The notes under the pieces were generated by a model. It did not search any database. It was not told the DNA's origin and worked only from the letters and a program-made list of their open reading frames with translations. 64,000 nucleotides of DNA from Alysiella crassa DSM 2578. Its GTDB lineage: Bacteria > Pseudomonadota > Gammaproteobacteria > Burkholderiales > Neisseriaceae. The first letter of the stretch is position 1; each line of letters opens with the position of its first letter. Position numbers and translations under genes: made by a program. The DNA lies in NCBI RefSeq assembly GCF_000745955.1, contig NZ_JQKH01000005.1, positions 1 to 64,000 of the forward strand, given 5' to 3'. Positions 1 through 64,000 of this stretch are shown here, in pieces.

Positions 1-149
1 TTTCAGGCAGCCTTACAGTACACGACAATTTTTACAAACACCCAAAATGTAGGGTGCGTACCACGCACCAAATCATTCAAATAATTGAAATTTCGGTGCG
101 TACCACGCACCCTACATGTAGGTGTCGTGTACTGTAAGGCAGCCTGAAA
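1..149. repeat. DUS-capped inverted-repeat element, GTAGGGTGCG core
   Basis: Both ends carry a DUS followed by the arm TTACAGTACACGACA, inverted at the right end (1-27 against 123-149, differing only at the central base of the DUS). Inside, 48-116 is a second palindrome beginning TGTAGGGTGCG and ending CGCACCCTACA. It fills the spacer downstream of the first terD gene. It is the best-preserved member of a family seen throughout the window. Confidence 0.8.
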
Positions 150-155
150 CATTCC

Positions 156-737
156 TTAAATATTCACACCATAATGTTTCGCCAAAGCCGCCAATCCACC
201 TTTAAAACCTTGACCAATCGCCTTGAATTTCCATTCACCATGATGACGGTAAATTTCGCCAAAAATCATCGCCGTTTCAATGGAAGCGTCTTCCGATAAA
301 TCAAAACGCGCCACTTCCACATCGTTGTTGGCGTTCACGCAACGAATATAGGCACTGGCGACTTGCCCGAAATTTTGTTTACGTACTTCCGCATCATGAA
401 TGGTTACGGTAATGGCAACTTTTTCTACATTGGCAGGGATTTTGCTCAAATCCACCACAATAATTTCATCATCGCCATCACCTACACCTACACCTGTACG
501 GTTGTCGCCTTGATGTTCTACTGCACCTGTGTCGGACTGGGTTTGATTGTAGAAAATGAAATCCGCATCTGAACGCACTTTGCCAGCCGCATTCAACAAA
601 AACGCGCTGCCGTCCAAATCAAAATCTGCACCGTCTGTGGCGCGCACGTCCCAGCCCAAACCGAGTTGCATTTTGGTTAAAGTGGGGGCTTCTTTACTCA
701 AATTGATGTTGCCACCTTTTTGCAAACTGATTGCCAT
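156..737 (-). CDS. terD: TerD family stress protein (copy 1)
   Basis: This 193-residue protein spans the whole TerD fold, whose usual length is about 190. Visible family motifs are GLGWD (residues 26-30), DFDLDGSAF (about 38-46), DFIFYNQ, GDNRTG and the acidic GDGDDE, which in characterised TerD proteins contribute to calcium binding. There is no signal peptide, so it is cytoplasmic. An AGGAG ribosome site lies just upstream of the ATG. It follows a second terD in the same direction, with a DUS-arm hairpin between. TerD proteins are linked to tellurite, metal and envelope stress; the exact activity is not known and resistance is only inferred. Confidence 0.93.
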
Positions 738-770
738 GATTGAAGAACTCCTGATTTTGATAAAAATGTG

Positions 771-835
771 TTTTCAGGCTGCCTTTGGGTACGCAATAAA
801 AATTGTGGATGGTGTACTGAAAGGCAGCCTGAAAA
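771..835. terminator. Opposed DUS pair between the two terD genes
   Basis: The 16-nt arms TTTTCAGGCTGCCTTT and AAAGGCAGCCTGAAAA are exactly complementary and separated by about 33 nt. The loop keeps remnants of the GTACGCAA and GTGTACTGAAA arms of the DUS-capped repeat family, so this looks like a core-less copy. It lies just after the stop of the upstream terD and probably ends that transcript, though the long loop makes this less certain. Confidence 0.6.
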
Positions 836-838
836 AAA

Positions 839-1417
839 TTACGCCACGTTCACACCATATTGTTGGCACAAACTCAGCAATCCGCCCGAATAACCCTGCC
901 CAATCGCACGGAATTTCCAATCGCCATTATGGCGGTACACTTCACCAAACACCATCGCTGTTTCTGTGCTGTAATCTTCCGACAAATCAAAGCGCAACAC
1001 TTCCTGCCCTGTTTCATGATTCACCAAACGCACAAAGGCGTTGCTCACTTGACCAAAATTTTGGCGGCGTAAATCCGCGTCATGAATCGTTACGGTGATG
1101 TACAAAGATTTGATGTTGGCAGGCACTTTATCCAATTCCACAATCACGCTTTCATCGTCGCCATCGCCGTCTCCCGTCAAATTATCCCCTGTGTGCTGTA
1201 CCGAACCGCATGGAGAAACCAGTTGATTATAAAAAATAAAATAATCATCTGATAACACTTTGCCTGTGTCGCTGGTCATGAACACGCTGGCATCCAAATC
1301 AAATGCTTGCCCATCGCTGCTGCGTGCGTCCCAGCCCAAGCCAATTAAGATGTGTTTTAAAGTAGGGTCTGTTTTGCTCAATGAAACATTTTGACCTTTG
1401 CTTAAAGTTACTGCCAT
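839..1417 (-). CDS. terD: TerD family stress protein (copy 2)
   Basis: A paralogue of the neighbouring terD, 192 residues from the chosen start. It has [27 protein letters not shown] and GDGDDE in the same order, so the calcium-binding acidic cluster is kept. The reading frame extends 23 codons further upstream, but that part comes from a DUS hairpin and lacks a ribosome site. The ATG at 1417 has AAGGAAATTGAT directly before it. The gene sits between terC and the other terD on the same strand. A function in tellurite or metal and envelope stress is inferred from the family. Confidence 0.93.
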
Positions 1418-1450
1418 ATCAATTTCCTTTTTATGCGTAAAAATAAAAAA

Positions 1451-1484
1451 GCTGCCTGAAAACAAATTGATGTTTTCAGGCAGC
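1451..1484. terminator. DUS-pair hairpin between terC and terD
   Basis: GCTGCCTGAAAACA (1451-1464) is perfectly complementary to TGTTTTCAGGCAGC (1471-1484), with a 6-nt loop. On the minus strand it follows terC and precedes terD copy 2, with a short T-rich tract after it, so it may end or attenuate the terC transcript. Two DUS-like 11-mers form the stem. Confidence 0.7.
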
Positions 1485-1516
1485 ATCGTTTTGCTGCTTT
1501 TCAGGCTGCCTGAAGA

Positions 1517-2608
1517 TTATTTTTCTGATGTATCTGATTGAGATGTCTTGTCTTCTGCTTTTTCAGGGAAAATAAATGATGCCACCACACCCAAAGTCAG
1601 TACAACCAATACCACCACCAAAGACTCATTTGGCGAAATCTCAAAACCATGATGGAATAAATGATTGGTCGCCGCCAAACCCAATTTGAACGCAATGAAA
1701 AACAGCAACACAATCACCGCTTTTTCCAAATGCACCAAATAGCCTTTCAAGGCTTCCAATACAAAATACAAAGTACGTAAACCCAAAATCGCAAACATCA
1801 TCGCGCTATACACAATCAAAGGTTCTTTGGACACCGCAATCACGGCTGGCACGCTGTCAAACGCAAACATCACGTCCGACAATTCAATCACTGCCAAACA
1901 CAAAAACAAGGGTGTGGCAACCAACTGACCTTTTTTCATGGGACTGGGGTGGCTGTTTTCAGGGTGCTTCACATCTTCACCAGCCAATTCCAATTTCACA
2001 TCAGGATACGTTTCGCGTGCTTTTTGCAATTCTGTCGCATTCAAAAAGAAATTGTGTCCATACAAACGCGGAAATACGGGGAAAAATTTATGCACCCAAC
2101 GGTATGCCAAATGTTCCGAATAGTCTTCATTTTCATCATCGCCATCATCTTGTTTCAACATCATCACGGCAGTCCATCCCACAATCAGCGCGAACACCAA
2201 TTCCACATACGGACCCAATGCCAACAAACCTGTGCCAATCGCCACAAAAATCATGCGGAACACAATCGCCCCCATAATTCCCCAATACAGCACGCGATGG
2301 CGCAAACCATCTGGTACTTTAAACCACGCAAATACTGCCATCATCAAAAACAGATTGTCCACCGATAATACTTTTTCCAGCGCATAGCCTGTGAAGAACA
2401 AACTCGCCATTTCGCTACCATGATGGAACCACAAAAACACACCAAATGCCAACGACACCAAAATCCAAAACACCGACCACAATGACGCACTTTTCAGCGA
2501 CATAGGTTTGTCGTCTCTGTGAGCAAACAGGTCAATTGCAATCGCACCAACTGATAAAATCACAAAAACGGCAACGGTTTCTATGGGGAAACCCAAATGT
2601 TCATTCAT
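1517..2608 (-). CDS. terC: TerC family integral membrane protein
   Basis: A 363-residue protein with about nine hydrophobic segments and the TerC/Alx signatures ALEKVLSVDNLFLM (near residue 77) and DVMFAFDSVPAV (near residue 245). The acidic residues inside these membrane segments are thought to handle metal ions, and related proteins export manganese. A charged cytoplasmic loop (DDGDDENED) lies between the halves. An AAGGA ribosome site precedes the ATG at 2608. It is divergent from the vWA/phosphatase/kinase operon across a 242-bp spacer and shares its strand with two terD genes, which fits a membrane partner of TerD. Metal transport is inferred from the family. Confidence 0.93.
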   Translation of the reverse strand: MNEHLGFPIETVAVFVILSVGAIAIDLFAHRDDKPMSLKSASLWSVFWILVSLAFGVFLWFHHGSEMASLFFTGYALEKVLSVDNLFLMMAVFAWFKVPDGLRHRVLYWGIMGAIVFRMIFVAIGTGLLALGPYVELVFALIVGWTAVMMLKQDDGDDENEDYSEHLAYRWVHKFFPVFPRLYGHNFFLNATELQKARETYPDVKLELAGEDVKHPENSHPSPMKKGQLVATPLFLCLAVIELSDVMFAFDSVPAVIAVSKEPLIVYSAMMFAILGLRTLYFVLEALKGYLVHLEKAVIVLLFFIAFKLGLAATNHLFHHGFEISPNESLVVVLVVLTLGVVASFIFPEKAEDKTSQSDTSEK

Positions 2609-2850
2609 AAATAAAATCCTTGTCTGATTGAGTAAAAATGAGTATTTGATTGTAATTGTAAATGATTTTACTCAAAACAAAAAATGATTTTTTACACGAA
2701 ATGCGTTTTTTCAGGCTGCCTGAACTTGTAAAATAAGTGTAATTATTTTACAATCAAAATGATAACAATATTTTCATAAAAATTCTTTATATTACAACTG
2801 TTTGTTTTTTACCAATCCTAAACTCTAAACCCTAATTTAAGGAGTGTGTT
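2609..2850. promoter_or_regulatory. Divergent control region of the Ter island
   Basis: This 242-bp, strongly AT-rich spacer separates terC (minus) from the first vWA gene (plus) and must contain promoters for both arms. One DUS lies near 2711-2725. TATATTACA near 2789 is a possible minus-10 region for the plus strand, but I see no convincing minus-35 box or operator palindrome. An AAGGAG ribosome site (2840-2845) serves the vWA gene. Confidence 0.4.
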
Positions 2851-3486
2851 ATGCGCCGTTTACCGATTTATTTGTTGATTGATACATCTGGCTCCATGCA
2901 TGGCGAAGCGATTGAAGCTGTGCGCAATGGTTTGCAAGTAATGGCAAATGCTTTACGCCAAGACCCTTACGCGCTGGAAACTGCGTATTTATCGGTGATT
3001 ACATTCAGCAGTTCTGCCAAGCAAATCACACCATTAACCGAATTGACAGATTTCCAAGTACCCAATATTCAAGCAAACGGCACTACCGCCATGGGTGAAG
3101 CATTGAGTTTACTGGCAGATTGTATTAACCGTGAAGTGGTCAAAGGCAGCGTGGAAGTGAAAGGCGATTGGAAACCACTCGTGTTTTTGTTGTCAGACGG
3201 TGCGCCCACCGACAATTTGAGCAAGGGCATTGCGGCGATGAAGGGCGTGAAAACGGGTGCATTCGTGGCGTGCGCGGCGGGTGCGTCTGCCGACACCGCC
3301 ACTTTACGACAAATCACGGAAACGGTGGTTTCTTTGGATACGGCAGATTCCAGCTCTATTGCAGCTTATTTTAAATGGGTATCGGCGTCCATTTCGGTAT
3401 CCAGCCAAAAAATTGAAAATGGCAAAGAAGTCAGTGGCTTGGACGAACTGCCCCCACCGCCCCCTACCATCAATGTGGTTCACTAA
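2851..3486 (+). CDS. terY: TerY-like von Willebrand factor A protein (copy 1)
   Basis: A 211-residue cytoplasmic vWA domain protein. The MIDAS metal site is visible as DTSGS (residues 11-15), a threonine in NGTTAMGEA and an aspartate in LSDGAPTD. After the vWA fold comes a short tail ending ELPPPPPTINVVH, which recurs almost unchanged in the second vWA protein of this cluster. It is first in a plus-strand operon followed 18 bp later by terD copy 3. In TerY-P systems a vWA protein is coded beside a PP2C phosphatase and a kinase, as here, and is thought to scaffold or sense through metal-dependent binding. That role is inferred. Confidence 0.9.
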   Translation: MRRLPIYLLIDTSGSMHGEAIEAVRNGLQVMANALRQDPYALETAYLSVITFSSSAKQITPLTELTDFQVPNIQANGTTAMGEALSLLADCINREVVKGSVEVKGDWKPLVFLLSDGAPTDNLSKGIAAMKGVKTGAFVACAAGASADTATLRQITETVVSLDTADSSSIAAYFKWVSASISVSSQKIENGKEVSGLDELPPPPPTINVVH

Positions 3487-3504
3487 AACAAATAGGAGCG
3501 TGAA

Positions 3505-4131
3505 ATGGCAATTTCCTTGCGAAAAGGTCAGGGCGTGAATTTACGCAAAGACACGGGTTTTGATTTGTCGCGTTTGAGTGTGGGTTTGGGTTGGGAAGTG
3601 GTCAATGCGTCGCCCGAATACGATTTGGACGCGGTGGCTTTTGTGTTAAACGCCAACGGCAAAGTCGGCAATTTGGGTAAATTGAATGAAAATGGTCGTC
3701 CTACTTTGATGGGGGGCGATGTGGTTTTCTACAATTCGCTGGTTCACCCAAGTGGCAAAATCCGTTTGAGTGGCGACAACCGCACGGGTTCAGCCAGCCA
3801 AAATGACGATGAAACCATTGAAGTGGATTTGGATAACTTGCCAGCAGAATACACGGCAATCGTGTTTTTGGTTACGATTTTCAAAGGCAAGGAACGCGGT
3901 CAATCTTTCGCAGGCGTGAATCAAGCACGCATTCGAGCTTTGGATGCCAAAGGTCGTGAAATTTGTTATTACGAAATCGGTGGCAAAAGCGACAACAGTA
4001 GTCATTGCACCATGACTTTTGCCCGTGTTGAACGCGATGCACAAGGCAGTTGGGTATTCCGTGCGGTAGGTGAATTTGCGGAAACCGACCGCTTTGTGGA
4101 CTTGCTTAAATCCGATTACATACCATATTGA
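3505..4131 (+). CDS. TerD family stress protein (copy 3, divergent)
   Basis: 208 residues, TerD fold, with GLGWEV in place of GLGWD, then YDLDAVAFVLN, DVVFYNS and SGDNRTG. The acidic stretch is changed: the GDGDDE of the other two copies is replaced by SASQNDDETIEVD. It also has an insertion around residues 50-70 (KVGNLGKLNENGRP) that the minus-strand copies lack. It therefore belongs to a different TerD subgroup, possibly TerZ/TerX-like. The ribosome site AGGAG precedes the ATG. It lies between the two vWA genes in one operon, and a DUS hairpin follows it. Calcium binding may be altered; this was not tested. Confidence 0.9.
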   Translation: MAISLRKGQGVNLRKDTGFDLSRLSVGLGWEVVNASPEYDLDAVAFVLNANGKVGNLGKLNENGRPTLMGGDVVFYNSLVHPSGKIRLSGDNRTGSASQNDDETIEVDLDNLPAEYTAIVFLVTIFKGKERGQSFAGVNQARIRALDAKGREICYYEIGGKSDNSSHCTMTFARVERDAQGSWVFRAVGEFAETDRFVDLLKSDYIPY

Positions 4132-4138
4132 TTTATTC

Positions 4139-4178
4139 AGGCTGCCTGAAAATGTTTTGTACCGTTTTTCAGGCAGCT
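4139..4178 (+). terminator. DUS-pair hairpin after terD copy 3
   Basis: AGGCTGCCTGAAAA (4139-4152) pairs with TTTTCAGGCAGCT (4166-4178), followed by TTTATT. It could partly separate the first vWA-terD pair from the second vWA, phosphatase and kinase genes. The next ribosome site begins only about 12 nt later, so it may act as an attenuator within the operon. Confidence 0.55.
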
Positions 4179-4203
4179 TTTATTCATTTGAAAAAGGAAA
4201 ATC

Positions 4204-4845
4204 ATGTCGCGCCGATTACTCACTTACATTTGCATTGATACTTCTGGCTCAATGCGTGGCGAACCCATTGAAGCGGTAAATGCTGGTTTACGCGCATTGA
4301 TGTCATCTTTGCGCCAAAATCCGTATGCTTTGGAAAGTGTGCATTTAAGCATCATCACGTTTGACAGCCAAATCAAAACCGTGCTGCCAATCACGCCTTT
4401 GGAACAAATCGTGCTGCCTGAAATCATTTGCCCCGAAAGTGGTGCCACTTTTTTGGGTGCTGCGTTGGAACACATTGTGGAAGCAGTACAGCGCGACCGC
4501 ATTGTGGGTTCAGCCCAGCAAAAAGGCGATTGGCGACCGATACTCATCGTTTTAACAGACGGCAAACCCACCGATTTGCTGGTGTTTAGTGAAACCGTGG
4601 CGAAAATCAAACAATTGGGTTTTGGCAACATTGTGGCGTGTGCCGCAGGTCCTAAAGCGGACGCAAGTTATTTGAAACAATTGAGTAACCATGTTGTTTC
4701 GTTGGATACGATGGACGCAGTTTCATTTGCTCAATTCTTCCAATGGGTTTCGTCTGCCGTATCGAAAAGCAGCGTGAGCGTGGGTAGCCCATCGCAAAGC
4801 ACAGAATTGCCACCGCCGCCTATTTCCATCAATGTTGTTTTGTAA
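4204..4845 (+). CDS. terY: TerY-like von Willebrand factor A protein (copy 2)
   Basis: 213 residues, paralogous to the first vWA protein. MIDAS residues are DTSGS (12-16), the threonine in SGATFLGAAL and the aspartate in LTDGKPTD. The C-terminal tail ELPPPPISINVVL matches the tail of copy 1 apart from a few residues, which suggests a conserved docking peptide. There is no signal sequence. An AAAGGAAA ribosome site precedes the start. The phosphatase gene begins 89 bp downstream on the same strand. By analogy with TerY-P triads, the two vWA proteins may be alternative adaptors or form a heteromer with the phosphatase and kinase; this is inference. Confidence 0.9.
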   Translation: MSRRLLTYICIDTSGSMRGEPIEAVNAGLRALMSSLRQNPYALESVHLSIITFDSQIKTVLPITPLEQIVLPEIICPESGATFLGAALEHIVEAVQRDRIVGSAQQKGDWRPILIVLTDGKPTDLLVFSETVAKIKQLGFGNIVACAAGPKADASYLKQLSNHVVSLDTMDAVSFAQFFQWVSSAVSKSSVSVGSPSQSTELPPPPISINVVL

Positions 4846-4934
4846 AGGGATATTCACAGGTATTTTGTGTGAGTGGTGCAAGATTTTGACATCACTTACT
4901 CATACAGCTAAACATAAGCACAGAGGATGACATC

Positions 4935-6782
4935 ATGAATAATTTAAAAAAATGGCAAGATTTTTGGGCGAAATGCGATGAAGCGGAATTTGCTGAATTT
5001 GTTGCACAAAATAAGGGACTGTTAACCCAATTACAGGAAAATTGGCTGCAATTTGTACATATAAAAAATGAAAATAATGTATCTGAAAATATGCCTAATT
5101 CACATAAAAATGCGAATGCAACAACGTTTTTCAGGCAGCCTGAAAGTGAAATCTCGGGAGAAAATGAAAATATTATTGTTTGTTCGGAAAACCATGTTCC
5201 CACTCAACATGAAAACGAAGTAACGGACAATACAGTTCATGTACCCGAATTGCCTGAATCTGCAACAAAAAACATGACACCAAATAACACGGTTATTGAA
5301 CCCAATCATTTACCCACACCCAGCCATCAAAATACAACAGTAAATGAAACCAATTTAGCCACAGTAAATATAGACAACATGGTTTTGAACAATACAACTT
5401 TCATACCATCTTCGCTCATTCAAAATGAAAATGAAATGGCAAATACCGCAATTGCGTCTCAACTGTCTGCAAATGAAAGCGTTGCGCCTACTGCTCCTGA
5501 AACCTTGGTAGCAGCAAAAGAAAAACCACTCACTACAGAAATTTCCAGCCAACCTGAACCGCAAAAAAATAACAGTAATCCCATGCCGCCAGCAAAACAC
5601 AGCACACCCTTACCCAATGCCCGCAAAGGAGAAGCTTATTTTGCTCAATTGCCGCCCAATGCCCAAGATTTGCGTATTCAGCCTGAATGTGGCTTGACAT
5701 GGGAAGCTGATACGCAACGCATTATTGGCACACCCAATTATTCGGGTGATGTACACATTACCTATTATTTAAATAATGGCAATCTAGACCCCATTCACCA
5801 CAGTCTCTACATCAACCCCAACCCCAAAGATTTGTGGGCAAATATTCCTACCGACCGCAATATCCCTTTCTACAAAGAGGACAATTACCACGAAGAACCA
5901 ACCATCACACCACATGGTATGTTACTGGCTGCACGCGTGCGTGGACGTTCACACGCCCATACGGGCAAACCTTGCGATGATGATTTTGCCATTCGCTACC
6001 ATTCCGCTACGGGTTTGCATTTTATTGCAGTATCAGATGGGGCAGGCAGCGCAGAGTATTCGCGTTTGGGTTCGCAAGTGGCAGTAGATAATGCCGCCGA
6101 TGCCGTGTGGCAAAAATTGGGCATGGGCGACCCCAACTTTTCCCTAAACCATAATCAAGATATCAAGCAGCGCAAAGAGGTGCTGGTCAATTTAGTCAAT
6201 CATGCCGCGTATCAAGCCATGGTGGCTTTGTACCAAACCGCCAAAGACAATGGCATTGAATTGAAAAAATTATCCTGTACCTTGTTGTTTATTTTGAGTT
6301 TACCGATTGAAGATGGTACATGGATAAATGCCATATACAGCGTTGGTGATGGCGCATTGGCAATTTGGCTGCCTGAAAACCAAACTTTGGCTTTTGTTGC
6401 TGAAAGCGACAGTGGTAGTTATTCGGGGGAAACACGCTTTTTAACCGCCGATGAAACCACTCTTGCCGCATTGCAAAAGCGCACCCGTTGTGGCATTTGT
6501 GCTTCACCGCCCGTTTTGTTTGCGATGACTGACGGTGTATCCGACCCGAAATTTGAAACCGATGCCCAACTCAAAAATCCACAAAAATGGCAAGATTTAT
6601 GGGCAGAATTACAAGATGTTTTGCAAGACAAACAGCCTGAACAAGCTTTGGAAAGGTGGCTGAATTTTTGGTCGGCAGGCAATCACGATGACCGTACTTT
6701 GGCGATGTTTGTGCCAAACGGCTTTTTCAGGCTGCCTGAAACTCCAAGTAAACCCACCGAAAACTCAGAAAGCACATCATGA
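4935..6782 (+). CDS. PP2C-family serine/threonine phosphatase with long low-complexity N-terminus
   Basis: 615 residues in three parts. Residues 1-40 are a short aromatic helix-like stretch (KKWQDFWAK). Residues about 45-235 are low-complexity and rich in Asn, Thr, Glu and Pro, with a DUS read as FRQPE. About 240-310 resembles a small beta-sandwich (TWEADTQRIIGTPNYSG). The PP2C domain follows: RGRSHAHTGKPCDDDF (about 334-349), VSDGAGS (about 366), MTDGVSD (about 531) and the terminal metal motif HDDRT (about 584). The metal aspartates are present, so it should be active. The kinase start overlaps its stop (ATGA at 6779), implying translational coupling. It probably reverses phosphorylation by that kinase. 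Confidence 0.88.
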   Translation: MNNLKKWQDFWAKCDEAEFAEFVAQNKGLLTQLQENWLQFVHIKNENNVSENMPNSHKNANATTFFRQPESEISGENENIIVCSENHVPTQHENEVTDNTVHVPELPESATKNMTPNNTVIEPNHLPTPSHQNTTVNETNLATVNIDNMVLNNTTFIPSSLIQNENEMANTAIASQLSANESVAPTAPETLVAAKEKPLTTEISSQPEPQKNNSNPMPPAKHSTPLPNARKGEAYFAQLPPNAQDLRIQPECGLTWEADTQRIIGTPNYSGDVHITYYLNNGNLDPIHHSLYINPNPKDLWANIPTDRNIPFYKEDNYHEEPTITPHGMLLAARVRGRSHAHTGKPCDDDFAIRYHSATGLHFIAVSDGAGSAEYSRLGSQVAVDNAADAVWQKLGMGDPNFSLNHNQDIKQRKEVLVNLVNHAAYQAMVALYQTAKDNGIELKKLSCTLLFILSLPIEDGTWINAIYSVGDGALAIWLPENQTLAFVAESDSGSYSGETRFLTADETTLAALQKRTRCGICASPPVLFAMTDGVSDPKFETDAQLKNPQKWQDLWAELQDVLQDKQPEQALERWLNFWSAGNHDDRTLAMFVPNGFFRLPETPSKPTENSESTS

Positions 6783-8278
6783 GCAATATTATTACCCTAA
6801 CCGCCACCAATGGCGAAACCATACAATTTGTAAACGAAATCAAAGCACAAGGCGGTATGAAAGATGTGATGTTTTCGCCCAACAAAGATTATGTGGTGGC
6901 TTTTTTTCGTGAGCCTGCCGATGTTGCTACGCGTGAACGTTTAGAACAAATCACAGGTTTGTATCGTAAGCGCATTTTTGAGCAAGAAGGTGGCGAATAT
7001 TTGAAAAAACTGTATTGTTGGCCCACCGCCGTGGTGGAACACAATGGTAAATTGGGTGTGGTTGCGCCGTTTTACCGCGATTGTTTTTTCTTTGAACACG
7101 GCAGCCGCAACAACGACATGCTCAACATCAAAGGCAAAGACAAAGACGGCAAATGGTTTGCCAGCGCATCCAACCGCAATCGCTTCCTTGACCCGCGTGA
7201 ATTGGGCGACTGGATGACACATTTGAAAATCTGCATCATGTTGTCCCGTGCCGTCAGACGCATGCACATGGCAGGTTTGAGCCACAGCGATTTGGGCTAC
7301 AAAAACTGTTTGATAGACCCCGTAACAGGTCAAGCCTGCCTGATTGACATTGACGGTTTGGTCGTACCTGGAAAACACCCACCCAGTGTGGTTGGCACAC
7401 CCGATTTCATTGCGCCCGAAGTCGTTGCCAGCGCACATCTGCCCAAAGATGACCCCAACCGCAAATTACCGAGCCGCACCACAGATTTACACGCTTTGGC
7501 GGTGCTGATTTACATGTATTTGCTGTATCGTCATCCTTTGCGCGGCGACAAAATTCACGACCCCAATGACAGTCAACGCGATGAAGAATTGAGCATGGGC
7601 AGCCAAGCCTTGTTCGTGGAACACCCGAAAGACAACAGCAACCGCATTAAAGTTGCCAACTGCAGATCCGCCGATTTACCTTGGAAAGACACCAACAAAA
7701 TCCCCTATACCGTTTGTGGTCCTTATATTGCAGATTTGTTTAAACGTGCTTTCATAGATGGGCTGCACCAACCAAACTCGCGCCCCACTGCCGATGAATG
7801 GGAACGTGCTTTGGTCAAAACGGTGGATTTGTTGCAACCTTGCAGCAATCCAAGTTGTGAGCAAAAATGGTATCCGTTTGACAACAGTCGCCGCCCTGTT
7901 TGTCCATTTTGTGGTACGCCGCATTCAGGCAGCCTGCCTGTGTTGAATTTGTATTCCGCCGCGCCCAACGACAGCTATCGCCTTGATAATCATCGCATTA
8001 TGGTTTATAGCGGACAATCGCTGTTCAAATGGCATGCCAACAGCACGGTTTTCCCCAATGAACGTCTTTCCGCCGATGAAGCCAAACGTGTGGGCTATTT
8101 TGTCTTGCACAATGGCAATTGGTGGCTGGTCAATGAAGGGCTACCTGAAATGTATGATGTACAAAATAAAATCGCCATTCCAATTGGTGGCAAAATCAAA
8201 TTAACCGAAGGCGCACAAGTTTTGCTACAAAAAGGGCAAGGTGGTCGCCTGATTTCGGTGCAAATGGCTGGGCAATAA
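6779..8278 (+). CDS. Protein-kinase-like protein with zinc ribbon and C-terminal FHA-like region
   Basis: 499 residues, translationally coupled to the PP2C gene. The kinase fold spans about 1-345. It has a glycine loop AQGGMKD, the catalytic loop HSDLGYKN (169-176, with Asp171 and Asn176), LIDIDG (188-193) in the DFG position, and GTPDFIAPE for the activation end. The usual beta-3 lysine is not obvious: the expected place reads DYVVAFFRE. A CxxxxC...CPFC zinc ribbon follows (about 354-380). The last 110 residues look like a degenerate FHA or beta-sandwich domain. It completes the vWA/phosphatase/kinase set of a TerY-P system. Activity should be considered unproven because of the lysine. Confidence 0.88.
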   Translation: MSNIITLTATNGETIQFVNEIKAQGGMKDVMFSPNKDYVVAFFREPADVATRERLEQITGLYRKRIFEQEGGEYLKKLYCWPTAVVEHNGKLGVVAPFYRDCFFFEHGSRNNDMLNIKGKDKDGKWFASASNRNRFLDPRELGDWMTHLKICIMLSRAVRRMHMAGLSHSDLGYKNCLIDPVTGQACLIDIDGLVVPGKHPPSVVGTPDFIAPEVVASAHLPKDDPNRKLPSRTTDLHALAVLIYMYLLYRHPLRGDKIHDPNDSQRDEELSMGSQALFVEHPKDNSNRIKVANCRSADLPWKDTNKIPYTVCGPYIADLFKRAFIDGLHQPNSRPTADEWERALVKTVDLLQPCSNPSCEQKWYPFDNSRRPVCPFCGTPHSGSLPVLNLYSAAPNDSYRLDNHRIMVYSGQSLFKWHANSTVFPNERLSADEAKRVGYFVLHNGNWWLVNEGLPEMYDVQNKIAIPIGGKIKLTEGAQVLLQKGQGGRLISVQMAGQ

Positions 8279-8559
8279 AATAATGTGAACTCAGGATAAG
8301 AAAATTGAATATTTCATGAAAGTAAACGCCATTCTCAACTCTTTCTTGGGATAAAAAATTTGAAAATTTCATGAAAATAAATGACTTGCGTAGAGTGGGT
8401 GCAAACACACCCTACGGCGGAATATTGATTAAAACAAGTCGTTAATGATTTCTTATCCCGAATTCATGTTAAATAAATCAGTTCATTTCAAAAAATAGTT
8501 GAGAGTGGCGTTATTAAAAAACTGATTTGATTATTTAAATTTCAATTTTAACTTTAATT
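8279..8559. other. Gene-free spacer with degenerate repeats
   Basis: AT-rich spacer between convergent genes. It holds a small inverted repeat (CGCCATTCTCAACT near 8319 against AGTTGAGAGTGGCG near 8499), two related ATTTCATGAAA(G/A)TAAA segments near 8312 and 8368, and a GTGGGTGCAAACACACCCTAC-like stretch near 8396. The segment from 8471 resembles 13730-13770. No open reading frame with a ribosome site was seen. Confidence 0.5.
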
Positions 8560-9420
8560 TTACCAATTATCCTGTTTCCCATGCACCGCCGCGTCCACCA
8601 ACAAATCCCCAAATCGCCCCATCGCCGCCAAACCACCATACGCCCACACCGCCGTCAGCACCCGATGATTATCCGCACGCGACATCGGCAAACGCCGCCA
8701 CAATGCGCTGTGCTGCAAAGTTCGCCCCACGTCCACAGGGTGCGGCTTCACCACAAGCAGCAAGGTGTTTTCAGGCAGCCGCGCCAGTTCGCCCAAACCA
8801 ATATTGGCAAAACCCCATTGATTGCTCGCCCCCGTCCACGCATTACGCAAACCCAATTTGCCCAGCACCACATGAAACAAACTCGTGTCGCCATAAATCC
8901 GCACCTGCCGCGCATTGATAAATTGCACCACCGCCACAGGGCGATGGGCAATTTTGCTTAACTGCTGTTTTTGTTGCATAAAACGCTGTTCGGTTGCCGT
9001 AATCAGCGTTTCGGCGGCGGTTTCGCGTTGCGCCAATTTTGCCAATTCGCGGGTGGCGGACACGGTTTTGTCCCATGTTGTGCCGCGCTCGTCTGCCATG
9101 TCAATTTGGTGGACGGGCGCGATTTTGCGTAAACTGTCCGCGCTGCCCATATAAAACGCCGTTTGCACAAAAAAATCGGGGCGCAAACGGGCTAAATATT
9201 CAATATTCGGCTGCATACGCACGCCAAAATCAGCAGTTTGGGCAGGCAAACGCGGATAGCCCACCCATTTTTGATAGGAAACCTTGTCTCCAGCCACCAA
9301 AGGCGGTGCGCCGATGGCGGTCAGCGTTTCCGATACTGTCCAATCAGACGTGGCAATGCGCGGCGCGGCGTATGCACAGGGCATCACACAAAATAGTATC
9401 AATAAGATGATTTTTTTCAT
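8560..9420 (-). CDS. Iron-siderophore ABC transporter periplasmic binding protein
   Basis: 286 residues with a cleavable signal peptide (about 1-18, ending AYAA). The body is a FhuD/BtuF-type binding fold: an early RIATSDWTVSETLTAIGAPP, NIEYLARLRPDFFV for the first lobe, a long linking helix (about 115-150), then VRIYGDTSLFHVVLGKLGLRNAW for the second lobe. It most resembles hydroxamate siderophore binders and would deliver ligand to an inner-membrane permease. No permease or ATPase adjoins it; a FepC/FhuC-type ATPase lies at 38470-39234 and a siderophore receptor at 62808. A GAGA ribosome site is weak but well placed. The ligand is unknown. Confidence 0.85.
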   Translation of the reverse strand: MKKIILLILFCVMPCAYAAPRIATSDWTVSETLTAIGAPPLVAGDKVSYQKWVGYPRLPAQTADFGVRMQPNIEYLARLRPDFFVQTAFYMGSADSLRKIAPVHQIDMADERGTTWDKTVSATRELAKLAQRETAAETLITATEQRFMQQKQQLSKIAHRPVAVVQFINARQVRIYGDTSLFHVVLGKLGLRNAWTGASNQWGFANIGLGELARLPENTLLLVVKPHPVDVGRTLQHSALWRRLPMSRADNHRVLTAVWAYGGLAAMGRFGDLLVDAAVHGKQDNW

Positions 9421-9434
9421 GATTTTTTCTCAAT

Positions 9435-9543
9435 TATAGTCGTAGAAATGAAAATGCAGTACAAGGCGACAACGCCCGCCGTGTACGAATAGTACATAAG
9501 GGCGTTGGCAACGCCGTAATGCTTTTTTAGTTCTGCGACTATA
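9435..9543. repeat. Correia-like element, TATAGTCG type
   Basis: A 109-bp element with terminal inverted repeats TATAGTCGTAGAAATGAAAA and its partner ending TTCTGCGACTATA. The core reads ACAAGGCGACAACGCCCGCC, then ATAGTACATAAGGGCGTTGG. It is nearly identical to the copies at 22025 and 38204. It lies just upstream of the siderophore-binding gene and may supply promoter-like TATAGT sequences, as known for Neisseria Correia elements. Confidence 0.85.
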
Positions 9544-9821
9544 CAAACAAACGGATAATATTCAGGCAGCCTGAAAGCACTTTCAGGCTGCCTTTCGGTA
9601 CACGACAATTTGTTGAAGTTTTGCAGGATAGACGCTGTCCACCCTAAAATTTTCAGGCAGCCTTTCAGTACCCGACAAAACTCATGTAGGGTGTGCCGTG
9701 CGCACCAAAATCACCACAATATTTAAATTATTCAGCCATTTGGTGCGCACAGCGCACCTTACATTTTCTACGTCAGATTGACACGTTTTTTGTAGATTAG
9801 TGAAAGGCAGCCTGAAAATAT
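9544..9821. repeat. DUS-capped repeat, GTAGGGTG core, with extra half copy
   Basis: A full member spans 9650-9818: DUS, TTTCAGTACCCGACAA arm, then an inverted core between TGTAGGGTGTGCC and GGTGCGCACAGCGCACC, and a right arm ending TGAAAGGCAGCCTGAAAA. A left-half copy (DUS then TTTCGGTACACGACAA) precedes it at about 9583-9612. Together with the Correia-like element these fill the 401-bp gene-free gap 9421-9821. No gene is seen here. Confidence 0.7.
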
Positions 9822-10577
9822 TTAATGATTGGAATAATATTGCCGCACCCGCACCAAATCTTCTGCCGTATCCACCCCAGCAGGCGGCGCAAAATCCAAC
9901 ACTTCGACCGCAATCTCATAGCCATGCCACAACACCCGCAATTGTTCCAAACTCTCGCACACTTCCAAAGGTGATTCGGCTAATTGTGCATATTTTTTCA
10001 GAAAATCAACGCGATAAGCATAAATCCCAATATGGCGCAAAGGCGTATTTTCAGGCAGCCGTGTTTCGCCCGCCAACATCACATCACGCGGATACGCAAT
10101 CGGAGCACGGCTAAAATACAAAGCCTTACCTGATTGATTTAACACCACTTTCACACAATTTGGATTCATAAATTCCGCAAAATCATGCACAGGGTGCGCC
10201 GCCGTTGCCATCGGTGCGCCGCTTGTTGCCAATTTATGCGCCACACGCGCAATCAAATCAGGCGGAATCAAAGGCTCATCGCCCTGCACGTTTACCACGA
10301 TTTCATCGTCCGCCAAACCCAACAATTGCGCGGCTTCCGCCAAACGCGTGGTGCCGCTGGTGTGGTGTGCGCCCGTCATCACGCTGGCGATGTTGTGCGC
10401 GGCGCAGGCAGCCTGAATGCGCTCGTGGTCGGTCGCCACAATCACGTTTTTCGCGGCGGATTGCGCCGCTTGTTCGGCGGCGCGGACTATCATCGGTTTG
10501 CCACCAATGTCCGCCAACGCCTTTTCAGGCAGCCTGCTGGACGATAATCGCGCAGGTAAAATCACGCTAAAATTCAT
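9822..10577 (-). CDS. kdsB: 3-deoxy-manno-octulosonate cytidylyltransferase
   Basis: Activates Kdo to CMP-Kdo with CTP for attachment to lipid A. The 251-residue length is usual for the family. The nucleotide-binding start [19 protein letters not shown] (residues 3-21) holds the RxxSxRLPxK motif, followed by [17 protein letters not shown] and [13 protein letters not shown] copies inside the gene read as RLPEKAL and RLPENTP. The ATG at 10577 overlaps the stop of the upstream Trm112 gene (ATGA), so the two are coupled. It is last in an operon with the Trm112-like and DUF2059 genes. Confidence 0.97.
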
Positions 10578-10756
10578 GATTTTACTTCCAAATCGCTTAA
10601 TTCACGCGCTTCCTGTTCCAGCATAATCGGAATGCCATCACGAATGGGAAAGGCGAGTTTAGCGGCTTTGCTCCACAATTCCTGTGTATCCGCATGATAT
10701 TCCAATGGTTTTTTTGTAATTGGGCAAATCAGCAAGTCTAAAAATTTTTTTTCCAT
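10574..10756 (-). CDS. Trm112 family small protein
   Basis: 60 residues, the usual size. [20 protein letters not shown] begins it, followed by [12 protein letters not shown], the hallmark of the Trm112/YcaR family. Bacterial members often retain one or more zinc cysteines; only the CP motif at 11-12 is present here. It sits between a DUF2059 gene (2-nt gap upstream) and kdsB (4-nt overlap downstream). A YcaR-like gene beside kdsB is common in proteobacteria. Eukaryotic Trm112 activates methyltransferases; the bacterial role is not established. Confidence 0.92.
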
Positions 10757-10758
10757 AA

Positions 10759-11349
10759 TTATTTGGCTTTCTGTTTATTTTTGGGGCTGGTTTTTTTGGG
10801 GGATTTGGTGGTGGCTTTGGGCGATTTTTTCGCGTTCAAAGCCTGAAATTTCGCCATAGATTGCGGCAATTCGGCTTCAATCGCTGCTGCGTAACGCTTT
10901 TGGGTTAATTCGGCTAAATCACGCGCGGTTTGTTCCACATAAACCGCTTGTTTGGCAATGATTTGGCGACCAATGGGCGTGCTGTAAAATTGCAATTGTG
11001 CGTCAATTTCTTCTTGCGTGTAATTCTGTTTCAGAGCGCGTCTTAATACATTCAATTCGGCTTCACGCATACTGGGCGAGAAAATGCGTTTTTTCACATT
11101 TTCTTGAAATTCATCAACAATATCAATAATCTGATTGCGTTGCGTTTGGTCGCCCATTTTGGGTTGGGGTAAAGCCTGCTGCCAAATCGCTTCGGTGGCG
11201 GCTTGAATGCCTACTTCATGGTTTATCTCTAAAACTTTTTCGGATTCAGTCAGTTGAATCAGTTTGTTCACGCTTTCATCGCTGGGTGTTTGGGCAAATG
11301 TGGGGGTGGTAATCAGCAACGCAGCGAGTACGAATAGGCGTAAAGTCAT
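10759..11349 (-). CDS. DUF2059 family periplasmic protein
   Basis: 196 residues with a clear signal peptide ([20 protein letters not shown], cleavage after about residue 19). The mature part is helical, with the DUF2059-type segment [17 protein letters not shown] (about 128-144). The end is a very basic Lys/Pro/Ser/Thr-rich tail (about 175-196) that could bind nucleic acid or cell-wall polymers. It is the first gene of the DUF2059-Trm112-kdsB set. The function is not known; periplasmic location is inferred from the signal peptide. Confidence 0.8.
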
Positions 11350-11392
11350 GCTTATTCCTTTGATGTCAATAAAAAAGCGATTATAACAAAAA

Positions 11393-11421
11393 GGCAGCCT
11401 GAACGCGGTTTTCAGGCTGCC
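11393..11421 (-). terminator. DUS-pair hairpin after the ABC permease gene
   Basis: GGCAGCCTGAA (11393-11403) pairs exactly with TTCAGGCTGCC (11411-11421) around a 7-nt loop. On the minus strand it follows the permease stop (11442) and precedes the DUF2059 gene, with TTTTTGTTATAA after the stem. This fits an intrinsic terminator. Confidence 0.75.
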
Positions 11422-11441
11422 CAGTATTTTATAATGAACAA

Positions 11442-12191
11442 TTAATTACGTTGCCAAAACTTCGCCGCCGACCGCGCCATGCTGTCCAAAGCCCAACCAA
11501 TCATGCCAATCAACACAATCGCCGCCATCAATTCGGCATACGCCAAACGGTCGCGCGTGTCCAAAATGAAATAGCCCAAACCTTCGTTCACGCCCAACAT
11601 TTCGCACGGCACGAGTACCACCCACACAATGCCAATCGCCAAACGCAAACCGTTCAAAATGTCGCCCAACACAGCAGGCAGCATGATTTTCAACAACATT
11701 TCCGATTGGGTCGCGCTCAATGAACGCCCCAATTCCAGCCATTGTGGGTTGATGTTTTTCACGCCTGCCGCCGTGTTCAAAATAATCGCCCACACCGCCG
11801 CAAACGCCAGCAAAAAGTAAATCGGTGCATCGCCAATGCCAAACAGCATGACCACCACAGGCATCCACGAAAGCGGCGAAATCATGCGTAAAAATTGGAA
11901 TGCGGGGCTGGCGGTCTGCTCCGTTTTGCGCGACAAACCCAGCGCGAAACCCACAGGCACACCAATCAGCAGCGCAAACGCCAAACCCACGCCCACCCTT
12001 TGCAAGCTGGCGAAAATGTGTTCCCAAAGTTGTCCGCCAAGCAATAGTGTTTTCAGGCTGCCCAGCGCGGCGGCGGGCGCGAGCATATTTGCCAAGGGCA
12101 TGGTTTGCGCCAAAATCAGGCTGCCGATTTGCCACAGCGCGAGCAAAATCAATAAACCCATTATGCCCAAAACAGTGGATTGATTTTTCAT
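11442..12191 (-). CDS. NitT/TauT-type ABC transporter permease
   Basis: 249 residues with about six membrane segments and the BPD permease loop near residues 155-185 (EXXRSLSATQSEMLLKIMLPA: a conserved LGRSLSA and LPA contact the ATPase). It resembles SsuC/TauC/ThiX permeases for nitrate, sulfonates, taurine or pyrimidine precursors. No binding protein or ATPase is next to it. The matching components appear to be the Tat-type binding protein at 17548-18714 and the ATPase at 19510-20304, all on the minus strand. The substrate cannot be read from the sequence. Confidence 0.9.
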   Translation of the reverse strand: MKNQSTVLGIMGLLILLALWQIGSLILAQTMPLANMLAPAAALGSLKTLLLGGQLWEHIFASLQRVGVGLAFALLIGVPVGFALGLSRKTEQTASPAFQFLRMISPLSWMPVVVMLFGIGDAPIYFLLAFAAVWAIILNTAAGVKNINPQWLELGRSLSATQSEMLLKIMLPAVLGDILNGLRLAIGIVWVVLVPCEMLGVNEGLGYFILDTRDRLAYAELMAAIVLIGMIGWALDSMARSAAKFWQRN

Positions 12192-12301
12192 AATCTTTTC
12201 AATTTTGTGTGATGTTGATGGCGCAAATCATACACAAAAGCGGATTATGGCGTTAGATTGTTTGTTTCTAATGGATAGAATAAGAATGGGATTTGGTGTG
12301 T

Positions 12302-12808
12302 TCAGGCTGCCTGTAACCATATTTCAATTGATTTTTTAGCTGACAATAAATGATGGTAAAAATCTGCTTTTTCATCAGCGTCCCAATCTTTTTCTTGACA
12401 CCAATCACAAACATCATATAAACCGTTCAACCAATCAGGATAATAAATGATGTTTTTTTCTGTGATTTTGGGGTAATCAGTTAAAAAATGTTCTTCAATT
12501 TGTGATAATTGATAACAAAATTCGTATTCAGATAAGCCATTCTCCATATATTGTTGAATAAAAGAAAGCAAATATCTGGCTAATACTCTTTCCACATGGA
12601 CGCTATTTTCTGAAAAATCAGGATATTGAGATTTTAAATAATCACGAATAGGAAAAAAACGATATTCGCCATTGGAGTGCCATTCAAAAAAATCTACTGG
12701 AATTTCATCAACTTCATGATTGGCAATGTATTCATCAAACCAATCCGACAAATCCGATTTTGGGATAAATCCCAACAAAAACAAAACCAATTTATCGTTT
12801 TCATTCAT
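12302..12808 (-). CDS. Uncharacterised acidic protein
   Basis: 168 residues, not recognised. It is acidic and rich in aromatic residues (DWFDEYI, DFFEWHSNGEYRFF, DVCDWCQEKDWDADEKADFYHH), has no signal peptide or membrane segment, and is mostly helical by composition. Its DNA is more AT-rich than its neighbours, hinting at transfer. The stop codon and the last three codons (QAA-stop) are supplied by a DUS, so the C-terminus may have been set by DUS insertion. It lies 8 bp after the lipoprotein gene on the same strand. Size and composition resemble some immunity proteins, but no toxin is adjacent, so this is only a thought. Confidence 0.65.
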   Translation of the reverse strand: MNENDKLVLFLLGFIPKSDLSDWFDEYIANHEVDEIPVDFFEWHSNGEYRFFPIRDYLKSQYPDFSENSVHVERVLARYLLSFIQQYMENGLSEYEFCYQLSQIEEHFLTDYPKITEKNIIYYPDWLNGLYDVCDWCQEKDWDADEKADFYHHLLSAKKSIEIWLQAA

Positions 12809-12816
12809 ATTTTGGA

Positions 12817-13683
12817 TTACCTTTCAGGCTGCGACCACGTCCACACGCTGCCGTCTGCCAGCAAAAAATATGCTGTGTGATTTTGCACCGCGCTGCGCAC
12901 AATTTTGGCTGGCAATTCGGGCGACAGCTTTTTCAGGCTGCCTGAACCGTCCAGCGCGAAAACATGGCGAAAACCCATTTGCGGAATCAGCGCGTATTCG
13001 GGCAGCACCGCCGCAATTTGCGTGTCGTGCGAACCGATGGCGTGGTTGCTGAAACCTTCGCCCAATTCCTGTTCAATCAAACGCTTGCCTTGCATTTCAT
13101 AGCGCACCAAGCGTCCCACAATATGCGGCATTTGCACGGCATACAGTTGATTTTGAAACACAAAGGGCGATTGCCAACGATGAGACGGCAAAGGCGCACT
13201 TTCGGCAACAATCTGCCAATTTTGCCCTTGCAACGCCAACACCGCCACGCGCGCCCCTGCGCCATCGCCTGAAATGACCGCCACGATTTTGTCGCCCCAA
13301 ACCGCCAAAGTGTTGTTTTCAAAAACCAAGTTTTCAGGCAGCCTGAACGCTTGGGCGGCAGGTTTCAGCGTTTGCGCGTCCAAAGTGTAGAGCGTTTTCG
13401 CTTCAATCGTGTCGCCCAAAACGCCGTGTGGGTAGGTTTGGCTGTCGGGGTCGCCCAGCAGTAAGATGTTGTTGCCAAAGGAAATGGGGCGACTGTCGGG
13501 CAACAAGATGATGTGTTTGGCAATTTTTTGATGCGCCATTTCCGTATTGCCCGAAAAAGGCGATTGTGTGGCGCGTGTGATTGGCGGCAGGGCGTGTTCC
13601 GATGGCGCGACAAAATTCGGCTCGGCACGGCAAGCGTTTAAAATCAATAATAAGGGTAATAAAGTTAATTTTTTGAAATTCAT
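12817..13683 (-). CDS. Putative lipoprotein with beta-propeller-like body
   Basis: 288 residues from the ATG at 13683. The frame opens 16 codons earlier, but the lipoprotein signal (MNFKKLTLLPLLLILNAC, Cys18) begins here. The mature protein has repeated beta-rich units such as SFGNNILLLGD, NNTLAVWGDKIVAVIS and NHTAYFLLADGSVWTW, suggesting a WD/PQQ-like propeller. Two DUS copies are read within it as FRLPEN and GSGSLKK. It shares a strand with the small acidic protein downstream. No family is recognised with confidence. The upstream sequence holds a truncated Correia-like end. Confidence 0.7.
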   Translation of the reverse strand: MNFKKLTLLPLLLILNACRAEPNFVAPSEHALPPITRATQSPFSGNTEMAHQKIAKHIILLPDSRPISFGNNILLLGDPDSQTYPHGVLGDTIEAKTLYTLDAQTLKPAAQAFRLPENLVFENNTLAVWGDKIVAVISGDGAGARVAVLALQGQNWQIVAESAPLPSHRWQSPFVFQNQLYAVQMPHIVGRLVRYEMQGKRLIEQELGEGFSNHAIGSHDTQIAAVLPEYALIPQMGFRHVFALDGSGSLKKLSPELPAKIVRSAVQNHTAYFLLADGSVWTWSQPER

Positions 13684-13766
13684 GGTTTTTTCTTTCAATT
13701 TTGAATTGAAATAAGTAAAAAAATATTTCAAATAAGTCAGTTGATTTCAAAAAAGAGTTGTAGCGT

Positions 13767-13809
13767 GGTATTAGCAACGCCGTAGTGCTGTTTCAATTCT
13801 GCGACTATA
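13767..13809. repeat. Truncated Correia-like element (TATAGTCG type)
   Basis: Only one end remains: GCAACGCCGTAGTGC, then TTTCAATTCTGCGACTATA, matching the right end of the 109-bp elements at 9435 and 38204. The adjoining 13730-13766 segment matches the spacer at 8471, which suggests deletion or insertion next to another repeat. Confidence 0.7.
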
Positions 13810-13941
13810 TGACAAAATTGTAGGACAGCTCAGTCCACTTGCAAACTATTTCCAAAAAAAAATTTGCGCTAACACAAATGCACTCGGGTCGCAAAAGCGT
13901 ACAATTACACCCAGTTTCACAACACAGATAAGGAGAATTTT

Positions 13942-15408
13942 ATGAAACGCGAATTGGGTTTCAAACCCATTCCCACCCTGATTGCCATTGCGCTGGCATT
14001 GATAATCTGGTTCAGCCCGATACCCGAAGGCGTATCGCCACAAGGTTGGCATTTGTTGGCGATGTTTGTGGGCGTGATTGCGGCGATTATTGGTAAAGCC
14101 ATGCCCATTGGTGCGATGTCCATTGTGGCGGTGATGTTGGTGGCGGTATCGGGGGTTACGGCAGATAAACCCAGTCAAGCCATAGACCATGCTTTGTCAT
14201 CGTATGCCAATTCGTTGATTTGGTTAATTGGTATTGCCATCATGATTTCACGCGGTTTGCTGAAAACGGGCTTGGGGGCGCGAATCGCTTATTTATTCAT
14301 TGCTGTGTTTGGCAAAAAAACCTTGGGGATTGGATACAGTTTGGCATTATCCGAATTGCTGCTTGCGCCTGTTACACCCAGCAACACGGCTCGCGGTGGC
14401 GCAATCATGCACCCCATTATGAAATCCATTGCAGGCAGCTACGATTCCGACCCCGAAAAAGGCACCGAAAAACACATGGGCAAATATTTGGCATTGGTCA
14501 ATTACCATTCCAATCCCATCAGTTCCACCATGTTCATTACCGCCACCGCACCCAATCCTTTGGTGGTGAATTTGATTGCGGAAGTGGTGGGCAGCGATTT
14601 TCGTTTAAGTTGGGGCGCGTGGGCTTGGGCGATGCTGGTACCAGGTTTGGTGGCGTTTGCCTTAATGCCTTTGGTGTTGTATTGGCTTTATCCACCTGAA
14701 ATCAAAGAAACCCCCAATGCGGTTGCTTTTGCCAAAGAAAAATTGGCGCAAATGGGCAAAATGTCGCTTGATGAAAAAATCATGTTGGCGATTTTTGTGA
14801 TTTTGTTGCTGCTGTGGGCGGGTGTGCCTGAAATGCTGTTGGGCAAAGCCTATGCGGTCAATGCCACAGCCACGGCATTCATTGGATTGAGTTTACTGCT
14901 GTTGAGCAACGTCTTGACTTGGGACGATATTTTGAAAGAAAAAAGTGCTTGGGACACCATTATTTGGTTTGGTGCTTTAATCATGATGGCAACTTATTTG
15001 AATAAATTGGGCGTGATTAAATGGTTTTCAGGCAGCCTTGAAACGACCATTGGCGGTTTTGGTGTCAGTGGCATGATGGCAGGTTTGCTGCTGGTGTTGG
15101 CGTACATGTACGCGCACTATTTCTTTGCCAGCACCACCGCCCACATTACCGCCATGTTTGGGGCATTTTTGGGGGCAGCCATTTCTTTGGGTTCGCCACC
15201 CATGCTCACGGCTTTGATGTTTGCGGCTGCGTCCAGCCTGATGATGAGTTTGACCCACTACGCCACAGGCACATCGCCCGTTGTGTTTGGTTCGGGCTAC
15301 ACCACCATGGGTGAATGGTGGAAAGCAGGTTTCATCATGAGCGTGGTCAATTTCATCGTGTTTGCCGTGGTTGGCGGCGTGTGGTGGAAAATCTTGAATT
15401 ATTGGTAA
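13942..15408 (+). CDS. DASS-family (SLC13-like) anion transporter
   Basis: 488 residues with about 12 hydrophobic segments. It has the two DASS signature hairpins: a first with TPSNTARGGAIMHP (near residues 148-161), the second with HYFFASTTAHITAM and GSPPMLTAL (about 390-425). NYHSNPISSTMFITATAPNP is typical of the bacterial 2-oxoglutarate/malate or citrate translocator subgroup. It probably moves di- or tricarboxylates across the inner membrane with sodium or by exchange. AAGGAG lies 7 nt before the ATG. A DUS is translated inside as SGSLE. It is convergent with an Lrp-type regulator. The exact substrate is unknown. Confidence 0.92.
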   Translation: MKRELGFKPIPTLIAIALALIIWFSPIPEGVSPQGWHLLAMFVGVIAAIIGKAMPIGAMSIVAVMLVAVSGVTADKPSQAIDHALSSYANSLIWLIGIAIMISRGLLKTGLGARIAYLFIAVFGKKTLGIGYSLALSELLLAPVTPSNTARGGAIMHPIMKSIAGSYDSDPEKGTEKHMGKYLALVNYHSNPISSTMFITATAPNPLVVNLIAEVVGSDFRLSWGAWAWAMLVPGLVAFALMPLVLYWLYPPEIKETPNAVAFAKEKLAQMGKMSLDEKIMLAIFVILLLLWAGVPEMLLGKAYAVNATATAFIGLSLLLLSNVLTWDDILKEKSAWDTIIWFGALIMMATYLNKLGVIKWFSGSLETTIGGFGVSGMMAGLLLVLAYMYAHYFFASTTAHITAMFGAFLGAAISLGSPPMLTALMFAAASSLMMSLTHYATGTSPVVFGSGYTTMGEWWKAGFIMSVVNFIVFAVVGGVWWKILNYW

Positions 15409-15424
15409 ACGCATCAATAAAATG

Positions 15425-15459
15425 TTCAGGCAGCCCAATTTGGTGTTGGGCAGCCTGAA
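15425..15459. terminator. Bidirectional DUS-pair terminator
   Basis: TTCAGGCAGCCCAA (15425-15438) and TTGGGCAGCCTGAA (15446-15459) form a stem with one central mismatch and a 7-nt loop. It lies between the convergent transporter and Lrp-type genes and so can serve both. Confidence 0.7.
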
Positions 15460-15461
15460 AT

Positions 15462-15866
15462 TCATTTCACGCGCCGAATGCTGCTGTTTAAACGATAACC
15501 ACCGTGTTGCAGCAATTCATTCAAAAATTGTTCCAATTCTGCCATATTCTCTGTTGCGTAAACAATGTGATAGCAAATGTCGCCACTGGTTTTGTCCACG
15601 CTCTCCACATTGGGTTTGCCGCGCAACCAATCTTCAAACGCTTGAAAATTCGTGTGTTTCATCATCACGCCGATGAAATGGCGTGGTCGGTTTTCGCGGA
15701 TTGTGAAACCGTCAATCACACCGTTTTCTTGCATTTGTTTCACGCGCTCGGCGGTGGCTTGTCCGCTCAAATGCACGGTTTTGCCCAATTCTTGCCAACT
15801 TATGCGGCTGTTTTGGCGCAAAGTTTGCAAAATGGCTAAACTGATTTTGTCGTCAAATTTTTTCAT
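15462..15866 (-). CDS. Lrp/AsnC family transcriptional regulator
   Basis: 134 residues, slightly short for the family (about 150). The N-terminal helix-turn-helix is clear: ILQTLRQNSRISWQELGKTV, then LSGQATAERVKQMQENGVI (about 10-50). The ligand/oligomer domain follows (about 60-130), with SGDICYHIVYATENMAELEQFL carrying the usual GDYDY-like position as GDICY. It is divergent from the MBL-hydrolase and isochorismatase pair across 106 bp, so it could control them; it is also convergent with the anion transporter. The amino-acid effector is not known. Confidence 0.92.
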   Translation of the reverse strand: MKKFDDKISLAILQTLRQNSRISWQELGKTVHLSGQATAERVKQMQENGVIDGFTIRENRPRHFIGVMMKHTNFQAFEDWLRGKPNVESVDKTSGDICYHIVYATENMAELEQFLNELLQHGGYRLNSSIRRVK

Positions 15867-15972
15867 TTCTTACAATTTCTCTGTTTGGGGCGATGATTTC
15901 GTGGATTTTACGCTGTAAAGCCCTGATTGGCACGGCTACAATTTCATTTTTTATCAAATAGGAATACGCAAA

Positions 15973-16827
15973 ATGAAATTGAAACACATCGCTCTCGCCA
16001 GCTTATTGTTTGCAGGCAGCCTGAATGCTTGGGCAGCCGACAGCTATCAACACATTCGCAATGCCACAGCCAAAATTGAATATGCAGGACAAACTTTTTT
16101 GGTAGACCCATTTTTTGCCAAAAAAGGTTCAATGGCAGGTTTTGAAGGCACATTCAACAGCCATTTGCGTTCGCCTTTGGTGGATTTGCCGATGTCGGAA
16201 CGCGAAATCGTGAAAGGCGTGGACGCAGTCATCGTTACCCACACCCATGAAGACCATTGGGACAAAGCTGCGCAAAATGCCATTCCCAAACATTTGCCCA
16301 TTTTCACGCAACATGAAGACGATGCCCAGTTAATTCGTTCACAAGGTTTCAAAAATGTACAAGTGATTAACGGTAAAGCGATTTTTAATGGTGTTGAATT
16401 GCACAAAACAGGTGGTTCGCACGGCACGGTGGAAATGTATGCCAATCCCACTTTTGCCAAAATTTTGGGCGAAGCCATGGGTGTGGTCATCAAAAAAGAC
16501 GGTCATGCAACGGCTTATATTGTGGGCGATACGGTGTGGACTGCCGATGTGAATAAAGCTTTGCACAAATTCAATCCCGATTATTTGATTATGAACACAG
16601 GCTATGCGCGAATCAATGGCATTGCCGAAAGCATCATCATGGGTACGAACGATGTGTTAAAAGCCACCCAAATTGCGCCCAAAGCCAAAATCATCACGGT
16701 TCACATGGACACCACCAACCACAACAGCGTAAGCCGTGAAGATATGCGTAAATTCGTGATTGGCGAAAAAATCCAAGATAAAGTCATCATTCCAAAAGAT
16801 GGTGAAATCATTGATTTAAAAAAATAA
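15973..16827 (+). CDS. Exported metallo-beta-lactamase-fold hydrolase
   Basis: 284 residues with a signal peptide (MKLKHIALASLLFAGSLNAWA; cleavage near residue 21). Its start region contains a DUS (GSLNA). The metal site is THTHEDHWD (about 94-102), with further ligands in GGSHGT, VGDTVW and HMDTTNH. It is of the UlaG-like branch of the MBL superfamily, whose members cleave lactones or other esters. It is likely periplasmic. The isochorismatase-family gene follows 54 bp later on the same strand, so a two-step catabolic pair is possible. Substrate unknown. Confidence 0.87.
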   Translation: MKLKHIALASLLFAGSLNAWAADSYQHIRNATAKIEYAGQTFLVDPFFAKKGSMAGFEGTFNSHLRSPLVDLPMSEREIVKGVDAVIVTHTHEDHWDKAAQNAIPKHLPIFTQHEDDAQLIRSQGFKNVQVINGKAIFNGVELHKTGGSHGTVEMYANPTFAKILGEAMGVVIKKDGHATAYIVGDTVWTADVNKALHKFNPDYLIMNTGYARINGIAESIIMGTNDVLKATQIAPKAKIITVHMDTTNHNSVSREDMRKFVIGEKIQDKVIIPKDGEIIDLKK

Positions 16828-16881
16828 TGTTTCAGGAAACTTGAAATATTTTTCTCAATTCAAAACAAAGGTATTGAAAAC

Positions 16882-17382
16882 ATGAAAACCGCTTTACTCG
16901 TGATTGACGTACAAAACGAATATTTTGCCAGCGCAAACGGCAAATTTGACCAATTTAATGTGGACAATGTGGCGCAAAACATCGCCAGCCACATTCAGGC
17001 AGCCAACGCGCAAGGGCAACTTGTGATTGGCGTGCAACACATTATGCCAGCCGATTATCCTTTGTTTGCGAAAGGTTCGCATGGTGCGGCGTTGCACGAT
17101 TCGGTTGCCGCTTTGCTGGCAGACAAGCCGCTGGTGCAAAAAGCCCATGCCGACAGTTTTTTAAACACCAATCTGATTGATATTTTGCAAGAAAATGGCA
17201 TTGAACAAGTGGACATTTGCGGCATCATGACCCAAAATTGTGTTACGCATACGGCTTTGTCGCCTTTTGCCAAAGATTATCAAATTCGTGTTTTATCAAC
17301 GCTTTGTACTGCGCCAACGGAATTGATTCATCAAATTGCTTTGGGTGCATTGCAAGACCGTGATTGGATTGAAGTGGTGTAA
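16882..17382 (+). CDS. Isochorismatase-family cysteine hydrolase
   Basis: 166 residues. The catalytic triad positions are visible: Asp in VIDVQNEY (residue 9), Lys in QKAHADSF (about 91) and Cys in CGIMTQNCVTHT (about 122), with the cis-peptide motif before it. Such enzymes hydrolyse nicotinamide, N-carbamoyl compounds or related amides. It is cytoplasmic and probably co-transcribed with the exported MBL hydrolase. AAAGG lies upstream of the ATG. The specific substrate cannot be assigned. Confidence 0.92.
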   Translation: MKTALLVIDVQNEYFASANGKFDQFNVDNVAQNIASHIQAANAQGQLVIGVQHIMPADYPLFAKGSHGAALHDSVAALLADKPLVQKAHADSFLNTNLIDILQENGIEQVDICGIMTQNCVTHTALSPFAKDYQIRVLSTLCTAPTELIHQIALGALQDRDWIEVV

Positions 17383-17415
17383 TTGTGTGGGGGGACAAGA
17401 TGGGTTCCCCCTATT

Positions 17416-17547
17416 TTTTCAGGCTGCCTCACGGTATGCGACAATTTTTGATGTTGCCACGAACCTACCCCCTCCCCCTATGCAAGGGGGAGGGGACAGA
17501 TTGGTGGCAATCCCAAAAATCATCGTGTACTTTCAGGCAGCCTGAAA
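17416..17547. repeat. DUS-capped repeat with CCCCTCCCCC core
   Basis: The left end is TTTTCAGGCTGCCT and a degenerate CACGGTATGCGACAA arm; the right end is CATCGTGTAC and TTTCAGGCAGCCTGAAA. The core palindrome CCCCTCCCCCT/AGGGGGAGGGG lies at 17469-17495. It is the same architecture as the GTAGGGTGCG elements but with another core. It lies between convergent genes and may serve as their terminator. Confidence 0.7.
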
Positions 17548-18714
17548 TCAAATCTTAAATTGTTCCACACGTTGCAAACTGCTTAAACCAAATTGTTTCA
17601 TTAAATCATGCTGTTGCAAAGATTTTTCCACAAAGCGCGTGTCAAACAATTCTTTGGACGCGATTTCAGGCTGCACATCTTGCAAAAAGGTGTTCACGCC
17701 AGCCAAATGCGTTTCTTTGAGCAATTTAATCAGCAATTCGCTGTACGATTGAAATGGAAAAGGTTGAAAATCAATGCGTTTTTGCTGCCAATCGGCATGG
17801 CGGATTGCACCGTTGCGCTCGTATTTTGCCCATTGCACGGGTTCGGGTTGCAACACGTTTCGCAACACCGCCACATCGTGTGGCGTGTATTTGTTGATGC
17901 CTTGTTTTGCCAACAATTCTGCCGTTTCCACGCGATGATGTTTGGCGAACGCGGCTGCCTGAACCAGTGCGTCAATCACGCCTTGCACCCAATCGGGGCG
18001 CGTGTTGATGTCGTGGTCGTGCATCATCGTCAGGCAGCAAGCGTGTTCGCGCCAAATGTCGCCCGAAAAACGCAAAATCTTGCCCACACCTTTGGCTTCC
18101 GCCAGCGCGTTAAACGGCTCGGCAACGATGAAACCCGCAATCTGTTTCGCCGCCAAAGCCGCCACCATGTCGGAAGGCGGCATCACGGTCAGGCGGACTT
18201 GCCCAAGTTGCGGATTTTTCTCCACAATTTGCAAACCAGCTTGTCGCAAAAGCTGTTGCACCACCACATTGTGTATGCTGTACCAAAAGGGTATGGCGAT
18301 GGTTTGTCCTTGTAAATCAGTGATTTGATTGATGTCGGGGCGCACGGTCAAAGCCGAACCGCAAGTGTGGTTCCACATCAGCGCACGCACAGGCGCACGG
18401 CTGCCATAGCGCATCCACACGCTCATGGGCGACAAAACGTGTATCACATTCACTTGCCCACTCAAAAACGCCTCCACCAAACTCGCCCAACTGCGGAACA
18501 AAATCGGCTTGACGGTTTCAATATTGTTTTTTTGAAACAAGCCTTTACCGTGTGCCACCAAAAGCGGTGCAGCGTCCAAAATCGGCAAATAGCCAATGGT
18601 GAGCGGTGCATTGGCTTGGGCGGCAGCGCGTTGTTGGCAGGCTTGCAACAAGGGCATGGCGGCTGTGGCGGTGAACAGGGCGGAAAGTTTCAGAAAATCG
18701 CGGCGTGTTTGCAT
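17548..18714 (-). CDS. NitT/TauT-type ABC binding protein with Tat signal
   Basis: 388 residues from the ATG at 18714. The frame opens 22 codons earlier, but MQTRRDFLKLSALF (twin-arginine motif at 4-5) then a hydrophobic run and LLQAC mark the true signal. The Cys may allow lipidation. The body is an NMT1/SsuA-like periplasmic binding fold (LTIGYLPILDAAPLLVAHGKGLF, ITDLQGQTIAIPF, IAGFIVAEPFNALAEAKGVG), close to CmpA/NrtA-type binders of nitrate, bicarbonate or sulfonate. The likely ATPase follows at 19510-20304 beyond an SMR gene, and the permease at 11442-12191. Confidence 0.88.
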   Translation of the reverse strand: MQTRRDFLKLSALFTATAAMPLLQACQQRAAAQANAPLTIGYLPILDAAPLLVAHGKGLFQKNNIETVKPILFRSWASLVEAFLSGQVNVIHVLSPMSVWMRYGSRAPVRALMWNHTCGSALTVRPDINQITDLQGQTIAIPFWYSIHNVVVQQLLRQAGLQIVEKNPQLGQVRLTVMPPSDMVAALAAKQIAGFIVAEPFNALAEAKGVGKILRFSGDIWREHACCLTMMHDHDINTRPDWVQGVIDALVQAAAFAKHHRVETAELLAKQGINKYTPHDVAVLRNVLQPEPVQWAKYERNGAIRHADWQQKRIDFQPFPFQSYSELLIKLLKETHLAGVNTFLQDVQPEIASKELFDTRFVEKSLQQHDLMKQFGLSSLQRVEQFKI

Positions 18715-18752
18715 GATGTTGATTTTTTTGATGAATAAGTTAGCGGAAAAAG

Positions 18753-18980
18753 TTTCAGGCAGCCTTTCAGTACACGACAATTTTGGGATTTACGCCAATC
18801 TGTCCCCTCCCCCGTCTCAAACGGGGGAGGGCTAGGGTGGGGGTAAATTTGTGGAAATAAATCAATATTTTTGTAAATCAACGAGCCACCCCCACCCTAA
18901 CCCTCCCCCGCAAGCGGGAGAGGGGACAGGTTTCAGGCAATCCAAAGATTTTTGTCGTGTACTAAAAGGCAGCCTGAAAA
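18753..18980. repeat. DUS-capped repeat with long CCCTCCCC composite core
   Basis: The left end is a DUS with TTTCAGTACACGACAA; the right end is TTGTCGTGTACTAAAA and a DUS. Between them (18800-18930) are two inverted blocks, CTGTCCCCTCCCCCGT and GGGGACAG partners, each with its own palindrome. They flank GGGTGGGGGT/ACCCCCACCC. It occupies most of the gene-free stretch 18715-19074; the rest is AT-rich leader of the SMR gene. Confidence 0.75.
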
Positions 18981-19074
18981 AGGTTTTTGCGCTGAAAATA
19001 AAATATTTATCAAGAATATGATTTTAAATGGAAAAATCATATAATCCCATTTTAAATCTTATCAGGATAAAAAA

Positions 19075-19404
19075 ATGAACCATTGGATTTTATTAGCCAT
19101 TTCCATTGCTTGCGAAATTCTTGGCACAACCATGTTGAAACAAAGTGATGGTTTTACCAAATTGCTGCCCACTTTGGTGGCAATGTGTGCGTTTGGCGTG
19201 GCGTTTTATTTGGTGTCGCTGGTGTTTCGCGTGCTGCCTGTGGGGATTGTGTACGCGATTTGGTCGGGCGTGGGCATTGTCGCCACCGCTTTCATTGCGT
19301 GGGTGGTGTTTGGGCAAAAGCCTGATTTGCCAGCGATTTTGGGCATGGCGATGATTATTGGGGGTGTGGTGGTCATCAATTTGTTTTCCAAAACGGGGCA
19401 TTGA
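19075..19404 (+). CDS. Small multidrug resistance (SMR) family transporter
   Basis: 109 residues and four membrane segments, the size of EmrE/QacE. The essential membrane glutamate lies in ISIACEILGTTMLK (Glu14). The pattern YAIWSGVGIVATAFIAWVVFG is the SMR signature near residues 60-80. It probably exports quaternary cations or guanidinium using protons. AGGA precedes the ATG. It is plus-stranded between the binding protein and the ATPase of the minus-strand NitT/TauT system, so an insertion may have separated those two genes. Confidence 0.93.
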   Translation: MNHWILLAISIACEILGTTMLKQSDGFTKLLPTLVAMCAFGVAFYLVSLVFRVLPVGIVYAIWSGVGIVATAFIAWVVFGQKPDLPAILGMAMIIGGVVVINLFSKTGH

Positions 19405-19509
19405 AATCAAAAAATGTCGTCCACCAAAAACATCAAACCAATCAAATTGTTATGAGTGAATAAAATGGTAAACGGTGTCCACCCCACACATTTTCAGGCA
19501 GCCTGAAAC

Positions 19510-20304
19510 TCAAATCACAAATTCCACCGTTTGCGCTTGATTGGCATATTGTTGCGCCGAATGCAAAGTTTGCACAATTTCCGTTCGCATATTTTGCAAT
19601 TCCGCCAAACGTGTCGTACGCGGAAACGGCAACTCAGGCTGCCACGTTCCCGCAATGCGCCCATTGCCGCCCACCAACACAATGCGGTCGGACACCAACA
19701 AAGCCTCATCAATATCGTGCGTAACCATCAACGCAGCCGTGTTGTGGTGCTGCACAATTTGGCGCAACATGGTTTGCATTTGCTCACGAATCACCGCGTC
19801 CAAAGCCGAAAATGGCTCGTCCAGCAACAAAACTTGCGGCTGGCGCACAATCCCACGCGCCAAAGCCGCCCGTTGCGCCATGCCCCCCGACAATTCAGAC
19901 GGATATTTGTTTGCCGCATTTGCCAAACCCACTTCTTGCAAAGCAGATTCAATGCGTTGATTTTGTTCATCTTTGCTGATTTTGGGCTGGTGGGCAAAAT
20001 CCAAACCAAACGCCACATTATCGCGCACATTCAACCATGGCAACAAAGCCGCGCTCTGAAACACCAAACCCACGCGAGGGTGCGGTTTTGTTAATTTTTC
20101 GCCAAACAGCGACACGCTGCCTGAAAGCGGCTGATTCAGCCCCGCCAGCACGCGCAGTAAAGAAGATTTCCCCACGCCACTCGCCCCCAGCAAGCTGACC
20201 AATTCGCCAGCCTGAATGTGCAAATTGAAATCGTGCAAAATGGTTTTTAAACTGCCATTTTGTTTGTAACCCAATGAAATATTGTGAATTTCCAATGTAT
20301 TCAT
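19510..20304 (-). CDS. NitT/TauT-type ABC transporter ATPase
   Basis: 264 residues from the ATG at 20304; an earlier in-frame ATG (20349) adds 15 residues unlike the family. It has Walker A GASGVGKSS, the Q-loop VFQSAALLPWLNVRDNV, the ABC signature LSGGMAQRAALARG, Walker B VLLLDEPF and the switch His in MVTHDIDEALL. It matches the SsuB/TauB/NrtD group. It likely powers the permease at 11442-12191 with the binding protein at 17548-18714. No strong ribosome site is visible at either start. Confidence 0.93.
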   Translation of the reverse strand: MNTLEIHNISLGYKQNGSLKTILHDFNLHIQAGELVSLLGASGVGKSSLLRVLAGLNQPLSGSVSLFGEKLTKPHPRVGLVFQSAALLPWLNVRDNVAFGLDFAHQPKISKDEQNQRIESALQEVGLANAANKYPSELSGGMAQRAALARGIVRQPQVLLLDEPFSALDAVIREQMQTMLRQIVQHHNTAALMVTHDIDEALLVSDRIVLVGGNGRIAGTWQPELPFPRTTRLAELQNMRTEIVQTLHSAQQYANQAQTVEFVI

Positions 20305-20446
20305 GATGATTTTGATGAATGAAATTTCAGGCAGGATACGCGATTTCATTTCTGAAAAAAAAGATTTTGTGATTATGTGATTTAGATGATTTGCTTATAT
20401 TCAAATGAACAAAATATTCAGGCAGCCTGAAAACCCAAAAATCTAC

Positions 20447-20452
20447 TATAAT
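20447..20452 (+). promoter_or_regulatory. Candidate minus-10 box of metX
   Basis: TATAAT lies 36 nt before the metX start in an AT-rich leader (ACTATAATTCC). A matching minus-35 is not clear because a DUS occupies that place. No SAM or other riboswitch-like structure was seen in the short leader. Confidence 0.4.
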
Positions 20453-20487
20453 TCCACATTTCAAAAATCTTTTCAGGCAGCCTGAAT

Positions 20488-21612
20488 ATGTCCGTTACCA
20501 GTACCACCATTGTTACTCCCCAACTAATTGCTTTTGAACACAATTTCCCACTGCAAAATGGGCAAACCTTACCCCGATTTGACCTAATGGTGGAAACCTA
20601 CGGCACACTCAACGCCGCCAAAAGCAATGCCATTTTAATTTGCCACGCCCTATCAGGCACACACCATGTGGCGGGACGACACAGCCCAGACGATAAACAC
20701 GCTGGCTGGTGGGATAATATGGTTGGTTCGGGTAAACCCATTGATACCGATAAATTTTTTGTGGTAGGCGTGAACAATTTGGGTGGCTGTGCAGGCAGCA
20801 CAGGACCGCGTTCACACAATCCCGAAACAGGTTTGGATTATGGCGCGGATTTTCCTGTTGTAACCGTGCGCGATTGGGTGCGCTCACAGGCTTTGCTCGC
20901 CGACCATTTTGGCATTAGCGAATGGGCGGCGGTGGTGGGCGGCAGTTTGGGTGGCATGCAAGCCTTGCAATGGACGATTGATTTTCCGCGCCGTGTGCGT
21001 CATGCGCTGGTGATTGCTTCATCGCCGCGCTTGAGTACGCAAAACATCGCGTTTAACGATGTCGCCCGCCAAGCCATACTCACCGACCCCGATTTTCACG
21101 GCGGATACTACAGCCGCCACCAAACCAAACCCAGACGCGGCTTACGCATTGCCCGCATGATGGGGCATATTACTTATTTAGCCGAACACGGTTTAGGCAA
21201 AAAATTTGGGCGACAATTGCGCGGTAATGAATATAAATTCAATTATGATGTTGATTTTGAAGTGGAAAGTTATTTGCGTTATCAAGGCGACAAATTCGCC
21301 GACCATTTTGATGCCAACACCTATTTATTGATGACCAAAGCCTTGGATTATTTTGACCCAGCCGCCGAACACTGCAACAATCTCACCGCCGCGCTTGCCC
21401 ATGTTCAAGCCAAGTTTTTTGTGGCAAGTTTCAGCAGCGATTGGCGATTTGCACCCTCGCGTTCACACGAATTGGTGAAAGCCTTGATTGCGGCGCGTAA
21501 AGATGTGCAGTATATAGAAGTGCCGTCCCATCACGGGCATGACGCGTTTTTGATGGAAGACGAGCCATATATTAACGCCGTGCGTGCGTTTATGGTGAAT
21601 ATTAAGGTGTAA
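20488..21612 (+). CDS. metX: Homoserine O-acetyltransferase
   Basis: First committed step of methionine synthesis: homoserine plus acetyl-CoA (some homologues use succinyl-CoA). The 374 residues form an alpha/beta hydrolase fold. Visible are [11 protein letters not shown], the oxyanion region [12 protein letters not shown], the nucleophile GGSLGGMQ (Ser153), the acid in SSDWRF (about 317) and the His in SHHGHDAFL (about 353). A DUS touches the 5' side of the ATG. A small membrane-anchored protein follows after 3 bp. Confidence 0.97.
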
Positions 21613-21615
21613 ATC

Positions 21616-21960
21616 ATGAGTTTATTCAAAGAATTGCTGATTGGTTTTACTGTATTGATTGCTTTGGCATTGGGCTATTTGTATTTGCCGATGGAATGGC
21701 GGCGGCATAAAGACATTCAATTGGGTAACACATTGATTAGCCAAGTACAAAATTACCAAAAACAACACAACAGGCTGCCTGAAAACCATGAAGAAGCGGT
21801 ATTGAAACAATTGGGTTTTCGCCACAACAAAAATGGCTGGCAACCGAATTACCGCAAAATCAACGCGCAACAATTTCAAATTATTTACGCCGATGGTTTT
21901 TTGCCGCCCCATTTGGCGTGGGATACGCAAACGCAGCGTTGGCAGTTGGTGGATAAATAA
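21616..21960 (+). CDS. Uncharacterised protein with N-terminal membrane anchor
   Basis: 114 residues. One hydrophobic segment (about 8-26, LLIGFTVLIALALGYLYLP) is followed by a soluble part, with a DUS translated as RLPEN. It starts 3 bp after the metX stop and is probably co-transcribed. The arrangement (membrane helix, HKDIQLGNTLISQVQNYQKQHNRLP) recalls minor pseudopilin-like stems, but there is no prepilin peptidase motif. No function is recognised. Confidence 0.75.
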   Translation: MSLFKELLIGFTVLIALALGYLYLPMEWRRHKDIQLGNTLISQVQNYQKQHNRLPENHEEAVLKQLGFRHNKNGWQPNYRKINAQQFQIIYADGFLPPHLAWDTQTQRWQLVDK

Positions 21961-22024
21961 TTCATTTTAAAATTAAAAAATAATGGGGTGGATAATATTA
22001 TCCGCCCCATTTGGTTTTTCAGGC

Positions 22025-22133
22025 TATAGTCGCAGAACTGAAAAAGCAGTACGGCGTTGCCAACGCCCTTATGTACGATTCGTACACGGCGGACGTTGTC
22101 GCCTTGTACTGCATTTTCATTTCTACGACTATA
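22025..22133. repeat. Correia-like element, TATAGTCG type
   Basis: 109 bp, inverted relative to the copy at 9435: it starts TATAGTCGCAGAACTGAAAA and ends TTTCTACGACTATA. The core contains GCGTTGCCAACGCCCTTATG and the GTCGCCTTGTACTGC arm. It lies 66 bp before a Correia-like element with the other terminal repeat; together they fill most of the 422-bp gap 21961-22382. Confidence 0.85.
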
Positions 22134-22199
22134 AAACCTTTGCAAAACCCCATTTTTTGAACTTTCATACCAAACACGCTAAAAAAACGCGCTATAAGC

Positions 22200-22307
22200 T
22201 ATAGTGGATTCAATTTAAAATCAGGACAAGGCGACAGCGACCGCCGTTTACACATAGTACATAAGGGAGCTGGCAACGCTGTACTGGTTTAAATTGAATT
22301 CACTATA
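22200..22307. repeat. Correia-like element, TATAGTGGATT type
   Basis: 108 bp with terminal inverted repeats TATAGTGGATTCAATTTAAA and its partner ending AATTCACTATA, and the ATCAGGACAAGGCGAC motif well known from Neisseria Correia elements. The inner region nearly matches that of the TATAGTCG elements. It lies 75 bp upstream of the DUF4143 ATPase gene and could influence its expression. Confidence 0.85.
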
Positions 22308-22382
22308 AATAAACACATTGAAGCAAATTCAAGTTTAATCTAAAATCCAATCTTAAAATAAACTGAAAAATGGAACAGCAAA

Positions 22383-23615
22383 ATGTTTTACCCACGTCAT
22401 TTACAAAATGTCTTGCAGAAAACTTTAAACCAATTTCCTGCTGTATTGCTGACAGGTGCCAGACAAGTCGGCAAATCCACCCTGATTCAACACATTGCCC
22501 CACAACACAATTACATCACTTTGGACGACGCCCTCCAACTTGACCAAGCCAAAAATGAACCCAGCCTGTTTTTGCTCAACAACACTTGCCCCTTGATTTT
22601 GGACGAAGTGCAATACGCGCCTGAATTGTTCCCTTTACTCAAACTGAACATTGACCGCCAAAAACAAAACAGTCTGTATTTGTTATCGGGTTCACAGGCG
22701 TTTGAATTGATGAAAAATGTCAGCGAAAGCTTGGCTGGACGCGTTGCCATTTTGAAACTCAATGGCTTATCTTGGCGAGAAATGCGTGGCGATGATTTTC
22801 AGGCAGCTTTTGTGCCAACACCTGAATTTGTATCGCAGAGAAAACCCATTTTCAGGCTGCCTGAAACCGAAAATATCTGGCAAATCATTTATCGTGGCGA
22901 CATGCCCCGTCTTTACGAGCAGCCTGAAACCGATTGGCAGATTTATTACGCTTCCTACGTTGCCACCTACATTGAACGCGATGTCCGCCAACTGATTAAT
23001 GTGAGCAGCAACACCGATTTCACGCGATTTATGGTGGCGATTGCCGCACGAAGTGGCGAATTATTGAATTACAGCAGCGTGGCACAAGATGTCGGCGTTT
23101 CGGTGGATACGGTCAAACGTTGGGTCAGCGTGTTGCAAACTTCGGGCATCGTGTATTTATTGCCACCGTACAGCAACAATCATTTGAAACGCGCCATTAA
23201 AACGCCCAAAATCTACATGATGAACACAGGTCTCATGGCATATTTAACCAAATGGCTTACCCCCGAAACCATACAACACGGCGCAAAAAGCGGACAATTT
23301 TTTGAAACTTTTGTGGTCAGCGAAATCATCAAATCGTTTCACAATCAAGGTGTGATTGACGTGCCGATTTATTTTTATCGCGACACCAATCAAAAAGAAA
23401 TTGATGTTTTGATTGAACATCAGCAAACTTTGTACCCGATAGAAATCAAAACCACCGCCAATCCCAACAAGAAAATGGCGGTGGCATTTGATTTGTTGCG
23501 AAACAGCCTACCTGAAAACGAATTGAGCATGGCACACGGCACCATCATCAATCAATATCCACAGAAAATGTGGTTGGCTGAAAATTTATTGGCTTTGCCT
23601 GTGTCGCATTTGTGA
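22383..23615 (+). CDS. AAA ATPase of the DUF4143 family
   Basis: 410 residues. Walker A GARQVGKST (residues about 26-34), Walker B LILDEVQYAPELFP, and STOP-type motif LLSGSQAFELM give the AAA_14 fold. The C-terminal DUF4143 nuclease-like region carries GKxFETFVVSEIIKSF and YFYRDTNQKEIDVLIE...YPIEIKTT, a PD-(D/E)xK-like pattern. Such proteins are common stand-alone accessory genes of uncertain role, sometimes tied to mobile elements. DUS copies inside encode FQAAF and FRLPET. Two Correia-like elements precede it and its stop lies in a perfect hairpin. Confidence 0.9.
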   Translation: MFYPRHLQNVLQKTLNQFPAVLLTGARQVGKSTLIQHIAPQHNYITLDDALQLDQAKNEPSLFLLNNTCPLILDEVQYAPELFPLLKLNIDRQKQNSLYLLSGSQAFELMKNVSESLAGRVAILKLNGLSWREMRGDDFQAAFVPTPEFVSQRKPIFRLPETENIWQIIYRGDMPRLYEQPETDWQIYYASYVATYIERDVRQLINVSSNTDFTRFMVAIAARSGELLNYSSVAQDVGVSVDTVKRWVSVLQTSGIVYLLPPYSNNHLKRAIKTPKIYMMNTGLMAYLTKWLTPETIQHGAKSGQFFETFVVSEIIKSFHNQGVIDVPIYFYRDTNQKEIDVLIEHQQTLYPIEIKTTANPNKKMAVAFDLLRNSLPENELSMAHGTIINQYPQKMWLAENLLALPVSHL

Positions 23616-23658
23616 TGTTTCAGGCTGCCTCAAAAAATGGGGCAGCCTGAAACATCAC
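23612..23658. terminator. Perfect 18-bp DUS hairpin
   Basis: GTGATGTTTCAGGCTGCC (23612-23629) is exactly complementary to GGCAGCCTGAAACATCAC (23641-23658), with an 11-nt loop. It contains the stop codon of the ATPase gene and lies at the broken end of the convergent pseudogene. The complement extends 6 bp beyond the DUS on each side, so this is more than two chance DUS copies. Confidence 0.85.
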
Positions 23659-25705
23659 GCAAACAAATCCCGAACCAATCTGCCAAACTAACTTGTTGTT
23701 CGCCAAAAGAAACCTCAATTTCCAAATCAAACCAATCGGTTTGCGCGGTGGTGCGATAAGTGATTTTGGGCGAATGCAAATTGTATTTCAGCTTCAAATT
23801 TTCCTGACCAAACAAAGCGATACCGTTTGCACGCCATTTTTCAATCGCATGCAACAGCCAAAAATCGCGCATCAACTCATCGGTAGGCAAAAAATACATG
23901 CCGTCCGCCAGTGTAAAATCCGCATGGCTGTTCGCCACTTTATCAATAAATGATTGTTTTTCAAATATATTTCGCTCACGCACGACAAATTAGCCCTGCT
24001 CATTCACACTCACGTGCAATTCGGGGCTGTTCACGTTAATCAATTTGTCGGGGTATTGCGCGGCTGCCTGAAAACGAATCCAGCCTTCATATTCTGAAAT
24101 ATAGATTTGTTTTTCAAAAGCATTTTCTGATGAATGGGCGTTTTCAGGCTGCTTGTTGCGGCTTTTTTTCGCAGGTTTTTCGCTGGCAAAATGTTTGCTT
24201 TGAATGCGGTAACGTTGGCTGAATGGTTGCAGCACTTTCTCTTGAAAATCAAGTTTTTGCGATTTGATAAACAGCATTTTTGGATTTTGCTCATAATGCT
24301 AAATGTCTTTCGCTACTGCGGGGTTGTTTATTGGATATAAATGATTGTTATGTATCACAAAAAATGGCGACAACAAAATATTTTTGCTGCCGAATGTGTA
24401 GCTGTTTTCAGGCAGCCTGATGCGTGGTTCTAGGCGGAAAAATTGTTCATCTTCAAACAGTTGAAATGATAATTCAGGTGTGAAATCGCGGTTCAATTCA
24501 ATGCGCTGTAAATGATTCAGCGATAAATTGTCGCCACTTTCGTGAACATAAATGGGATATTGCGCTGGCATATTCGCCAACACCTCGCGCCAAGCCAGCA
24601 GCGCATGAGCGGTATTTTTGCGGTAGCCAGCGTATTCGTGATTAAAATGATTGACAAATTTTTCCAATAATAACAATGGATTGATTTCGCCATAAATCCC
24701 CAAAAACGCCTCTTCGCTCGCCAAATCATAAGATGTGAGCGTGCGAAAATAGGTGGCAAGTTCGCCATTTTTCAATTTAGCCGAAACAAGTTTTAAGTAA
24801 CTGAATGCTTTACCATTAAATTCCAACATCAAACCCACGCCATGTGTTTGTGGTGCTGTGGTTTGAAATGATGGCGTTTTGCTGATTTCAGGCAGCCTGA
24901 AATTGCTAATTTCTTGTAATCCTTCTACTTTTTTAATCAATTCCACGCCGTTTTTGCCAAACGCCACGCCGAAATAGGTCATGTAATCATCGGCTGTGCT
25001 TAAACCGTAGGGGGCAAGTAGTTGGTTGATTTGATTGTCAAAGTAATCGGGTTTCAGGCAGCCTTCGCCCAGTTGATTGTTGAGAAATTGCAAAGCCTCC
25101 CATTGTGGCTGGCAATAATGGGCTTTGTGGCGGGCAGCCCTGTCGCAATTGCATTGCATAACCATTTGATTTTCATATTTAAATATATTGACTTACGTGT
25201 ATTGATAAGGGCTGTCCACTCTCAATTGAATCCGCGATTGGGTAGGATTGAAATTTTCCATTTTCACGCCCCAATTGCGCTGTTTACCAAATTGTTTGAA
25301 ATTTTCAACAAAATCATTTTTGATGAGCATAAATGGAATATTCCCTTGTTCATCAAGTGGGTAGCGCAAATTTCGCTCGGATTGAGTAGGTGCAGAAGCG
25401 ACTGGCGTAACGGCAACAGCAATCACGTCCGCCAAATGATTTTGCAGATGATTGAGCGCGGCAACGGTGTGTTTGCAAATGCCTTCGTACATTTCTTCAT
25501 ATGGGCAAGTGCATGATGTGGTTAAATTTTTCTCCCAGTCAATGTGAATGGTGTACGGTTTTTGCTGTGTGCCTTGGCAGCGATATTCGGCATGGGTGTT
25601 GGTTTCAGAAACGAGCTCGGGGGCATATTCTGCGGCACGGCGTGTGATGGCGGTGGCGGCGTTTTGTTTGATGTAGGCGTGGATTTGTTGTTTGCTTAAT
25701 TTCAT
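23630..25705 (-). pseudogene. SWIM zinc-finger / SNF2-associated protein, broken and truncated
   Basis: Four open segments (25705-25193, 25165-24299, 24277-23990, 23983-23630) all lie in one frame, separated only by stops at 25193 (TAA), 24299 (TAG) and 23990 (TAA). Read through, they give a continuous protein. It opens with a SWIM zinc finger (CTCPYEEMYEGICKH, about residue 60), then a second Cys/His cluster (MQCNCDRAARHKAHYC). It ends with a region like the SNF2-helicase-associated domain (FLPTDELMRDFWLL, TDWFDLEIEVSFGEQQVSL). The helicase core expected next is absent; the frame stops inside the DUS hairpin at 23630. No frameshift is needed. The gene is probably dead. Confidence 0.8.
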
Positions 25706-25784
25706 GATTTTGAATATTTTTTAATTTTTTCAGGCTGCCTGAAAATCGCTGGTGGAAAGAAAATAGGCTGATTTTACCCCATAT

Positions 25785-25946
25785 TTTCAGGCAGCCTTTC
25801 AGTACACGACAAAAATAACCGTAGGGTGCGCCGTGCGCACCAAAACCCACCACAATATTTAAATTATTCAGTAATTTGGTGCGCATGGCACCCCCTATAT
25901 TTTTGTGATTGGAAAAATTGTCGTGTACTGTCAGGCAGTCTGAAAA
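25785..25946. repeat. DUS-capped repeat, GTAGGGTGCGCC core
   Basis: The left end is a DUS and TTTCAGTACACGACAA; the right end is TTGTCGTGTACTG and an eroded DUS (AGGCAGTCTGAA). The core runs from GTAGGGTGCGCCGTGCGC to GGTGCGCATGGCACCCCC. It lies between the SWIM pseudogene and the Dyp peroxidase gene, whose stop it touches. Confidence 0.75.
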
Positions 25947-26840
25947 TTACAAATCCAATAAACGCTCCACACTCGGCGCATAATAATAACCGCCCGAAAT
26001 CGCCCGAGTCAGCCTCGACAATAATAAATCCGTCAGCCCATCTTCCACATCACCAAACATATGTTTTAATTGCACTTCAATATTGTGCAGCCGCCCACAA
26101 TACGCCGTAAACGCCAGCCCATGTACCCCCGAAACCATGCCAAATGGCAAACTGCGGCGCACAATTTTCAATTTCACCCCATCTTCACGCAAATTGGTTC
26201 GGGCGATGTGGGAGCATGGGTGGCGTTCTGTTTTCGGGAATTCTTCATTGCTGATTTTGTGGCGGGCGATGGCTTCTTCTTGCTCGGCGATGGAGTGCGC
26301 GTTCCATTTGGGTATATCATGTTGATAATGCTGCAAAACCACATAACTGCCACCCCATTCGTTTAGCGCGACTGCGGCAATATCATCGCCCTGCGGATTT
26401 TCCGTGCCGTCTACAAAACCGTCCAAACCGCGCTCTTCGTGGCGGCGGAAACCGTGCGTTTCATCGCGCACCACAATGCTGTCGCCAAATGCGTGTAACA
26501 CGTCTTGCGCCAAAGAAAAATTGCTGTCATGGTTAAGTGATTGAATATGAATAAGTAAATCGTGTTGTGTGGCGGGGGCGTGGTGTGCGCCTGTGCCGTA
26601 GCTGGGGAAATTTTTTAATTCGGCGGCTTCGTGGCTGTGTTTCAGGCTGCCCCAAAAATCTGCGCCAAATGCAATGGTTAAACCAATGTTTTCATTGGGA
26701 TAACGCGCTTGTGCCGCTTCACAAGCCGCGACTGCGTGTTTGCAGGCAGCCTGAATGCGATTTTTATCTATAATATCAGCGAGTAACCAAATGGCGGCTG
26801 TGGCGTGGTCGGGCAAAATGGCGGATTGTGGCGTATTCAT
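25947..26840 (-). CDS. Dyp-type heme peroxidase
   Basis: 297 residues, YfeX-like size. The family signature GFVDGTENP is at 141-149, with the catalytic Asp in it; the likely heme ligand is His211 in SHIARTN, and the distal arginine is in VRRSLPFG (about 228). No Tat or Sec signal is present, so it acts in the cytoplasm, oxidising small substrates with peroxide; some relatives may act on heme. AAAGGA precedes the ATG. It ends in a DUS-capped repeat. No encapsulin gene is near. Confidence 0.93.
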   Translation of the reverse strand: MNTPQSAILPDHATAAIWLLADIIDKNRIQAACKHAVAACEAAQARYPNENIGLTIAFGADFWGSLKHSHEAAELKNFPSYGTGAHHAPATQHDLLIHIQSLNHDSNFSLAQDVLHAFGDSIVVRDETHGFRRHEERGLDGFVDGTENPQGDDIAAVALNEWGGSYVVLQHYQHDIPKWNAHSIAEQEEAIARHKISNEEFPKTERHPCSHIARTNLREDGVKLKIVRRSLPFGMVSGVHGLAFTAYCGRLHNIEVQLKHMFGDVEDGLTDLLLSRLTRAISGGYYYAPSVERLLDL

Positions 26841-27040
26841 ATTAATTCCTTTTTCATTTTTAAATCAATTATTTGCTAAAATGGTTTGATTGATTCAGCT
26901 TGATATTGTATGTGATAAATCATCAAAGCGTATAGTTTACCTGTTTTTACAGGCAGCCTGAAGATTTTTTGCTTGCAAATTGGGCGAATTGTCGCTATTT
27001 TTCAGGCATTATCAATTCACTTATGCACGAAAGGTGGCTT

Positions 27041-27535
27041 ATGCGATTTTTGGGGATTTTCTTTTTTATTGGTATGGTGATGGAATTTACCACTTTATTT
27101 TTGATGGTGAGCTGGTTGGGTGGTTTGGCGACTTTTGGCTTGATTGTGTTGGGTTTTTTGGCTGGGGCGGCGTTGTTACGTAATAATTTGGGCGTGGCGA
27201 AAGTGATGATGGCGGGGCAATTTTTGCGCGGTGGCGTGTCGTTTTACGACATGATGTTGCCGATTCGCATTCCTTTGGCGGGCGTGTTGTTGGCGGTGCC
27301 GACTGGGTTTATTTCCAGTTTGTTGGGTTTAATGCTGCTGATTCCGTTTAAGGGGAAACCGATTGCGCCCCAAAATCATCAGTTTAACCAAGATTTTCAA
27401 CAAGCGGGTTTTCAGTATTCGCAAACGCGTTATTCGGGCAATCAGGACGATGTGATTGAAGGCGAATATACGGTGAAAAATCCATCTCATCAACAGAATA
27501 AACGCGTTGATGATGTGATTGAGCATATTAAATAA
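27041..27535 (+). CDS. fxsA: FxsA family membrane protein
   Basis: 164 residues from the ATG at 27041, which follows AAGGTGG by 3 nt; the frame opens 24 codons earlier without such support. It has three or four membrane segments (about 2-20, 25-45, 75-95), with GLIVLGFLAGAALLRNNLGVAKVM typical of FxsA. The end is a polar tail. FxsA (suppressor of F exclusion) is an inner-membrane protein of poorly defined role. A DUS hairpin terminator follows. Confidence 0.88.
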   Translation: MRFLGIFFFIGMVMEFTTLFLMVSWLGGLATFGLIVLGFLAGAALLRNNLGVAKVMMAGQFLRGGVSFYDMMLPIRIPLAGVLLAVPTGFISSLLGLMLLIPFKGKPIAPQNHQFNQDFQQAGFQYSQTRYSGNQDDVIEGEYTVKNPSHQQNKRVDDVIEHIK

Positions 27536-27548
27536 TGATTTTTGTAAC

Positions 27549-27581
27549 AAGGCAGCCTGAAAAGATTTTTCAGGCTGCCTT
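27549..27581 (+). terminator. DUS-pair terminator after fxsA
   Basis: AAGGCAGCCTGAAAA (27549-27563) pairs perfectly with TTTTCAGGCTGCCTT (27567-27581), leaving a 3-nt loop. It separates fxsA from aroC. Confidence 0.8.
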
Positions 27582-27645
27582 ACTCATTGAGATGATTTGA
27601 ATATGCTAAAATCCGCCCACCTATTTTATTCACAAGGAAAACACG

Positions 27646-28749
27646 ATGGCTGGCAACACATTTGGACAAATTTTCACCGTAACGACTTTTGGCGAATCGC
27701 ATGGCGTGGGCTTGGGCTGCATTATTGACGGCTGCCCACCCCATTTGCCGCTTTGCGAAGCCGATATTCAGGCGGATTTAGACCGCCGCAAACCCGGCAC
27801 CAGTCGCCACGTTACCCAACGCCGCGAAGCCGACCAAGTGGAAATTTTGTCGGGCGTGTTTGAAGGCAAAACCACAGGCACGCCCATTGCGCTGCTCATT
27901 CGCAACACCGACCAGCGCAGCAAAGATTACGGCAACATCGCCCAACAATTCCGCCCTGGGCATGCCGACTACACCTACTGGCACAAATACGGCACACGCG
28001 ATTATCGCGGCGGTGGCAGAAGTTCAGCGCGTGAAACGGCAGCGCGTGTGGCGGCTGGCGCGGTGGCAAAAAAATGGTTGCGAGAACAATTCGGCACGGA
28101 AATCGTGTGCTGGGTAACGCAAGTGGGCGAAAAAGAAATTACCTTTGAAAATGAAGATTTTATTTCGCAAAACCCATTTTTCGCCGCCAATCAATCGCAA
28201 ATCGCCGAACTGGAAAATTACATGGACAGCGTTCGCAAATCGCTGGACAGCGTGGGCGCGAAATTGCACATTGAAGCGCGAAACGTGCCAGTCGGTTTGG
28301 GGGAACCCGTGTTTGACCGTTTGGACGCGGACATCGCCCACGCGCTGATGTCCATCAACGCGGTGAAAGCGGTGGAAATTGGCGATGGTTTTGATGTGGT
28401 GGCACAACGCGGCAGCGTTCACGGCGATGAACTCACGCCCACAGGATTTAAATCCAACCACGCAGGCGGCATTTTGGGTGGCATTTCCACAGGACAAACG
28501 ATTACGGCAAATTTTGCGATTAAGCCAACCAGCTCCATTGCCACACCACGCGAAAGTATTGATATTTATGGTAATTCGGTGGAAATTGCCACGCATGGTC
28601 GCCACGACCCTTGTGTCGGTTTACGCGCCGCGCCGATTGCGGAGGCGATGTTGGCTTTGGTGCTGATTGACCATGCTTTGCGAAATCGGGCGCAAAATGC
28701 CGATGTGCGTGTGAATACGCCTGATATTGCACGTTTGGGTGGGGAATAA
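27646..28749 (+). CDS. aroC: Chorismate synthase
   Basis: Last step of the shikimate pathway: EPSP to chorismate with reduced FMN. 367 residues, the expected length. Family patterns include [17 protein letters not shown] (residues 14-30), [53 protein letters not shown], and [19 protein letters not shown] lies before the ATG. It is a single-gene unit ending in a DUS hairpin; a Correia-like element follows. Confidence 0.98.
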
Positions 28750-28753
28750 ATTT

Positions 28754-28784
28754 CAGGCAGCCTGAATCATTTTCAGGCTGCCTG
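28754..28784 (+). terminator. DUS-pair terminator after aroC
   Basis: CAGGCAGCCTGAA (28754-28766) pairs with TTCAGGCTGCCTG (28772-28784) around a short loop. It ends the aroC transcript and is followed by an AT-rich tract. Confidence 0.75.
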
Positions 28785-28793
28785 ATTATTTTA

Positions 28794-28897
28794 TATAGTG
28801 AATTCAATTTAAACCAGTACAGCGTTAGCTCCCTTATGTACTATGTGTACACGGCGGTCGCTGTCGCCTTGTCCTGATTTAAATTGAATCCACTATA
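28794..28897. repeat. Correia-like element, TATAGTGAATT type
   Basis: About 104 bp, in the opposite orientation to the copy at 22200: it starts TATAGTGAATTCAATTTAAA and ends TTAAATTGAATCCACTATA, with CGCCTTGTCCTGAT before the right terminal repeat. It lies between aroC and the NlpD-like gene. Mutations inside the arms (AGCGTTAGCTCCC) have loosened the inner palindrome. Confidence 0.85.
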
Positions 28898-28908
28898 AAA
28901 TCAAATCA

Positions 28909-29859
28909 TTAAAATTTCACAAAACGCGTTGGGTCAACGGGCGTACCGTTTTCGCGCAATTCAAAGTGCAGTTTCACGCCAGAACTGGAATCGCTGCTGC
29001 CCATGGTGGCGATTTGTTGCCCGCGTTTCACATGCTGACCTTCTTTGACCAATAAAGTTTCATTGTGTCCATAAGCAGTTAGGTAAGCCGTGTTGTGTTG
29101 CACAATAATCAAATTGCCATAACCACGCAAACCTGAACCGCTATACACCACTTGTCCATTTGCCGCCGCCGACACAGGTTGTCCGCGTGAACCGCTGATT
29201 TCTATGCCTTTGTTGGTGCCACCAAAATGGCGCACGATTTTGCCTGCGGTCGGTACTTGCCATGTAATGCCTGATACGGTTTGGCTGGCACCGCTCATGA
29301 TGGGGTTGGTGCTGGTGGTGGTTTTGGTTGTGGTGGTTGTAGTTGTAGTGGTGGTTTTGGTAACGGTGCTGCCTGCGGGTTTCACGCGCAAAGTTTGTCC
29401 TAAATGAATGGCGTTGTCTGCGCCTATATTGTTCCATGCGCGTAAATCTGCTTGGTCAATGCCGTAGCGTTTGGAAATGTTAAACACCGTGTCGCCCGCT
29501 TGCACGGTATGCACGCTGGCGGATTTGTCCACAGGCGAATAATTGCCGACATAGGGTTGGCGTGGGGTGCTGGCGGTGTTGTTGCTGGGTTGGGTTGGGG
29601 TGTTTACATACGCAGGGTTATCTACGCTGGGTTGTGTGCTTGGCGCGGTTTGGGTGGCTGTGCTGGTGTTGGGGTCGTATTGGGGTGCGCCGTAGGGGTT
29701 ACTGTCGGTGCTGGGTGGGGTTTGAGTGATGCTGTGGTCAATTGTGGGGGTGTACACATCGGTGCCTGATACGACTGGGGCGGGATTTTGTTGTGTTGCA
29801 CACGCGCTCAAAGTCAATGCGGCGCAAATGACCAATAATTTATGTTGATGCGGAAACAT
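28909..29859 (-). CDS. LysM and M23-domain lipoprotein, NlpD-like
   Basis: 316 residues from the ATG at 29859; an upstream TTG in frame is ignored because the lipoprotein signal (HKLLVICAALTLSAC) begins after it. The order is: signal and Cys near residue 18, a long Pro/Thr/Asn/Gln-rich linker (about 25-110), a LysM repeat (HTVQAGDTVFNISKRYG, about 117-160), a Thr-rich hinge, then a C-terminal M23/LytM domain (about 205-316). The domain has EISGSRGQPV and HFELRENGTPVDP but lacks the full HxH zinc set, as in NlpD/EnvC activators. It likely activates amidases at division, at the outer membrane. Confidence 0.9.
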   Translation of the reverse strand: MFPHQHKLLVICAALTLSACATQQNPAPVVSGTDVYTPTIDHSITQTPPSTDSNPYGAPQYDPNTSTATQTAPSTQPSVDNPAYVNTPTQPSNNTASTPRQPYVGNYSPVDKSASVHTVQAGDTVFNISKRYGIDQADLRAWNNIGADNAIHLGQTLRVKPAGSTVTKTTTTTTTTTTKTTTSTNPIMSGASQTVSGITWQVPTAGKIVRHFGGTNKGIEISGSRGQPVSAAANGQVVYSGSGLRGYGNLIIVQHNTAYLTAYGHNETLLVKEGQHVKRGQQIATMGSSDSSSGVKLHFELRENGTPVDPTRFVKF

Positions 29860-30195
29860 GGTTATTTTTCTTTCTTTCAAATTGGAGAATGGATTACGCT
29901 GCTATCATAATCAAAAGTGGTTTTTTTCTCAAGTTAGCGGTATCAGTAGGGTGGGGTGTTTTCAGGCTGCCTGAAACACACCATTATTTGATTTTATTTG
30001 ATTTGGGAAATTTTGATACGCGTATTATTTTGATTATCGTGTCAATTTAATTTATTTTTAGATAAACCACAATCCGCTTCCATCAAGCCATTTCCCCCAT
30101 TTTTCAGGCAGCCTGAACACCAAAAAGTACATAAAAACCATTTAATTATTACAATATATCCCTTATACTTCACGTTTTTCACACGCTAGACGATT
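29860..30195. other. Gene-free divergent spacer with candidate mltG promoter
   Basis: 336 bp between the divergent NlpD-like and mltG genes. Two DUS copies lie near 29961 and 30102; the first sits in an imperfect palindrome GTGTTTTCAGGC/GCCTGAAACAC. TATACT (30164-30169) with TTTAAT 17 bp upstream is a possible mltG promoter. No coding region is seen. Confidence 0.4.
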
Positions 30196-31206
30196 ATGTT
30201 TAAAAAACTATTAAAAATTTTGCTGGGTTTTACTTTACCCTTTGTGTTGTTTGGTGGCGTATTTGCAACAATTTTGCTGATGCAAAAAGACATTCCCCAA
30301 GATTACCGCTTACGCGTGGAAAAAGGGCAAGGTTTAGCGGCGGTGGCAGCACAATTGGCAAATGATAATGTGGTGTACAGCAAATTAGCCATGCAATTAG
30401 CAGGGAAAATTAATGGCTTGGATAAAGAATTGCGTGCAGGCAGCTATAAAATTCCCACCAAAATGTCCACTTGGGAATTGGTGGAATATTTGAAAAACAA
30501 ACGTCAACGTCCAGACGCAACCACCATACGCATTATTGAAGGCATGCGCTTTAAAGATATGCGTAAAATCATCAATGAAAACCCAGATTTACAACACGAT
30601 ACCGCCGATTGGTCAGACGAAAAATTATTGGCAGAAATTGACCCAGACGCGCCATCTCAATACCCAGAAGGTCTGTTTTTCCCCGACAGCTATGAAACCG
30701 ACCAAGGCAGTAGTGATTTACAAGTCTATCGCGCTGCTTATAAAATTATGCAGCAACATTTAAACGAAGTATGGGAAAATCGCGATAAAACATTGCCTTA
30801 TAAAAATCCATACGAATTGTTGATTATGGCGAGCATTGTGGAAAAAGAAACGGGACACCCCGATGACCGCCGCAATGTGGCTTCCGTATTCCGCAATCGT
30901 TTGGAAATTGGCATGCGTTTGCAAACCGACCCAACTGTGATTTACGGCATGGGCGACATGTATAATGGCAATATTCGCCGCAAAGATTTGGAAACAGATA
31001 CGCCGTATAATACCTATACTCGTGCAGGTTTAACGCCTACCCCAATTGCCCTACCCAGCCGTGCGGCATTGGAAGCGGCGGCGCATCCACATGAATCCAA
31101 ATATTTGTATTTTGTCGCTAAATTAGATGGTACCAACCGCAGCTATTTCAGCACATCGCTGGAAGAACACAATAATGCAGTACGCAAATATATTTTGAAA
31201 AAATAA
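30196..31206 (+). CDS. mltG: Endolytic murein transglycosylase
   Basis: Cleaves nascent glycan strands in the periplasm and helps set glycan length. 336 residues: a single N-terminal membrane anchor (about 7-28), a LysM-like subdomain (YRLRVEKGQGLAAVAAQL), then the YceG catalytic domain with IVEKETGHPDDR (catalytic Glu near 219), FRNRLEIGMRLQTDPTVIYG, and LTPTPIALPSRAALEAAAHP. The length is normal. A bolA-family gene starts 18 bp after its stop. Confidence 0.96.
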   Translation: MFKKLLKILLGFTLPFVLFGGVFATILLMQKDIPQDYRLRVEKGQGLAAVAAQLANDNVVYSKLAMQLAGKINGLDKELRAGSYKIPTKMSTWELVEYLKNKRQRPDATTIRIIEGMRFKDMRKIINENPDLQHDTADWSDEKLLAEIDPDAPSQYPEGLFFPDSYETDQGSSDLQVYRAAYKIMQQHLNEVWENRDKTLPYKNPYELLIMASIVEKETGHPDDRRNVASVFRNRLEIGMRLQTDPTVIYGMGDMYNGNIRRKDLETDTPYNTYTRAGLTPTPIALPSRAALEAAAHPHESKYLYFVAKLDGTNRSYFSTSLEEHNNAVRKYILKK

Positions 31207-31224
31207 TTTCCAAAGGAACAAATT

Positions 31225-31476
31225 ATGTTACACCCAGAACAAGTCAAACAAATGATTGAAAACGTGATTCCCTGCGAATTTGTGGCGGTGGAAGGTGATG
31301 GTCATCACTTTTTTGCCCACATTGTGTCCAGCGAATTTGAAGGCAAAATGCGTTTGGCGCGTCATCGTTTGATTAAAGATGGTTTGGCGGCGCAATTGGC
31401 GAGCAATGAATTGCACGCTTTGTCTATTCAAACCGCCGCCACGCCTGCGGAGTGGGCAGCAAAACAGGCAGCGTAA
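31225..31476 (+). CDS. BolA family protein (IbaG-like)
   Basis: 83 residues. The BolA fold is shown by FVAVEGDGHHFFAHIVSSEFEGKM and RLARHRLIKDGLAAQLASNELHALSI. The His in the RHR segment is the usual iron-sulfur ligand site shared with monothiol glutaredoxins; the acidic loop (EGDGHH) fits the IbaG branch. AAAGGA lies before the ATG. It follows mltG on the same strand, and a DUS-capped repeat lies after it. A role in iron-sulfur handling or acid stress is inferred. Confidence 0.93.
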   Translation: MLHPEQVKQMIENVIPCEFVAVEGDGHHFFAHIVSSEFEGKMRLARHRLIKDGLAAQLASNELHALSIQTAATPAEWAAKQAA

Positions 31477-31479
31477 TGC

Positions 31480-31637
31480 TTTTCAGGCTGCCTTACAATA
31501 CACGACAAAAATAATCGTAGGGTGCGCTGTGCTCACCAATATGATTGAATAATTTAAAGATTTCGGTAAATTTGGTGCGCATGGCGCACCCTACATTTTC
31601 TGCCTGAATATGTGATTTATGTTCAGGCAGCCTGAAA
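31480..31637. repeat. DUS-capped repeat, GTAGGGTGCG core
   Basis: The left end is TTTTCAGGCTGCCTTACAAT and ACACGACAA. The core lies between GTAGGGTGCGCTG and GCGCACCCTAC (about 31517-31595). The right arm has degenerated but still ends in a DUS. It separates the bolA-type gene from the next membrane protein gene. Confidence 0.65.
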
Positions 31638-31680
31638 CCCGATTTATCCCATAATGACCCAGCCAAAGGCAATCTGAAAA

Positions 31681-32415
31681 ATGGATTTTCAAAAAATCAT
31701 TCAAAAAAATATCAGTAAAATTAAGCAAATAAATAAACAATCTGTAATCAATTTCGTCCTAAAAATGGCGATTGGCGTGATGACACTGGTGTTTGTGTAT
31801 TTATTGGTGGCTTTGACATTGGGGATAATGGAAGTCCACGCCGACCGCAATGATAAGCAGGGCGAAGTGAGCATTTATTTGGTCAGCAATGGCGTGCATA
31901 CCGATATTGTTATGCCCATGCAAACGGTGGTTTATGATTGGAATCAGGTGGTTAGCCCGCTACAAACACGCGCTGGACGTTCCGCGCAATATGTGGGCAT
32001 GGGCTGGGGCGACCGTGGTTTTTATCTGGAAAGCCCAACTTGGGCAGATTTGCGCCCCGACACGGCGTTTCGGGCGATTAGTGGCATGGGCGGTTCTGCC
32101 ATGCACGTTACGTTTTATGAACGTGCGCCGCAGGAACATGTGGACAGCATTCGCATTCAATTAACCGCTGCGGAATATGAACGGCTGATTAACGATATTT
32201 TGCCCAGCTTCAAATTCAATCCGCAAACACAGCAACCGATTCAAATTCCCAACGCTTTTTATCACGACAGCGATGTGTTTTACGAGGCCACAGGCACTTA
32301 CCATCTGTTTAACACTTGCAATACGTGGACAAACAGTAAATTGAAAAAAAGCGGCTTAAAAGCGGTGGTGTGGACACCGTTTGCCAGCAGCCTGATGAAT
32401 GCGTATCGGCATTAA
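31681..32415 (+). CDS. TIGR02117/DUF2459 family membrane-anchored protein
   Basis: 244 residues: a basic cytoplasmic N-terminus, one membrane segment (about 28-52, KMAIGVMTLVFVYLLVALTLG), then a periplasmic domain with VYLVSNGVHTDIVMP, YVGMGWGDRGFYLESPTW, ALSAMHVTFY-like region and FNTCNTWTNSKLKKSGL, all typical of DUF2459. The Cys and His in these motifs suggest an NlpC/P60-like or permuted papain-like fold, but the substrate is unknown. An inner ATG (residue 29) would remove the basic head and cannot be excluded. Confidence 0.85.
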   Translation: MDFQKIIQKNISKIKQINKQSVINFVLKMAIGVMTLVFVYLLVALTLGIMEVHADRNDKQGEVSIYLVSNGVHTDIVMPMQTVVYDWNQVVSPLQTRAGRSAQYVGMGWGDRGFYLESPTWADLRPDTAFRAISGMGGSAMHVTFYERAPQEHVDSIRIQLTAAEYERLINDILPSFKFNPQTQQPIQIPNAFYHDSDVFYEATGTYHLFNTCNTWTNSKLKKSGLKAVVWTPFASSLMNAYRH

Positions 32416-32520
32416 CGATTTAAAAATAATGGTGGGCGTTGATTTGCCCACCGATTTTTTTATTTTTTTTTCAGGCTGCCTGAAAATTTGATTAACCCAT
32501 TGATTAAAAAAATAATTAAT

Positions 32521-33297
32521 ATGAATCATTCACTCAACCAAGCCATTCATTTAAGCCAGCCCATTACGGGCAGTTTTTTCCATGCCAACTGGTCTGCGCC
32601 CAGCCACGTCAAAACGCTCATCACCACGCGCAACGGCGGCGTGAGCGAAGGCGTGTACCGCAGCCTAAATGTGGGCGCACATGTGGGCGACAACCCCGAC
32701 CATGTTGCCCAAAACCGCGCTTTGGTGCAACAGCAAGTCGCCGTTCCACTTGCCTATTTAAACCAAATTCACAGCGCAGATGTGGTGCAGGCTGCCACCA
32801 GCGTTCACGCTCCCTTAAACGCGGACGCTTCATGGGATAACACAGGCACGGTGGCGTGTGCGGTGATGACGGCGGATTGTTTGCCTGTGCTGTTTTGCGA
32901 CCGTGCGGGTACGGTGGTGGCGGCGGCGCATGCGGGTTGGCGCGGCTTGGCGGGCGGCGTGTTGCAAAACACGGTGGCGGCGATGGGCGTAGAACCGATT
33001 GAAATCATGGCGTATTTTGCCCCTGCGATTGGCGCGGAAGCCTTTGAAGTGGGGCAAGATGTGTTTGACGCGTTTGTGGCGGATTTGCCGTCCGCAGAAC
33101 GCGCGTTTCAGGCGATTGGTGGCGGTAAGTATTTGGCGGATATTTATTTATTGGCAAAACTGATTTTGCAACGCGAAGGCGTTACGCAAATTTTTGGCGG
33201 TGAGCATTGTACGGTGTTGGAGCGCAATACGTTTTTCTCGTATCGCCGCGATGGGCAAACGGGGCGTATGGTAAGCGCGATTTGGTTAGAAAAATAA
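32521..33297 (+). CDS. pgeF: Purine nucleoside phosphorylase / YfiH family protein
   Basis: 258 residues from the ATG at 32521; a TTG 11 codons earlier is in frame but unsupported. Family patterns are TTRNGGVSEGVYRSLN, NQIHSADV, VMTADCLPVLFCD, AAAHAGWRGLAGGV and GEHCTVLERNTFFSYRRDG, holding the His/Cys/His zinc ligands. Such enzymes cleave purine nucleosides, and PgeF edits peptidoglycan precursors (L-Ser in place of L-Ala at UDP-MurNAc). It is cytoplasmic. No good ribosome site is visible. Confidence 0.93.
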   Translation: MNHSLNQAIHLSQPITGSFFHANWSAPSHVKTLITTRNGGVSEGVYRSLNVGAHVGDNPDHVAQNRALVQQQVAVPLAYLNQIHSADVVQAATSVHAPLNADASWDNTGTVACAVMTADCLPVLFCDRAGTVVAAAHAGWRGLAGGVLQNTVAAMGVEPIEIMAYFAPAIGAEAFEVGQDVFDAFVADLPSAERAFQAIGGGKYLADIYLLAKLILQREGVTQIFGGEHCTVLERNTFFSYRRDGQTGRMVSAIWLEK

Positions 33298-33319
33298 TTT
33301 TTTAAAATCAATGGAATGA

Positions 33320-33424
33320 TTTTCAGGCTGCCTGTAAGCTATCCCCTCCCCCGTTGTGGACGGGGGAGGGGACAGATGGTTGATAAACTTAAAAATGGTT
33401 GTGGTATTTTCAGGCAGCCTGAAA
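33320..33424. repeat. DUS-bounded CCCCTCCCCC palindrome
   Basis: DUS copies at both ends; the core palindrome CCCCTCCCCCG/CGGGGGAGGGG lies near 33342-33369 and is followed by GACAGATGG, as in the copy at 17416. The ACACGACAA arms are lost. It lies before the phospholipase-D-type gene. Confidence 0.6.
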
Positions 33425-33452
33425 GATAATTTCTACTAAAATATTATTTTTT

Positions 33453-34973
33453 ATGAATAAAATCATTATTGTAATGACAATGTATTTGCTGGCAGGCTGC
33501 CACAGTTTGCCAAGTTTAGACACGCGCCGCCCCAGCATTTACATTCCCACTTACACCAGCCCCAGTTTGGAAACCGCGCTGCAATTGCCCGCCCAAAGCG
33601 ACAGTCCGCCCAATGCCTATATTCACGTTTTGGACAATGCACATGACGCGTATGCGGCGCGCGCGGCGTTGGCGGCGAATGCGGCGGTGTCGCTGGACGT
33701 GCGCTATTATATTTGGCGCAACGATGTTTCAGGCAGCCTGCTCACGCGCGAATTGTGGCAAGCGGCGGAGCGTGGTGTGCGCGTGCGTTTATTATTAGAC
33801 GATAATAATACGCGTGGACTTGACCCGATTTTAACCATTTTAAATCAACACCCTAATATAGAAGTACGCTTGTTTAACCCCTTTTTAAATCGCCAATGGC
33901 GGGCTTTGGGGTATTTGGCGGATTTTCCGCGTGTGAATCGCCGCATGCACAACAAATCGTTTACCGCCGACAATCGCGCCACCATCATTGGTGGGCGCAA
34001 TGTGGGCGATGAATATTTCAGCCACCACGCTGATACCGCGTTTTCCGATATGGACGTGTTGCTTTCAGGCAGCATGGTTACGGAAGTGTCGGCGGATTTT
34101 GACCGTTATTGGCGCAGTCAATCTGCTTATCCAATTGATTTAATTGTTAAAAAAGTAAAATCAAAAAAATTAGCCCAAGCCCAGCACCAGCTCACCGCGC
34201 CACTCACTCCCGACCAGCAATATTATTTAAACGATGTGGCGCAAAGTCCATTTTATCGCGCCCAAGTTTCAGGCAGCCTGAAACACATTCCCGCGCAAAC
34301 CGAGCTAATTAGCGATGACCCCGCCAAAGCATTGGATAAACAAATTATTAAACCCAATATTATCAATCAATTAGATGAAGCCCTGAAACAGCCGCAACAG
34401 GAGTTATACATTGTCAGCCCCTATTTTGTGCCAACCAAAACAGGCGTGGCATGGTTTAAGCAATTGCGCGAACAGGGGGTGGGCATTACCGTGTTTACCA
34501 ATTCGCTGAAGGCGACCGATGTGTCGGCGGTGCATTCGGGCTATTTGCGTTACCGTAAACCGCTTTTGCAATCGGGGGTGCAACTGTATGAATTTAAAGC
34601 AGAACAAGCCGTTCCAAAACAAACCGACAAGGGTTTAACGGGCAGCTCCACCACCAGTTTACACGCCAAAACTTTTGTGGTGGACAAGCAGCGCGTGTAT
34701 GTGGGCTCGCTGAATTTGGACCCGCGCTCGGTTGGTTTGAACACGGAAATGGGCGTGGTGATTCACAACGCAAAACTGGCGACCGAAATGCAAAACCAGC
34801 TTCAGCGCGAAACCCAACAAACCGCGTATCAAGTTTCCCTAAATCCAAACAAACAGATAGTGTGGCACGACCCAGAAAATCAAACCGCCAGCACCCGCGA
34901 ACCCGAAGCAGGTTTTTGGAAACGCACGATTAGCAAAATTTTGTCGGTGTTGCCGATTGAGCGATTGTTATAA
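33453..34973 (+). CDS. Phospholipase D superfamily protein, cardiolipin-synthase-like lipoprotein
   Basis: 506 residues. The N-terminus MNKIIIVMTMYLLAGC is a lipoprotein signal (Cys16). Two HKD motifs are present: HNKSFTADNRATIIGGRN (about 167) and HAKTFVVDKQRVYVGSLNLD (about 405), both intact. The layout matches ClsC/YmdC-type cardiolipin synthases, which join two phospholipids or transfer phosphatidyl groups at the envelope; a nuclease is less likely. Three DUS copies are translated inside (SGSL). The basic end (FWKRTISKILSVLPIERLL) is amphipathic. Confidence 0.88.
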   Translation: MNKIIIVMTMYLLAGCHSLPSLDTRRPSIYIPTYTSPSLETALQLPAQSDSPPNAYIHVLDNAHDAYAARAALAANAAVSLDVRYYIWRNDVSGSLLTRELWQAAERGVRVRLLLDDNNTRGLDPILTILNQHPNIEVRLFNPFLNRQWRALGYLADFPRVNRRMHNKSFTADNRATIIGGRNVGDEYFSHHADTAFSDMDVLLSGSMVTEVSADFDRYWRSQSAYPIDLIVKKVKSKKLAQAQHQLTAPLTPDQQYYLNDVAQSPFYRAQVSGSLKHIPAQTELISDDPAKALDKQIIKPNIINQLDEALKQPQQELYIVSPYFVPTKTGVAWFKQLREQGVGITVFTNSLKATDVSAVHSGYLRYRKPLLQSGVQLYEFKAEQAVPKQTDKGLTGSSTTSLHAKTFVVDKQRVYVGSLNLDPRSVGLNTEMGVVIHNAKLATEMQNQLQRETQQTAYQVSLNPNKQIVWHDPENQTASTREPEAGFWKRTISKILSVLPIERLL

Positions 34974-34984
34974 TCGGGATTGGG

Positions 34985-35135
34985 TTTTCAGGCTGCCTGA
35001 AAATAGGAGACATAATCATGTAGGGTGCGTATTACGCACCAAATTCTGTTTAAATTGAATGATTTGGTACGTGGTACGCACCCTACATTTTTTGGCATGG
35101 GAAAAATGGTTGGGTGGTATAAGGCAGTCTGAAAA
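34985..35135. repeat. DUS-bounded GTAGGGTGCG palindrome
   Basis: The core palindrome TGTAGGGTGCGTA to CGCACCCTACA spans 35019-35087. A DUS precedes it and an eroded one (AAGGCAGTCTGAAAA) ends it; the ACACGACAA arms are degenerate. It lies between the phospholipase-type and EamA genes. Confidence 0.65.
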
Positions 35136-35190
35136 TAGTTCGGCATATTATTTTATTCAAATAATTAAATTTAAATAGAAACAATATTTT

Positions 35191-36078
35191 ATGAATACAG
35201 AAGCACAAAAAAAATTCGCCCCGATTGGATTAACCATTGGTTGCATTGTTTTTGGTTTGGGCAGTGTGATTGTGGCGCATTTACCGATTGGGGCATACGC
35301 GATTGCTTTTTGGCGGCTGGCGGTGGCGGCGGTGATTTTTGCCTTTCTCGCGCGCTGGTTCGCGCAAAAATTCCCTGAAAATACCCACGCCAAACGCTAC
35401 GCATGGTGGGCGGGGGCGTTTTTGGGGCTGGATTTGGCGTTGTGGCACGAAAGCATTTACGCCGTAGGACCGGGTATTTCTACCGTATTGAATTGTTTGC
35501 AAATTTTTTGGCTGACGATGATAGGCGTGATTTGGTTCAAAGAAAAATTATCCAAATTGCAAATATTCAGTTTAATCATGGCGTTAACAGGGATTGTGTT
35601 GATTGGCAGCCCCGAATTTGGGCATAATCAAAATGCGATGTGGGGCTTTGTATCGGGGATTTTGTCGGGGTTGATGTTGTCGCTGTCTATGGTTTTTGTG
35701 CGTAAAACGCAGCAAGCCGCGCCCACGCCGATTTTTCCCTTGATGTTTCGGATTAGTTTGGGGGGCATGGCGATTTTGATTTTGCCAACTTTATTATTGA
35801 ATGATAACAATATGTTGCCTACTACATGGTCGCAAATTGGCTGGATTTTGGTGTATGGCGCGGTGATGCAATGTTTTGCGTGGGGCATGATTGCTTATTC
35901 TATCCCATTGTTATCATTAAGTTTATCTGGATTATTATTATTAACCGAACCCGTTGCCGCGCTGATGATTGATTTTGCTTTTTTGGATAAGGAAATCAAT
36001 GGATTGCAATGGTTTGGTGCGGTGCTGACCATGGTCGCCATTTATTTAGGCAGCCTGAAAAGCAAAAACACACATTAA
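35191..36078 (+). CDS. EamA (DMT superfamily) transporter
   Basis: 295 residues with ten membrane segments forming two EamA repeats (about 10-140 and 155-290). Typical marks are AFWRLAVAAVIFA in the first, LSGLLLLTEPVAALMIDFAFL in the second, and the closing GAVLTMVAIYLGSLKSK, whose GSLKSK end is encoded by a partial DUS. Substrate unknown; relatives export amino acids, nucleosides or drugs. A methionine sulfoxide reductase gene follows 13 bp after the stop and may share the transcript. Confidence 0.92.
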   Translation: MNTEAQKKFAPIGLTIGCIVFGLGSVIVAHLPIGAYAIAFWRLAVAAVIFAFLARWFAQKFPENTHAKRYAWWAGAFLGLDLALWHESIYAVGPGISTVLNCLQIFWLTMIGVIWFKEKLSKLQIFSLIMALTGIVLIGSPEFGHNQNAMWGFVSGILSGLMLSLSMVFVRKTQQAAPTPIFPLMFRISLGGMAILILPTLLLNDNNMLPTTWSQIGWILVYGAVMQCFAWGMIAYSIPLLSLSLSGLLLLTEPVAALMIDFAFLDKEINGLQWFGAVLTMVAIYLGSLKSKNTH

Positions 36079-36091
36079 TTAAGGAAAAAAG

Positions 36092-37030
36092 ATGAATAAA
36101 ACCATTTATTTAGCAGGTGGCTGCTTTTGGGGTGTGGAAGCGTATTTTCAACGCATTCGCGGCGTGGTGGCGACACGCGTGGGCTACGCCAACGGCAAAA
36201 CAGAAAATCCAACTTACGAAGATGTTTGCCGCCGCCACACGGGACACGCGGAAACGGTGGAAATTGTTTACGATGATAATTTGTTGAATTTGCAAACATT
36301 ATTGCAGTATTTTTTCCGCATCATCAACCCAACTTCGCTGAATCAGCAGGGCAATGATGTGGGTGAACAATATCGCACAGGCGTGTATTATCTTGATTCG
36401 GCTGATGAAAAAATCATCGCCGCCGCACTTGCCGCCGAGCAGCGCAAATACCCCCAGCCGATTGTGGTGGAAAATTTGCCTTTGCAACGCTTTGATTCGG
36501 CAGAAGAATATCATCAAGATTATTTGCATAAAAATCCCAATGGCTATTGCCATATTGATGTGCGATTGGCGGATTTTCCCGTTTATGCTGCCGAATTTGT
36601 CAAGCCCAGCGATGAAATATTGCGCCAAACCCTGACTGATGAGCAATATTATGTTACGCAACAAAATGGCACGGAACGCCCGTTTAGCCATGAATATGAC
36701 CATTTGTTTGCGCGTGGTTTGTATGTGGACATTGTGAGTGGCGAACCTTTGTTTTCTTCGCGCGATAAATTTGATTCGGGCTGTGGTTGGGCGAGTTTCA
36801 GCCAGCCTGTTTCGCCTGATTCTTTGGTACAACAGCTTGATTTGTCGCACAATATGCGCCGTGTGGAAGTGCGAAGCGGCGCGGCAGATTCGCATTTGGG
36901 ACACGTTTTTCCCGATGGGCTGCCTGAACGCGGCGGCTTGCGCTATTGTATTAATGGCGCGAGTTTGCGTTTTGTGCCGTATGATGAGATGGCGGCGCAG
37001 GGTTATGCGGATTGGTTGGATTTTGTTTAA
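36092..37030 (+). CDS. msrAB: Bifunctional peptide methionine sulfoxide reductase (MsrA-MsrB)
   Basis: 312 residues. MsrA comes first (about 1-165), with [12 protein letters not shown] (Cys10); MsrB follows (about 180-312), with [13 protein letters not shown] and the catalytic [13 protein letters not shown]. It repairs both S and R sulfoxides. The related PilB of Neisseria has the same order but with an added N-terminal thioredoxin-like domain and export signal; both are absent here, so this form should be cytoplasmic. AAGGA precedes the ATG. It follows an EamA transporter gene on the same strand. Confidence 0.96.
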
Positions 37031-37034
37031 TTGA

Positions 37035-37171
37035 TTTTCAGGCAGCCTTTCGGTATCGGACAAATTGTTGAGGCTGCCTGAACTCTGTCCCCTCCTCGTT
37101 TGGGACGGGGGAGGGGACAGGTTTGTGGTCATTTCAAAAAAATTGTTGTATAACGGTAAGGCAGCCTGAAA
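37035..37171. repeat. DUS-capped repeat with CCCCTCC core
   Basis: The left end is TTTTCAGGCAGCCTTTCGG and TATCGGACAA; the right end is ATTGTTGTATAACGG and AAGGCAGCCTGAAA. The core lies between TCTGTCCCCTCC and GGGAGGGGACAG (about 37084-37120). It ends two bases before the lpxK start, so it forms the lpxK leader. Confidence 0.7.
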
Positions 37172-37173
37172 CC

Positions 37174-38208
37174 ATGAATCTACACCAAATCATTGAAAAA
37201 CATTGGCAAAATCCACAACCTATTTTGCGAATTTGCTTGTCGCCCTTATCCAAAATATTCGCCAAAATTGCCGCCAAACGCCGTGCCGACTTCCTTTCAG
37301 GCAGCCTGAACGCGCAAAAATTGCCCATTCCTGTGGTGGTGGTGGGCAATATTCATGTGGGCGGCACGGGCAAAACGCCGATTACCGCCGCGCTCGTGTC
37401 CGCGCTGCAAACGCGTGGCGTGAAAGTGGGCGTGATCAGTCGCGGATACGGCAGAAAATCGCGTGAAATCCACGTCTTACACGCACACAGCACCGCCGAA
37501 CAAGCAGGCGATGAACCCTTAATGCTGTTCCGCCAAACGGGTGCGCCGACCGCCGTAGGCGCAGACCGTTACGCGGCAGGCATGGCATTATTGGCACAAT
37601 GTCCTGATTTACAAATGATTATTTCAGACGATGGTTTGCAACATTATCGTTTGGCGCGAGATGTGGAAATTTGCGTTTTCCCTGCGGCAGACGTGGGGCG
37701 TGTGGATTTAGACGTTTTGCCCAATGGCGCGTTACGCGAATCGGTGGCGCGTTTGCAAGATGTTGATTTTGTGATTATTAGCAATGCGACTGCGGCGCAA
37801 GTTGCCCAATTCGCCCAAGATTTCAGGCTGCCTGAAACAAAATTATTTGCCAGCGAAACTTTGACGGCTGAACCTTATCGTTTGGCAAATCCCGATGAAA
37901 AACTGCTTTCAGGCAGCCTGAAAACGGGGGCGGCGTGCGTGGCGGTGGCGGGGATTGCGCGTCCGCAGCGTTTTTTTAATGCTTTGAATAATATGGGATT
38001 TTATTTATCGCAAACCATTGTGTTGCCCGACCATGCCGCCATAAATGTGGACGATTTGCCCCATGCCGATTATGTGTTTATCACAGAAAAAGATGCGGTA
38101 AAATTGTCGGGGCAAGTACTTGATAATGTGTGGGTTTTGCCGATTCGGGCGCGGATTGAGCCTGATTTGGCAAATGTGATGATTGGGAAATTGGGTGGGA
38201 GAATATAG
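37174..38208 (+). CDS. lpxK: Tetraacyldisaccharide 4'-kinase
   Basis: Adds the 4'-phosphate in lipid A synthesis at the inner membrane. 344 residues from the ATG at 37174; the longer frame begins inside a repeat. Motifs: [12 protein letters not shown] (Walker A, about 58-69), [49 protein letters not shown], and late [13 protein letters not shown] copies read as SGSLNAQ, FRLPETK and SGSLKTG. The stop codon TAG belongs to the end of a Correia-like element, so the C-terminus (LGGRI) was probably fixed by that insertion. Confidence 0.96.
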
Positions 38209-38312
38209 TCGTAGAAATGAAAATGCAGTACAAGGCGACAACGCCCGCCGTGTACGAATAGTACATAAGGGCGTTGGCAACGCCGTACTGCTTTTTCAGT
38301 TCTGCGACTATA
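38204..38312. repeat. Correia-like element (TATAGTCG type) overlapping the lpxK stop
   Basis: 109 bp in the same orientation as the copy at 9435. Its first bases TATAG supply the lpxK stop codon. It is directly followed by the palindrome and right arm of a DUS-capped repeat, which suggests insertion into that element. Confidence 0.85.
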
Positions 38313-38316
38313 GAAT

Positions 38317-38420
38317 TGTAGGGTGCGTACCACGCACCAATTTATTCGAATAATTTGGTATTTTGGTGCGTAATACACACCCTACATGAATATTGTTGTG
38401 TACCGAAAGGCAGCCTGAAA
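38317..38420. repeat. Half DUS-capped repeat, GTAGGGTGCG core
   Basis: The core palindrome TGTAGGGTGCGTACC to CACACCCTACA spans 38317-38386; the right arm TTGTTGTGTACCGAAA with a DUS ends at 38420. The left arm is missing and a Correia-like element stands in its place. Confidence 0.7.
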
Positions 38421-38469
38421 AAAATCGCGTAAACCAAACCATTATTTATACGATAATGGATTATTTTAT

Positions 38470-39234
38470 TTAGGGAATTGCCATTACATCGCCCGAAATG
38501 GGGTGGCGCATAATGCTCATATTCACGCTGTAAATATCGCGCAACACTTCTGTGGTCATAATCTCGTCAGGCGTACCTGATTTCAGCACGCGCCCACCGT
38601 GTAGTGCCAACAATTCATCGCAATATCGCGCCGCCAAATTAATATCATGAATCACAATAATCACGCCTAAATTCAATTGTCTAGATAATGATTTTACCAA
38701 TTCCATCACTTCCAATTGATGAGCAATATCCAATGCAGCAAGCGGCTCGTCCAGCAATAAAAAACGGCTCTGTTGCGCCAAACACATCGCCAGCCACACG
38801 CGTGAACGCTCACCACCCGACAAATTGTCCACAAATTTATGACGGAATTTTTCGGTGTGGGTTAATTCAAAAGCGCGTTTACAGGCGGCGCGGTCTTCGG
38901 CGGTTTCGCGACCTGTTAAACCTGTCCATGCGTATCGCCCCATTTTGACCAATTCTTCGGCGGTCAAGCTGGCGGCGGCAGGCAAATGTTGCGGCAAATA
39001 GGCAAGTTGTTTGGCATAATCGCGGCTGGAATATTCATCTAATGCTTTGTTATCCAATAAAATTTCTCCAGAAGTGGGGCGATGTTGGCGCACCAGCATT
39101 TTGAGTAAAGTGGATTTACCCGAACCGTTGTGTCCGATTAAGCCATAAACTTTTTGCGGTGAAAATTGCACATGAATATCGTGCAGCAACACGCGTTCTG
39201 GCACGGAAAAGTGTACATGATTGAGTTGAAACAT
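38470..39234 (-). CDS. Iron-siderophore ABC transporter ATPase
   Basis: 254 residues. Walker A GHNGSGKST (about 35-43), signature LSGGERSRVWLAM, Walker B FLLLDEPLAALD, switch IIVIHDINLA. The sequence MLVRQHRPTSGEILLDNKALDEYSSRDYAKQLAYLPQHLP is typical of FhuC/FepC ATPases for siderophores, heme or cobalamin. No permease or binding protein adjoins it; the binding protein at 8560-9420 is a possible partner. The ATG is preceded by a DUS instead of a clear ribosome site. Confidence 0.92.
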   Translation of the reverse strand: MFQLNHVHFSVPERVLLHDIHVQFSPQKVYGLIGHNGSGKSTLLKMLVRQHRPTSGEILLDNKALDEYSSRDYAKQLAYLPQHLPAAASLTAEELVKMGRYAWTGLTGRETAEDRAACKRAFELTHTEKFRHKFVDNLSGGERSRVWLAMCLAQQSRFLLLDEPLAALDIAHQLEVMELVKSLSRQLNLGVIIVIHDINLAARYCDELLALHGGRVLKSGTPDEIMTTEVLRDIYSVNMSIMRHPISGDVMAIP

Positions 39235-39355
39235 GGTTTCAGGCTGCCTGAAAAATGGAAAGGTTTGAATTGTAAATGATTTGATTAAAAAATAAAAATA
39301 TGGATTTCAGGCAGCCTGAAAAATCGGGTATCATCTTATTTTTTGCCCAACCAAA

Positions 39356-39685
39356 ATGTTAAACGCCCAATTGCTTGCCGACAAAATCCCCGATTTAAAT
39401 TTTCAAAATATGCTGAACCAATTTGCCGCCCAGTTTTCCGCCGCAGAATTGGGTTTACTGCATGAAATATTAGAAAAATTTGATTTTGACGTATTGCAAG
39501 CACAAGCTCTGGCGCAAGCCGTTATGCAACAAAGCCGCTTTGACCCCAACGCCAACCACATCACAGACGAATTCGCCGACCCCGATGAAGAAACCACGTC
39601 TATTTGCCAACATTGTCTGAATCCGCCCGTGCCGCCGTTGCGCGATTATTATATGTGGCGCGACAAATCTTTTCAGGCAGCCTGA
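39356..39685 (+). CDS. Uncharacterised small protein
   Basis: 109 residues, mostly helical (LNQFAAQFSAAELGLLHEILEKFDFDVLQAQALAQAVM), then an acidic stretch (DEFADPDEETTS) and a CxxC pair (ICQHCLNPP). The final QAA and stop are written by a DUS. No family is recognised. The start lacks a good ribosome site but the ATG follows shortly after a DUS in an AT-rich leader. It stands alone between a minus-strand ATPase gene and dut. Confidence 0.65.
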   Translation: MLNAQLLADKIPDLNFQNMLNQFAAQFSAAELGLLHEILEKFDFDVLQAQALAQAVMQQSRFDPNANHITDEFADPDEETTSICQHCLNPPVPPLRDYYMWRDKSFQAA

Positions 39686-39961
39686 AATGAAAGTTTGCCT
39701 ACGGCGTGCGCTCTATCGCCGCGCGGCGACTTACTTTTTGGAAAAGTAAGCCAAACAATCATAAAATTAAAAATTCCATGAAAATTAAGTGTTTGTGTAG
39801 GGTGGGTGCTTGCACCCACGTGTTTTCAGGCTGCCTGAACATTTGGGGAAAATGGCTAATCGTGGGCTGTGCAGCGTGGTACGCGGCGCAACGCGTGTTC
39901 AACGCAATAGTAATGGCAGCCTGAAATCGTATTTTTTATCTAATTAAATAAAGTGAATAAA

Positions 39962-40411
39962 ATGAATAAAGTACAACTCAAAATCATCAATCCAGCCATT
40001 CAAGATTATCTGCCCACTTACGCCACCACAGGCTCGGCAGGGCTGGATTTACGTGCCTGTATCGCCGAACCCATCACTTTGGCGGCGGGCGAAACGCGCC
40101 TGATTCCAACAGGCATTGCCATTTTTTTGGATAATCCGAATTTGGCGGCGATGTTGTTGCCGCGTTCAGGTTTGGGGCATAAACATGGGATTGTTTTGGG
40201 CAATTTGGTGGGCTTGATTGACTCGGATTATCAAGGTGAACTGATGGTGTCTTTGTGGAATCGCAGCGAAAATGAATTTACCATTCAACCATTTGAACGC
40301 GTGGCGCAGATGGTGATTGTGCCTGTGGTGCAAGCAGATTTTGAATTGGTGAATGAATTTGTCGCCACCGAGCGCGGTGTGGGCGGATTTGGCAGCACAG
40401 GGCGCGAATAA
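39962..40411 (+). CDS. dut: dUTP diphosphatase
   Basis: Hydrolyses dUTP to dUMP, keeping uracil out of DNA and feeding dTMP synthesis. 149 residues from the ATG at 39962 (a GTG 3 codons earlier is possible). Conserved motifs appear in order: AGLDLRA (I), [10 protein letters not shown] (II), [11 protein letters not shown] (III), [12 protein letters not shown] (IV) and [10 protein letters not shown] (V). The trimeric enzyme is cytoplasmic. It is followed by a DUS-capped repeat. Confidence 0.97.
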
Positions 40412-40415
40412 AAAC

Positions 40416-40578
40416 TTTCAGGCAGCCTGAAAGTACACGACAAAAATCACAGTAGGGTACGCCGTGTGCACCAAGTTTGCCACAATATTTCAATTATTCC
40501 AGCCATCTTGGTGCGCACGGCGCACCCTACAGAATTCGTGATTGCAAAATTATCCTGCACCCAAAAGGCAGCCTGAAA
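40416..40578. repeat. DUS-capped repeat, GTAGGGTACG core
   Basis: The left end is TTTCAGGCAGCCTGAAA and GTACACGACAAAAATCAC; the core lies between GTAGGGTACGCCGTG and CGCACCCTAC; the right arm, degenerate, ends AAAAGGCAGCCTGAAA. It fills the dut-dnaB spacer. Confidence 0.7.
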
Positions 40579-40624
40579 CCCAAAATGTGCCGAAAAATGT
40601 TAGTTTTAAACGCGAAAACACACT

Positions 40625-42028
40625 ATGCAAGATTATTCTGATTACACCGACCCCGATGTAGAAGCCATCGCCCGCCCGCCTTATTCTCTGGAAGCCGAAC
40701 AATCCGTGTTGGGCGGCTTGATTTTGGACAATACCGCGTGGGACAGCATTGCCGATGTCTTGTCCGACCACGATTTTTATCGCCCCGACCACAAACTCAT
40801 TTTCCGCGCCATCAGCCGCCTAATGAACGAAGGTCGCCCCACCGACATCGTTACCCTGCAAGAACAATTGCAACGCTATGATGAACTAGAAAGCGCAGGC
40901 GGCTTCAGCTATTTGGTTACTTTGGCGCAAAACACGCCGTCTGCTGCCAATATTCGCCGCTATGCCGAAATTGTGCGCGAACGCTCCGTTATTCGCCAAC
41001 TTGCCGAAGTTGGAACGGAAATTGCTAGAAGTGCATACAATCCGCAAGGAAAAAGTGCAGAAAGATTATTAGACGAAGCCGAAAACAAAGTTTTCCAAAT
41101 CGCCGAAAGCACCACCAAAGCCAAACAAGGCTTTCTGGAAATGCCTGAATTATTGAAACAAAATATTGAACGCATTGATATGCTTTACTCGCGCGATAAT
41201 CCCGATGAAGTAACGGGTGTGTCCACAGGTTTTGTGGATTTAGACCGCTTGACTTCGGGTTTACAAGCGGGCGATTTGATTATTGTGGCGGGTCGTCCAT
41301 CTATGGGTAAAACCGCGTTTGCGGTGAATATTGCCGAAAATGTGGCGTTGCAAAGCAAGCAGCCTGTGGCGATTTTCTCTATGGAAATGGGCGGTTCACA
41401 ATTGGCTTTGCGTATGATTAGCTCTATTGGGCGACTTGACCAGCATTTACTGAAAACAGGCAGGTTGGAAGACGAACATTGGGAGCGACTAAACGAAGCC
41501 GTTGCCAATTTATCCGATGCACCGATTTTTATTGACGAAACCGCAGGTTTGACCGCGTTGGAGCTACGCGCTCGTTCGCGGCGATTGGCGCGGCGGTTTG
41601 ATGGTAAATTGGGTTTGATTGTGATTGATTATTTGCAATTGATGTCAGGCTCGGGGCGCAGCGATAATCGTGCGGCTGAATTGGGCGAAATTTCACGTTC
41701 ACTCAAGGCTTTAGCCAAAGAATTGCAAGTGCCTGTGATTGCCCTATCCCAATTATCGCGCACGGTGGAGTCGCGTACCGATAAACGCCCGATGATGTCC
41801 GATTTGCGCGAATCTGGCGCGATTGAGCAAGACGCGGATTTGATTATGTTTATGTTCCGCGATGAGTATTACACCAAAGAAGCCAGTCAATTCAAAGGTT
41901 TGGCAGAATGTATTATTGGTAAGCACCGTAATGGTCCAACAGGACGCGTGTTTTTGACCTTTTTGGGACACTTTACCCGTTTTGAAAATGCGGCGTATAT
42001 TCCCGAACATGTGGTGCAAGATGATTAA
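40625..42028 (+). CDS. dnaB: Replicative DNA helicase
   Basis: 467 residues, hexameric 5'-3' helicase of the replisome. The N-terminal domain (about 15-120) has PYSLEAEQSVLGGLI and PTDIVTLQEQL; the RecA-like domain has GRPSMGKTA (Walker A, about 223-231), IFSMEMGGSQLALR, GLIVIDYLQLM (Walker B), QLSRTVESR and DLRESGAIEQDADLIMF. There is no intein. It is immediately upstream of the minor-pilin genes, the same neighbourhood as in Neisseria species. Confidence 0.98.
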   Translation: MQDYSDYTDPDVEAIARPPYSLEAEQSVLGGLILDNTAWDSIADVLSDHDFYRPDHKLIFRAISRLMNEGRPTDIVTLQEQLQRYDELESAGGFSYLVTLAQNTPSAANIRRYAEIVRERSVIRQLAEVGTEIARSAYNPQGKSAERLLDEAENKVFQIAESTTKAKQGFLEMPELLKQNIERIDMLYSRDNPDEVTGVSTGFVDLDRLTSGLQAGDLIIVAGRPSMGKTAFAVNIAENVALQSKQPVAIFSMEMGGSQLALRMISSIGRLDQHLLKTGRLEDEHWERLNEAVANLSDAPIFIDETAGLTALELRARSRRLARRFDGKLGLIVIDYLQLMSGSGRSDNRAAELGEISRSLKALAKELQVPVIALSQLSRTVESRTDKRPMMSDLRESGAIEQDADLIMFMFRDEYYTKEASQFKGLAECIIGKHRNGPTGRVFLTFLGHFTRFENAAYIPEHVVQDD

Positions 42029-42238
42029 GTTTTCAGGCTGCCTGAAAACGTGTAGCGTAACGATTGCCCTACAAATTCATTGATTTAGGCTGAATAGACT
42101 TATCAGGCAGCCTGAAAGCCTGATAAAATATTCATTGTTTTAACTTTAATATTTCACAACTTTAAATTTCACAATGTGCATATTTTGCGCCATAAGCTGC
42201 CGTATGCTGGAAATGATTGTATTCAAGAGGATTTTTGT

Positions 42239-42952
42239 ATGAAAAAACACACATCAGGTTTCACGCTGGTTGAACTCATGGTAACCATAGCGGTGATAGC
42301 GATTATGGCGGCAATTGCGTTTCCAAGTATGCGTGATTTTGTGGCAAGCGCGCGCATTGCCAATCGTGCTGAGCAAATTGGCAATTTATTCCGTTTTGCC
42401 AAATCGGAAGCGGTGCGTTTGGGTAAACCTGTGATTATTTGCGGCACACAGATTCGTGATGATGGTCGTTCATTGGGTGTGTGCGATGATAAACAATTAA
42501 ATAGCGGTTTGATGGCGTATGCAGACAATAATCGCAATGGTGTGTTTGATGCGGGTACAGACTCTGAATTGCGCACCATCACCATCAATGCAGGCAGCAA
42601 AAATAATCTGAAGCTGGGTACGGCAAATTATCAAATGGCATTAAATGGTGCGATTACGCCGATTATGCCCGCTGCGCCTGAATTTATTTTTATGTCATCG
42701 GGCGCATTCGGCACTAAACCAAATACAGGCGATTTAACAGGTTTGCAAGTGCAAAATCGTTTTGTAACATTCCAGTTGTATGATAATGTGAAATACAGTA
42801 AAGCTCGTAATTTCATAGGACGAGTGGTGTATATTAGCCCAACAGGGATTGTTAATACTTGCTATGACCAAGCAACACGCCCAACTAAACCCAGCACCGA
42901 TAGTTCAAAAAATACCATTATTGCCGCCGTGTGCAATTTGCCAACCAACTGA
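42239..42952 (+). CDS. pilH: Type IV pilus minor pilin, FimT/GspH-like
   Basis: 237 residues from the ATG at 42239, with AGAGG 9 nt upstream; the frame opens 21 codons earlier without support. The class III signal is SG|FTLVELMVTIAVIAIMAAIAFPS with Glu at mature position 5. The body has the GspH features (NLFRFAKSEAVRLGKPVIICG) and a C-terminal Cys pair (NTCYDQ, AAVCNL). It is first of five minor-pilin genes after dnaB, and is thought to help prime pilus assembly in the inner membrane. Confidence 0.93.
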   Translation: MKKHTSGFTLVELMVTIAVIAIMAAIAFPSMRDFVASARIANRAEQIGNLFRFAKSEAVRLGKPVIICGTQIRDDGRSLGVCDDKQLNSGLMAYADNNRNGVFDAGTDSELRTITINAGSKNNLKLGTANYQMALNGAITPIMPAAPEFIFMSSGAFGTKPNTGDLTGLQVQNRFVTFQLYDNVKYSKARNFIGRVVYISPTGIVNTCYDQATRPTKPSTDSSKNTIIAAVCNLPTN

Positions 42953-42976
42953 TAAACCAAATTCAGGAGTATATGT

Positions 42977-43609
42977 ATGACAAATTTACAAAATAAGCAG
43001 ATGGGTTCTACTTTGGTAGAAGTGATAGTTTCTGTGTTTTTACTGACGTTTGGTGTGTTGGGTTTGATGGCGGCGCAATTGCGTTCGGTGGCAAGTCTAT
43101 CGGAAGCGGAAAACCGTAATGCGGTGGCGTTGGCAGCGGAAAATTTGGCGGACGGTATGCAGATGAATCCATCGGTGCAGCGTTTGGTGACCACCAATGG
43201 TTTGAATATTGTGCGCCGTTATCCTGATTATATTCGTGGCGTAACCAAAGTAAACCCATTGGATGCGGCGGCGAATAAATTGCCTACACCATTAACAGGA
43301 GCAAGCAGTTGGACAGCCGATTCAGGCAGTAGAGATGCCATTACCAAAGCACAAGTTGCCGAAAATCAGCTCCGTATTTTTGAACAAGGTTTGACACAAT
43401 TGCCTAATACGGTGGACATTCAGTATGCAATTTGTTTGGACAATGCTTCGGGTGAGCCGACTTATAATAACGGTACAATGAACCCCAATTGTCGTCCGTC
43501 TAATACGGGTAATGATAGAACGGTGATTAAAGTACTGTGGGTGGTGCGTGGCGACAATGCGACTTCTGCTCCTGTGGTGTTTACTTATCAGTTACACGTT
43601 TCACAATAA
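42977..43609 (+). CDS. pilI: Type IV pilus minor pilin, PilV/PilI-like
   Basis: 210 residues. The prepilin signal ends QMG|STLVEVIVSVFLLTFGVLGLMAAQL, with Glu at mature position 5. The NRNAVALAAENLADGMQMNP segment is typical of the PilV/PilI group, and the C-terminus has a Cys pair (AICLDNA, MNPNC). CAGGAG precedes the ATG. It follows pilH by 24 bp and belongs to the pilHIJKX-type operon. It probably forms part of the tip/priming complex with PilJ, PilK and PilH. Confidence 0.92.
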   Translation: MTNLQNKQMGSTLVEVIVSVFLLTFGVLGLMAAQLRSVASLSEAENRNAVALAAENLADGMQMNPSVQRLVTTNGLNIVRRYPDYIRGVTKVNPLDAAANKLPTPLTGASSWTADSGSRDAITKAQVAENQLRIFEQGLTQLPNTVDIQYAICLDNASGEPTYNNGTMNPNCRPSNTGNDRTVIKVLWVVRGDNATSAPVVFTYQLHVSQ

Positions 43610-43687
43610 TGCAAAAATGACTGTTTCAGGCTGCCTTTATTTTCAGGCTGCCTGAAAAAATCAACCCAGTTTCTAAAGGATAATTGA

Positions 43688-44776
43688 ATGAATTACCCCA
43701 TGCGTGGGCAAACCATTAAAGGTTTTACCCTGATTGAATTTTTGGTTGCCAGTATTCTTGCCATGATTGTGATTGTGGCGGCAGGCAGCACTTATTTTAT
43801 GACCCGCAAATTAAGCGATGAAGCGCAAAAGCGTTTAACCATTCAGCAAAATTTGCGTAATGCAACCACCCAAATTATGCGTGATGCGCGTATGGCGGGT
43901 TCGTTTGGTTGCTACAACACCAGCAGCACGATTAAAGACAAAAATGCCCCCATTACCAATACAGGTTTGAAATTGGTTGCACCTGAAGGCAATGATACTG
44001 AAGGCGGTGTATTGAAATTGGAAGCGGTAGATAATGCGATGGGTGTGCGTTGGGGTAAAGTGGGCAAACAAGATGCCTTGATTTTTATCTATGGCTTGGG
44101 TGAAACACCTGTTACGCAAACGCAAGGTCTAACTGCTGCAGCAAATAATGATTTACAACAATTGACTTTGGGTGTGAGCAATGACAATGAAAAAGCGACC
44201 GACCCATTGCGCCAAGCTTTAGCCAATAGGGGCAATATTGTGGTGAGTAGCTGTCGCACAGCGATTGCCTTGAATATGGGTAATGCCATTAATAACGATG
44301 ATACCCTTAATTTTAATACCCATTTGCAAGCCCAGCCATTTACTTTGGCAGACGCTGGCGAATTGGCGGTCAGTCAATTGTATGCTGCTGCTTATGTGCA
44401 TAATCCAGCCACAAAACAATTAATGCGTGTGGACATCGGCAGTAATGGCAGATGGCAAAGTCCACAATTGGTGGCAGAAGGTATTAACAGCATGAGTGTG
44501 TCTTATGCTTATGCAGATAATTGTCCAATAGACAGTTTGAGTACAGATAAAGGTGTGGTGGCGGAAACCTTTACCTTTACGAAAACATTAGCCACCACTG
44601 CCAAGAAAAATGCATTGCCCGCTATGGTGCAAGTGTATTTGAATTATGATGTGGATACAGAGGCTACGGTAGATCCAGCGACCAATCAAGCAAAGAAATT
44701 AACGGCTGACTACATCATCAATGCAACTGTGCGTGGTGGTAATGTTTGTGGTAACCGCACACCTGTACCAAGTTAA
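43688..44776 (+). CDS. pilJ: Type IV pilus minor pilin, PilW/PilJ-like
   Basis: 362 residues, the largest of the set, as usual for this member. Prepilin signal TIKG|FTLIEFLVASILAMIVIVAAGS with Glu at mature position 5. Later parts include TTQIMRDARMAGSFGCY, characteristic of PilW. AAAGGA is well placed before the ATG. A 78-bp spacer with two DUS copies in the same direction separates it from pilI. The large globular domain likely sits at the pilus tip or priming complex. Confidence 0.92.
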   Translation: MNYPMRGQTIKGFTLIEFLVASILAMIVIVAAGSTYFMTRKLSDEAQKRLTIQQNLRNATTQIMRDARMAGSFGCYNTSSTIKDKNAPITNTGLKLVAPEGNDTEGGVLKLEAVDNAMGVRWGKVGKQDALIFIYGLGETPVTQTQGLTAAANNDLQQLTLGVSNDNEKATDPLRQALANRGNIVVSSCRTAIALNMGNAINNDDTLNFNTHLQAQPFTLADAGELAVSQLYAAAYVHNPATKQLMRVDIGSNGRWQSPQLVAEGINSMSVSYAYADNCPIDSLSTDKGVVAETFTFTKTLATTAKKNALPAMVQVYLNYDVDTEATVDPATNQAKKLTADYIINATVRGGNVCGNRTPVPS

Positions 44777-44789
44777 TCGGAGAATTTGA

Positions 44790-45359
44790 ATGAAATCCAA
44801 ACAACAACAAAGCGGTTTTTCGCTGTTTATGGTGATGATTATTATGCTGGTGATTGCCCTTTTGGTGGTGGTAACCAGCCAGTCATCATCTACGGAAATG
44901 CGCATTAGTACGAATGATGCTGACCGTAAATTTGCCATGTCTTTGGCAGAAAATGGTTTGCGTGAAGCGGAAAATGTGATTGGCTTATTCCCTGAAGCAA
45001 TTAGGGCAAACAACAGAACATTTACGTTTACTGTGGATTGTAATAATGGTTTGTGTACGCCTGCGGAAGACGCGCAAATTTTGCCTGGTACTGTAGGTTA
45101 CGAAATTCAGACAGCAGGTTCGAATCGTGGAACTGTGGCGTGGAAGCGTACCTTTAATAATCAATCGGTATTTGATGCGAGAGGTCGTGCAGGTTCGAGC
45201 GGTGCATATAGAGATAATATTCGCTATATTATTGAATTTTTAGGTGAACGCCAAAGTCCTCCTAAAGTAGAACGCCATTTCCGTGTAACAGTTCGTGCCA
45301 AAGGACAGAATGAAAATACGGTGGTGATATTGCAAAGCCATGTGGAAATGACGAATTAA
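44790..45359 (+). CDS. pilK: Type IV pilus minor pilin, PilK-like
   Basis: 189 residues. Signal MKSKQQQSG|FSLFMVMIIMLVIALLVVV. Position 5 of the mature protein is Met instead of Glu, which is usual for the PilX_N/PilK group that caps the complex. The motif AMSLAENGLREAENVI is typical of it. GGAG precedes the ATG; it starts 13 bp after pilJ and ends right before the pilX leader, so the genes are co-transcribed. Confidence 0.9.
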   Translation: MKSKQQQSGFSLFMVMIIMLVIALLVVVTSQSSSTEMRISTNDADRKFAMSLAENGLREAENVIGLFPEAIRANNRTFTFTVDCNNGLCTPAEDAQILPGTVGYEIQTAGSNRGTVAWKRTFNNQSVFDARGRAGSSGAYRDNIRYIIEFLGERQSPPKVERHFRVTVRAKGQNENTVVILQSHVEMTN

Positions 45360-45374
45360 TTGAAGGAAATTCAG

Positions 45375-45809
45375 ATGAAAAAAATGCAAGGTTTCACTTT
45401 GGTTGAAATGATGATTACGGTGGCGATTATTGCAATTTTGGCAGCAATTGCTTTGCCAGCGTATAACGATTACATTGAAAAAGGGGAATTGGCAGACGCA
45501 AAACAAGCAGCAGTGGCAATGTATCAGGAAGTTGAAACGGCAAAAATTCAGCGTCCGCGTGCGTTTACCAATGCTGATGCATACCAAAAAGAATTAAAAA
45601 AGGTTACTGGTAAAGTTTCACCACGAATTGGTAAATTGTATAGTTTTACACCTTCAATTGTGAATGATAAAACTACCCAAGTACCCATTGGTTTCACGTT
45701 GGATATTCAACCACTTAAAAAGGGTAAAAAATATTTTATTACTTCTGAAATGGGTGGTAAATTCAAGCGTTGTAAGGTGAAACAAAAATCATCATGTGAA
45801 GATTTTTAA
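45375..45809 (+). CDS. pilX: Type IV pilin-like minor pilin, PilX position
   Basis: 144 residues from the ATG at 45375, which has AAGGAA before it. Signal [33 protein letters not shown] with Glu at mature position 5; this is the most pilin-like of the set. The C-terminal Cys pair ([15 protein letters not shown]) encloses a basic stretch like a D-region loop. It takes the place of pilX in the Neisseria operon, whose product promotes aggregation and adhesion; a ComP-like DNA-binding role is also conceivable given the basic loop but is not shown. Confidence 0.85.
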
Positions 45810-45891
45810 TTTTATGTAATTCAATCGGCAGGCAAGTGAATGAGTATTCATTTGTCTGTTTTTATTTTCAGGCAGCCTGAAAGGATAGATT

Positions 45892-46317
45892 ATGCCTATT
45901 TGGTTTTATTATGCGTTGGCTTCGGCGGTGTTTGCGGCATTGACGGCGATTTTTGCAAAAGTGGGTTTGCAGGGGATAAATTCGGATTTTGCGACTTTTA
46001 TTCGTACGATTGTGATTATTTTGGCGTTGGCGGCGTTTTTGTCGTACACGAAAAAATGGCAGCCTTTGCACAGTTTGAGTATGAAAAATTGGGTGTTTTT
46101 GGTGTTGTCAGGTTTGGCGACGGGGGCTTCTTGGTTGATGTATTTTAAGGCGTTGCAATTGGGCGACGCGTCTCAAGTTGCGCCGATTGATAAGTTGAGT
46201 TTGGTTTTGGTAACTTTGTTTGCGGTGGTGTTTTTGGGGGAGCGTCCGAGTGGGCAGGATTGGTTGGGGATAGGTTTGGTGGCGGCTGGTGTGTTGGTGT
46301 TGGCATTTAAGCGTTGA
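45892..46317 (+). CDS. Small EamA-type membrane transporter
   Basis: 141 residues, about half an EamA protein: one repeat of four to five membrane segments with FWYYALASAVFAALTAIFAKVGL-like start, GLATGASWLMYFKALQLGDASQVAPIDKLSLVLVTLFAVVFLGE and a final GLVAAGVLVLAFKR. Single-repeat EamA proteins are thought to act as dimers. AAAGGA follows a DUS and precedes the ATG. It lies 82 bp after the pilin operon and before the autotransporter. Substrate unknown. Confidence 0.9.
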   Translation: MPIWFYYALASAVFAALTAIFAKVGLQGINSDFATFIRTIVIILALAAFLSYTKKWQPLHSLSMKNWVFLVLSGLATGASWLMYFKALQLGDASQVAPIDKLSLVLVTLFAVVFLGERPSGQDWLGIGLVAAGVLVLAFKR

Positions 46318-46327
46318 TTTTTGGCAA

Positions 46328-46409
46328 CTTATTTTCAGGCTGCCTGAAAATAAGGGGCGATTTATTGTATAATTTCTATTTTAATTCATAAAACATAAGG
46401 ATTTTACGC
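46328..46409 (+). promoter_or_regulatory. Autotransporter leader: DUS palindrome and candidate promoter
   Basis: 46328-46354 is a perfect palindrome around a DUS, with 13-nt arms (CTTATTTTCAGGC/GCCTGAAAATAAG) around one base, possibly a terminator for the EamA gene. TATAAT (46368-46373, preceded by TTG) is a likely minus-10 box 36 nt before the autotransporter ATG. An AAGGA ribosome site follows. Confidence 0.5.
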
Positions 46410-49127
46410 ATGAAAACACCTTTTTCTAAACCTATTTTGGCGGCGGCGGTGGCTGCTTTATTTGGTTCGCCTAGTGTTTGGGCGGCTGACCCACAAATTA
46501 CCCGTAATTGTACTGGCACCGATACCACCACTTGCCATTTTACCTACAACAAAGTCAATAACGTGGAACAATGGCGGCATTATCAAAATTATTTTGACGC
46601 ATTTCATAATGATGCACCATTGCAATCTGAAAATTTGGCAAGCAACAATTTGAAAGTGGTGGTTTCGGGCAATTTAAAAAATAAAACCACCAACAGTATT
46701 GGCATCAAATTACCATCTTCTCCATCTTCCATAATTGATAAAAATAATGATGATATTGTTTCCATTAACGGCAATTGGTACGGGAGATTATCAACAGAAG
46801 AAGTGTCAGAATTGGAAGTGTTGCCCAATACTGTTGCGACATTATCCATGCAGCCTGAAGACAGTACGGTTATTCATGTTGCTGGCAACACAACTGCAAA
46901 CATTCACAAAAATGCGCGTTTAATCGTCAATCCCAGCTATGCCGAAGTCAATCAAGTGGACATGACGCAATATGGTGAATATGAAAAAGACGATTATCAA
47001 GCAGGCTCTGCAATTGAAGCCTATGGCGAAAAAGCCAAAGTCAACACATCTGCCGATATTGAATTAACAGGAAAAAATGCGACTGGTGTACGCACATACG
47101 ATAATGCCACCGTAAACATGAGCAATCACAGCATTCAACTGAATGGCGATTGGACATCTGGTTTTGACACTTTGAACAAAGGCAAAATCACCACAGACAA
47201 TGTGAAAATTTTAGGTAGTGGGGAAGAAGCCTTTGCTTTTATCGGCAACAATATTCATGTGAATAACTCAACGGTGGATTTAGCAGGTAAATCATCATTT
47301 GTTACCAACAACATCGGTGGCGATGAAACCATCATTACACAAAATATCAACAACAGCACCCTATCTGCCGAATATGGTATTTTTTTATTGTCCGATGAGG
47401 AAGATAAATACAATTACGTCATGAATTTGCAGGACAGCAAATTATCAGGGCGTTCAGCTTTATTGGTTGCCAAACCTGAAAACATTGATATTGGTGTTGA
47501 TGGCGATGTGGTGGGCAACATCACACTCAATACCAATAATAGTACATTATCAGGCGCAAGTATGTTGAACAATCAAAGTGCTGATGCTGCTAAAAATCGC
47601 AATATCACTTTAAATTTAAGTAACAACAGCGTTTGGAATATCCAACAAAACAGCGAAATAGACAGCCTGAAACTGGAAAAATCCACCGTTAATTTAAGCA
47701 ACCCCACCGCAGGACAATTCAACACTTTAACCATTAACGGCGATTTATCAGGCGATGGCATTTTCCGTTTAAACAGCGATATTGCTGGCGGCAAAGCGGA
47801 TTTGTTAAATGTAAAAGGCAAAGTTTCAGGTAGCCACGTTTTGAATATTAACAATACCAAAGCAGAACCAGCCAATACCGATGGCAAAATCCCCATTGTG
47901 AAAACAGGCTCAAGCGGCGCAGATGCGTTTAAATTGGGTAATGCCAACGGTGTGGTGGAAGCGGGGAAATATTTATATGCTTTGAAACAAGATGGTAGCG
48001 ATTGGAATTTGGTTTACGATAACACGCAGCCTACCACACCCACGCAGCCTGCAACCCCAACCCCACCGCCAACCCAACCCGTTACCCCCACGCAGCCTAC
48101 AACCCCAACCCCACCGCCAACCCAACCCGTTACCCCCACGCAGCCTACAACCCCAACCCCACCTACAACCCCAACCCCACCGCCAACCCAACCCATTACC
48201 CCAATTGTTCCCATCACGCCTAGCCAGCCAGTTGCTCCTACACCAACTGTGAACAAAAATTTCAATTACAGTTTAATGGGGACTTTGGCGCACGCGCAGG
48301 CTGCTGCTTTGGGTTTGCAGCAGCAAAATCAGGTGCTGAACGAGCGTCAAGCGTATTTGCATGAACACACGCGTTCACAAGGTTTGTGGACAAATGGCAA
48401 TATCAGCGAAACCGAGCGCAAAGGCAGCCAAATCAATGGCGGCAATGCTTCAGGTTTTACAGATAAAACAAAGGCTTGGCAATTAGGTTATGATTACCGT
48501 TTGCCCAATGGTTATGTGGGGCTTTTGTCGGGACAAAGTCGTCATGAGTTGGATTATGATGTTGATTTATATGAAAATTCTCAAGTTATTGGCGACACGT
48601 TTGCCTTATACGGCGGTGCGCATTTTAATACTTGGTTTGTGGACGGCACTTTGCGCCACACGCGTTACACGGCGAGCAATCCGCAATTTGCACGCGACCG
48701 TTTCCGCGTAAATAGTTTGAATATTCAAGGCGGTAAACAGGTTAAACTGAATGAGCAATGGTCGTTGGTGCCGCAGGCTGCCATCACGATTGGGCGACTT
48801 TCGGGCAGTAATATGATGGAAAACAGCACATTATTGCAAACCCAATTGGGTGCTGATTTGCAAGGCAAATTCGTCATCAATGGCGGTTCATGGTTGCAAC
48901 CGAAAATCGGCGTGTATTATGTCGCCGACCATCGCGGTGTGGATGTGAAATTCAATAATGAAACCTTCCGTGCGCCGAGTGCAGGTCATCGTGTGGCGGC
49001 GAAAGTGGGGACAGATGTGTTGTTTAATCAAGGGGCTAGCCGCATTGGTTTGCAGTTCCAAACAGAGCATGGCAGCCGTTTGAAACGCCCGTATGGGGTG
49101 GAAATGGGTTTCCGTCATAGTTGGTAA
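46410..49127 (+). CDS. Autotransporter adhesin (type V secretion)
   Basis: 905 residues. Signal peptide to about residue 25 (PSVWA). The passenger (about 26-535) is beta-helix-like and rich in Asn, Thr and Ser (ATVNMSNHSIQLNG, NLSNNSVWNIQQNSE), with an early Cys pair (NCTGTDTTTC). Then a Pro/Thr repeat stalk (about 538-610) made of a 16-residue unit, TQPTTPTPPPTQPVTP. The last 280 residues form the autotransporter beta-barrel (LWTNGNISETERKGSQINGG, YRLPNGYVGLLSGQSRHELDYD) ending FRHSW with an aromatic residue. No protease triad was recognised. Probably a surface adhesin; the DUS hairpin follows. Confidence 0.9.
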   Translation: MKTPFSKPILAAAVAALFGSPSVWAADPQITRNCTGTDTTTCHFTYNKVNNVEQWRHYQNYFDAFHNDAPLQSENLASNNLKVVVSGNLKNKTTNSIGIKLPSSPSSIIDKNNDDIVSINGNWYGRLSTEEVSELEVLPNTVATLSMQPEDSTVIHVAGNTTANIHKNARLIVNPSYAEVNQVDMTQYGEYEKDDYQAGSAIEAYGEKAKVNTSADIELTGKNATGVRTYDNATVNMSNHSIQLNGDWTSGFDTLNKGKITTDNVKILGSGEEAFAFIGNNIHVNNSTVDLAGKSSFVTNNIGGDETIITQNINNSTLSAEYGIFLLSDEEDKYNYVMNLQDSKLSGRSALLVAKPENIDIGVDGDVVGNITLNTNNSTLSGASMLNNQSADAAKNRNITLNLSNNSVWNIQQNSEIDSLKLEKSTVNLSNPTAGQFNTLTINGDLSGDGIFRLNSDIAGGKADLLNVKGKVSGSHVLNINNTKAEPANTDGKIPIVKTGSSGADAFKLGNANGVVEAGKYLYALKQDGSDWNLVYDNTQPTTPTQPATPTPPPTQPVTPTQPTTPTPPPTQPVTPTQPTTPTPPTTPTPPPTQPITPIVPITPSQPVAPTPTVNKNFNYSLMGTLAHAQAAALGLQQQNQVLNERQAYLHEHTRSQGLWTNGNISETERKGSQINGGNASGFTDKTKAWQLGYDYRLPNGYVGLLSGQSRHELDYDVDLYENSQVIGDTFALYGGAHFNTWFVDGTLRHTRYTASNPQFARDRFRVNSLNIQGGKQVKLNEQWSLVPQAAITIGRLSGSNMMENSTLLQTQLGADLQGKFVINGGSWLQPKIGVYYVADHRGVDVKFNNETFRAPSAGHRVAAKVGTDVLFNQGASRIGLQFQTEHGSRLKRPYGVEMGFRHSW
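48024..48225 (+). repeat. Tandem 48-bp repeat in the autotransporter stalk
   Basis: Units begin with ACGCAGCCT at 48042, 48090 and 48138, exactly 48 bp apart, encoding TQPTTPTPPPTQPVTP. The third is interrupted by an extra ACAACCCCAACCCCACCT-like segment. Copy change keeps the frame, so stalk length could vary between strains without loss of the protein. Confidence 0.85.
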
Positions 49128-49137
49128 AATGGGTTTT

Positions 49138-49171
49138 CAGGCAGCCTGAATATCACGTTTCAGGCTGCCTG
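49138..49171 (+). terminator. DUS-pair terminator after the autotransporter
   Basis: CAGGCAGCCTGAA (49138-49150) and TTCAGGCTGCCTG (49159-49171) form a perfect 13-bp stem with an 8-nt loop. It stands just upstream of the left end of the IS605-type element. Confidence 0.75.
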
Positions 49172-49261
49172 ATTGATTTTATCAGGTTACGCCGTAAAAC
49201 TTCGCCGTTCACGGCGGAGATATAAGGCGCGGGCTGAGTAGCAGCCCTTCAAAACCTTTGT

Positions 49262-49333
49262 CTAATCAGGTGTTTTCTGTTGTTCAATGTACTGCCGAAT
49301 AATCGTAATGGGTGCACCGCCGCAACCCACGCC
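49262..49333 (-). pseudogene. tnpA: C-terminal remnant of tnpA (HUH transposase)
   Basis: Only 23 sense codons and a TAG stop remain, translating to GVGCGGAPITIIRQYIEQQK then TPD. This matches the last part of IS200-type TnpA (GGAP...IxxYIxxQ). An in-frame TAA lies directly upstream. The HUH and catalytic Tyr parts are deleted. Its place next to the left end, reading away from tnpB, is that expected of the IS605 layout. Confidence 0.7.
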
Positions 49334-49399
49334 TTAAATCAGTGTCTTTTTCCATAGACCAAGTGTAAAATTGCCAAAAATTCTATTATCCACGAAACC

Positions 49400-50524
49400 A
49401 TGTTGATACTCAAAGCATTCAAATTTGAATTGATGCCAAATGGCGAACAAATCCGCAAAATGAAACAATTTTGCGGTTGTTCGCGTTTTGTGTTTAATCG
49501 CGCTTTGGCGTATCAAAATGAGCAATATCAGCAGGATAATTCGTTTAAATTCAGCTACACCAAAATGGCTAACCTGCTGCCTGAATGGAAACGCGAGCTG
49601 CTTTGGCTTAAAGATTGCCACAGCCAAGTTTTGCAGCAAAGTTTGAAAGATTTGGAAAGTGCATTCAAAAACTTTTTTGCCAAACGTGCGGACTTTCCCA
49701 AATTCAAACGCAAGGGGGAAAAAGACAGTTTCCGCTTTCCGCAAGGTTGCAGATTGCAACAGCAAAATAACCGTATCTATTTACCCAAAATCGGTTGGGT
49801 GCGCTATCGCAACAGCCGACACGTTTCAGGCTGCCTGAAAAATGTAACCGTATCAAGCAAATGTGGTAAATGGCATGTTTCCATTCAAACGGAAACGGAA
49901 CAAACAATCCCACAGCCCAATGGTGGCGAAATTGGGATTGATATGGGTATTACGCGGTTTGCCACTTTGTCTAACGGTCAATTTTTTGAGCCAATTAATG
50001 CGTTCAAAACACTGAAAAGCAAACTGGCTAAACTGCAAAAACAGTTTAAACACAAAACCAAATTCAGCAAAAATTGGCAGAAATTGAAAGCGAAAATCAG
50101 CAAATTGCACCACAAAATCGCCAATATTCGCAAAAATCACTTGCACCAAATTTCACACCAAATCAGCCAAAACCACGCGATTGTGTATGTGGAAGATTTG
50201 CAAGTGGCGAATATGTCCAAACGCGCAACTGAAAAAAATGTTGCCGCTAAATCGGGTTTAAACCGTGCGATTTTAGAGCAGTCTTGGTTTGAGTTTCGCC
50301 GTCAGTTGGATTACAAACTGTTGTGGGGTGGTGGACATTTGGTAGCTGTTGCGCCACAAAATACCAGTCGTTGTTGCCCAGCTTGCGGGCATACTGCCAA
50401 AGACAATCGCAAAACGCAGGCAAACTTTGAATGTGTGCAATGCGCTTATCAAAATAACGCTGATGTGGTGGGGGCAATCAATGTCTTAAAGCGCGGTCAG
50501 GGAATTTTGGCAGCGCAAAAGTAA
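49400..50524 (+). CDS. tnpB: TnpB RNA-guided nuclease (IS605 OrfB)
   Basis: 374 residues, near full length. N-terminal FKFELMPNGEQIRKMKQFCGCSRFVFNRAL fits the OrfB_IS605 domain. The RuvC residues appear intact: Asp in GIDMGI (about 181), Glu in YVEDLQVANM (about 264) and Asp in NNADVVGAINVL (about 354). A CPACG...CVQC zinc ribbon (about 331-350) lies between the last two. TnpB cuts DNA guided by RNA from the right end of its element; both gene and right end seem complete. A DUS inside reads SGCLK. No clear ribosome site. Confidence 0.93.
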   Translation: MLILKAFKFELMPNGEQIRKMKQFCGCSRFVFNRALAYQNEQYQQDNSFKFSYTKMANLLPEWKRELLWLKDCHSQVLQQSLKDLESAFKNFFAKRADFPKFKRKGEKDSFRFPQGCRLQQQNNRIYLPKIGWVRYRNSRHVSGCLKNVTVSSKCGKWHVSIQTETEQTIPQPNGGEIGIDMGITRFATLSNGQFFEPINAFKTLKSKLAKLQKQFKHKTKFSKNWQKLKAKISKLHHKIANIRKNHLHQISHQISQNHAIVYVEDLQVANMSKRATEKNVAAKSGLNRAILEQSWFEFRRQLDYKLLWGGGHLVAVAPQNTSRCCPACGHTAKDNRKTQANFECVQCAYQNNADVVGAINVLKRGQGILAAQK

Positions 50525-50683
50525 AACGCAGTTTCAGGGCAGGACGTGTCCGTAGCGCGTGTGAAGTGAACAATGCAGTTAGGTTGTCAGCAGCACGAAC
50601 CCACCGAAGCGATTTGTGAATGGCTCGATGCTGTTCACAAACGCCGTAGGAATCCCCTGCATTCATGCAGGGGAGGACGTCAA
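50470..50683 (+). ncRNA. Candidate omega-RNA scaffold of TnpB
   Basis: The tail of tnpB and the following 160 bp up to the right end are in the position of omega-RNAs. Visible are GTAGGAATCCCCTGC, the perfect 9-bp hairpin CCCCTGCAT/ATGCAGGGG, and the closing GGACGTCAA. The guide would begin directly after, at GATTTGATTAACACAAACGC, inside the glycosyltransferase gene. The 5' limit is a guess; the assignment rests on position and the conserved 3' hairpin. Confidence 0.6.
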
Positions 50684-52302
50684 GATTTGATTAACACAAA
50701 CGCTTCTGTTTTTTGGCGTGGACGTTTGCCTTGCCAAATAATTTGTTTATCCGCCACAGGTGCAGCCGTGTTACGCGGATTGTATTGGATTAATGTATAA
50801 GTACAACCATTTGATTTTATAGGAAATTTTCCATATTCACGCCACGCTAATTGGGCGGCAGTGTGGTTGGGGTGAATATTCAGGCAGCCTGAAAAATGGG
50901 GGGGCAATTGATTGTGCATTTGTTGCACAATGGGGCGGTAACTTTTCGCCGCGTCCAGCCATGGCAAAAATAGAGTCAGCAGCAACGCCCACGCCAAAGT
51001 CATGCCCGAAGCCCAATTGCTCACCGCTTGGCGACCGCGAATGCGTTTGCGTGTGATGGCGAAAATCCACGCAGGCGTGAAGAGTAGGGCGACTATCATG
51101 GGCATGGGGTCTATGTCGCGGATGTAAAATGGGCTGAAATAGGCGGCGCGTTCGGCGAGTTTGGCGGGGAAACCGTAGTTGATTGCCACAAATCCTATCC
51201 ACAAAAACACGGACATCAGCCCAAACGCCATAATGCCAAACCAGTTCAAAAACGCCGCCACGCCGCGCCGCAAATTATCCAATTGCGCTGCGCCAATAAT
51301 GGCTAAAATAGGTAATAAAATAATTAAGTTATCTTGATATGGGCTGGGGCTGACGGCAAGCAATGCGCCAAAAATGGTCAGCCAAACACCTGCCAATATG
51401 CCCCATCGGGTTTGGAAAAACGCGCCACGCATACGGTACAGCGTCCACGCCGCAAGCGGATAGGCTGGAAAGGCAAACCAAAGTAGGTTTTTAAAATAAT
51501 ATACAATATTGATTTTAAAATGTATTTTTTGTAAGCCGCCGTATGCGCCAAATAGGTGGTTTTGCCAATAATCTGTCCATGCGTGTGAATTTAAATGATA
51601 CAAAACAATAAATTGTAATATGGCAAGCGGCACAACAATGGCAAGCGCACCCAATAGGGTAGTGAAATAACGCACATTGCGCCATTGTGGTGTCAGCCCC
51701 ACGAGTAGCGCAAGCCAAATCAGGCAGCCTGCAATTAGCCAACCCATTGATTGTGCTAATAATAATGTGCCTATGCCCATTAAAATGCTCGCCCACACCA
51801 CTTGGCGATTTAAGCTGGCAAATCCCCATAAAATCAAGCCTATACTGGCAAATGCTACCGACATCGTGCCAATAAAATGCCCCATGCTCAACAAACCAGC
51901 CGAGCCAATCAGAATTAAAACGGTGCTGCGCCCATGTGATTTGCCCAAAAAACGGTATGCCGCCATGCCATTAGCCGTTAAACCAATGACGGTGAACAAA
52001 ACGGTGGCAAACCGTGTCGCTGCATACATATCCATAATATGTGGCGTAAGCAAATAGCGACACCATGCCGCCACCCAAACGTAAATGGGGGCAGCCTGAA
52101 AATAGGGTTCACCATGCAAAGTGGGCAAAAAAGGGTGGCTGTTTTCGCTGATAACGGCGTAAAGTGCGGGTTCTTGCGGATTCCATAAATCGTGCGAAAA
52201 CACACCGGGCCACAGCCATGCAAAAACAAGCAGCATGAGTAACCATGGGTATTCGTGTGAAGCTTCGGTGGCTTGGCGGTTGATGGGGGTGTAGGTGAGC
52301 AT
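50680..52302 (-). CDS. ArnT/PMT-like membrane glycosyltransferase
   Basis: 540 residues and about 11 membrane segments. The first periplasmic loop has FSHDLWNPQEPALYAVI (about 36-52) with the acidic residues placed like the catalytic Asp of GT-C enzymes (D/E near 38 and 44), then GEPYFQAAPIYVW. It would transfer sugars from a polyprenyl phosphate carrier, perhaps to lipid A, glycans or pili. The stop codon lies in the right end of the IS605-type element, so the last codons (LIKS) may differ from the ancestral end. A DUS encodes FSGCLN. Confidence 0.85.
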   Translation of the reverse strand: MLTYTPINRQATEASHEYPWLLMLLVFAWLWPGVFSHDLWNPQEPALYAVISENSHPFLPTLHGEPYFQAAPIYVWVAAWCRYLLTPHIMDMYAATRFATVLFTVIGLTANGMAAYRFLGKSHGRSTVLILIGSAGLLSMGHFIGTMSVAFASIGLILWGFASLNRQVVWASILMGIGTLLLAQSMGWLIAGCLIWLALLVGLTPQWRNVRYFTTLLGALAIVVPLAILQFIVLYHLNSHAWTDYWQNHLFGAYGGLQKIHFKINIVYYFKNLLWFAFPAYPLAAWTLYRMRGAFFQTRWGILAGVWLTIFGALLAVSPSPYQDNLIILLPILAIIGAAQLDNLRRGVAAFLNWFGIMAFGLMSVFLWIGFVAINYGFPAKLAERAAYFSPFYIRDIDPMPMIVALLFTPAWIFAITRKRIRGRQAVSNWASGMTLAWALLLTLFLPWLDAAKSYRPIVQQMHNQLPPHFSGCLNIHPNHTAAQLAWREYGKFPIKSNGCTYTLIQYNPRNTAAPVADKQIIWQGKRPRQKTEAFVLIKS

Positions 52303-52345
52303 GGATTGAATTTTGAAAATGAATTGGGGTGGGATTATAAAGGGA

Positions 52346-52379
52346 TTTCAGGCTGCCTGAAAGTCAAGGCAGCCTGAAA
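52346..52379 (-). terminator. DUS-pair terminator after the DUF454 gene
   Basis: TTTCAGGCTGCCT (52346-52358) pairs with AGGCAGCCTGAAA (52367-52379) around 8 nt. On the minus strand it directly follows the DUF454 stop and precedes the glycosyltransferase gene. Confidence 0.75.
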
Positions 52380-52380
52380 C

Positions 52381-52881
52381 TCACGCATCGGGTTGGCGCG
52401 ACATCCAAATCGCCACCGCCAAACAAATCCCCGATGTAACAAAAGCCAACCAGACATATTGCGGATGTTTTGTCCATAAATGATAACTCACGCCTGTGCA
52501 AGATATTGCCATCATTGTCCATGCAATGTATTTGGCACGGCGCGGAATGGCGCGGCGTTCCAGCCAATCGCGTATCATTGGTCCAAAAATTTTATGGTTA
52601 ATCAGCCAGTAATGAAAACGTGGCGAAGCGCGTCCCCAACACATTGCAGTTAAAATGACAAAAGGCACAGTGGGCATAATCGGTAAAAAAATCCCAATTA
52701 TCCCCAATAATAGAGCCAAACCACCCGCCACTAATAATACAGCACGGATGATCGCTTCACGCAATTTCGGGTTTTTTACCAAAAAAATGACTGCAAACGA
52801 AGCCGCTATCAAGCCTCCCAGTAACATCAAAGAAATACTAATCCATGGATTGATTGTGCTAGAGTTGGTCAATAAAAACAT
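52381..52881 (-). CDS. DUF454 (YbaN family) inner-membrane protein
   Basis: 166 residues, with an added hydrophobic N-terminus (about 12-34). The DUF454 core follows: GGLALLLGIIGIFLPIMPTVPFVILTAMCWGRASPRFHYWLINHKIFGPMIRDW, then two membrane segments. The start codon overlaps the stop of the upstream DUF1415 gene by one base (TGATG), implying coupling. Function is unknown; the YbaN family is often close to heme or recombination genes. Confidence 0.92.
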   Translation of the reverse strand: MFLLTNSSTINPWISISLMLLGGLIAASFAVIFLVKNPKLREAIIRAVLLVAGGLALLLGIIGIFLPIMPTVPFVILTAMCWGRASPRFHYWLINHKIFGPMIRDWLERRAIPRRAKYIAWTMMAISCTGVSYHLWTKHPQYVWLAFVTSGICLAVAIWMSRQPDA

Positions 52882-53468
52882 CAGTTTTTCTCCCGATTGT
52901 GTGCCACAGGGCAGCCTGAAACGTGGGGAATGCCCAATTTATCCCAGCCATCGTGTCCCATTTCGCGTAATAAATTCATATTGCGTTCAAAAATCACCGC
53001 AGGGTCGGGGAAGGCTTGGGCGGCTTTTTCTATGCTGTCTTCGCGGATAAGGTGTAGCGTGGGGTAGGGCGAGCGGTTGGTGTAATTGCTGATATCGTCT
53101 GCTTCCGTGCCGTCAAATTGAAATTCGGGGTGGAATGGGGCGATTTGTATCACGCCGTCTGCCTGATTATCTGTGATGGCGCGGTCGGCTAAATCCAGCA
53201 TATCATTAAATTGCAAAAAATCATCAAATAAATCAGGGTGAACCAGTAGCGTGGTTTCCAATTCTTCGGCTGGCGTGGTGAGCAATTTTTGCAATTCCGC
53301 GTCTATGTCTTCCAAAAACGCGTCCAAATGTTTGGCGTGGCTAACGGCAATGCGGATTTGTCCTTTCACATGCGGTGCTTTGGCAAATGGGCATAAATTT
53401 AAACCGATAACGGCTTTTTCTAACCAAATTTGTGTATTTTCAATGATTTCTTGGTCGGTGTGGGACAT
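52881..53468 (-). CDS. DUF1415 family protein
   Basis: 195 residues from the ATG at 53468; a GTG 4 codons upstream is possible. DUF1415 marks are IGLNLCPFAKAPHVKGQIRIAVSHA (about 20-44), TTLLVHPDLFDDFLQFNDML and IAPFHPEFQFDGTEADDISNYTNRSPYPTLHLIREDSI. The conserved Cys in NLCPFAK may be functional. It is cytoplasmic with unknown activity. It is coupled to the DUF454 gene and divergent from lptE across a spacer with an opposed DUS pair (53519-53556). Confidence 0.93.
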   Translation of the reverse strand: MSHTDQEIIENTQIWLEKAVIGLNLCPFAKAPHVKGQIRIAVSHAKHLDAFLEDIDAELQKLLTTPAEELETTLLVHPDLFDDFLQFNDMLDLADRAITDNQADGVIQIAPFHPEFQFDGTEADDISNYTNRSPYPTLHLIREDSIEKAAQAFPDPAVIFERNMNLLREMGHDGWDKLGIPHVSGCPVAHNREKN

Positions 53469-53615
53469 GATGATACTCACATTTGCAAAATATTCTTAAT
53501 TGTAACATTTTGGCGGTTTTTCAGGCAGCCTTTCAATCAAGGCAGCCTGAAAACCGCTTAACTCTTTTTAACCAAAATCCGCTATAATGCCAATTTTTGC
53601 CCTTGCCAAATTGCC

Positions 53616-54116
53616 ATGATAAACAAACTGTTTTTGACTTGTGCGCTGTTGTTATTGTCTGCTTGCGGCTTTAAACTCAAGGGCGCGTATCCGCACGACC
53701 ATTTGCCTGTACAACATTGGCAAGTGTCGGGTGGCGAATTGCAGCAGCCTTTGGAAACCGCATTAAACCGCGCTTTATCGTATCCCAAACCGTTTTCAGG
53801 CAGCCCTGAAGCGGAAATTCGCGTATTAGATGTGCAAATGCGTAATGATGTGTACACAATTACACGGGCGGCGCGAATCAATGAATATTTGCTTTCCATG
53901 CAAGTTACCGCGCAAGCCTTTCGTGATGGCAGGGCGTGGGGCGAACCGATAAAAGTGCATATTCGCCGCAATTTGCCATATTCCGATGGATTTGTTTTGG
54001 GTAAAATGGAAGAAGAATCAACCATTTGGCAAGAAATGCGCCAAGATGCCGCCAATCAAATTGTACGCCAATTGGGTTTTCTGCCATCTTATCCCAGCAC
54101 AACGGTGTTGCCATGA
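53616..54116 (+). CDS. lptE: LPS-assembly lipoprotein
   Basis: 166 residues. The lipoprotein signal LFLTCALLLLSACGF has Cys17; the following FKLKGAYPHDHLPVQHW is the LptE beginning. It plugs the LptD barrel at the outer membrane. The middle contains a DUS (FSGSPEAEIRV). The stop overlaps the holA start (ATGA at 54113), an arrangement common in beta- and gammaproteobacteria. Confidence 0.94.
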   Translation: MINKLFLTCALLLLSACGFKLKGAYPHDHLPVQHWQVSGGELQQPLETALNRALSYPKPFSGSPEAEIRVLDVQMRNDVYTITRAARINEYLLSMQVTAQAFRDGRAWGEPIKVHIRRNLPYSDGFVLGKMEEESTIWQEMRQDAANQIVRQLGFLPSYPSTTVLP

Positions 54117-55117
54117 ATTTGGATTTGAACCAATTATCAGGCAGCCTGAAAAGCGGTTTGCAGCCACTTTATGTTTTGCACGGCGAAGAAGAATTGCTGC
54201 GAATTGAAGTACTTGACCAATTACGCGCCGCCGCCAAACAGTATGGTTATTTAAAAGAAAGCCACATTGCCGATGGCGCGAATTTTGATTGGCATGAATT
54301 GGTGGCGCAGGCTGCCAGCGCAGGATTATTCGGCGATTTGAAATGGTTGGAAATTCACGTTCCCAACGGCAAAGTGGGCAAACAAGGCGGCGAAGTTTTG
54401 CAGCAATTCGCGGAACATCCGCCACAAGATACCGCCATCGTCATCGTCTTGCCTAAATTGGACAAGGCGCAAACGCAGAGTAAGTGGTTCAGCGCATTAG
54501 CAAAACACGGCACGGTGCTGGAAGCGAAAGCCGTTACCCCAGCCGCTTTGCCAGCGTGGATACGCGAGCGTTTGCAACGATATGGTTTGGACATTGAGCG
54601 TGAGGCTTTGGATTTATTTGCCGAACGCGTGGAAGGTAACTTATTGGCAGCAAAGCAAGAAATTGACAAATTGGCTTTGTTGTACCCATCGGGGCATTTG
54701 CTGACTTGGGCAGACGCGGAGGCGGCGGTGGCGAATGTGGCGCGATTTGACGTGTTTCAGCTTTCGGCGGCGTGGATGAGTGGTGATGGACGGCGCGTGG
54801 CACGTTTATTGGACGGTTTGGAAGCGGAAGGCGATGAACCTGTGTTGCTGGTGTGGGCGTTGGCGGAAGATATTCGCACGTTGATTCGGCTGACGGCGGC
54901 ATTGAAACAGGGCAAAACGGTGCAAGCGGTACGCAATGAATTGCGTTTGTGGGGCGACAAGCAAACGCTCGCACCCAAAGCGATTGCGCGAATTTCGCCC
55001 ACGCGTCTGATTGCCGCTTTGCAAGAATGCGCCAAAATTGACCGTCAAATCAAAGGTGCAGCAGATGGGGACGCGTGGACAAGTTTCAAACATTTGGCAA
55101 TGAGTTTGGCGGCGTGA
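54113..55117 (+). CDS. holA: DNA polymerase III delta subunit
   Basis: 334 residues from the ATG at 54113; the frame is open a further 29 codons into lptE. It loads the sliding clamp as part of the tau/gamma complex. Markers: PLYVLHGEEELLRIEVLDQLRAAAK, SLFGDLKWLEIHVPNGK-like region, ARFDVFQLSAAWMSGDGRRVARLLDGLEAEGDEPVLLVWALAEDIR and IDRQIKGAADGDAWTSFKHL. A DUS gives SGSLKSG near the start. Overlap with lptE implies translational coupling. Confidence 0.96.
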   Translation: MNLDLNQLSGSLKSGLQPLYVLHGEEELLRIEVLDQLRAAAKQYGYLKESHIADGANFDWHELVAQAASAGLFGDLKWLEIHVPNGKVGKQGGEVLQQFAEHPPQDTAIVIVLPKLDKAQTQSKWFSALAKHGTVLEAKAVTPAALPAWIRERLQRYGLDIEREALDLFAERVEGNLLAAKQEIDKLALLYPSGHLLTWADAEAAVANVARFDVFQLSAAWMSGDGRRVARLLDGLEAEGDEPVLLVWALAEDIRTLIRLTAALKQGKTVQAVRNELRLWGDKQTLAPKAIARISPTRLIAALQECAKIDRQIKGAADGDAWTSFKHLAMSLAA

Positions 55118-55190
55118 TGTTCAGGCTGCCTGAAATCTATTATTTCTCAAATCATTTTATTTTCACATAACTATCAAAGGATTACCTAAA

Positions 55191-55619
55191 ATGGACAGAA
55201 TACGAACCATCATAATTTGGATTGCAATGGCGGCATTTATTGCCATGATTGCCTATTTTTCGGGAGCGGATTGGTGGTTGGCGATTTTGATTGGCGTGTT
55301 GCTGGTGGCTTCAATTGTGGGCGGCGCAACATGGTTTATGTATCGCAAACAGAAAAAATTGGTGGACAGCGCAGCCAAATTCAATATTGATTTGAAAAAC
55401 GGCAAAATCAATCCCGCCGATTTGCGCCGCATGTATTTTAGCGGTGGTACTGCGCGGACAGACGCATTGTTTATTGCCAGTCGCGCCATGAATTGTTCGG
55501 TGCAGGAAGCAGAACGCCAATTGAGCGCAAAAATCACCAAGCAAACTGCGCAACAAGAAATGGCAAAAATGCAAAACCAATCCAGTGGTAAACAAAAACG
55601 CTGGGGCAAACCGCGTTAA
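55191..55619 (+). CDS. Uncharacterised two-TM membrane protein
   Basis: 142 residues: two membrane segments (about 7-25 and 29-50), then a basic cytoplasmic part with KFNIDLKNGKINPADLRRMYFSGGTARTDALFIASRAM and a polar Gln/Lys tail. AAAGGA precedes the ATG. It stands alone between holA and the convergent cca gene, with a strong DUS terminator at its end. No known family is recognised. Confidence 0.75.
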   Translation: MDRIRTIIIWIAMAAFIAMIAYFSGADWWLAILIGVLLVASIVGGATWFMYRKQKKLVDSAAKFNIDLKNGKINPADLRRMYFSGGTARTDALFIASRAMNCSVQEAERQLSAKITKQTAQQEMAKMQNQSSGKQKRWGKPR

Positions 55620-55636
55620 ATCTAGTGGTTTAAAAT

Positions 55637-55682
55637 AAAAATCTTCAGGCAGCCTGAAAAATTTAGGCAGCCTGAAGATTTT
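55637..55682. terminator. Bidirectional DUS-pair terminator
   Basis: AAAATCTTCAGGCAGCCT (55637-55654) and AGGCAGCCTGAAGATTTT (55665-55682) pair with only the central base mismatched, and a T-run follows. It lies between convergent genes and serves both. The match extends beyond the DUS by six bases on each side. Confidence 0.8.
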
Positions 55683-55695
55683 TTTATGATTTAAC

Positions 55696-56940
55696 TTAAT
55701 GATTTAAATTAAGAAAATCGTGCCAATTTTCCATCTCAGCGGCAATTGCATTGCTTCGCGCTCGGTCAATTTGTTCCGCAATCACTTTGGGTTTATCGGC
55801 AAATTGCTTGGCGATGTCCGCCGTGTTCACCGACATCGCCGCCGCCAACATCGCCAACAAATAGTCGCGTTGCGGATAAGCCGCCGTTTCGCGCCCCAAA
55901 CGCCCCTGCATATCCGCCACGCACACATTTAAGGCAGCCTGAAAGCGTTCTGGGCGGCGAATTGCGTCCACTTCTTTTAATAAATTCAATATTTTGGCTG
56001 GTTTTTTGGTTTTGCCAATTTGGTGAATGCGAATGTGAAATTGGCACACCAATTCTGCCAATTCCGCACAATTTTTCGGCACACGCCAACGCGCATTCAC
56101 GGCGCGGACGGGGGTTATGCCACGTTCATCATGCCCGATGTGTTTGGGTAAAATATCTTTTGGGGTCAATGCTTTGCCTAAATCATGCACCAATGCGGCA
56201 TAGCGTTCGGGCAGCCTGAAATTCAAATCCGCCGCTCTTTGCAGCACCAATAAAGTGTGTTCGCCCGAACAAATTTCGGGGTGAAATTCCGCCCGTTGCG
56301 GCACGCCAAATAGCACGTCCACTTCGGGCAATAATACGTGTAATGCGCCACATTCTCTTAATATTTCAATCATTTGGCGTGGATTGTGTTCCATTAAACC
56401 TTTGGCAAATTCCTGCCACACGCGCTCGGCGACCAAAGCGTCCACTTCGCCCGCCGCCACCATATCGCGCATCAACTGCATGGTTTCGGGTGCAACGGTG
56501 AAACCGTATCGCGCCGCAAATCGTGCGGTACGCAAAATCCGCACAGGGTCTTCGGCGAATGCGGGGGAAACGTGGCGTAAGATTTTGTTTTGTAAATCAG
56601 ATTGTCCGTGAAAGGGGTCTATCAGATTGCCTTGCTCGTCTTGCGCCATGGCGTTGATGGTTAAATCGCGGCGCAGCAAATCTTGTTCCAAAGTAACCGA
56701 TTTGTCGGCGTGAAAGGCAAATCCTGCATAGCCTTTGCCTGTTTTGCGTTCGGTGCGGGCGAGCGCGTATTCTTCGTGGGTGGTCGGGTGCAAAAAAACG
56801 GGGAAATCTTTGCCGACTGGCTGGAAACCTTGTTGCAATAAATGGTCTGCGTCCGTGCCGACCACCACCCAATCGCGGTCTTTCACTTCTAAACCAAGTA
56901 AGCGGTCGCGGACTGCGCCGCCGACTAAATAGATTTGCAT
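55696..56940 (-). CDS. cca: CCA tRNA nucleotidyltransferase
   Basis: Adds or repairs the 3' CCA of tRNA. 414 residues, class II type. N-terminal GGAVRDRLLGLEVKDRDWVVVG (residues 7-28), then RRDLTINAMA, DPVRILRTARFAARYGF, and an HD domain (YAALVHDLGKALTP, about 251-264) with phosphatase/phosphodiesterase potential as in E. coli Cca. AAGAGAA precedes the ATG. A DUS is translated as FRLPERY. Followed by a shared terminator. Confidence 0.97.
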   Translation of the reverse strand: MQIYLVGGAVRDRLLGLEVKDRDWVVVGTDADHLLQQGFQPVGKDFPVFLHPTTHEEYALARTERKTGKGYAGFAFHADKSVTLEQDLLRRDLTINAMAQDEQGNLIDPFHGQSDLQNKILRHVSPAFAEDPVRILRTARFAARYGFTVAPETMQLMRDMVAAGEVDALVAERVWQEFAKGLMEHNPRQMIEILRECGALHVLLPEVDVLFGVPQRAEFHPEICSGEHTLLVLQRAADLNFRLPERYAALVHDLGKALTPKDILPKHIGHDERGITPVRAVNARWRVPKNCAELAELVCQFHIRIHQIGKTKKPAKILNLLKEVDAIRRPERFQAALNVCVADMQGRLGRETAAYPQRDYLLAMLAAAMSVNTADIAKQFADKPKVIAEQIDRARSNAIAAEMENWHDFLNLNH

Positions 56941-56989
56941 AATGTATTCTCTTGATTAAATTGTTTTTTTATTTGAAATTGTAGAATCA

Positions 56990-57068
56990 TGTAGGGTGTG
57001 CTGTGCGCACCAAACACACCACAATATTTAAATAATTCAACCATTTGGTGCGCACGGCGCACCCTACA
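56990..57068. repeat. GTAGGGTGTG palindrome
   Basis: TGTAGGGTGTGCTGTGCGC at the left and GCGCACGGCGCACCCTACA at the right enclose an AT-rich centre (CACAATATTTAAATAATTCA) shared with the cores at 9650, 25785 and 40416. The DUS arms are missing here. It lies between cca and pqiA. Confidence 0.7.
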
Positions 57069-57104
57069 AAAAAATGCGGTGTGCTGAAATGTGAAATAAA
57101 TTTT

Positions 57105-58421
57105 TCAGGCTGCCTGATTATTTGGGTGTTTTTCCTGTGCTTCTTTCCAATCCCAAATCAAGCGCATATCAAAAAAATATGCCGACCACATGGTCAAAAT
57201 CACCACCACGCAAAAATAAAACGCTGCAGGGCCGGGGGTAACACGCGCCACAGGGGTGTGAAACGCGGTCATCAAAATAATAATCACAAAAATATCAATC
57301 ATAGACCACCGCCCCACCGCTTCAGTCAGCCGATATTGCAGCGATAATTTTTCCACCGCCATCACAGGGCGCACCGCCGCACTCCACAACAACACCGCCA
57401 TAGAGAGAATTTTCAAACTCGGCACCAGCACACTCGCGCTGAAAATAATCGTGGCAATCAAACGGTCGCCGTCATGCCACATATAAATAATGCCGCTCAT
57501 AATGGTGCTAATCATTTTCTCGGTCGGGTCGGCGGAAATCATAATGGGCAACACATTCGCTGGAATGTAGAGTAGGGTGGCTGCCAGCAAAAAGCAAAAT
57601 GAAATCCACAGGCTACGCGGTCGGCGGTCAAATAATTGTGAGCCACACACATCGCAATTTGCCAAAGTTTTCGGGCGAAAATACAGGCAGCGTGTGCAGC
57701 AAATATGCTGTTCATCGGCAGCCTGAAATAGGGTGTGGTTTTCATGGCGGTGAATTTGGTAATACACCCAATGAATCGGCACAGCGTTGGCGGTACGCAA
57801 CAGCAATAAAGCCAACGCAGGCATCAGCCAAAACGCCGCTCCCCATGTTACCTGCGACACGCTGCTCATTTTAATGTCGGCAACCAGTGCAGACACAAAA
57901 AACACGTCCACCATAATCCATTGATTCAGCCGCGTTAAAAGCCGCGTAACGCGCAATAAATACGGAAAAGGCGTGTCGGACACCAGCGAGCCATACACAT
58001 AAATCGCCATCAATAAAAACAAAACAGGTGTACCAAATGTCAGTAAAAACAAAACACTACTTAAAAAACTATAATCCTGCGACATCAGCGACACCACCAT
58101 TTCAGGCAGCGTGAGCCGCGTGTAAATTCCGCCAATAATCACAGTCGCAAAAGTTTGGCTATACACCAAAGCCACCAAAATCAACGCCGCAATCGCACAA
58201 GCAAACGGTAATTGAAACGCCCGACTTTCAATCCGCACCAGCGTATGCCCACAACGCGGACAGGCACATTCCTGCCCCTGCCGCGTTTTCGGCAACGCCA
58301 CGCGCAAACCGCATTCTGGGCAATCCACCGTGTGGGCAGGCAAGGTCGCGCTGGGCAAATACCATTGCAGCCAGCGTTGATTGGCATAATCTTGAATAAT
58401 TTGACGAAAGCGCATGGACAT
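57105..58421 (-). CDS. pqiA: Paraquat-inducible protein A family membrane protein
   Basis: 438 residues, with two PqiA halves of about four membrane segments each. Each half is preceded by a zinc ribbon: CPECGLRVALP...CPRCGH (about 34-60) and CCTRCLYFRPK...CDVCG (about 240-265). PqiA works with MCE proteins (PqiB) in lipid transport across the envelope, but no MCE gene is near. The first residues MSMRFRQII allow an alternative ATG two codons later. A DUS element separates it from wzc. Confidence 0.92.
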   Translation of the reverse strand: MSMRFRQIIQDYANQRWLQWYLPSATLPAHTVDCPECGLRVALPKTRQGQECACPRCGHTLVRIESRAFQLPFACAIAALILVALVYSQTFATVIIGGIYTRLTLPEMVVSLMSQDYSFLSSVLFLLTFGTPVLFLLMAIYVYGSLVSDTPFPYLLRVTRLLTRLNQWIMVDVFFVSALVADIKMSSVSQVTWGAAFWLMPALALLLLRTANAVPIHWVYYQIHRHENHTLFQAADEQHICCTRCLYFRPKTLANCDVCGSQLFDRRPRSLWISFCFLLAATLLYIPANVLPIMISADPTEKMISTIMSGIIYMWHDGDRLIATIIFSASVLVPSLKILSMAVLLWSAAVRPVMAVEKLSLQYRLTEAVGRWSMIDIFVIIILMTAFHTPVARVTPGPAAFYFCVVVILTMWSAYFFDMRLIWDWKEAQEKHPNNQAA

Positions 58422-58461
58422 GATTTGGGGTTAAACAAGTCTGTGATTATACTTAAAAAAT

Positions 58462-58501
58462 AGGCAGCCTGAAAACGGGGGTTCCCTTTTTCAGGCTGCC
58501 T
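58462..58501 (-). terminator. DUS-pair terminator after wzc
   Basis: AGGCAGCCTGAAAA (58462-58475) pairs with TTTTCAGGCTGCCT (58488-58501), a perfect 14-bp stem with 12-nt loop. On the minus strand it lies after the wzc stop (58527) and before pqiA. Confidence 0.8.
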
Positions 58502-58526
58502 GAAGATTGAATGATTCCATTATGAT

Positions 58527-60701
58527 TTACGATTTTGCGCCATATTTGGCATATTTATCATAATAACCATAATAATTTTTCGCCGTGCGTTCCACGCCAT
58601 TCAAAATCACGCCGTCAATGTTGACATTATTGACCGCAAAACGTGAGATACAATGGTCTAATTCACGCACATCGGTTTGCCCAAAGCGGCTAATCAACAA
58701 TGCTGTACCCGCATATTGCGCCATTACCGCCGCGTCCGTTACCACCAAAACAGGCGGCGTGTCCAAAATCACATGGTCGTAATGATGATTTGCCCAATCC
58801 AAAAATTGCGATAAGTGATTGTTCAACAATAATTCAGATGGATTTTTAGGGGTATTTGAACCTATGCCCATAAATTCCAAACCATCAATGGCGGTTTTTT
58901 GAATAAATTCATTGAATTGTTTGGGTAATTTGTTTAATTGCAACACATCGGCAAAACCTGCCACTTTTTCAGGCTGCCCCAATAAAGTATGCAAATAACC
59001 CTTACGCATATCGCCATCAATCAGCAACACTTTACGCCCAGCTTGTGCCATCAATACCGCCAAATTTGCCGATACAAACGATTTGCCCACTTCAGGCGTG
59101 GCACCCGAAATCAGCACCACTTTATTGTCCTGCCCCATAGAGCGGAAATGCAGATTGGTTCGCAAGGCACGTAAGGCTTCAATAGATGGGTCGGTAGGGT
59201 CTTGAATCACCAATAGGCTGTTGGCACGTGCATTTTTATTTTTACGGATTTTGCGGAACATGGTATCGCGTTTGTATTGCACTTCCGACAAAGGAATGGT
59301 GCTCAACACGTCCAAACCCAAAGCCGATATTTCTTCTTCTGAAGAAATGCCTTTTTTCAACAAAGACTTGAGTAAATAATAGCCAGCCGACACAAATAAA
59401 CCCAATATACTCGCCAACGCCACAATAATGGCTTTTTTGGGTTTAATTGGTTTTTCTGCAGTCATTGCGCTGTCAATCAGGCGCACATTACCCTGTGAAC
59501 TGGCACTCAAAATACTCAATTCTTGGCGTTTATTCAATAATTGTACATAAATAGCTTGGTTGATTTCCACATCACGAGTCAGGCGAATAATCTCCTGTTG
59601 CGTTTGTGGCATTTTGGAAATGCTGGTGTTCAAGCGCAATTTGGCTTGTTCCAGCACTTTCATTTTTTCTTCCAATGCTTTAAATGCAGGGTGTTCATTG
59701 GTGTACACTTCAGACAAGGCGGATTTTTCTGTACGCAAATCTACCATTTGCATTTCAATTTTGTTCAAACTTTCCAATGTGCCGCGTGCTTCAGATGGCA
59801 CATCTAGAGAACCACTGCGTGAGCGATACACATTTAACTGGTTTTCCGCATCGCGCAATTTGTCTTCCAAAACAGGCAATTCTTCATTGATGAATTTCAA
59901 ACCGCTGGTCGCAGTTTGCACATCTTTATTGCGGTTGTGTTCGGTGTAATTGGCGATAATGCGGTTGAGTGTGTTTTGAATGGCAATCGGGTCAGTACCT
60001 GTCATGCTCAAACCCAAAATTGGCACATTTTTGCCTTTGGCAGCAACCGATAGATTTTTACGCACTCGTTCAATCGCTGCCAATTGGGTAAAACGCGTAA
60101 TCGTAAATTCTTGTCCAAATGGCGCAACCATTTTATTGACAATAATGCGTGTATTTTGATTACCCAATTGCAAATGTTTGCCAACTATACCCGTATAAGT
60201 TTGCTCATCGGGCGTGATGATTTTGTATTCTCTTTCGCCTAAAGCAATCAATTTAAACGGTTTATTTAAAGACAATACATCGACATGAAACTCGCCAATG
60301 GTTAATTCAGGCTGCACATCACTTTGGGATAATAATTTGTCCCAACGATGTTCTACAGGTTTAATCACCAAATCCAAACCTAAATCATTGACTGATTTCC
60401 CCAAAATCAAGCGCGATTTAATCAATTCAATTTCAGTGTCGGTAGGTGTGGTTTGCGTACCGCCTATTAAATCAGACAATTCACCCAATACTTGGTTTTT
60501 GGTGCCTGTGATTTCTAACATGGCATCGGCTTGGTAAATGGGGGTGCTAGTTAGGGCGTAAATCACCCCAATACATGTACACAAGGCGGTGAAAAAGCCA
60601 ATACGCCATTTGTAAAACCACAGCGTGCTGCCTAATTGCGCTAAATCAATTTCATCATCACCGACAGTTTGGTGGGAAGTGGGTTGGATATTTGGAGACA
60701 T
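58527..60701 (-). CDS. wzc: Polysaccharide co-polymerase / tyrosine autokinase
   Basis: 724 residues. The Wzz domain lies between two membrane segments (about 30-50 and 430-450), with coiled coil around 270-385. The cytoplasmic BY-kinase domain has ISGATPEVGKSFVSANLAVLMAQAG (Walker A, about 534), LLIDGDMRKG (Walker A') and VILDTPPVL (Walker B). The tail has a Tyr cluster (NYYGYYDKYAKYG) for autophosphorylation. It controls chain length and export of capsule or exopolysaccharide with Wza, and is dephosphorylated by Wzb upstream. No sugar-synthesis genes lie next to it. Confidence 0.95.
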   Translation of the reverse strand: MSPNIQPTSHQTVGDDEIDLAQLGSTLWFYKWRIGFFTALCTCIGVIYALTSTPIYQADAMLEITGTKNQVLGELSDLIGGTQTTPTDTEIELIKSRLILGKSVNDLGLDLVIKPVEHRWDKLLSQSDVQPELTIGEFHVDVLSLNKPFKLIALGEREYKIITPDEQTYTGIVGKHLQLGNQNTRIIVNKMVAPFGQEFTITRFTQLAAIERVRKNLSVAAKGKNVPILGLSMTGTDPIAIQNTLNRIIANYTEHNRNKDVQTATSGLKFINEELPVLEDKLRDAENQLNVYRSRSGSLDVPSEARGTLESLNKIEMQMVDLRTEKSALSEVYTNEHPAFKALEEKMKVLEQAKLRLNTSISKMPQTQQEIIRLTRDVEINQAIYVQLLNKRQELSILSASSQGNVRLIDSAMTAEKPIKPKKAIIVALASILGLFVSAGYYLLKSLLKKGISSEEEISALGLDVLSTIPLSEVQYKRDTMFRKIRKNKNARANSLLVIQDPTDPSIEALRALRTNLHFRSMGQDNKVVLISGATPEVGKSFVSANLAVLMAQAGRKVLLIDGDMRKGYLHTLLGQPEKVAGFADVLQLNKLPKQFNEFIQKTAIDGLEFMGIGSNTPKNPSELLLNNHLSQFLDWANHHYDHVILDTPPVLVVTDAAVMAQYAGTALLISRFGQTDVRELDHCISRFAVNNVNIDGVILNGVERTAKNYYGYYDKYAKYGAKS

Positions 60702-60746
60702 GGTTTCTTTATTTCAATCAATGGGTTTTATTTTAGTAGTAGGGCA

Positions 60747-60779
60747 TTCAGGCTGCCTTATGTTTTCAGGCAGCCTGAA
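60747..60779. terminator. DUS-pair hairpin between wzb and wzc
   Basis: TTCAGGCTGCCT (60747-60758) pairs with AGGCAGCCTGAA (60768-60779). It lies within the wza-wzb-wzc series and may dampen wzc transcription relative to wzb. Confidence 0.55.
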
Positions 60780-60788
60780 AATATATTT

Positions 60789-61232
60789 TTATGCTTGTTT
60801 TAATTTTTCTGCCCATAAATCGGCTGCTTGTTTCAATTGAGTATAGACGATTTGGAACATCTCATCGCTTTGGCGGTAGGGGTCGGCAATATCGCGGCGA
60901 CCTTGTGGCAACCATTGTCCAAACAACATGGTTTTGCTACGCGCCGATGGGGAAATTTTGCTGACCGCGTCAATATGTCCTTGTTCCATTACCAAAATCA
61001 AATCGTATTGCGCGGCGATTTCGGGCGTGAGTTGTCGGGCAATGTGCGGCGACAAATCCACGCCGTGTTGTTGTGCTACGGCTTGGGCTTGCGGGTCGGC
61101 GGGTTTATCCACCAAAGCTCCCACGCCAGCCGAAGCAATTTCGTGTTTGGGCAAACGCTGTTTCAGCAAATATTCTCCTGTGGGTGAACGACAAATATTA
61201 CCCACACACACAACCAAAACTTTGTTAAACAT
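60789..61232 (-). CDS. wzb: Low-molecular-weight protein tyrosine phosphatase
   Basis: 147 residues. The P-loop CVGNICRSP (Cys9, Arg15) and the acid loop DIADPYRQS (about 118) are intact. It removes phosphate from the tyrosine tail of Wzc. AGGA is well placed before the ATG. It lies between wza (upstream, minus strand) and wzc (downstream), the order used for capsule and exopolysaccharide export. Confidence 0.95.
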   Translation of the reverse strand: MFNKVLVVCVGNICRSPTGEYLLKQRLPKHEIASAGVGALVDKPADPQAQAVAQQHGVDLSPHIARQLTPEIAAQYDLILVMEQGHIDAVSKISPSARSKTMLFGQWLPQGRRDIADPYRQSDEMFQIVYTQLKQAADLWAEKLKQA

Positions 61233-61253
61233 ATTATTTCTTCCTAAATTTTA

Positions 61254-61464
61254 TTTTCAGGCTGCCTTTTATTACCCTACAAATTTTTGCTTGCCCCTCA
61301 CCTGCTCCCTCTCCTTTGGGAGAGGGAAAAGCAGGCACTGTGCCACGATTTTCCCCTCTCCCCAGCCCTCTCCCAAAGGAGAGGGAGTAGATGGTAGTAT
61401 TTCAACGATTAACGATTGTGGGCAATATTTTATTTTTGTAGGGTAGTGAAAGGCTGCCTGAAAA
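61254..61464. repeat. DUS-capped repeat with CCCTCTCC core
   Basis: DUS-bearing ends with inverted arms TTTTATTACCCTACAAA and TTTGTAGGGTAGTGAAA enclose two inverted blocks: CCTGCTCCCTCTCC with its GGGAGAGGG partner, and CCCTCTCC with GGAGAGGGAG. It resembles the element at 18753 but with changed arms. It lies between wza and wzb. Confidence 0.65.
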
Positions 61465-61473
61465 ATATTCAAT

Positions 61474-62646
61474 TTACCGATTAAAGGTATTTCGTGTTGT
61501 GGCGATACCGCTAACTGTTGGAATAATTTGCGATAAAACACGATTCCAACGCGTGATTGGTGCGGCAGTTACATACACCACATCGCTGGGTTTCAATTTA
61601 AATTGTGTACCCAAAGCGTAGGCGGTCGCGTCTTTCAAATTTAATTGGTAAATGTGAATGTCTTTGCCGTCCATATAATGACGTGGCTGGTTGCGGAACA
61701 CAAATACGCCTGTAGCATTGGCATAGTTTTGGTTCATGCCTTCGGCTTTGGCAAGGGCTTCAGTTAGATTTAAGCCATTGTTATCCAAAGTTAAAACGGT
61801 TTGTCTGCCCACTTCACCCAACACATAAACTTGTACATCGGCACGGGTTGGCACGAATACAATATCGCCATTTTGCAATAATTGATTTTGCGCCATGTCG
61901 CCGCGTTGCAATAAATCTTGTAAAGACAAAGTAATGTCGCGCCCATTGCGTGTGAGTTTTACATTGGTAGTGTCGGCTGCTTCAGTCAAGCCGCCTGCCA
62001 AACTGACTGCGTCCAATAGGGTTAATGGTACGTCATTGAGTGGGAAACGTCCGCTTTGTTTAACTGAACCGTTTACCGAAATGCTTTGTGAACGGTATTG
62101 CGAAATGCTGACGTCAATTTGTGGATTTTTATAGTATTTTGCCAATCTTTGTGTCAAAACTTTTTGGATTTCAGGCAGACTTTTGCCACGTGCTTGGATT
62201 TTGCCTGCTAAAGGGTAGAAAATATGCCCCGATTCGTCCACTGTAATGCCATTGCTGGTGCTGTTGCTCACGACTTGTTGATAAGTATTGAAATCGGGTT
62301 GATTGAAAATTTTCACCAGCAGTACATCGCCCACGCCCAAACGGTAACGGTAATTGCGTTTTTGTGCGTCCAAAGCGGGGTTGCTGCGTGAACGGGCTTC
62401 GGGTTCATTTAGTTGGTGCAGTAAGGATAAGCTGATGGGATAAATGGCTGCACGACGGTTGAGTTCGGCTTCGCTTAATTCTTGGGTGTTGTTTTCGTCT
62501 GAATAAACAATGTCTTTATTTTTGGTATTGACTGTGCTACCTGGAATCATATTGGTAATGCGATTGCCAATATTATCGCGTGTAACACCTGCACAGCCAG
62601 TTAGCAAGATGGCTGTCAGCAAAATAGGAAAGAATTTGGTTTTCAT
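61474..62646 (-). CDS. wza: Polysaccharide export outer-membrane lipoprotein
   Basis: 390 residues. Lipoprotein signal FFPILLTAILLTGCAG (Cys18). Then a Poly_export domain (YRLGVGDVLLVKIFNQPDF, about 101-119; GHIFYPLAGKIQARGKSLPEIQKVL) and two SLBB domains (VNGSVKQSGRFPLNDVPLTLLDAVSLAGGLTEAAD; VYVLGEVGRQTVLTLDNNGLNLTEALAKAEG). The C-terminus should form the helical outer-membrane pore. It starts the wza-wzb-wzc series for group 1-type polysaccharide export. The leader (62647-62807) is AT-rich with a DUS near 62733. Confidence 0.95.
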   Translation of the reverse strand: MKTKFFPILLTAILLTGCAGVTRDNIGNRITNMIPGSTVNTKNKDIVYSDENNTQELSEAELNRRAAIYPISLSLLHQLNEPEARSRSNPALDAQKRNYRYRLGVGDVLLVKIFNQPDFNTYQQVVSNSTSNGITVDESGHIFYPLAGKIQARGKSLPEIQKVLTQRLAKYYKNPQIDVSISQYRSQSISVNGSVKQSGRFPLNDVPLTLLDAVSLAGGLTEAADTTNVKLTRNGRDITLSLQDLLQRGDMAQNQLLQNGDIVFVPTRADVQVYVLGEVGRQTVLTLDNNGLNLTEALAKAEGMNQNYANATGVFVFRNQPRHYMDGKDIHIYQLNLKDATAYALGTQFKLKPSDVVYVTAAPITRWNRVLSQIIPTVSGIATTRNTFNR

Positions 62647-62807
62647 AATGATTTATAAAATAATATTTTAAATTAATTGTGTCGGATTTTAGCATTAAAC
62701 ATGTATTTTAGCACGAATTACGCATATTTTTAGGCAGCCTGAATGTAAAATTAGCCCATAATCATAGGGTTAATATGATGAAGGGCTAATTGAGGGCTCT
62801 TATTTCA

Positions 62808-64000
62808 TTATTTGAAACGATAGCTAATGGAAGCATTGATATTGCGACCTTGACCGTAGTAGCAGTAGGTATCACAGCCAGCCACATAGCGGCGGTTGCT
62901 GACATTATCCACATTCACTTGCGCTGACCAATTTTGTGCGAAATCATAACTCGCCATCAAATCAAACACGGTGGCAGACGGCACTTTGATAGATGGGTAC
63001 ACCGCAAAATTTTTCGCGCCCACACTTTGCCCCACATAACGCACACCACCACCAACGGTTAAACCGTTCAGGCTGCCTGAATGAAATGAGTAGCTGCCAC
63101 GCAATGCCGCCGTGTGTTTGGGGAGTAGCGGATTGCGCACATCGCCTGTGGTGGTTTGGGTAACCGAATTCAAATAAGTGTATGCCAAACCTGCTTTAAT
63201 GTTGTCGTTAATATTCAGGCTGCCTTGAATTTCCGCGCCTTTGCGAACCACGTCATCGCTATTGCTCACGGTTGCGCCCACGCCATTGCTCATCAATGCG
63301 CCTTTGTCTTTGGCGCGGAACGCCGCCACCGATAATTGACCATCAAATTGGGTTGGCAAATATTTCACGCCAATTTCGGTTTGTTTTGTGATATTCGGGT
63401 CGTACAATTTTTGTGTGCCAGACAAACCTGTTGGTACATGGAAACTTTCATTGTAACTAATGTATGGATTCAAACCAAACGGCATTTGATACATCAATGA
63501 GCCAGAATAAGACGTGTGATTGGTTTTCACTTTTTGCGTACTCGTATGCTCTTCATTTTTCGTACGGTCATGGCGCACGCCTAAACCCACCACGAAATTT
63601 TTGTTAATACGCGCCTGATTTTGTAAATAAAAACCCAATTGTTGTGCATCAATATTTACTTTGGTTGCGGCAGACACATTTTGTGTTTGACCGTGTGCGG
63701 CGGCGATATTTTGTAAATTCACAGAGCTGGTTGTGCCAAACAGTGTGTATAAAGCGTCAGCTTTTTGTTTACGATAATCTATGCCACCCACCAAGGTATT
63801 GTCCAACCAATTGTTTTTCAATTTCCAAGTTAAACGGTTGTCAAAACTGTGGGTTTTTGCTGTGCCATCGTTAAACACCACGCCACGCGACAAAATATAA
63901 CCCGCTTGACTGGCAGGAATCGGATTCCAAGCCGCGTCATAAGCCGATGGATAGGCGTATGAGCCACGATGATAATTGTCCACATGATTGAAACGGTAGC
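62808..64000 (-). CDS. TonB-dependent siderophore receptor, 3' part only
   Basis: The frame is open at the window edge, so 397 codons of the C-terminus are visible and the plug domain lies outside. The barrel has alternating strands, with FVVGLGVRHDRTKNEEH, GLNPYISYNESFHVPTG, LYDPNITKQTEIGVKYLPTQFDGQLSVAAF and the typical close VNVDNVSNRRYVAGCDTYCYYGQGRNINASISYRFK. The CxxYCYYG pattern is found in hydroxamate (ferrichrome/FhuE-type) receptors. It may work with the dispersed binding protein (8560) and ATPase (38470). Confidence 0.93.
   Translation of the reverse strand, partial: YRFNHVDNYHRGSYAYPSAYDAAWNPIPASQAGYILSRGVVFNDGTAKTHSFDNRLTWKLKNNWLDNTLVGGIDYRKQKADALYTLFGTTSSVNLQNIAAAHGQTQNVSAATKVNIDAQQLGFYLQNQARINKNFVVGLGVRHDRTKNEEHTSTQKVKTNHTSYSGSLMYQMPFGLNPYISYNESFHVPTGLSGTQKLYDPNITKQTEIGVKYLPTQFDGQLSVAAFRAKDKGALMSNGVGATVSNSDDVVRKGAEIQGSLNINDNIKAGLAYTYLNSVTQTTTGDVRNPLLPKHTAALRGSYSFHSGSLNGLTVGGGVRYVGQSVGAKNFAVYPSIKVPSATVFDLMASYDFAQNWSAQVNVDNVSNRRYVAGCDTYCYYGQGRNINASISYRFK

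Follow-up and report, generated by a model that had tools for sequence, protein, structure and literature searches.

Does the TerY-P-type gene cluster of Alysiella crassa DSM 2578 form a complete phosphorylation switch within a ter stress locus and, if not, which part of it departs from the known arrangement? The cluster occupies positions 2851-8278 (+ strand) of the window, i.e., the whole stretch of 64,000 nucleotides analyzed here. A first-pass annotation had described it as a near-complete switch operon, made unusual by its paired vWA genes, its embedded TerD gene and its missing biosynthetic partners.

The collinear order vWA, TerD, vWA, PP2C, kinase given in that annotation agrees with the open reading frames and the Pfam matches. 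The two TerY-like proteins, vWA1 (2851..3486) and vWA2 (4204..4845), match the VWA family (E values 3.9e-12 and 6.3e-12, listed jointly for the pair), carry a DxSxS MIDAS motif and end in the tails LPPPPPTINVVH and LPPPPISINVVL, respectively. Between them lies TerX (3505..4131), a divergent TerD-domain protein (TerD Pfam match 3.9e-43) with an acidic loop GSASQNDDE and 80% identity to its counterpart in the congener. The PP2C-family phosphatase (4935..6782) has a long, low-complexity N-terminal part and a catalytic domain at residues 336-577 (PP2C_2, PF13672, 1.4e-33). Its stop codon shares the sequence ATGA with the start codon of the protein kinase (6779..8278; Pkinase Pfam match 3.9e-10), as had been noted.

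Collinearity stands, but a single five-gene transcript is doubtful. A strong hairpin (4139..4179, + strand; -20.9 kcal/mol, z -4.8), built from an inverted DNA-uptake sequence with a U-rich tail, separates terX from vWA2 and speaks against a simple five-gene operon; it may uncouple vWA1-terX from vWA2-PP2C-kinase. The same site carries a hairpin in the congener (locus L016, 11770-11723), and hairpins lie in several of the intergenic gaps. Overlapping kingDUS and simDUS forms of the uptake sequence were noted (cf. the available text of PMC7371117). Sigma-70-like sites were found 11 times, with 15.5 expected, and no promoter is claimed.

The divergent arm (- strand) encodes a TerC/Alx-family membrane protein (1517..2608; TIGR03718, 341.1 bits against a cut-off of 246.4), TerD1 (839..1417) and TerD2 (156..737), and here too the earlier description was accurate. 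The terD1 start was corrected from 1486 to 1417, which is more likely because 1486 adjoins a terminator-like hairpin in the terC/terD1 gap (1451..1484, - strand; 14 pairs, then TTTTTTATTT) and the TerD match begins downstream of that hairpin. A third terD follows terD2 beyond the end of the window, at 364-960 of contig C97, which overlaps the end of the window exactly over its first 338 bases. A candidate RNA element upstream of terC was rejected, as an Rfam search of positions 1-9000 (E up to 1) gave four weak matches, all far below the gathering score.

A TerY-P-type module of vWA proteins, PP2C and zinc-ribbon kinase is thus present together with ter genes, and most of the traits singled out as unusual proved to be standard. 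In 45 of 76 loci the arm has a TerD embedded in it, and in 69 the fetched stretch contains TerD genes. The commonest order, counted for these gene types on the kinase strand only, is vWA-TerD-vWA-TerY_C-PP2C-kinase (36/76). Missing biosynthetic partners are no distinguishing trait either: of the 59 loci in which the kinase is flanked by 9 kb or more in both directions, 26 had none of the five biosynthetic genes sought in the fetched stretch. On the sequence comparison, the real departure of the locus is the absence of the usual vWA+TerY_C (metal-binding) gene, and in this one respect the description as near-complete was wrong.

TerY_C is found at or near 73 of the 76 loci. Where most relatives place the vWA+TerY_C gene, between vWA2 and PP2C, the window has 89 bases (4846..4934, + strand) without a TerY_C match, and the five-gene arm as a whole gave none. 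A genome-wide search with PF15616, which could overlook a very diverged TerY_C, found no match in the A. crassa assembly (157 contigs) or in the congener, and was positive in two other genomes (G002 and G040). The congener genome is complete on a single contig and has the same five-gene arm without TerY_C. TerY_C went undetected in four other module-bearing genomes (loci L042, L058, L095 and L104), whose assemblies are possibly incomplete; in L058 the second vWA protein has no tail. Two contig-end loci (L114 and L115) are uninformative on TerY_C. A supposed loss in Electronema (L117) was rejected, the genome search having located TerY_C on a contig of equal length (91,838 bases), beyond the limit of the stretch fetched for this locus.

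Arms are rearranged among relatives. Cardiobacterium (L043) was at first a candidate for lacking the short vWA genes; this was rejected, since in C. valvarum the short vWA pair lies elsewhere on the same contig, about 2.2 Mb from TerY_C, PP2C and kinase. Such rearrangement, the divergent transcription of the two arms and the hairpins between several genes would fit two adjoining but separate functions, with the terC-terD arm serving metals and the TerY-P arm signaling to something unrelated. The TerD counts given above, both for embedding in the arm and for the fetched stretch, argue against such a division, which we consider very unlikely.

Other ter genes were also sought. TerB (PF05099) was not found in the A. 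crassa or congener genomes, while 4 of 14 control genomes were positive; StiP was likewise absent from both genomes and found in G040. E. coli queries for TerW, ATP-grasp, PRTase, HAD-like, HpcH and DUF4236 proteins gave no tblastn match in the 64 kb window (E up to 1e-6). The tblastn matches of TerA in the window and C97 fall on TerD genes, and the five genome-wide PF02342 matches lie in four genes, none of whose frames is as long as that of TerA. In these searches the lack of terB and StiP holds for the genome, that of the other biosynthetic genes for the window. With the canonical terZABCDEF operon the locus shares TerC and TerD but not TerB, and from the Ter biosynthetic arm StiP is missing.

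The closest arrangement known from enterobacterial plasmids is the terY-CYXYW arm with its adjacent PP2C and kinase genes. It has the same vWA-TerD-vWA order (TerX between two TerY), the PP2C and the same C-terminal tails, but also the TerY_C gene that the window lacks. The kinase is 62% identical to the enterobacterial plasmid kinase over nearly its full length, and vWA1 and vWA2 are 64% and 52% identical, respectively, to their E. coli plasmid counterparts. TerW, terZ/A and the ATP-grasp/PRTase/HAD/StiP/HpcH set, present in the stretches from E. coli and K. pneumoniae, were not found in the window. A near relative outside the genus is the ter locus of Conchiformibius steedae plasmid pDSM2580_2 (identities: kinase 84%, vWA1 80%, vWA2 82%, TerC 84%). 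It shares the absence of StiP and TerB; unlike the window it is plasmid-borne, has TerY_C, keeps its ter genes on one strand and encodes a HerA-TerD fusion. One plasmid from each of three species, C. steedae, E. coli and K. pneumoniae, carries the standard arm with vWA+TerY_C.

If an ordinary ter locus were decaying, with loss of TerY_C as one step of erosion and the remainder drifting, this would account for the genome-wide lack of TerY_C, TerB and StiP and for the lack of TerW and other biosynthetic genes in the window. PP2C is the fastest-evolving gene (67% identity to the congener in the catalytic part), and few members of the family have the locus: of 83 Neisseriaceae genomes, 5 encode the kinase, counting that of the window. 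Against decay, all eight genes compared with the congener are open in both species, dN/dS is 0.056-0.235, and the kinase is 90% identical. We regard decay as unlikely; the low dN/dS (0.06-0.24 when rounded) suggests that the reduced module is kept by selection. At class level (E up to 1e-60) the kinase occurs in 1 of 370 genomes, the window's own, which left the TerY_C comparison no broader; among plasmid records 2,355 of 72,556 have kinase matches; the PP2C query had no match in the initial collection scan. The kinase tree groups window and congener as a starred pair within a starred set of six rows that includes TerY_C carriers. The tree label test, with 3 changes against a mean of 2.7 after shuffling, is uninformative as run, as it compared rows without TerY_C (L115 and L117 among them) with three rows of unknown state and left out 75 carriers.

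Two traits shared across the family are relevant to the mechanism. The first is the tail LPPPP(P)..NVV, conserved at the C-terminal end of short vWA proteins, both window copies included; among unique short vWA proteins, 135 of 139 have PPPP within their last 25 residues, against 0 of 70 TerY_C-bearing vWA proteins. The second lies in the kinase, whose model (pLDDT 91.2) matches kinase folds. The kinase domain is followed by a zinc ribbon with four cysteines (C355, C360, C375, C378), invariant in 48 sequences, and by a domain at residues 381-499 (model pLDDT 91.4) that is modeled as an FHA fold. The best VIA match of this domain is an FHA domain (Z 10.1, with an rmsd of 2.9 across 98 residues), and FHA appears in the title of 34 of the 50 matches listed. 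Foldseek gave a best E value of 2.1e-3, none reaching 0.001. Pfam (E up to 10) found no FHA match in 41 members, a PDB sequence search had no match to the domain, and hhalign against 30 FHA domains from other genomes gave a probability of at most 0.5%. If the models are right, an FHA fold invisible to sequence profiles would follow the zinc ribbon throughout the kinase family. FHA domains have a usual set of signature residues. These are not among the invariant columns of the C-terminal domain, so phosphothreonine binding may have been lost.

The same domain order, zinc ribbon followed by a 'beta-strand-rich domain', has been described for a kinase linked to PP2C and vWA (PMC7159879); the beta-rich domain goes unnamed in the available text, whereas its window counterpart is placed with FHA folds by the model. 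The TerY-P triads of Type II/III-A CoCoNuT also combine vWA, PP2C and a kinase with C-terminal zinc ribbon, according to the portions used of PMC11090510, but are tied to McrBC-like nuclease systems, whereas the window triad, in the first 14 kb or so that the annotation covered, is tied to terC/terD genes. A rival reading is a role in phage defense, as for the stand-alone TerY-P-like modules with a different kinase C-terminus: modules with OB-fold kinases are reported as antiphage in those portions (PMC11090510, citing Gao 2020), and loss of terC made K. pneumoniae less resistant to 4 of 8 phages (accessible part of PMC12054061). PADLOC returned weak generic kinase matches only (PD-T4-6, mad6, MkoA), with neither the vWA proteins nor PP2C matched, the arm has no nuclease gene, and the modeled domain that follows the zinc ribbon resembles FHA folds among the matches listed. 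We consider phage defense improbable here. Among phage records PP2C had no match; the PHROGs matches were to families of unknown function, three of them vWA-like and one TerD-like, and, for TerC, to a family of membrane proteins.

The locus is thus probably, though with some reserve, a TerY-P-type arm of a ter stress locus minus TerY_C, paired with the divergent terC-terD-terD-terD arm and acting as a kinase/phosphatase switch. Kinase and PP2C would work against each other and so determine how far a ter complex is phosphorylated, with the kinase itself, TerX and the TerD proteins as candidate substrates. The two MIDAS vWA proteins would serve as adaptors, their LPPPP(P)..NVV tails docking on a common partner. 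Envelope stress, or a change in divalent metals handled by TerC/Alx, may tip the balance. TerY-P triads are hypothesized to be metal-sensing phosphorylation switches (PMC11090510, in part). In K. pneumoniae, loss of terC lowered resistance to Te and Zn and slightly to Mn in one report (PMC12054061, in part); in the part consulted of another it lowered tolerance to polymyxin B, ofloxacin and CPC, and terC was dispensable for metal and ROS resistance (PMC9933665), which counts against a metal signal and conflicts with the former. In canonical loci TerY_C would contribute a zinc-binding sensor or regulator, whereas in A. crassa the switch would do without TerY_C and rely solely on the vWA proteins with tails. 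A more tentative extension, which may well be wrong, is that TerY_C is a dispensable add-on and not the core sensor, the core being kinase-PP2C plus two tail-docked MIDAS vWA adaptors, with the cryptic FHA-fold domain of the kinase assembling or reading the complex.

The signal and substrates of TerY-P are only hypothesized in the portions of the literature drawn on here, though many enterobacterial plasmids carry the module. A natural form without the metal-binding subunit, apparently under selection, would separate 'metal sensor' from 'switch', and the tail and the modeled FHA-fold domain would give the whole family two concrete candidate binding features. If the proposal is true, the genus would be a natural deletion that tests whether TerY_C is dispensable.

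The genome of A. crassa DSM 2578 (Neisseriaceae; 2.76 Mb, 157 contigs; G000) carries on the forward strand of the window (bases 1-64,000 of contig C4) open reading frames for a vWA protein (vWA1, 2851-3486), a divergent TerD protein (TerX, 3505-4131), a second vWA protein (vWA2, 4204-4845), a PP2C phosphatase (4935-6782) and a kinase (6779-8278), all with Pfam support. The last two genes overlap by ATGA, as they do in the congener, whose genome is a single contig (G066; ter stretch L016). On the reverse strand lie terC (2608-1517; TerC/Alx subfamily) and, beside it, terD1 and terD2, again with Pfam support. The open reading frames and Pfam matches thus confirm the TerY-P-type ter module (vWA, PP2C and kinase) of the first-pass annotation, including the ATGA overlap and the divergent arm with terC and two terD genes. 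The PP2C begins with a long Asn/Thr/Pro-rich stretch (4935-5610) and has 615 residues, compared to 517 in the congener; the two kinases are 90% identical. The first 338 bases of another contig, C97, are identical to the first 338 bases of the window on the opposite strand, which suggests that the two contigs join. Beyond the overlap C97 carries a third terD (terD3), followed on the opposite strand by a gene which, from a reading of its sequence, we take to be asparaginase-like. The order in the congener, terC-terD-terD-(AIM24 gene)-terD, agrees with this join. The congener's AIM24-family gene (L016, 15793-16491), located between terD2 and terD3, is not at that place in C97.

The name terY-CYXYW is used for such a cluster in PMC12054061. 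A search of 72,556 plasmid records found relatives of the kinase in 2355, and on the inspected plasmids of C. steedae, E. coli and K. pneumoniae the arm has the order vWA-TerD-vWA-[vWA+TerY_C]-PP2C-kinase, TerY_C being the metal-binding domain PF15616. The genome collection yielded 285 confirmed relatives of the kinase; the loci of the best 80 were typed by profile, together with the window, L016, the C. steedae plasmid locus (L013) and further fetched stretches L014, L015, L017 and L018. After removal of L018 (same contig as L058), 76 loci had both PP2C and kinase and extended more than 4.5 kb upstream; gene order was read from vWA, TerD, TerY_C, PP2C and kinase genes alone, and only where they share the strand of the kinase. 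In this sample, which is uneven for the family as the 80 relatives were picked by likeness to the query, the order vWA-TerD-vWA-TerY_C-PP2C-kinase occurs in 36 of the 76 loci, and a TerD is embedded between vWA genes in 45, window and L016 included. Two vWA genes with an embedded TerD, initially regarded as a special feature, are therefore standard. Likewise, of the 59 loci that extend at least 9 kb to either side of the kinase, 26 have none of five biosynthetic genes within the stretch fetched, so their absence from the window, also thought remarkable, is not rare either.

The ter locus is a patchy accessory. The kinase is present in 5 and TerD in 6 of 83 Neisseriaceae genomes, the window's own counted in both cases, and the only kinase among 370 genomes of an even class sample is the window's own. 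In C. steedae the locus is on a plasmid, and a fuller set within the Neisseriaceae, with TerY_C and StiP, was found in genome G040. The C. steedae locus also encodes a HerA-like helicase fused to TerD (L013, 18587-20491; HerA_C 4.8e-176, TerD 9.2e-48).

What the arm lacks is the TerY_C subunit, and the description of the system as near-complete was trimmed for this reason. The gap between vWA2 and PP2C measures 89 bases. Even at E 10, the TerY_C profile matched neither L016 nor the first 20 kb of the window, and PF15616 was found nowhere in G000 or G066 by the same search that found it in genomes G002 and G040; the family is absent from all 14 control genomes. Of the 76 loci, 72 were typed as having TerY_C, the exceptions being the window, L016, L058 and L117; L117 does have a TerY_C, at the border of the stretch fetched, which brings the total to 73. 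Two MAG loci with shorter flanks, outside the 76, L095 (Magnetococcales) and L104 (Chromatiaceae), have the order TerD-vWA-vWA-PP2C-kinase without TerY_C. PF15616 was not found in the genomes of L095, L104, L058 and L042 (Psittacicella), whose completeness is not given. In Psittacicella the kinase is at a contig end, and vWA-vWA-PP2C form a group at the start of a contig in another part of the assembly. In Cardiobacterium valvarum (L043) a short vWA pair (G456:C2:2603677-2605591) is located about 2.2 Mb from TerY_C-PP2C-kinase on the same contig. The kinases of the window and L016 are a starred pair in the tree (100/99), and the pair falls in a starred set of six (99/87) that includes TerY_C carriers; the narrower grouping of the two with C. 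steedae carries no star (90/66). The simpler reading is that TerY_C was lost within this group.

The dN/dS between window and congener, obtained by a simple counting method at dS 0.72-1.09, near saturation, is highest for the catalytic part of PP2C (0.235) and lies at 0.056-0.162 for TerD1, TerD2, TerC, vWA1, TerX, vWA2 and kinase; TerD3 was left out. Because both species are without TerY_C, these low values probably reflect selection that acted after its loss. The flanking genes of the locus differ between the two, pointing to a locus that moved or was separately acquired, which weakens the case for selection after the loss.

The five genes were annotated as a single operon. They are collinear and PP2C and kinase overlap, but terX and vWA2 are separated by a hairpin (4139-4179) that consists of DNA-uptake-sequence repeats and has a U-rich tail, and the single-operon claim was reduced accordingly. 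The hairpin has a folding energy of -20.9 kcal/mol (z -4.8), a value that none of 200 shuffles reached. The congener has a hairpin at the same place (L016, 11723-11770; -28.2 kcal/mol, z -3.0), and C. steedae a weak fold only (z -1.9). Since the hairpin ends about 24 bases (window) or 15 bases (congener) before vWA2, transcripts of vWA2-PP2C-kinase must pass it, unless a promoter overlaps it. Both species have a similar hairpin separating terC from terD1 (z -4.8 in each; window 1451-1484), and the window has another between terD1 and terD2 (771-835; z -7.9), which is only weak in the congener (z -1.5). The window has 13 listed inverted DNA-uptake-sequence pairs, two of which overlap, giving 12 distinct places; such hairpins are therefore typical of the genome and not special to the ter locus.

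The short vWA proteins end in an LPPPP(P)..NVV-like tail (vWA1, 3448-3483; vWA2, 4807-4842). The strict pattern was found in 134 of 160 vWA reading frames without TerY_C. After filtering (E <1e-40, 180-320 residues, L018 removed) 149 remained, 139 of them unique; PPPP is present in the last 25 residues of 135 of these, versus 0 of 70 unique TerY_C-bearing proteins. Exceptions among the 139 are one L058 protein with APPPEINVVL, one L110 protein with LPAPPANVKPTVI, and one protein each of L047 and L058 without such a tail. DxSxSM is present in 138 of the 139 and in 70 of 70 TerY_C-bearing vWA proteins. The tail is kept from Neisseriaceae to Bacteroidota and is missing in the TerY_C-bearing vWA proteins examined.

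The kinase model (pLDDT 91.2) matched the kinase fold, and four Cys at the expected zinc ribbon position are invariant in 48 sequences. The C-terminal domain of 119 residues (residues 381-499; window 7919-8275), folded alone (pLDDT 91.4), is modelled as an FHA fold: the best match was an FHA domain both in Foldseek (E 2.1e-3; nothing under 0.001) and in VIA (Z 10.1), where 34 of the 50 rows listed have FHA in the title. Most of the other 16 are presumably FHA-bearing proteins (OdhI, GarA, Rad53, EmbR and others). Sequence methods, Pfam and profile comparison among them, detected no FHA in this domain, and what we take to be the usual FHA signature residues are not among its invariant columns. 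Elsewhere in G000 two ordinary FHA matches share one open frame (C15:19751-20299; L138). The modelled domain is present in 41 of 41 relatives aligned, and PMC7159879 mentions that in related kinases the zinc ribbon is followed by a 'beta-strand-rich domain'. The FHA-fold domain, as modelled, and the vWA tail are common to the aligned relatives; the missing TerY_C subunit is the variation worth following.
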